Source of the DNA: Candidatus Nealsoniibacteriota bacterium
GTDB lineage: Bacteria > Patescibacteriota > Minisyncoccia > Minisyncoccales > GWA2-38-27
NCBI GenBank assembly: GCA_003556925.1
Contig: PWQC01000041.1
Location: 1 to 13,974, forward strand
Direction of reading: 5' to 3'
DNA length: 13,974 bases
Below are positions 1 through 13,974 of this stretch, piece by piece. Both the position numbers and the translations under genes were made by a program. Positions within the stretch are counted from its first letter, which is position 1. Every line of letters starts with the position of its first letter. The notes under the pieces are model-generated. The model ran no database searches, was not told the origin of the DNA, and saw only the letters and a program-made list of their open reading frames with translations.

Positions 1-650
1 AGACGATACTCGACCGGATCTTCAATGGTAATAATCTTTATCTCGGGACTGTTAATCTTTTTTAAGACCGCGTACAAAGTTGTCGTTTTTCCGGATCCAG
101 TCGGCCCGGTAACAATGATCATCCCATTGGGTTTTTTAATCTCTTTCGCAAAGATATTTGACAAGTATCTGTTTAAACCCAACTGCTCGATGGTAATCAG
201 GCTCTGGGGATCTAAAATCCTCAAAACAAATGACTCTCCGTTTTCAGCCGGCAAAGAAGAAGCCCTGATCTCGATAAGGTCTTCCATAACGATAGAAAAA
301 CGACCATCCTGAGGCTTATTACTCACATTAAGCTTTAATTTAGCTAAAAGCTTTATTCTAGAATTAAGCGCTTTATAAATTTTGGAATCGAAACTGAAAA
401 CATCTTGTAATACCCCGTCCATTCTTATTCTCAGTTTCGCCTGATCCTCTTCTGGTTCAAGATGAATGTCAGATGCTTTTAGTATGATAGTACCCATCAA
501 GATGATCTCTAAAAGTTTGGTAGTGTTTTGACCCAGAGAAGAAGATATCTTTTCTTTAAAGTCTTCTATATTGTTTATCTCTCTCCTTAAGCTGTTTACC
601 ACTACCGAGCTAATAGCTATCTCTCCGGTGATTTTTTTTTCCTCTTTCAT
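1..650 (-). CDS. GspE/PilB-family type IV pilus / type II secretion ATPase, partial (C-terminal part beyond the left edge)
   Basis: The first 216 residues are visible, and the frame is open to the left edge. Seen: the motif SDIHLEP near residues 60-66, where the N2 domain of secretion ATPases begins; RMDGVLQ at 77-83; KPQDGRFS at 112-119; the Walker A GPTGSGKTT at 182-190; and the Asp-box-like IITIEDPVEYR at the edge. The family is a hexameric cytoplasmic ATPase that powers pilus assembly or secretion. The ATG at 650 is the only sensible start, because an in-frame stop lies 7-9 bases upstream. Only about 58 residues precede SDIH, so the c-di-GMP-binding MshEN domain of full-length PilB/GspE is missing. 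The gene is transcribed divergently from tsaE across 42 bases. PilB, GspE and PilT-like roles cannot be separated without the C-terminus, but the pre-Walker region favours PilB/GspE over PilT. Confidence 0.93.
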   Translation of the reverse strand, partial: MKEEKKITGEIAISSVVVNSLRREINNIEDFKEKISSSLGQNTTKLLEIILMGTIILKASDIHLEPEEDQAKLRIRMDGVLQDVFSFDSKIYKALNSRIKLLAKLKLNVSNKPQDGRFSIVMEDLIEIRASSLPAENGESFVLRILDPQSLITIEQLGLNRYLSNIFAKEIKKPNGMIIVTGPTGSGKTTTLYAVLKKINSPEIKIITIEDPVEYR

Positions 651-692
651 AAATATCTAATTATATGCTATATTAATTCAAGATAATAGTCA
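651..692. promoter_or_regulatory. divergent promoter region between the pilus ATPase gene and tsaE
   Basis: This is the 42-base gap between two divergent ATGs. On the plus strand TGcTATATT (666-674) is an extended -10, 18 bases before the tsaE ATG; GATAAT (682-687) is a second, closer candidate. On the minus strand a perfect TATAAT occupies 660-665, only 9 bases before the ATPase ATG. TTGACT (688-693, minus) with TAGCAT (665-670) at a 17-base spacer is an alternative. No -35 is convincing for the perfect TATAAT. There is no Shine-Dalgarno for either gene. The region must hold both promoters, but which box is used is inference. Confidence 0.4.
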
Positions 693-1094
693 ATGAAATT
701 TTTATCCCAAAATCCAAGCGAAACCAAAAAAATAGGAGAGAAGATAGCAAAAAAGGCGCCCCTCGTCTTGGCTTTAAAGGGAGATCTGGGGGCGGGAAAG
801 ACGACCTTTCTTCAAGGATACGCTAAAGGATTGGGAGTAAAAGAGAGAATTACAAGCCCCACCTTTCTTATCTTAAAAAAATTCCCGATAAAAAATAATT
901 ATTTTGTTCACCTTGATTGCTATCGAATCCAAAAATCAGAAGAGATTATAGCACTTGGCTTTAAAGAGATGGTCAATAAAAACTTCATCGCCGTTGAGTG
1001 GCCGGAAAAGATAAAAAATATTTTACCCGAAAAGACCGTTTTTGCTTTTTTCAAAATTATCGATAGAAATAAAAGAGAGATTATTATTATATGA
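693..1094 (+). CDS. tsaE: tRNA t6A biosynthesis ATPase TsaE
   Basis: TsaE is the small ATPase that works with TsaB and TsaD in making N6-threonylcarbamoyladenosine at A37 of ANN-decoding tRNAs in the cytoplasm. The 133 residues fit the usual family length. Motifs seen: Walker A GDLGAGKTT at 30-38; the switch-like SPTF at 55-58; HLDCYR at 73-78 containing the conserved Asp; and EWPEK at 102-106. The ATG at 693 directly follows the divergent promoter region. The gene heads an eight-gene plus-strand operon, and its TGA overlaps the next ATG as ATGA at 1091-1094, which suggests translational coupling. No partner tsa genes are present in the window. Confidence 0.96.
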   Translation: MKFLSQNPSETKKIGEKIAKKAPLVLALKGDLGAGKTTFLQGYAKGLGVKERITSPTFLILKKFPIKNNYFVHLDCYRIQKSEEIIALGFKEMVNKNFIAVEWPEKIKNILPEKTVFAFFKIIDRNKREIIII

Positions 1095-1960
1095 AGATTA
1101 TTATTATAGACGCTAACGCAGTCATTCATCGAGCCTTTCACGCCCTCCCTCCTTTGGTTAACAAGAAGGGAGAAGAGACCGGCGCCGTCTACGGTTTTCT
1201 TCTTTTATTTTTTAAATTATTAAACGAATTCAAGCCGGATTATATCACGGCCGCTTTTGATTATCCGGCCCCTACTTTCAGACATAAAAGATATAAAAAG
1301 TATAAAGCTCAGAGAAAAAAATCTCCCCAGCCCCTTTACGATCAGATCGAAGAGATTAAAGAAATGCTAAAAAGATTAAAAGTAAAGACTTTTGAAAAAA
1401 AGGGCTACGAAGCCGATGATTTAATCGCCAGTATAGCCAAGGCCTGCCAAAAAAAAGAGATAGAGACAATTATAGTCAGCGGAGATTTAGATCTCCTTCA
1501 AGTGGTCGACCAAAGGATTAAGGCCTACATCTTAAAAAGAGGAATAAAAGAAGCTCTCTTATATGACCTTCAAGAAGTCAAAAAAAGATATCAAGGGTTA
1601 AGGCCCGATCAGTTGACTGACTTAAGGGCTCTGAGAGGAGACGCTTCAGACAACATTCCCGGCGTCCCGGGTATTGGAGAAAAAACCGCCATCAAACTTT
1701 TAAAAAGATACGAGTCTTTAGATAATATCTTAAAAGAAACCGAGGAGCCTCTCCAAAAAAAGATAGAAAAAGAAAAGAAAAAAGCTCTCCTCTCAAAAGA
1801 ATTGGCTAAAATAAAAAATGATGTTAAGATTAATTTTGAGATCGAAGAGTGTCGACAGGATATTTTAAAGAAAGAAAACCTCTTAAAAGTTCTAGAGGAA
1901 AAAGGTTTCAAGGCTTTAATAAAGAGGTTTTCTGTTAGTGAAAATTTAAAACTTTTTTAA
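1091..1960 (+). CDS. stand-alone 5'-3' exonuclease (5' nuclease domain of DNA polymerase I family)
   Basis: A 289-residue FEN-like 5' nuclease equivalent to the N-terminal domain of bacterial DNA polymerase I, without 3'-5' exonuclease or polymerase domains. It ends at a clean TAA and the next gene is unrelated, so it is a natural stand-alone protein, not a truncation. Metal-binding acidic residues are visible: D7 in IIDANA, D57 in AAFDYP, EADDL at 107-111, SGDLDLLQ at 130-137 and GDASDNIPG at 183-191. GVPGIGEKTA at 191-200 is the DNA-binding helix-3-turn-helix. The expected role is removal of RNA primers and flaps during Okazaki fragment maturation and repair. It overlaps tsaE by four bases and is separated from the first kinase by a single base. 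Lysine content is high and an acidic/basic helical tail follows residue 220. Confidence 0.94.
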   Translation: MKIIIIDANAVIHRAFHALPPLVNKKGEETGAVYGFLLLFFKLLNEFKPDYITAAFDYPAPTFRHKRYKKYKAQRKKSPQPLYDQIEEIKEMLKRLKVKTFEKKGYEADDLIASIAKACQKKEIETIIVSGDLDLLQVVDQRIKAYILKRGIKEALLYDLQEVKKRYQGLRPDQLTDLRALRGDASDNIPGVPGIGEKTAIKLLKRYESLDNILKETEEPLQKKIEKEKKKALLSKELAKIKNDVKINFEIEECRQDILKKENLLKVLEEKGFKALIKRFSVSENLKLF

Positions 1961-1961
1961 T

Positions 1962-3092
1962 ATGTTTTTCAAGAAAAAAAAAGAAGAAACTTTCAAGGAA
2001 TTTTATAAAAATTTCCTTGCCCCCTTCAAAGAAGAGGGAGACAAGCTTCTCTCTGTCATCGAAGTCTTTGAAGACGGCATTCTTTTTTTAGACGAAAACC
2101 AGAAAATCGTTCTTATTAACCCTAAGGCAGAAGAAATTTTAGAGGCTAAGAGAGACGATCTTTTCAATAAATCTCCCTTAAAACTAAATCATCTTCCCAA
2201 CTTTAAACCCCTCGTTCCATTTTTAATTGAAAAAGAAAAGATCAAAAAAGAGATAATGGTTAGTAATAATCACTATTTTTCCTTATCCATTGTTCCTGTT
2301 TATTCTCAAGAAAAATTTTTAGGAACCATCGCTACTATAAAAGACATTACCCAGTTAAAGATGAACGAAAAAGCTAAGAGCAATTTTGTAACTTTGGCCG
2401 CTCATCAATTCAGAACGCCCACTTCGGCGATAAAGTGGGCTCTGTCAACTCTTTTGAAAGGAAACTCGGACAATTTAACCGCTCAACAGCTATCTCTCCT
2501 TCAAAAGACATATGATATGAATATGGGTATGATTAATTTAATCAACAATTTTCTGAATTTTGTCAAAACAGAAAAAGGAGAGCTACTTCTTAAACCAATC
2601 CTTGTCCAGTTTGAAGACTTTGTCTTAAAGATCGTTAAAGAAAACAGAGAAAGAATAGAAATGAAACAATTAAAATTAAACTTTAGATCTCCTTCCGAAT
2701 CTTTTCCAAAGATAATGATTGATCCGGTTAAAATGAAAGTAGTTGTGGAAAATATATTGGATAACGCCATAAGATATACTCAGGAAAAAGGAACGATTGA
2801 TATCTATTTCAGAAGAGAAGAAGAAGAGATCAATGTCTACTTTCAAGATAGCGGAAGAGGAATTCCAAAGAGCCAACAAGATAATGTTTTCTCTTATTTC
2901 TTTCGAGGTTCAAATATTGTTCAGGTGTACACCGAAGGAATAGGACTGGGCCTTTTCTTGGCAAAAAGCATTATAGAAGCCCATGAAGGAAGAATCTGGT
3001 TCGAGTCAGTTGAAAACAGAGGAAGTCTTTTTGCCTTCTCTCTTCCCATTAAAAAAGATTTTGACGAATTTATAACAAAAGATTTTTATTAA
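1962..3092 (+). CDS. soluble PAS-domain sensor histidine kinase (copy 1)
   Basis: A 376-residue cytoplasmic kinase: a lysine-rich N-terminus, one PAS domain (about 27-130, opening with VIEVFEDGILFLDENQKIVL and ending in IKDIT), a HisKA dimerisation domain with H-box AAHQFRTP (phosphorylatable H148), and a HATPase_c domain with N-box NILDNA (264-269), G1 DSGRGIP (296-302) and G2 GIGLGL (326-331). There is no signal peptide, membrane helix or HAMP domain, so it probably senses an internal cue through PAS. The H-box has Gln where most HisKA kinases have the acidic residue after His. It starts one base after the exonuclease stop and ends one base before the second kinase, both junctions reading TAATATG, so expression is probably coupled. 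The likely partners are the two receiver proteins downstream. The signal is unknown. Confidence 0.94.
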   Translation: MFFKKKKEETFKEFYKNFLAPFKEEGDKLLSVIEVFEDGILFLDENQKIVLINPKAEEILEAKRDDLFNKSPLKLNHLPNFKPLVPFLIEKEKIKKEIMVSNNHYFSLSIVPVYSQEKFLGTIATIKDITQLKMNEKAKSNFVTLAAHQFRTPTSAIKWALSTLLKGNSDNLTAQQLSLLQKTYDMNMGMINLINNFLNFVKTEKGELLLKPILVQFEDFVLKIVKENRERIEMKQLKLNFRSPSESFPKIMIDPVKMKVVVENILDNAIRYTQEKGTIDIYFRREEEEINVYFQDSGRGIPKSQQDNVFSYFFRGSNIVQVYTEGIGLGLFLAKSIIEAHEGRIWFESVENRGSLFAFSLPIKKDFDEFITKDFY

Positions 3093-3093
3093 T

Positions 3094-4143
3094 ATGACCC
3101 AGAAAACAAACGATCAAGAAATTTTAGCTGTTTCAAAGATAATCTCTATTTTCACCGATGGTATTCTTTTTTTTGACCAATCAAATAAACTCGTCTTAAT
3201 GAATAAGGAGGCAGAAAAGATCTTAAACATCTCTAAAAAAGACGTAATAAGAAAAAAAATTATAGAATTGATAGGCACACCTTATTTAGAAAATATTGTT
3301 GGAGCCCTATTGTCTGGCCGTAAAAAACGCTGGGAAGAAGAGATGGAAATTAATGAAAAAATTATTAACGTTTCCTTTGTTAAGAATAACGGCACCTTAA
3401 TCGTTTTACACGACATCACGAAAGAAAAGATGGTAGAACAGATGAAAAATGAATTTGTTTCCATCGTGGCTCACCAACTAAGAACACCTATCTCTTCTAT
3501 TAAGTGGACCTTGAAGATGTTTTTAGAAGAAAGCTTTGGCCGAACCACCAAAGAACAAAAGAAATATTTAAAAAAAATATATACCGTTAATGAAAAGATG
3601 GTAGAATTAATTAATGACCTTTTAAACATCGCAAAGATAGAAGAGGGAAGATATGTTTATAAGCCTGTCTCAACTAACTTGGGACGGTTAATAGACTCAA
3701 CCATAGAACAGTTCAAAGAAAAAGCCGAAGCTAAAAATATCAAAATTTCTTTTAATAATTTAGAAAAAAACGCTAAAGTTGTTGTTGATCCGGAAAAGAT
3801 AAAATTGGTTCTTCAAAATTTAATTGATAACGCTATTAAATATAACCACGAAGAAGGAAAGGTTATGATTGCTTTAAAAAAAGAGGAAGACAACCTGCTG
3901 GTCTCAGTAAAGGATACGGGTATGGGAATTCCTACAAACCAACAAAAAAGAATCTTTACCAAATTTTTTAGAGCGGCTAATGTCATGAAAACAGACGCCG
4001 AAGGTTCGGGCTTGGGCCTTTATATCAACAAAGAACTTATTGAGGCTCATGGAGGAAAGATATGGTTTGAGTCAGTTGAAAAAAAAGGAAGCTCTTTCTA
4101 TTTCTCTCTCCCCTTGCAAAAAAATAAAAATAAGATAAAATAA
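3094..4143 (+). CDS. soluble PAS-domain sensor histidine kinase (copy 2)
   Basis: A 349-residue paralogue of the preceding kinase with the same architecture. The PAS domain spans about 10-112 (IISIFTDGILFFDQSNKLVL to VLHDIT). The H-box is VAHQLRTP with H127, the N-box LIDNAIKY lies around 243-250, G1 is DTGMGIP (274-280) and G2 is GSGLGL (304-309). The C-terminal GKIWFESVEKKGSSF closely matches copy 1, consistent with tandem duplication followed by divergence, strongest in PAS. No membrane segment is seen. The same Glu-to-Gln change after the H-box His is present. The gene ends six bases before the first response regulator, the order expected for a kinase-regulator unit. Different PAS domains suggest the two kinases answer to different cues. 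Confidence 0.94.
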   Translation: MTQKTNDQEILAVSKIISIFTDGILFFDQSNKLVLMNKEAEKILNISKKDVIRKKIIELIGTPYLENIVGALLSGRKKRWEEEMEINEKIINVSFVKNNGTLIVLHDITKEKMVEQMKNEFVSIVAHQLRTPISSIKWTLKMFLEESFGRTTKEQKKYLKKIYTVNEKMVELINDLLNIAKIEEGRYVYKPVSTNLGRLIDSTIEQFKEKAEAKNIKISFNNLEKNAKVVVDPEKIKLVLQNLIDNAIKYNHEEGKVMIALKKEEDNLLVSVKDTGMGIPTNQQKRIFTKFFRAANVMKTDAEGSGLGLYINKELIEAHGGKIWFESVEKKGSSFYFSLPLQKNKNKIK

Positions 4144-4149
4144 AAACGT

Positions 4150-4518
4150 ATGAAGAAAAAAATATTAATTGTAGAGGATGATCGTTTCCTAAGAGAGTTA
4201 ATCGCCAAAAAGATAAAAGAGCAAGGATATGACGTAAGTGAAGCGGGAGATGGAGAAAGCGGGCTAAAACTGATAAAAGAGACAAAGCTCGACTTAATTT
4301 TACTTGATCTTATTCTTCCGGGCATCGACGGCTTTCAGGTTCTTAAAAATATCAAACAAGACCCAGAGACGGCCGACATCCCGGTAATTATTCTTTCCAA
4401 TCTTGGTCAAAAAGAAGATATCGATAAGGGTATGGATCTTGGCGCAGAAGACTTTCTAATCAAAGCTCATTTTACTCCCGGAGAAATTATTGAAAAAATA
4501 AAAATAACATTAGATTAA
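4150..4518 (+). CDS. single-domain response regulator (receiver only, copy 1)
   Basis: A 122-residue CheY-like receiver with no output domain. Seen: acidic pair E9-D10 in ILIVED, phosphoacceptor D53 in LILLDLILPG, switch Ser S83 in ILSN and conserved K105 in LIKA. The protein ends right after the last receiver helix, so it must act by protein-protein contact or as a phosphorelay intermediate, not by binding DNA. It follows the two kinases by six bases and is followed by a close duplicate seven bases later. By my alignment the two receivers are about 79 percent identical overall, about 62 percent over the first 47 residues and about 89 percent after that. No Shine-Dalgarno is visible before the ATG. 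Confidence 0.94.
   Translation: MKKKILIVEDDRFLRELIAKKIKEQGYDVSEAGDGESGLKLIKETKLDLILLDLILPGIDGFQVLKNIKQDPETADIPVIILSNLGQKEDIDKGMDLGAEDFLIKAHFTPGEIIEKIKITLD
4309..4406 (+). repeat. 98-base direct repeat, unit 1 (partner at 4682-4779)
   Basis: Counting by eye, 96 of 98 bases match the segment 373 bases downstream, with mismatches at 4345 and 4378. It codes for the region from just after the phosphoacceptor Asp to SNLG in the first receiver gene. Flanking receiver sequence is much more diverged, including at synonymous sites. It is coding sequence shared by two tandem paralogues, not a mobile repeat. Confidence 0.8.
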
Positions 4519-4525
4519 AAAAAAT

Positions 4526-4894
4526 ATGCCAAAAAAAATATTAATCATTGAAGACCACGTCTTTTTAAAAGAGCTCATTGCCAAGCAACTAAACGAAGAA
4601 GGCTATGAAATAATCGAAGCGGAAGATGGAGAAGAGGGCTTAAAAAAAGCAAAAGAAAAGCCTGACTTAATTCTACTCGACCTTATTCTTCCGGGCATCG
4701 ACGGCTTTCAGGTTCTTGAAAATATCAAACAAGACCCAGAGACGGCCGACGTCCCGGTAATTATTCTTTCCAATCTTGGCCAGAAAGAAGATATTGACAA
4801 GGGTATGAGTCTCGGTGCAGAAGACTTTTTAGTTAAAGCTAATTTTACTCCCGGAGAGATTATTGAAAAGGTAAAGAAAAGACTAGATGCCTGA
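4526..4894 (+). CDS. single-domain response regulator (receiver only, copy 2)
   Basis: A 122-residue CheY-like receiver, tandem paralogue of the preceding gene. Acidic pair E9-D10 (IIED), phosphoacceptor D52 (LLDLILPG), switch Ser S82 and K104 (LVKA) are all present, so it should be phosphorylated. The residue after the acidic pair is His, where copy 1 has Asp. Differences cluster in the N-terminal 47 residues, which include alpha-1, the face that normally contacts the kinase, so the two copies may prefer different kinases. No output domain. Its last eight bases overlap the mutM start in another frame, tying the signalling module to mutM in one transcript. Confidence 0.94.
   Translation: MPKKILIIEDHVFLKELIAKQLNEEGYEIIEAEDGEEGLKKAKEKPDLILLDLILPGIDGFQVLENIKQDPETADVPVIILSNLGQKEDIDKGMSLGAEDFLVKANFTPGEIIEKVKKRLDA
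4682..4779 (+). repeat. 98-base direct repeat, unit 2 (partner at 4309-4406)
   Basis: The second copy of the near-identical block within the tandem receiver genes; it differs from the first at two positions by eye. The sharp change in similarity at its edges suggests local gene conversion between the two copies. Confidence 0.8.
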
Positions 4895-5672
4895 GCTGCC
4901 GGAGGTAGAAACAATCAAAGAAGATCTAAAAACAAAAGTCCTTAATCGGACTTTTGTTGATCTTTGGACGGATACAGAAAAAATTATTAAAAAAGAATTA
5001 CCTCTCTTTAAAACAAAGATTAAAAAAGCTCAGATAAAACAGATCGAAAGAAAAGGGAAAAATATCATTATCTCTCTTTCTAATAATTATTATCTTTTGA
5101 TTCATCTTAAGTTAACAGGTCATTTCCTTTATGATCAAAGAGACCGATACACAAGAGTGGTCTTCTCTTTAGATAATGGTAAAATACTTTCTCTTTCAGA
5201 TTTAAGAAAATTTGCCAAGATAGAGCTATTAACTAAAGAAGAGCTAGAGAAAAAATTAGCAAAAATTGGCCCCGACCCTTTAAAGATATCATTAAGAGAG
5301 TTTAAAAAGGCAATGCCTAAAAGAGGGAAAATAAAATCAATCTTGATGAACCAAGAGATAATATCGGGTATTGGCAATATCTACGCCGATGAAATTTTAT
5401 GGAAATCAAAAATTCATCCCTTGACTGATATCTCTCAAATTAAAAATTTAGATCTCATTCTTAAAGAGACAAGAAATATTTTAAAAAAAGCGATTAAATT
5501 AAGAGGAACAAGCGTTTCGGACTACAAAGATCTTCAAGGAAACGAGGGCTCTTTCGGAAAAGAAAGAAACGCCTATCGAAAGAAAAGTTGTCCAACTTGC
5601 CAAACAGAGATAAAAAGAATAAAATTGGGTAATAGAAGCTGCTATTTTTGTCCTTCCTGCCAAAAAATATGA
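4887..5672 (+). CDS. mutM: formamidopyrimidine-DNA glycosylase (Fpg/MutM)
   Basis: A bifunctional base-excision repair glycosylase/AP lyase that removes 8-oxoguanine and formamidopyrimidines. The start is fixed by MPELPEVET: Pro2 is the Schiff-base nucleophile and Glu3 the conserved acid. K56 in ERKGK matches the conserved beta-lysine, HLKLTG spans 73-78, and the helix-two-turn-helix lies around SGIGNIYADEILW (160-172). The C-terminal zinc finger has C235, C238, C255 and C258, with Arg250 in LGNRS. At 261 residues it is slightly shorter than the usual 270 but complete. It overlaps the upstream receiver gene by eight bases and the holA ATG by four (ATGA at 5669). Presence in an operon with a nuclease and a polymerase subunit fits a genome-maintenance unit. 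Confidence 0.97.
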   Translation: MPELPEVETIKEDLKTKVLNRTFVDLWTDTEKIIKKELPLFKTKIKKAQIKQIERKGKNIIISLSNNYYLLIHLKLTGHFLYDQRDRYTRVVFSLDNGKILSLSDLRKFAKIELLTKEELEKKLAKIGPDPLKISLREFKKAMPKRGKIKSILMNQEIISGIGNIYADEILWKSKIHPLTDISQIKNLDLILKETRNILKKAIKLRGTSVSDYKDLQGNEGSFGKERNAYRKKSCPTCQTEIKRIKLGNRSCYFCPSCQKI

Positions 5673-6592
5673 TTATTTTCTTTTTCGGAGCAGACACCTT
5701 TAGATTAAAGGCCAAAACAAGAGAAATTTTAGATTATTATAAGAGAAAGAAAAATGGTCTTAATCTCATCTCTTTTGATTGTTTAGAAAAAAATTTCAAA
5801 CAACTAAAAGAGACCTGCTCTCAAAATTCTTTGTTTAAAGAAAAAAAATTAATCTTAATTGAAAATCTCTTCAAGAACAATGATTTCAAGGACCTTTTTT
5901 TTAAAGAAGTAGCTTTTTTTCTTTCTTCTCAAGACAACATCTTACTACTCTCGGAGGATCAAGATTTAAGCGAAAAAGATTCTTTAGTCTCTTTTTTGAT
6001 CAAAAGTGCCAAATACCAAAGATTTAATTTTTTAACGCCGCTCCAAATTAAAAAGTGGATAAAAAAACATAATCTACAGATAGAAGAAGAGGCACTTTCT
6101 CTTTTAATTGAATCTACTAAAAATGACCTCTGGAAATTAAATAATGAAATTAAAAAACTGACCAACCTTTTCCAGGGGAAAAAAATAACTAAAAAAGACG
6201 TTTTACTCTTAACTGAAATAAAATTAGAGTCTGATATCTTCAAAACAATTGAGGCGATCTCTAGAAGAGACAAAGCACAAGCCGTTAAGCTTGTTTATTC
6301 TCACCTAGATAAAGGGGACCCCCCTTTATATCTTCTCTCTATGATAAGTTACCAATTTAGAAATTTAATTATCCTTAAAGAGTTAATTGATCAGAGAGTA
6401 CCCCCTGAAAAGATCTCTCAGCAGAGCAAACTTCACCCTTTCGTAGTTAAAAAATCTCTTTCTCTTTTAAGTAATTTTTCTTTTGAGGAACTAAAAAAGA
6501 TCTATCATAAGATATTTCAGATAGATACTAAGATTAAAATAGGAAAGATAGAACCCGAGACGGGATTAATGCTTTTGATCGCCGAGATTTAA
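5669..6592 (+). CDS. holA: DNA polymerase III delta subunit (clamp loader, HolA)
   Basis: A 307-residue protein with the HolA pattern: N-terminal MIIFFFGADTFRLKAK (a beta strand plus the degenerate P-loop region DTFR); a mid-section resembling the delta AAA-like lid (LTPLQIKKWIKKH, then ALSLLIES and DLWKLNNEIKKL); and the C-terminal collar region with IFKTIEAISRRDKAQAVKL and LYLLSMISYQFRNLIILKEL. Delta opens the sliding clamp within the clamp-loader complex. The ATG at 5669 is chosen because it overlaps the mutM TGA as ATGA and gives the family-typical N-terminus; an in-frame TTG at 5648 would add seven atypical residues. Its last 27 bases overlap the 3' end of rpsT on the other strand, so there is no room for a terminator between the convergent genes. 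Confidence 0.88.
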   Translation: MIIFFFGADTFRLKAKTREILDYYKRKKNGLNLISFDCLEKNFKQLKETCSQNSLFKEKKLILIENLFKNNDFKDLFFKEVAFFLSSQDNILLLSEDQDLSEKDSLVSFLIKSAKYQRFNFLTPLQIKKWIKKHNLQIEEEALSLLIESTKNDLWKLNNEIKKLTNLFQGKKITKKDVLLLTEIKLESDIFKTIEAISRRDKAQAVKLVYSHLDKGDPPLYLLSMISYQFRNLIILKELIDQRVPPEKISQQSKLHPFVVKKSLSLLSNFSFEELKKIYHKIFQIDTKIKIGKIEPETGLMLLIAEI

Positions 6593-6838
6593 TTTTTTGC
6601 TAATCCTTGATTTTTTTCTAGCGCTGGTATTTTTCTTGATAATTCCTTTTTTGGCCATCTTATCAAGATTTTTATAAATCAAAGGAATAAGCTCTTTCGC
6701 TTTTTCTTTGTCGTTTTCGGCAAGACAAGAATCCATCTTTTTTAAAAGATCTCTCATCTTCTTCTTGTAAATCAAGTTCTCTTTTTTCTTTTTTATGTTT
6801 TGCCTCAGAGCTTTCTGGGCAGATTTAATAACTGGCAT
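6566..6838 (-). CDS. rpsT: 30S ribosomal protein S20
   Basis: A 90-residue, strongly basic protein starting MPVIKSAQKALRQN, with the S20 landmarks KKKMRDLLKKM and AKKGIIKKNTSARKKSRISKK near the C-terminus. S20 binds 16S rRNA early in 30S assembly. Length fits the family. The ATG at 6838 has no Shine-Dalgarno and lies nine bases from a good extended -10, suggesting a leaderless message. The 3' end runs 27 bases into the opposite-strand holA. The gene lies downstream of the Trm9-like methyltransferase in the same direction with a 24-base gap, but has its own promoter signal. Confidence 0.95.
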   Translation of the reverse strand: MPVIKSAQKALRQNIKKKKENLIYKKKMRDLLKKMDSCLAENDKEKAKELIPLIYKNLDKMAKKGIIKKNTSARKKSRISKKLNLGDQKH

Positions 6839-6847
6839 GATATCTTA

Positions 6848-6876
6848 AAAATAGCATAAAAATTAAAAAACTGCAA
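6848..6876 (-). promoter_or_regulatory. promoter of rpsT
   Basis: On the minus strand TTGCAG (6871-6876), a 17-base spacer ending in TGC, then TATTTT (6848-6853): a sigma70-like -35, extended TG and -10 at ideal spacing. The -35 lies inside the last codons of the methyltransferase gene. The ATG begins nine bases after the -10, so transcription should start at or within a few bases of it. Confidence 0.5.
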
Positions 6877-7534
6877 CTGCCCTCAAGTAAATATTTGATT
6901 TAACTCCTTTCCCTTTAAGATAGACTTCTTTAATCAAAAAACCTTCTCTTTCCACTATTTTTTTTAATTCTCTTTTAGAGAATGCATGATAGTACATATT
7001 ATTTTTAAGCAAAAAGAGGTCTTTAAAATCGAGCTTCGTCTTTCTGATCATCTTTAAGAGGGCATACTTTAGAATCAATCTTTTTTTCTTCTCCCATAAG
7101 TTCCAGACTCTAATGGTTAAAATCCCCCCCGGCTTTAACACTCGATGCATCTCCCTTAAGAATTGCCTCCTCTTTTCTTTGGAAGGAATCTGATGTAAAA
7201 CTCCAATGCTAAATATTTCATCAAAATAATTATCTCTAAAATCAAGACCGAGAAGGTCGGCCCTTTGAAAACAACCCTCGGGATATCTTGTTCTGGCGAT
7301 TTCAATTAATTTCTCTGAAAAATCAACGCCGATATAGTCTGCTTTGTTCAGGAGAGGATAAAGGTAGCCGGAGCCGCAACCGGCATCCAAAACTAAATCA
7401 TCCTTTTTAACATAACGAACAAGCTCCTCTAAATCAGACGGAGCATATCTTCTCGCCATTGCAAAAGTCTTTGAATTAAGGTTATAATCTGTTTGAGTTT
7501 TAGTGCTTAAATATTGAGCGTATTTTTTATCCAT
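6863..7534 (-). CDS. class I SAM-dependent methyltransferase, Trm9/ALKBH8-like (predicted tRNA wobble-uridine carboxymethyl methyltransferase)
   Basis: A 223-residue Rossmann-fold methyltransferase: motif I VLDAGCGSG (48-56), acidic D71 in GVDFS ending beta-2, SIGVLHQIPSKEKRR (109-123), RVLKPGG (131-137) and RVWNLW (142-147). Trm9/ALKBH8 methyltransferases carry the similar string SIAVIHHF..RR..R.LRPGG..LIYVW and a late RYYHVF..GEL; here the late motif is YYHAFSKREL (181-190), followed by EGF. That family esterifies cm5U34 to mcm5U34 in tRNA. The placement back-to-back with Elp3, which makes cm5U34, supports the reading. The ATG at 7534 is preferred; a TTG at 7558 would add eight residues reaching into elp3. 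The methyltransferase fold is certain. The Trm9 role is inference from motifs and context, and a generic small-molecule methyltransferase remains possible. Confidence 0.8.
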   Translation of the reverse strand: MDKKYAQYLSTKTQTDYNLNSKTFAMARRYAPSDLEELVRYVKKDDLVLDAGCGSGYLYPLLNKADYIGVDFSEKLIEIARTRYPEGCFQRADLLGLDFRDNYFDEIFSIGVLHQIPSKEKRRQFLREMHRVLKPGGILTIRVWNLWEKKKRLILKYALLKMIRKTKLDFKDLFLLKNNMYYHAFSKRELKKIVEREGFLIKEVYLKGKGVKSNIYLRAVAVF

Positions 7535-9065
7535 GAATCTAAAAAATGTTAAAAACAAAGAAGAATTAGAAGACTTTAAAAGAGATTTAGCTAAAAAAAG
7601 AGGAGAACAGACAATCTCTAATGTAAACTTGCTTAAAGAGTATCATATTTACTGTAAAAGCAAAAGAAAGAGACCCAATCCTTTTTTGACGGACTTACTG
7701 ATAACCAGAAGCGTAAGGTCTTCTTCGGGCGTAACGGTCGTCTCTGTGCTTACAAAACCTTACCCTTGTCCAGGAAAGTGTATCTTTTGCCCTGAAGAAA
7801 AAGGAATGCCTAAAAGTTATTTTTCTACCGAACCGGCGGTAATGAGAGCTATCGCCTGTTCTTTTAATCCCTACCTTCAGGTTCAAAAAAGACTTCAATC
7901 TTTGAAAGCGAATGGCCACCCAACAGACAAGATAGATTTAATTGTTCTGGGGGGGACTTGGTCTTTTTTAAATAAAAAATACCAGACCAACTTTATCACT
8001 CAATGTTTTTTGGCTGCTAACAACAGTAAAAAAAGACATACATTAGAAAGAGCTCAAAAAATGAACGAGAGAGCCCGGCAGAGAATTATCGGCATTACAG
8101 TAGAAACAAGGCCTGATTTTATTAACGAAAAAGAAGTAATTAGGATGAGAAGACTGGGCATTACTAGAATAGAAATGGGGGTTCAAAGCATCTATGACGA
8201 CGTCTTAAAAAAGAATAAAAGAGGACACGATAGAGGTGAAGTAATTAAGGCGACTTATCTATTAAAAAAAGCCGGCTTTAAAGTTTGCTATCATCTGATG
8301 CCTAACCTTTTGGGGTCAACTTTAAAGAGAGACGAAGAGATGTTTAAAGAAGTATTCCAAGATTCTCGTTTTATGCCTGACTTTTTAAAAATATATCCCT
8401 GTGCTCTTCTAAAAGAGGCCTCTCTTTATAAGATATGGCAAAAAGGAGGATATCATCACTACTCAGAGAAAGAATTAATTAATCTTTTAATAAAAGTAAA
8501 AGCGACTATCCCTCCTTTCTGTCGGATCCAGAGACTTATTAGAGATATTCCTTCTAGGCAGATAGTCTCGGGCCCGGCCAAGATATCAAACTTAAGGCAA
8601 GTCTTAAAGAGGAAAGGAGCAATCTGCCGCTGTATAAGATGTAGGGAGGTGAGAAAACATAATTTAAAAGAAAAGCTCTTCTTGTTTCAGCAAGAATACG
8701 AAGCCTCTTGGGGAAAAGAAATTTTTCTCAGCTATGAAAATAGAGAGCAAAAGAGATTATACAGTTTATTAAGATTAAGGCTACCCTACGAAAAGAAACA
8801 CTTTATTACTTCTTTAAAAGACGCTGCCTTAATAAGAGAAGTTCACACCTTTGGAAGAATTAATCCTTTATTAGCGAAAAAATATTCTTTATCGTTTCAA
8901 CACAAAGGACTGGGCAAAAAGCTTATTAAAAAAGCAGAAGAGACAGCCAGACGCCACGGCTTAAAAAAGATAGCCGTCATCTCGGGAGTGGGAGCGAGAG
9001 AGTATTATAGAAAATTGGGTTATAAAATAGAAGACACTTATATGGTTAAGCCCTTGAAATCCTAG
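7533..9065 (+). CDS. elp3: Elp3-family radical SAM / acetyltransferase (tRNA U34 carboxymethylation)
   Basis: A full-length 510-residue bacterial/archaeal-type Elp3. The radical SAM cluster ligands are C79, C83 and C86 in CPGKCIFC, followed by MPKSYFSTEPAVMRA and LIVLGGTWS (137-144), all Elp3 signatures. TVETRPDF (189-196), IEMGVQS (213-219) and HLMPNLLGS (254-262) continue the barrel. The zinc-binding CRCIRCREV spans 365-373. The GNAT domain follows: RELHTFG-type REVHTFG (435-441), acetyl-CoA loop QHKGLGKKL (456-464) and SGVGAREYYRKLGY (484-497). Elp3 makes 5-carboxymethyl-uridine at the tRNA wobble position from acetyl-CoA. No other Elongator subunits are visible, as in other prokaryotes with Elp3. 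The start shares CATG with the divergent methyltransferase start, and the 3' end overlaps the NIF3 gene by 20 bases. Confidence 0.96.
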   Translation: MNLKNVKNKEELEDFKRDLAKKRGEQTISNVNLLKEYHIYCKSKRKRPNPFLTDLLITRSVRSSSGVTVVSVLTKPYPCPGKCIFCPEEKGMPKSYFSTEPAVMRAIACSFNPYLQVQKRLQSLKANGHPTDKIDLIVLGGTWSFLNKKYQTNFITQCFLAANNSKKRHTLERAQKMNERARQRIIGITVETRPDFINEKEVIRMRRLGITRIEMGVQSIYDDVLKKNKRGHDRGEVIKATYLLKKAGFKVCYHLMPNLLGSTLKRDEEMFKEVFQDSRFMPDFLKIYPCALLKEASLYKIWQKGGYHHYSEKELINLLIKVKATIPPFCRIQRLIRDIPSRQIVSGPAKISNLRQVLKRKGAICRCIRCREVRKHNLKEKLFLFQQEYEASWGKEIFLSYENREQKRLYSLLRLRLPYEKKHFITSLKDAALIREVHTFGRINPLLAKKYSLSFQHKGLGKKLIKKAEETARRHGLKKIAVISGVGAREYYRKLGYKIEDTYMVKPLKS

Positions 9066-9990
9066 TTAACCCCGAGCAAGGAACAATGGCCACTCCTTTT
9101 TTTTCTAATTCGTCGAGAAAGAGATTAACTCCCAAAGAATCGGAAGAGATGTGGCCGGCGATGACCACATTCAAATTAGCTGCTTCCGCCGCTTTTTTAT
9201 TTTCTTCAGAGATGTGCATCCCAACAACTGTTCCGATTCCGGCTTGAGCCATCTTCTCATAAAGCTTTGCTGAGCCCTCTGTCCCGCCGGTAATCTCGGT
9301 CAAAACAATCTTGCCGCAATAATTTTCTTCTTGACCAGCAAAGACTTTGGGGCCAGCTCCTATCTTTTCCGCTTCTTGGTACTCCGGAATCAATTTTAAA
9401 GTTTTTATTAAGTCTTCCACTCTCTGAAAGTTTTCTTTCTCAATCTTTTTCTTTAAAAAATTGGCGGCTAAATTATCACAAACAGTATGAAAACAGACCA
9501 AGTTTAACCCTAAGAGCTTAGCAGCATCTACCGTCCTTTGATGGTTGACCGCATTTATTCCTCTAGCCACTTCTGAAATTCTCTCTTTAGTTAATTTTTC
9601 GGCGATATTAATGGGAACTCCGTACTGATTTAAAACTTCAACTTGAAGATCCATCACGTCAGTCAGATGAGCAAGGCCGACACCCAAAGGATGGTGAGAA
9701 AAAACTAAATCTACCTCCTTAAGTTCCTTGGCGATCAACAGCTCGGCTGGATCAATGTCGATGCCAACCAAAATCTTTTTTATCTCTCTATCTTCGGCGA
9801 TATGTAGGACTCGACTATCCAAAAAAGGATTACTCAAGGCCTCTATATCAAATCTTTTCTTTTCTTCTTCAGAAAGTTTTTCATATTTTTCTCTCTTCCT
9901 CGCAAGGTTTTGTTTAATCTTTTCTCCGCCCCTTAAGTCAGATTCTATCCCCATCTTTATGGCTAAATTATAGATATCCTTAATTTTCAT
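9046..9990 (-). CDS. NIF3/YbgI-family metal-binding protein
   Basis: A 314-residue member of the NIF3 family (also called DUF34, Nif3-like dinuclear metal center proteins). Metal-ligand motifs: FSHHPLG with H99-H100, HTVCDN with H168 and D172, and the later GHISSDSLG with H280. ILVGIDIDPAE (73-83) is the usual first strand. Family members bind two divalent metals; the substrate is not established, with GTP cyclohydrolase I-like or metal-handling roles proposed. An N-terminal extension of about 70 charged residues precedes the core. The ATG at 9990 overlaps the stop of a 42-residue gene by 11 bases. It is the last gene of a minus-strand run and converges with elp3, overlapping by 20 bases. Confidence 0.88.
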   Translation of the reverse strand: MKIKDIYNLAIKMGIESDLRGGEKIKQNLARKREKYEKLSEEEKKRFDIEALSNPFLDSRVLHIAEDREIKKILVGIDIDPAELLIAKELKEVDLVFSHHPLGVGLAHLTDVMDLQVEVLNQYGVPINIAEKLTKERISEVARGINAVNHQRTVDAAKLLGLNLVCFHTVCDNLAANFLKKKIEKENFQRVEDLIKTLKLIPEYQEAEKIGAGPKVFAGQEENYCGKIVLTEITGGTEGSAKLYEKMAQAGIGTVVGMHISEENKKAAEAANLNVVIAGHISSDSLGVNLFLDELEKKGVAIVPCSGLTRISRA

Positions 9991-10108
9991 ATCTTTGTTT
10001 TAGTTCTTTTATCTCTTCTTCCTTTTTTTTAAGATCCGAACCCTCTCTTCTGATTCGGCTCTTTTCCTTTCTAATAAATTTTCTTAATGATTTTGGCTTT
10101 TTTTTCAT
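9980..10108 (-). CDS. small highly charged hypothetical protein (42 aa)
   Basis: I do not recognise a named family. The frame codes for 42 residues beginning MKKKPKSLRKFIRKEKSRIRR, followed by an acidic/basic helical stretch ending LKQRYEN; about half the residues are Lys, Arg or Glu, so a single alpha helix or short coiled coil that may bind nucleic acid or ribosomes is plausible. It starts 11 bases after the tRNA-Lys 3' end and overlaps the NIF3 start by 11 bases, filling what would otherwise be a gap. Its position in the minus-strand run and lack of internal stops support it; conservation in relatives would settle it. Confidence 0.6.
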   Translation of the reverse strand: MKKKPKSLRKFIRKEKSRIRREGSDLKKKEEEIKELKQRYEN

Positions 10109-10118
10109 ATTATTTTTG

Positions 10119-10190
10119 TGCCCTCACCAGGACTCGAACCTGGAACAAACTGATTAAGAGTCAGCTACTCTACCATTGAGTTATGAGGGC
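10119..10190 (-). tRNA. tRNA-Lys(CUU)
   Basis: A 72-nucleotide cloverleaf on the minus strand: acceptor GCCCTCA pairs with TGAGGGC, discriminator A; D-arm ACTC-AATGGTA-GAGT; anticodon arm GCTGA-CTCTTAA-TCAGT (G-U at the base) with anticodon CTT reading AAG; five-base variable loop TTGTT; T-arm CCAGG-TTCGAGT-CCTGG with complete pairing. CCA is not encoded (ACAAAAA follows), so it must be added by CCA-adding enzyme. The 5' G1 is also the last base of the upstream pilin-like gene's TAG stop, and a 42-codon gene starts ten bases downstream, so the tRNA is probably cut out of a polycistronic transcript by RNase P and 3' nucleases. Confidence 0.95.
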
Positions 10191-10597
10191 TAATCACAAT
10201 CAATTATTTCCCAGCGATTTTCATAATCTTTCCACTCAACGTGTCCCAAGACCTGGAAGAAGACATTAACCAATATCCAAGCACTATAAACTAGAACCGT
10301 TCCTATAATAATGGTTTTAAAGATATTTCTTGCCTTACTGATATATTCCGCCCCCTTACTGGGATTCGCATAGGCGACGACGAGTACCACCCCTCCCAAG
10401 ATAATCATAAAGGGAACTAAAATAGGGATAATGGTAAATAAAAAGAAATCTATAACATTGTTTAATAAAACAAAGAGATGGCAAATCTCACATTCTCCAA
10501 TTTTGCAAGGAACCAAACCTTCGCTTTCTTCTGCCAAAGCCAAAAAAGGGGTAAAGAGAATAAAAAGAAAAAGGGATAATTTTTTCATCATCTTCAT
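10190..10597 (-). CDS. type IV secretion pilin-like (VirB2/TrbC-like, T4SS_pilin family) membrane protein
   Basis: A 135-residue protein: signal peptide MKMMKKLSLFLFILFTPFLALA with probable cleavage after ALA (22); a short mature N-terminus with C31, C36 and C39; TM1 about 45-77 (FFLFTIIPILVPFMIILGGV); a charged loop ANPSKGAEYISKARN; TM2 about 92-116 (KTIIIGTVLVYSAWILVNVF); and a short polar tail. Two helices around a basic loop, with a cleaved leader, is the VirB2/TrbC pilin layout, abundant in Candidate Phyla Radiation genomes. The function there is unproven. It lies 24 bases after the M23 peptidase gene, in the same direction. M3 or M4 are alternative starts. The gene's TAG overlaps G1 of tRNA-Lys. 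Confidence 0.8.
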   Translation of the reverse strand: MKMMKKLSLFLFILFTPFLALAEESEGLVPCKIGECEICHLFVLLNNVIDFFLFTIIPILVPFMIILGGVVLVVAYANPSKGAEYISKARNIFKTIIIGTVLVYSAWILVNVFFQVLGHVEWKDYENRWEIIDCD

Positions 10598-10621
10598 GAT
10601 AATATCTTTTTAAAAAAAAGT

Positions 10622-11644
10622 CTACCGAGCAAAAGGATTTCTTGATCCTGTGGGAGATCGAAATTCAAAATGAACATGGCAACCGGTAGTATATCCAGTC
10701 AAGCCGATATGACCAATGGTTTGACCTCGAGAAACTCGTTGTCCCGAATTAACAAAACGATGAGACTGAAGGTGACCATAATAAGTAACTATTCCATTAT
10801 CATGAAGAATTCGAACATAATTCCCTCCTACCGGGTGATAACCGGTTCTCTGTACTGTTCCTCTCTCCGAAGCATAAACAGGAGTACCACAAGGGGCTCC
10901 GAAATCGATTGCATTATAATGATGAAGTCCTTGAGTAATTCTAATAGGTCCGGGAACCGGATAACCAAAGTTTGATCCGGAAGAAGAGACGCTACGTGGA
11001 CTTGGAAGTGAAGACGGCTTGATCCCGTCGGGAATAATTAAAAAGTCTCCGGCAATAATCTGGTCTGCCGAAGATATCTCGTTATAACTTATAATCTTTT
11101 CAATGTCCGCTTTATACCACCCCGCCACTTCGCTTAAGGTGTCGTTTTCACGAACTAAGTGGAAAGCGCCGGAAGTAGGTAAGATAGTCAAACTTTGATC
11201 AGGGCGCAACGATTCTCCTTTAATGTCATTATTAGCCCATATAATAGTATCTTGAGAGATATTAAATCTTTCAGCAACAGAAGAAAGAGTATCTCCTTCT
11301 TGAATCCTATACTCTCTTATCTCTTTGTCTTCAACAGAGAAATCGGTCGGTCCGTATCCCTCAGAAAGGGCACCCAGAATCTGAGGAGAGATCATTACCG
11401 GGGCAGAGACTCCGGTGATACTGTCTTCTTGAACAAAAAGAAGCGGTAGAGGTTCATAGATATTATGCCTTGCCTCAATTAAACTTGCCCTCTCTAAACT
11501 ACCTGAAAAGGATCCAAATAATAAATCCGAGAGATTATCTTCTGAATCCGTCTTCACAATTGAAAGAGCAAAAAAGACAACAAAACAAAAAAACACTAGA
11601 AAAAGAGCTCTCCTTAATTTTTTATTATTCAGGATACTTTCCAT
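10622..11644 (-). CDS. membrane-anchored LysM / M23-family peptidoglycan endopeptidase
   Basis: A 340-residue envelope protein. A single N-terminal hydrophobic segment (about 13-30) is a signal anchor or signal peptide, then a linker of about 80 residues, LysM 1 (about 112-156, YRIQEGDTLSSVAERFNIS), LysM 2 (about 162-205, HLVRENDTLSEVAGWYKAD), a Ser/Pro linker and an M23 (LytM/lysostaphin-type) metallopeptidase domain (about 225-335). Zinc site: HHYNAID (241-247), catalytic H291 in YYGHL and HVH (323-325) in GCHVHFEF. The metal-ligand His lies five or six residues before the Asp, one or two more than in lysostaphin. The domains imply cleavage of peptide cross-bridges outside the membrane, with LysM binding the glycan. 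It is first in the minus-strand run and divergent from rsmA. Confidence 0.95.
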   Translation of the reverse strand: MESILNNKKLRRALFLVFFCFVVFFALSIVKTDSEDNLSDLLFGSFSGSLERASLIEARHNIYEPLPLLFVQEDSITGVSAPVMISPQILGALSEGYGPTDFSVEDKEIREYRIQEGDTLSSVAERFNISQDTIIWANNDIKGESLRPDQSLTILPTSGAFHLVRENDTLSEVAGWYKADIEKIISYNEISSADQIIAGDFLIIPDGIKPSSLPSPRSVSSSGSNFGYPVPGPIRITQGLHHYNAIDFGAPCGTPVYASERGTVQRTGYHPVGGNYVRILHDNGIVTYYGHLQSHRFVNSGQRVSRGQTIGHIGLTGYTTGCHVHFEFRSPTGSRNPFAR

Positions 11645-11666
11645 TATCTTTTATCCATACTATAAT
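11638..11666 (+). promoter_or_regulatory. promoter of rsmA (perfect TATAAT)
   Basis: A consensus -10 TATAAT occupies 11661-11666, with a four-of-six -35 match (TTTCCA, 11638-11643) at a 17-base spacer. Eleven bases separate the -10 from the rsmA ATG, implying a leader of roughly five bases or fewer. The 33-base divergent gap must also hold the M23 peptidase promoter; on the minus strand TTGACA (11679-11684) is present, but no strong -10 sits at good spacing. Confidence 0.55.
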
Positions 11667-11677
11667 AAAAGAAAAAT

Positions 11678-12448
11678 ATGTCAATAGATTCAACCGTTAA
11701 ACCATCTAAATCCTTGGGCCAGAATTTTTTACGAGATCAAAATGTAATTAAAAAGATAGTAAGATTGGCCGACCTCTCTTCCAAAGACGCTGTCTTGGAG
11801 ATAGGTCCGGGAACCGGATTTCTTACCAAAGAGATGGCCAAGAGATGCAAAAAAATCATCGCCGTAGAAAAGGATAAAAGATTAATTAGTATCTTAAAAG
11901 AGAATTTAAAAGAATTCGAAAACGTATCGATTGTTAATGAGGATATTTTAATTTACAAGATAAGATTAAAGAAGTATAAAGTGGTGGCTAGTCTTCCTTA
12001 TTACGTAGCTAATTTAATTATTAGAGAGCTTTTAACCTTAAAAAACACCCCCTCAAAAATGGTCTTGGTAGTACAGAAAGAGGTTGCGCAAAGAATCTGC
12101 CAAAAACCTCCCAGAATGAACCTGCTTGCTCTCGGCGTGCAATCTTTGGGAAAACCTAAAATACTCTCCTATATCTCTAAAAGATCTTTTACCCCCGTTC
12201 CTAAAGTAGACGGAGCAATCTTAGAGATAATCCCCGAAAAAAAGGAGATCGACTATCCTCTCTTTTTCAATCTTATCAGGGCCGGTTTTGTTCACCCCCG
12301 AAAACAGCTTGCCAACAATCTTGCAATTATGTTAAAATTAGAGAAAGAGATGGTAAATGAATGGTTAAGAAAAAACAAGATTAAACCGGAACAGAGAGCA
12401 GAGACGTTGAGGTTAAAAGATTGGATAGCATTAACAAAAAATTTATGA
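11678..12448 (+). CDS. rsmA: 16S rRNA (adenine1518-N6/adenine1519-N6)-dimethyltransferase RsmA/KsgA
   Basis: A 256-residue RsmA that dimethylates two adjacent adenines in helix 45 of 16S rRNA late in 30S maturation. Seen: N-terminal KSLGQNFLRD (11-20), SAM motif I EIGPGTGFLT (41-50), AVEKD ending beta-2 (62-66), NEDIL (87-91), catalytic motif IV SLPYY (105-109), SFTPVPKVDGA (170-180) and HPRKQLANNL (206-215). Everything is complete, but the first residue of motif IV is Ser where characterised KsgA has Asn. Its TGA overlaps the next ATG as ATGA, so the large membrane protein downstream is probably translationally coupled. Confidence 0.96.
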   Translation: MSIDSTVKPSKSLGQNFLRDQNVIKKIVRLADLSSKDAVLEIGPGTGFLTKEMAKRCKKIIAVEKDKRLISILKENLKEFENVSIVNEDILIYKIRLKKYKVVASLPYYVANLIIRELLTLKNTPSKMVLVVQKEVAQRICQKPPRMNLLALGVQSLGKPKILSYISKRSFTPVPKVDGAILEIIPEKKEIDYPLFFNLIRAGFVHPRKQLANNLAIMLKLEKEMVNEWLRKNKIKPEQRAETLRLKDWIALTKNL

Positions 12449-13974
12449 AAAAAACAGTCTTAATAATAATTGGATTATCTCTCCCTCTCTTTCTTTTCGC
12501 AGTAACAGAGGTAATCTATCCGGGGCTAGAGGTGGATATGGATTCTGACACTCTGTTAGAAGATTATGTTCTTTATGTTTTTAACTTTGTTTACGGAATT
12601 TTCGGCATTATTATCTTCGCCGCCCTCGTCTACGCCGGCTTTAAATATATTACTTCGGTGGGAGACGCTACTAAAACCCAGGAAGCCAAGAAAGCGATTA
12701 AATCAGCGGTACTCGGCTTTTTGTTATTGGTCTTTTCCTTTTTGTTAATCTACACCATCAATCCCGATTTAATTGTTTTAGATATATTAGAAGTTGATAT
12801 AGCGAGAAGATCTCCTCTCCGCTTCTTTTCTCCTTCTTCAATAGAAGAACCTGATCTAATCGCCCGAGAGATTCCAATCGGAAAGGCGATAGAATATACT
12901 TTGAAAAAAGAAGGCTCTGAACTTCAACCCTTGGGCAAGATTGAAAAGATGAGAGATGAATTAGAGGAATTTCTGACTGAAGGAATAGAGGCAGACCCTC
13001 CGGACGTTTTAGATATCGAAGAGAGAGACGGTTATTACTTTCATCGCCTATCTGATTTAAATAAATATTTAAAAGCACTGACTGAATACTGTAAGGCCAG
13101 TAACATGATCGCTATCTGCACAGAATCAGAAAGTGGCTCTGCTCCTCAGTCATGCCAAGGGGACGTCTGTCTTTTAGACCAGGACGAAGATGAGGTAAGA
13201 GAAAATATGAACGAAGTAATAGATATAAATAATGAAAAGATTAAAGAGCTACTTGAGTTTCCTCCCAGAATTAGAGAGTATACGGCCGCTTACCAAAAGA
13301 GAGCCAATAAGCTCGTCATAGCGACTGAAGAGATGGCTTTTGGAGAATCTTCTCTTATCTCTCTGTTAGAATATTTCAGCAGCAAGGAGGGCCTCGCTCA
13401 ACAAGGATGGCAGGCAGAAGAGATCCCTTTATTTCAACCAGAATACGATCATCTCAAACCAACCCTAGAAAGAGAAGGAAGGGTTGTTGAGGATCCTTTT
13501 ACTTTTTACCGCCCAATCGGGGGAAACGCCTTAGAAGACTACTCTTTCCAAGCCTTATCTCAACATGTAGATATTGAAGATTATCAATACGAACAGATGT
13601 CAGAAGTAATGTGCTCTCACTCCATTCCCGTCGGTCATTTAATAGACGAAACCTTGAGAACGGCCAGCGCCATTATTATTAAAGCAGAAAGCTTGATTCC
13701 TTTAATAGAAGAGATGGCGGTCTCTATTGAAGAGCTAAATGTCTTGGCGGATAGTTGTAGCGAGAAAGATGTTAGGGTAAATTGCGGAGGGATCCCCAAC
13801 CCTTGTTATAATTTATGCTCTGTACCCGCTTGCGCTCCCATCTGTCGTTCAAGAAATATGCAGAGTGCAGGATCTTGTTACGGCGGACCGGTTTGCCCCA
13901 GAGACGAGATAGAAGAAGAAGTGGAAAGAATAAAAAAACTTGAAGACGAGATATTTGTCGTTTTAAAAGAATTA
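12445..13974 (+). CDS. large cysteine-rich membrane or secreted protein with N-terminal pilin-like two-helix domain, partial (runs off the right edge)
   Basis: 510 residues are visible, open to the window end. N-terminus MKKTVLIIIGLSLPLFLFAV is a signal peptide; TM1 about 43-66 (LYVFNFVYGIFGIIIFAALV), loop FKYITSVGDATKTQEAKKAIKS, TM2 about 87-107. This matches the T4SS_pilin/TrbC-like layout, including the glycine-aspartate loop. About 400 residues follow, expected outside the membrane, with long charged helical stretches and 13 cysteines between 216 and 484, eight of them within 438-484 (CGGIPNPCYNLC, PACAPIC, CYGGPVC). The cysteines suggest disulfides and an extracellular location. I do not recognise the C-terminal region. 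Coupling to rsmA by ATGA fixes the start. Function unknown; envelope or pilus-like structure is inference. Confidence 0.85.
   Translation, partial: MKKTVLIIIGLSLPLFLFAVTEVIYPGLEVDMDSDTLLEDYVLYVFNFVYGIFGIIIFAALVYAGFKYITSVGDATKTQEAKKAIKSAVLGFLLLVFSFLLIYTINPDLIVLDILEVDIARRSPLRFFSPSSIEEPDLIAREIPIGKAIEYTLKKEGSELQPLGKIEKMRDELEEFLTEGIEADPPDVLDIEERDGYYFHRLSDLNKYLKALTEYCKASNMIAICTESESGSAPQSCQGDVCLLDQDEDEVRENMNEVIDINNEKIKELLEFPPRIREYTAAYQKRANKLVIATEEMAFGESSLISLLEYFSSKEGLAQQGWQAEEIPLFQPEYDHLKPTLEREGRVVEDPFTFYRPIGGNALEDYSFQALSQHVDIEDYQYEQMSEVMCSHSIPVGHLIDETLRTASAIIIKAESLIPLIEEMAVSIEELNVLADSCSEKDVRVNCGGIPNPCYNLCSVPACAPICRSRNMQSAGSCYGGPVCPRDEIEEEVERIKKLEDEIFVVLKEL

Follow-up and report, generated by a model that had tools for sequence, protein, structure and literature searches.

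The stretch of DNA analysed here (13,974 nucleotides, hereafter the window) makes up contig 44 in a draft genome of Candidatus Nealsoniibacteriota bacterium (335,519 bases in 44 contigs, 61% complete), and carries an elp3 gene back-to-back with a methyltransferase gene. This arrangement raises the question of whether the two products jointly modify the wobble uridine of tRNA, as the first-pass annotation had predicted. That reading is supported by the adjacency of the genes, by the missing MnmE and MnmG and by Trm9 being the nearest relative of the methyltransferase, and we consider it likely that Elp3 and the Trm9-like methyltransferase constitute a minimal, Trm112-free wobble-uridine pathway leading from cm5U to a predicted product, mcm5U34.

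Both open reading frames of the annotated pair, including a complete Elp3, were recovered on opposite strands (Table 1), and the methyltransferase signatures listed for it (SIGVLHQIPSKEKRR, RVLKPGG, TIRVW and YYHAFSKREL) are all present in the translation. The longest methyltransferase open reading frame (6863-7558, minus strand) begins with a TTG at 7558, adding eight residues to the protein that starts at the ATG at 7534-7532. The latter corresponds to a Met conserved in 42 of 43 aligned relatives, was taken as the methyltransferase start, and overlaps the elp3 ATG within one CATG. Since the start region is common to both genes, their promoters must be located either within the partner gene or at another site; a promoter consensus scan at the window pair detected sites no more numerous than in shuffles. 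Ribosomal protein S20 adjoins the methyltransferase on its far side, and a DUF34/NIF3 protein is encoded beyond Elp3 on the opposite strand (9046-9990), overlapping the elp3 3' end. Elsewhere in the window (1962-4894), two histidine-kinase-like genes in tandem precede a pair of closely similar response-regulator-like genes, as identified by eye.

Table 1. Features of the window pair and DUF7411 genes adjacent to elp3 in other genomes.
Feature	Position	Strand	Basis
elp3, 510 aa, radical SAM domain and KAT/GNAT domain	7533..9065	+	TIGR01211, domain matches, PDB matches
Elp3 [4Fe-4S] cysteines C79, C83, C86 (CX3CX2C)	7767..7790	+	Motif survey of Elp3 copies
Elp3 E191, K286, Y288 (M. infernus Elp3 E207, K302, Y304)	8103..8396	+	Alignment
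Elp3 CRCIRC (365-370), zinc motif of prokaryotic Elp3	8625..8642	+	Motif reading; PMC6367351
CATG common to elp3 and methyltransferase start codons; no intergenic space	7532..7535	.	Sequence reading
Trm9-like class I methyltransferase, 223 aa from ATG at 7534	6863..7534	-	Methyltransf_11 78.3 bits; 5cm2_Z; conserved start
Methyltransferase N-terminal signature, consensus DYNLIAxxFSRTRxxxW, including R36 (Trm9 R29)	7439..7489	-	Family alignment
Methyltransferase H122 (Trm9 H115)	7193..7195	-	43/43
Methyltransferase MYYHAF (188-193)	6980..6997	-	Y189, H191, F193 in 43/43
Methyltransferase N222 (Trm9 N271)	6893..6895	-	Family alignment
DUF7411 PP-loop ATPase genes	L164:5915-6517, L165:2428-3069, L166:5678-6304	Divergent to elp3	Trm9-like gene absent
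DUF7411 PP-loop ATPase genes, continued	L167:4838-5485, L168:2960-3619, L177:2805-3407	Divergent to elp3	Trm9-like gene absent

The window Elp3 matched TIGR01211 over its full length (543.7 bits, residues 4-507, cut-off 350), a domain search identified radical SAM, radical SAM C-terminal and GNAT domains, and the best PDB matches were the ELP3-family structures 6iad, 6iaz and 6ia8 (E 3.1e-125 to 7.5e-125). Of 142 non-archaeal Elp3 copies, some genomes being counted twice, 141 show the CX3CX2C cysteine spacing of the window protein, and 8 of 11 copies from archaeal loci show CX4CX2C. A Micrarchaeota Elp3 (L194, genome G522) presents the CX3CX2C spacing otherwise typical of bacterial copies, possibly through gene exchange. 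The M. infernus register was set as a 16-residue offset because all three residues (E, K and Y) fit, and in the available text of PMC13315578 mutations of these residues inactivate M. infernus Elp3, with Y304F retaining partial activity. The motif holding E191 is conserved in 136 of 141 Elp3 copies, and that holding K286-Y288 in 140 of 141. Three zinc cysteines are described for Elp3 in the available text of PMC6367351, which also describes a basic N-terminal stretch in archaeal and eukaryotic Elp3; the window protein has a resembling stretch, with 78 residues ahead of the first cysteine and 15 K/R in the first 60. Judged by its sequence, the window Elp3 is canonical, keeping the Fe-S cysteines, E191/K286/Y288 and the KAT domain, and is predicted to form cm5U34.

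The pairing of both genes was surveyed in a nearer sample of 147 genomes, comprising that of the window and its relatives (those listed belonging to its genus, family or order), in which methyltransferase matches had E 4.6e-25 or better. The methyltransferase was detected in 97 of these genomes and Elp3 in 106; 94 carried both genes, 12 Elp3 alone, three the methyltransferase alone and 38 neither, a co-occurrence with a Fisher p of 4e-21 when kinship is ignored. The genes are divergent neighbours in 88 of the 94 two-gene genomes, with gaps between matched ends of -20 to 700 bp (median 14.5 bp), and a methyltransferase start cut by a contig end lies beside elp3 in another genome (G025), bringing divergent neighbours to 89 of the 106. 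In five genomes of one family (f43), the methyltransferase is divergent but lies 3-5 kb from Elp3, with rlmN, idi and other genes intervening (by eye). In some of the 94 two-gene genomes, Elp3 or the methyltransferase is present as a fragment at a contig end. As for the genomes with Elp3 alone, Elp3 reaches the end of its contig on the side where a partner would lie in four (G024, G073, G132 and G144), and elp3 is broken in two that have no methyltransferase match (G015, with a stretch missing, and G079, with a frame change that could be an assembly error). A different gene occupies the slot in the other six (G017, G057, G062, G088, G107 and G122). When the contig-end and broken-elp3 genomes are left out, the remaining 100 all have a partner for elp3: the methyltransferase in 94 and another gene in six.

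A phylum sample of 380 genomes, the window's included, for which at least 85% completeness had been asked, yielded Elp3 in 136. Among these, the methyltransferase was divergent within 3 kb in 88 (80 within 300 bp) and, among the matches listed, elsewhere in 15; the other 33 had no methyltransferase among the matches listed (to about E 2e-22). Counted by family, 36 of the 39 that bear Elp3 in the nearer sample show the divergent pair, as do 42 of the 62 in the phylum sample, bearing out the conserved adjacency on which the annotated reading depended, and 73 families overall present the pair, the two samples having a few genomes in common. Family f80 (L174, L175 and L176) keeps Elp3 without methyltransferase or DUF7411; nearby are a gene resembling nucleoside-diphosphate kinase (by eye) and one of the uracil-DNA-glycosylase family (by search in L176, by eye in L174 and L175).

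In a wider scan, an alignment of yeast Trm9 (as first sequence) and 12 relatives was searched against genomes of 84,980 species; because this alignment is mostly bacterial, the scan is biased towards Patescibacteria. The 80 loci considered, the best 80 of 103, came from Patescibacteria in most cases, from archaea in a few and from other bacteria in two, and the groups represented include Nealsonbacteria, Staskawiczbacteria, Moranbacteria, Magasanikbacteria and Portnoybacteria. Elp3 was present in 67 of these best 80 of 103 loci, two Pacearchaeota included, in divergent orientation in 65 and convergent in two. As a neighbour control, the 12 other window genes, about eight of which lie near enough for flanks of up to 4 kb to catch, were sought around the best 80 of 103 loci; 11 of the 12 recur in 0-1 loci, which argues that the pairing does not stem from general gene-order conservation. 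A NIF3 relative appears in 21 of the best 80 of 103 loci, far above any neighbour outside the pair. The two Pacearchaeota loci (L085 and L088) hold a divergent pair of Elp3 and a Trm9-like protein, and genome G523 also encodes a second, higher-scoring Elp3.

The identity of the methyltransferase was addressed by profile searches, trees and fold comparison. A single-sequence PDB search returned Yarrowia Trm9 (5cm2_Z) in first place (E 2.3e-13). The whole-protein profile ranked Trm9 second, 0.5 bits behind the uncharacterised 1ve3, and the profile of the C-terminal half ranked it first (E 0.0038), as the sole PDB match below E 0.4, with 19.2 bits for Trm9 and 18.3 and 17.6 bits for two paralogs. 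The affinity with Trm9 put forward in the first-pass annotation hence holds by single sequence and by C-terminal half. A first tree placed the methyltransferase relative to Trm9 without resolution, and a second, built after leaving out seven long rows and with a single, truncated eukaryotic sequence, gave low support (63/39) to a group that joins it to yeast Trm9 and the archaeal Trm9-like proteins, apart from 17 others. NCBIfam models placed the protein loosely among DVU_1556, UbiE, BioC and others, below every cut-off shown. This placement would suit an enzyme that targets a small molecule or a protein, its gene order being an inherited accident or a matter of shared regulation, but such a role appears very improbable given the spread of the pair over 73 families, the near absence from the best 80 of 103 loci of 11 of the 12 other window genes (NIF3 being the exception, and some of the 12 lying beyond the flanks) and the lack of the methyltransferase wherever elp3 is broken (two genomes).

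The predicted structure of the methyltransferase (pLDDT 95.4) can be superimposed on 167 residues of Trm9 at 1.7 A, yet fold comparison does not discriminate between candidate families, with METTL6 as the first Foldseek match (E 3.7e-17) and likewise above Trm9 in VIA-align. METTL6 acts on position 32 and was also present in the sequence search (E 8.2e-6), so that the methyltransferase might modify another anticodon-loop position, such as m3C32, and be paired with Elp3 through a shared target loop. We regard this as unlikely, since by sequence Trm9 is the better match by seven orders of magnitude, and the H115 and N271 positions are conserved along with the lid YxH.

Residue conservation was examined in an alignment of 43 methyltransferase relatives, with a provisional register for the yeast (ScTrm9) numbering. 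The reference positions were R29, H115, R241, Y243 and N271 of ScTrm9 (PMC5372719), and four of the five appear to be kept in the window methyltransferase (R36, H122, Y190 and N222, with M188 at the fifth). The residue equivalent to R29 is R in 41 of the 43 relatives, that equivalent to H115 is H in all 43, and that equivalent to N271 is N in 39 and D in four; the Y243 position holds Y in 19 and F in 13. At the R241 position, 34 of 43 relatives have R and the window protein has Met, so that the lid motif, RYYHLY in Trm9 and RYxHxF in most relatives, reads MYYHAF; the window lid is also shortened and lacks PW. With these differences from Trm9 at Arg241 and in the lid, the precise activity of the window copy can be stated with less certainty than the family's. 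The family might make mcm5U while the window enzyme has changed or weakened by genus-level drift, as the restriction of Met188 to this copy and its sister L005 among the 43 and the strong effect of R241A on tRNA affinity and activity of yeast Trm9 (PMC5372719) would suggest. Such drift is nonetheless improbable in our estimation, with four of five key positions and the gene pair intact in the window, and seven other relatives also lacking Arg at this position, indicating that its loss may be tolerated.

The proposed pathway also rests on missing alternatives. MnmE and MnmG, for which the first-pass annotation had proposed a search, were missing: neither was found over cut-off in any of the 147 nearer-sample genomes, 10 of which gave weak MnmE matches to one part of the model, taken as the GTPase part. 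Each was over cut-off in 9 of 14 control genomes. In the phylum sample, MnmG was detected in 5 of 380 genomes, all five without an Elp3 match. The remark that no Trm112 was in sight agrees with the lack of any PF03966 match in the 61% complete window genome. No free-standing Trm112 was found over cut-off in the 147 genomes, the seven matches above it all lying within frames of 246-365 aa. A 74-aa Trm112-like frame in one genome (G101) fell just below cut-off (21 vs 22 bits), implying that small divergent Trm112 proteins could be missed. Since no Trm112 partner was found, the methyltransferase is not classed as a Trm9-Trm112 enzyme. MnmA was present in 31 of 34 genomes, including that of the window.

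The reactions of Elp3, Trm9 and MnmA are established. In the proposed pathway, Elp3 would use SAM and an acetyl group to place a carboxymethyl on C5 of U34 (cm5U34), and the Trm9-like enzyme would transfer a methyl from SAM to the cm5U34 carboxylate, giving the ester mcm5U34; in tRNAs thiolated by MnmA the product would probably be mcm5s2U34. The pair would thereby replace MnmE/MnmG and work without Trm112. The proposal is based on gene content, conserved pairing, missing alternatives and conserved residues. We infer the substrate, product and Trm112 independence of the methyltransferase: the cm5U34 step follows from the known Elp3 reaction, the ester step from Trm9 similarity and pairing, and Trm112 independence from the absence of Trm112 in the searches.

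The gene that occupies the slot beside elp3 in six genomes is divergent to elp3 (Table 1) and encodes DUF7411 (PF24167), a PP-loop ATPase of roughly 200 aa that is uncharacterised. PF24167 scores were 225.9-247.6 bits in five copies from family f5 and 238.5 bits in G057; five of the six genomes being one family, the occurrences represent two lineages. In G017, another short open reading frame lies between elp3 and DUF7411. Among 80 chosen genomes, DUF7411 was found in 6 of 45 with Elp3 but no listed methyltransferase, in none of 25 with Elp3 and the methyltransferase and in none of 10 without Elp3; the named controls contained it in 3 of 14 (M. jannaschii, H. volcanii and M. acetivorans). A SLOG-family gene follows DUF7411 in L164 and, by eye, in L165 and L166. 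In a further genome with Elp3 and no listed methyltransferase (G164), an asparagine-synthase-like ATPase and a SLOG-family gene are divergent to elp3 (L183:1954-2805 and 2777-3337).

DUF7411 proteins are related to MJ0690 (3k32). QueC and Dph6, both PP-loop ATPases, turn a carboxylate into a nitrile or amide, but thiolases belong to the PP-loop ATPases as well, and fold comparison of DUF7411 does not separate these two kinds. Tentatively, the elp3-adjacent slot may hold a cm5U-finishing enzyme, the Trm9-like protein yielding mcm5U and DUF7411 with ATP conceivably yielding ncm5U or cnm5U and acting also as the archaeal cnm5U/ncm5U synthase. As a cm5U amidating or cyanating enzyme, DUF7411 is a candidate, a lead and not a result. 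A literature search found no paper on DUF7411, MJ0690, PRK14561 or PF24167. According to the available text of PMC7694415, cnm5U occurs in M. jannaschii, M. maripaludis and haloarchaea, through enzymes that it calls unknown, and that of PMC6367351 calls the ncm5U-forming enzyme unknown, making the DUF7411 partner a testable candidate for both reactions.

If correct, the proposed Elp3 and Trm9-like pathway would extend an ester-type, eukaryote-like wobble modification to a very large bacterial group and explain two-codon-box reading in cells without MnmE/MnmG, and the Trm112-free two-gene set would provide an uncomplicated setting in which to study how cm5U becomes mcm5U. Like MnmE-MnmG(-MnmC), the pair would act on C5 of U34 and could be combined with MnmA thiolation, but with other enzymes and another side chain, MnmE/MnmG not being found here. 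Dehalococcoides mccartyi Elp3 is also a bacterial stand-alone Elp3, but according to the available text of PMC6367351 lacks the basic N-terminal extension; the window protein has such a stretch. The bacterial methyltransferase appears to share with Trm9-Trm112/ALKBH8 (5cm2) the class I fold, the R29, H115, Y243 and N271 positions and an Elp3 partner and, in most of the family, the DxxxPW and RYYH lid of Trm9. It differs in being bacterial, in its head-to-head arrangement with elp3, in having no Trm112 found and, in the window, in lacking Arg241 and PW. Yeast Trm9, ABH8 and plant TRM9 require Trm112 (PMC5372719), and for archaeal Trm9 the available text of PMC7694415 reports action together with Trm112. 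A literature search of open-licence papers found no description of the Elp3/Trm9-like pair in bacteria, and the closest precedent found is the predicted elp3-trm9 cluster of Sulfolobus solfataricus, as given in the available text of PMC2584109. The window Elp3 differs from that system in being bacterial, with CX3CX2C spacing, but in both cases Elp3 is clustered with a Trm9 homologue, the Sulfolobus Elp3 standing, in the same text, without other Elongator subunits.
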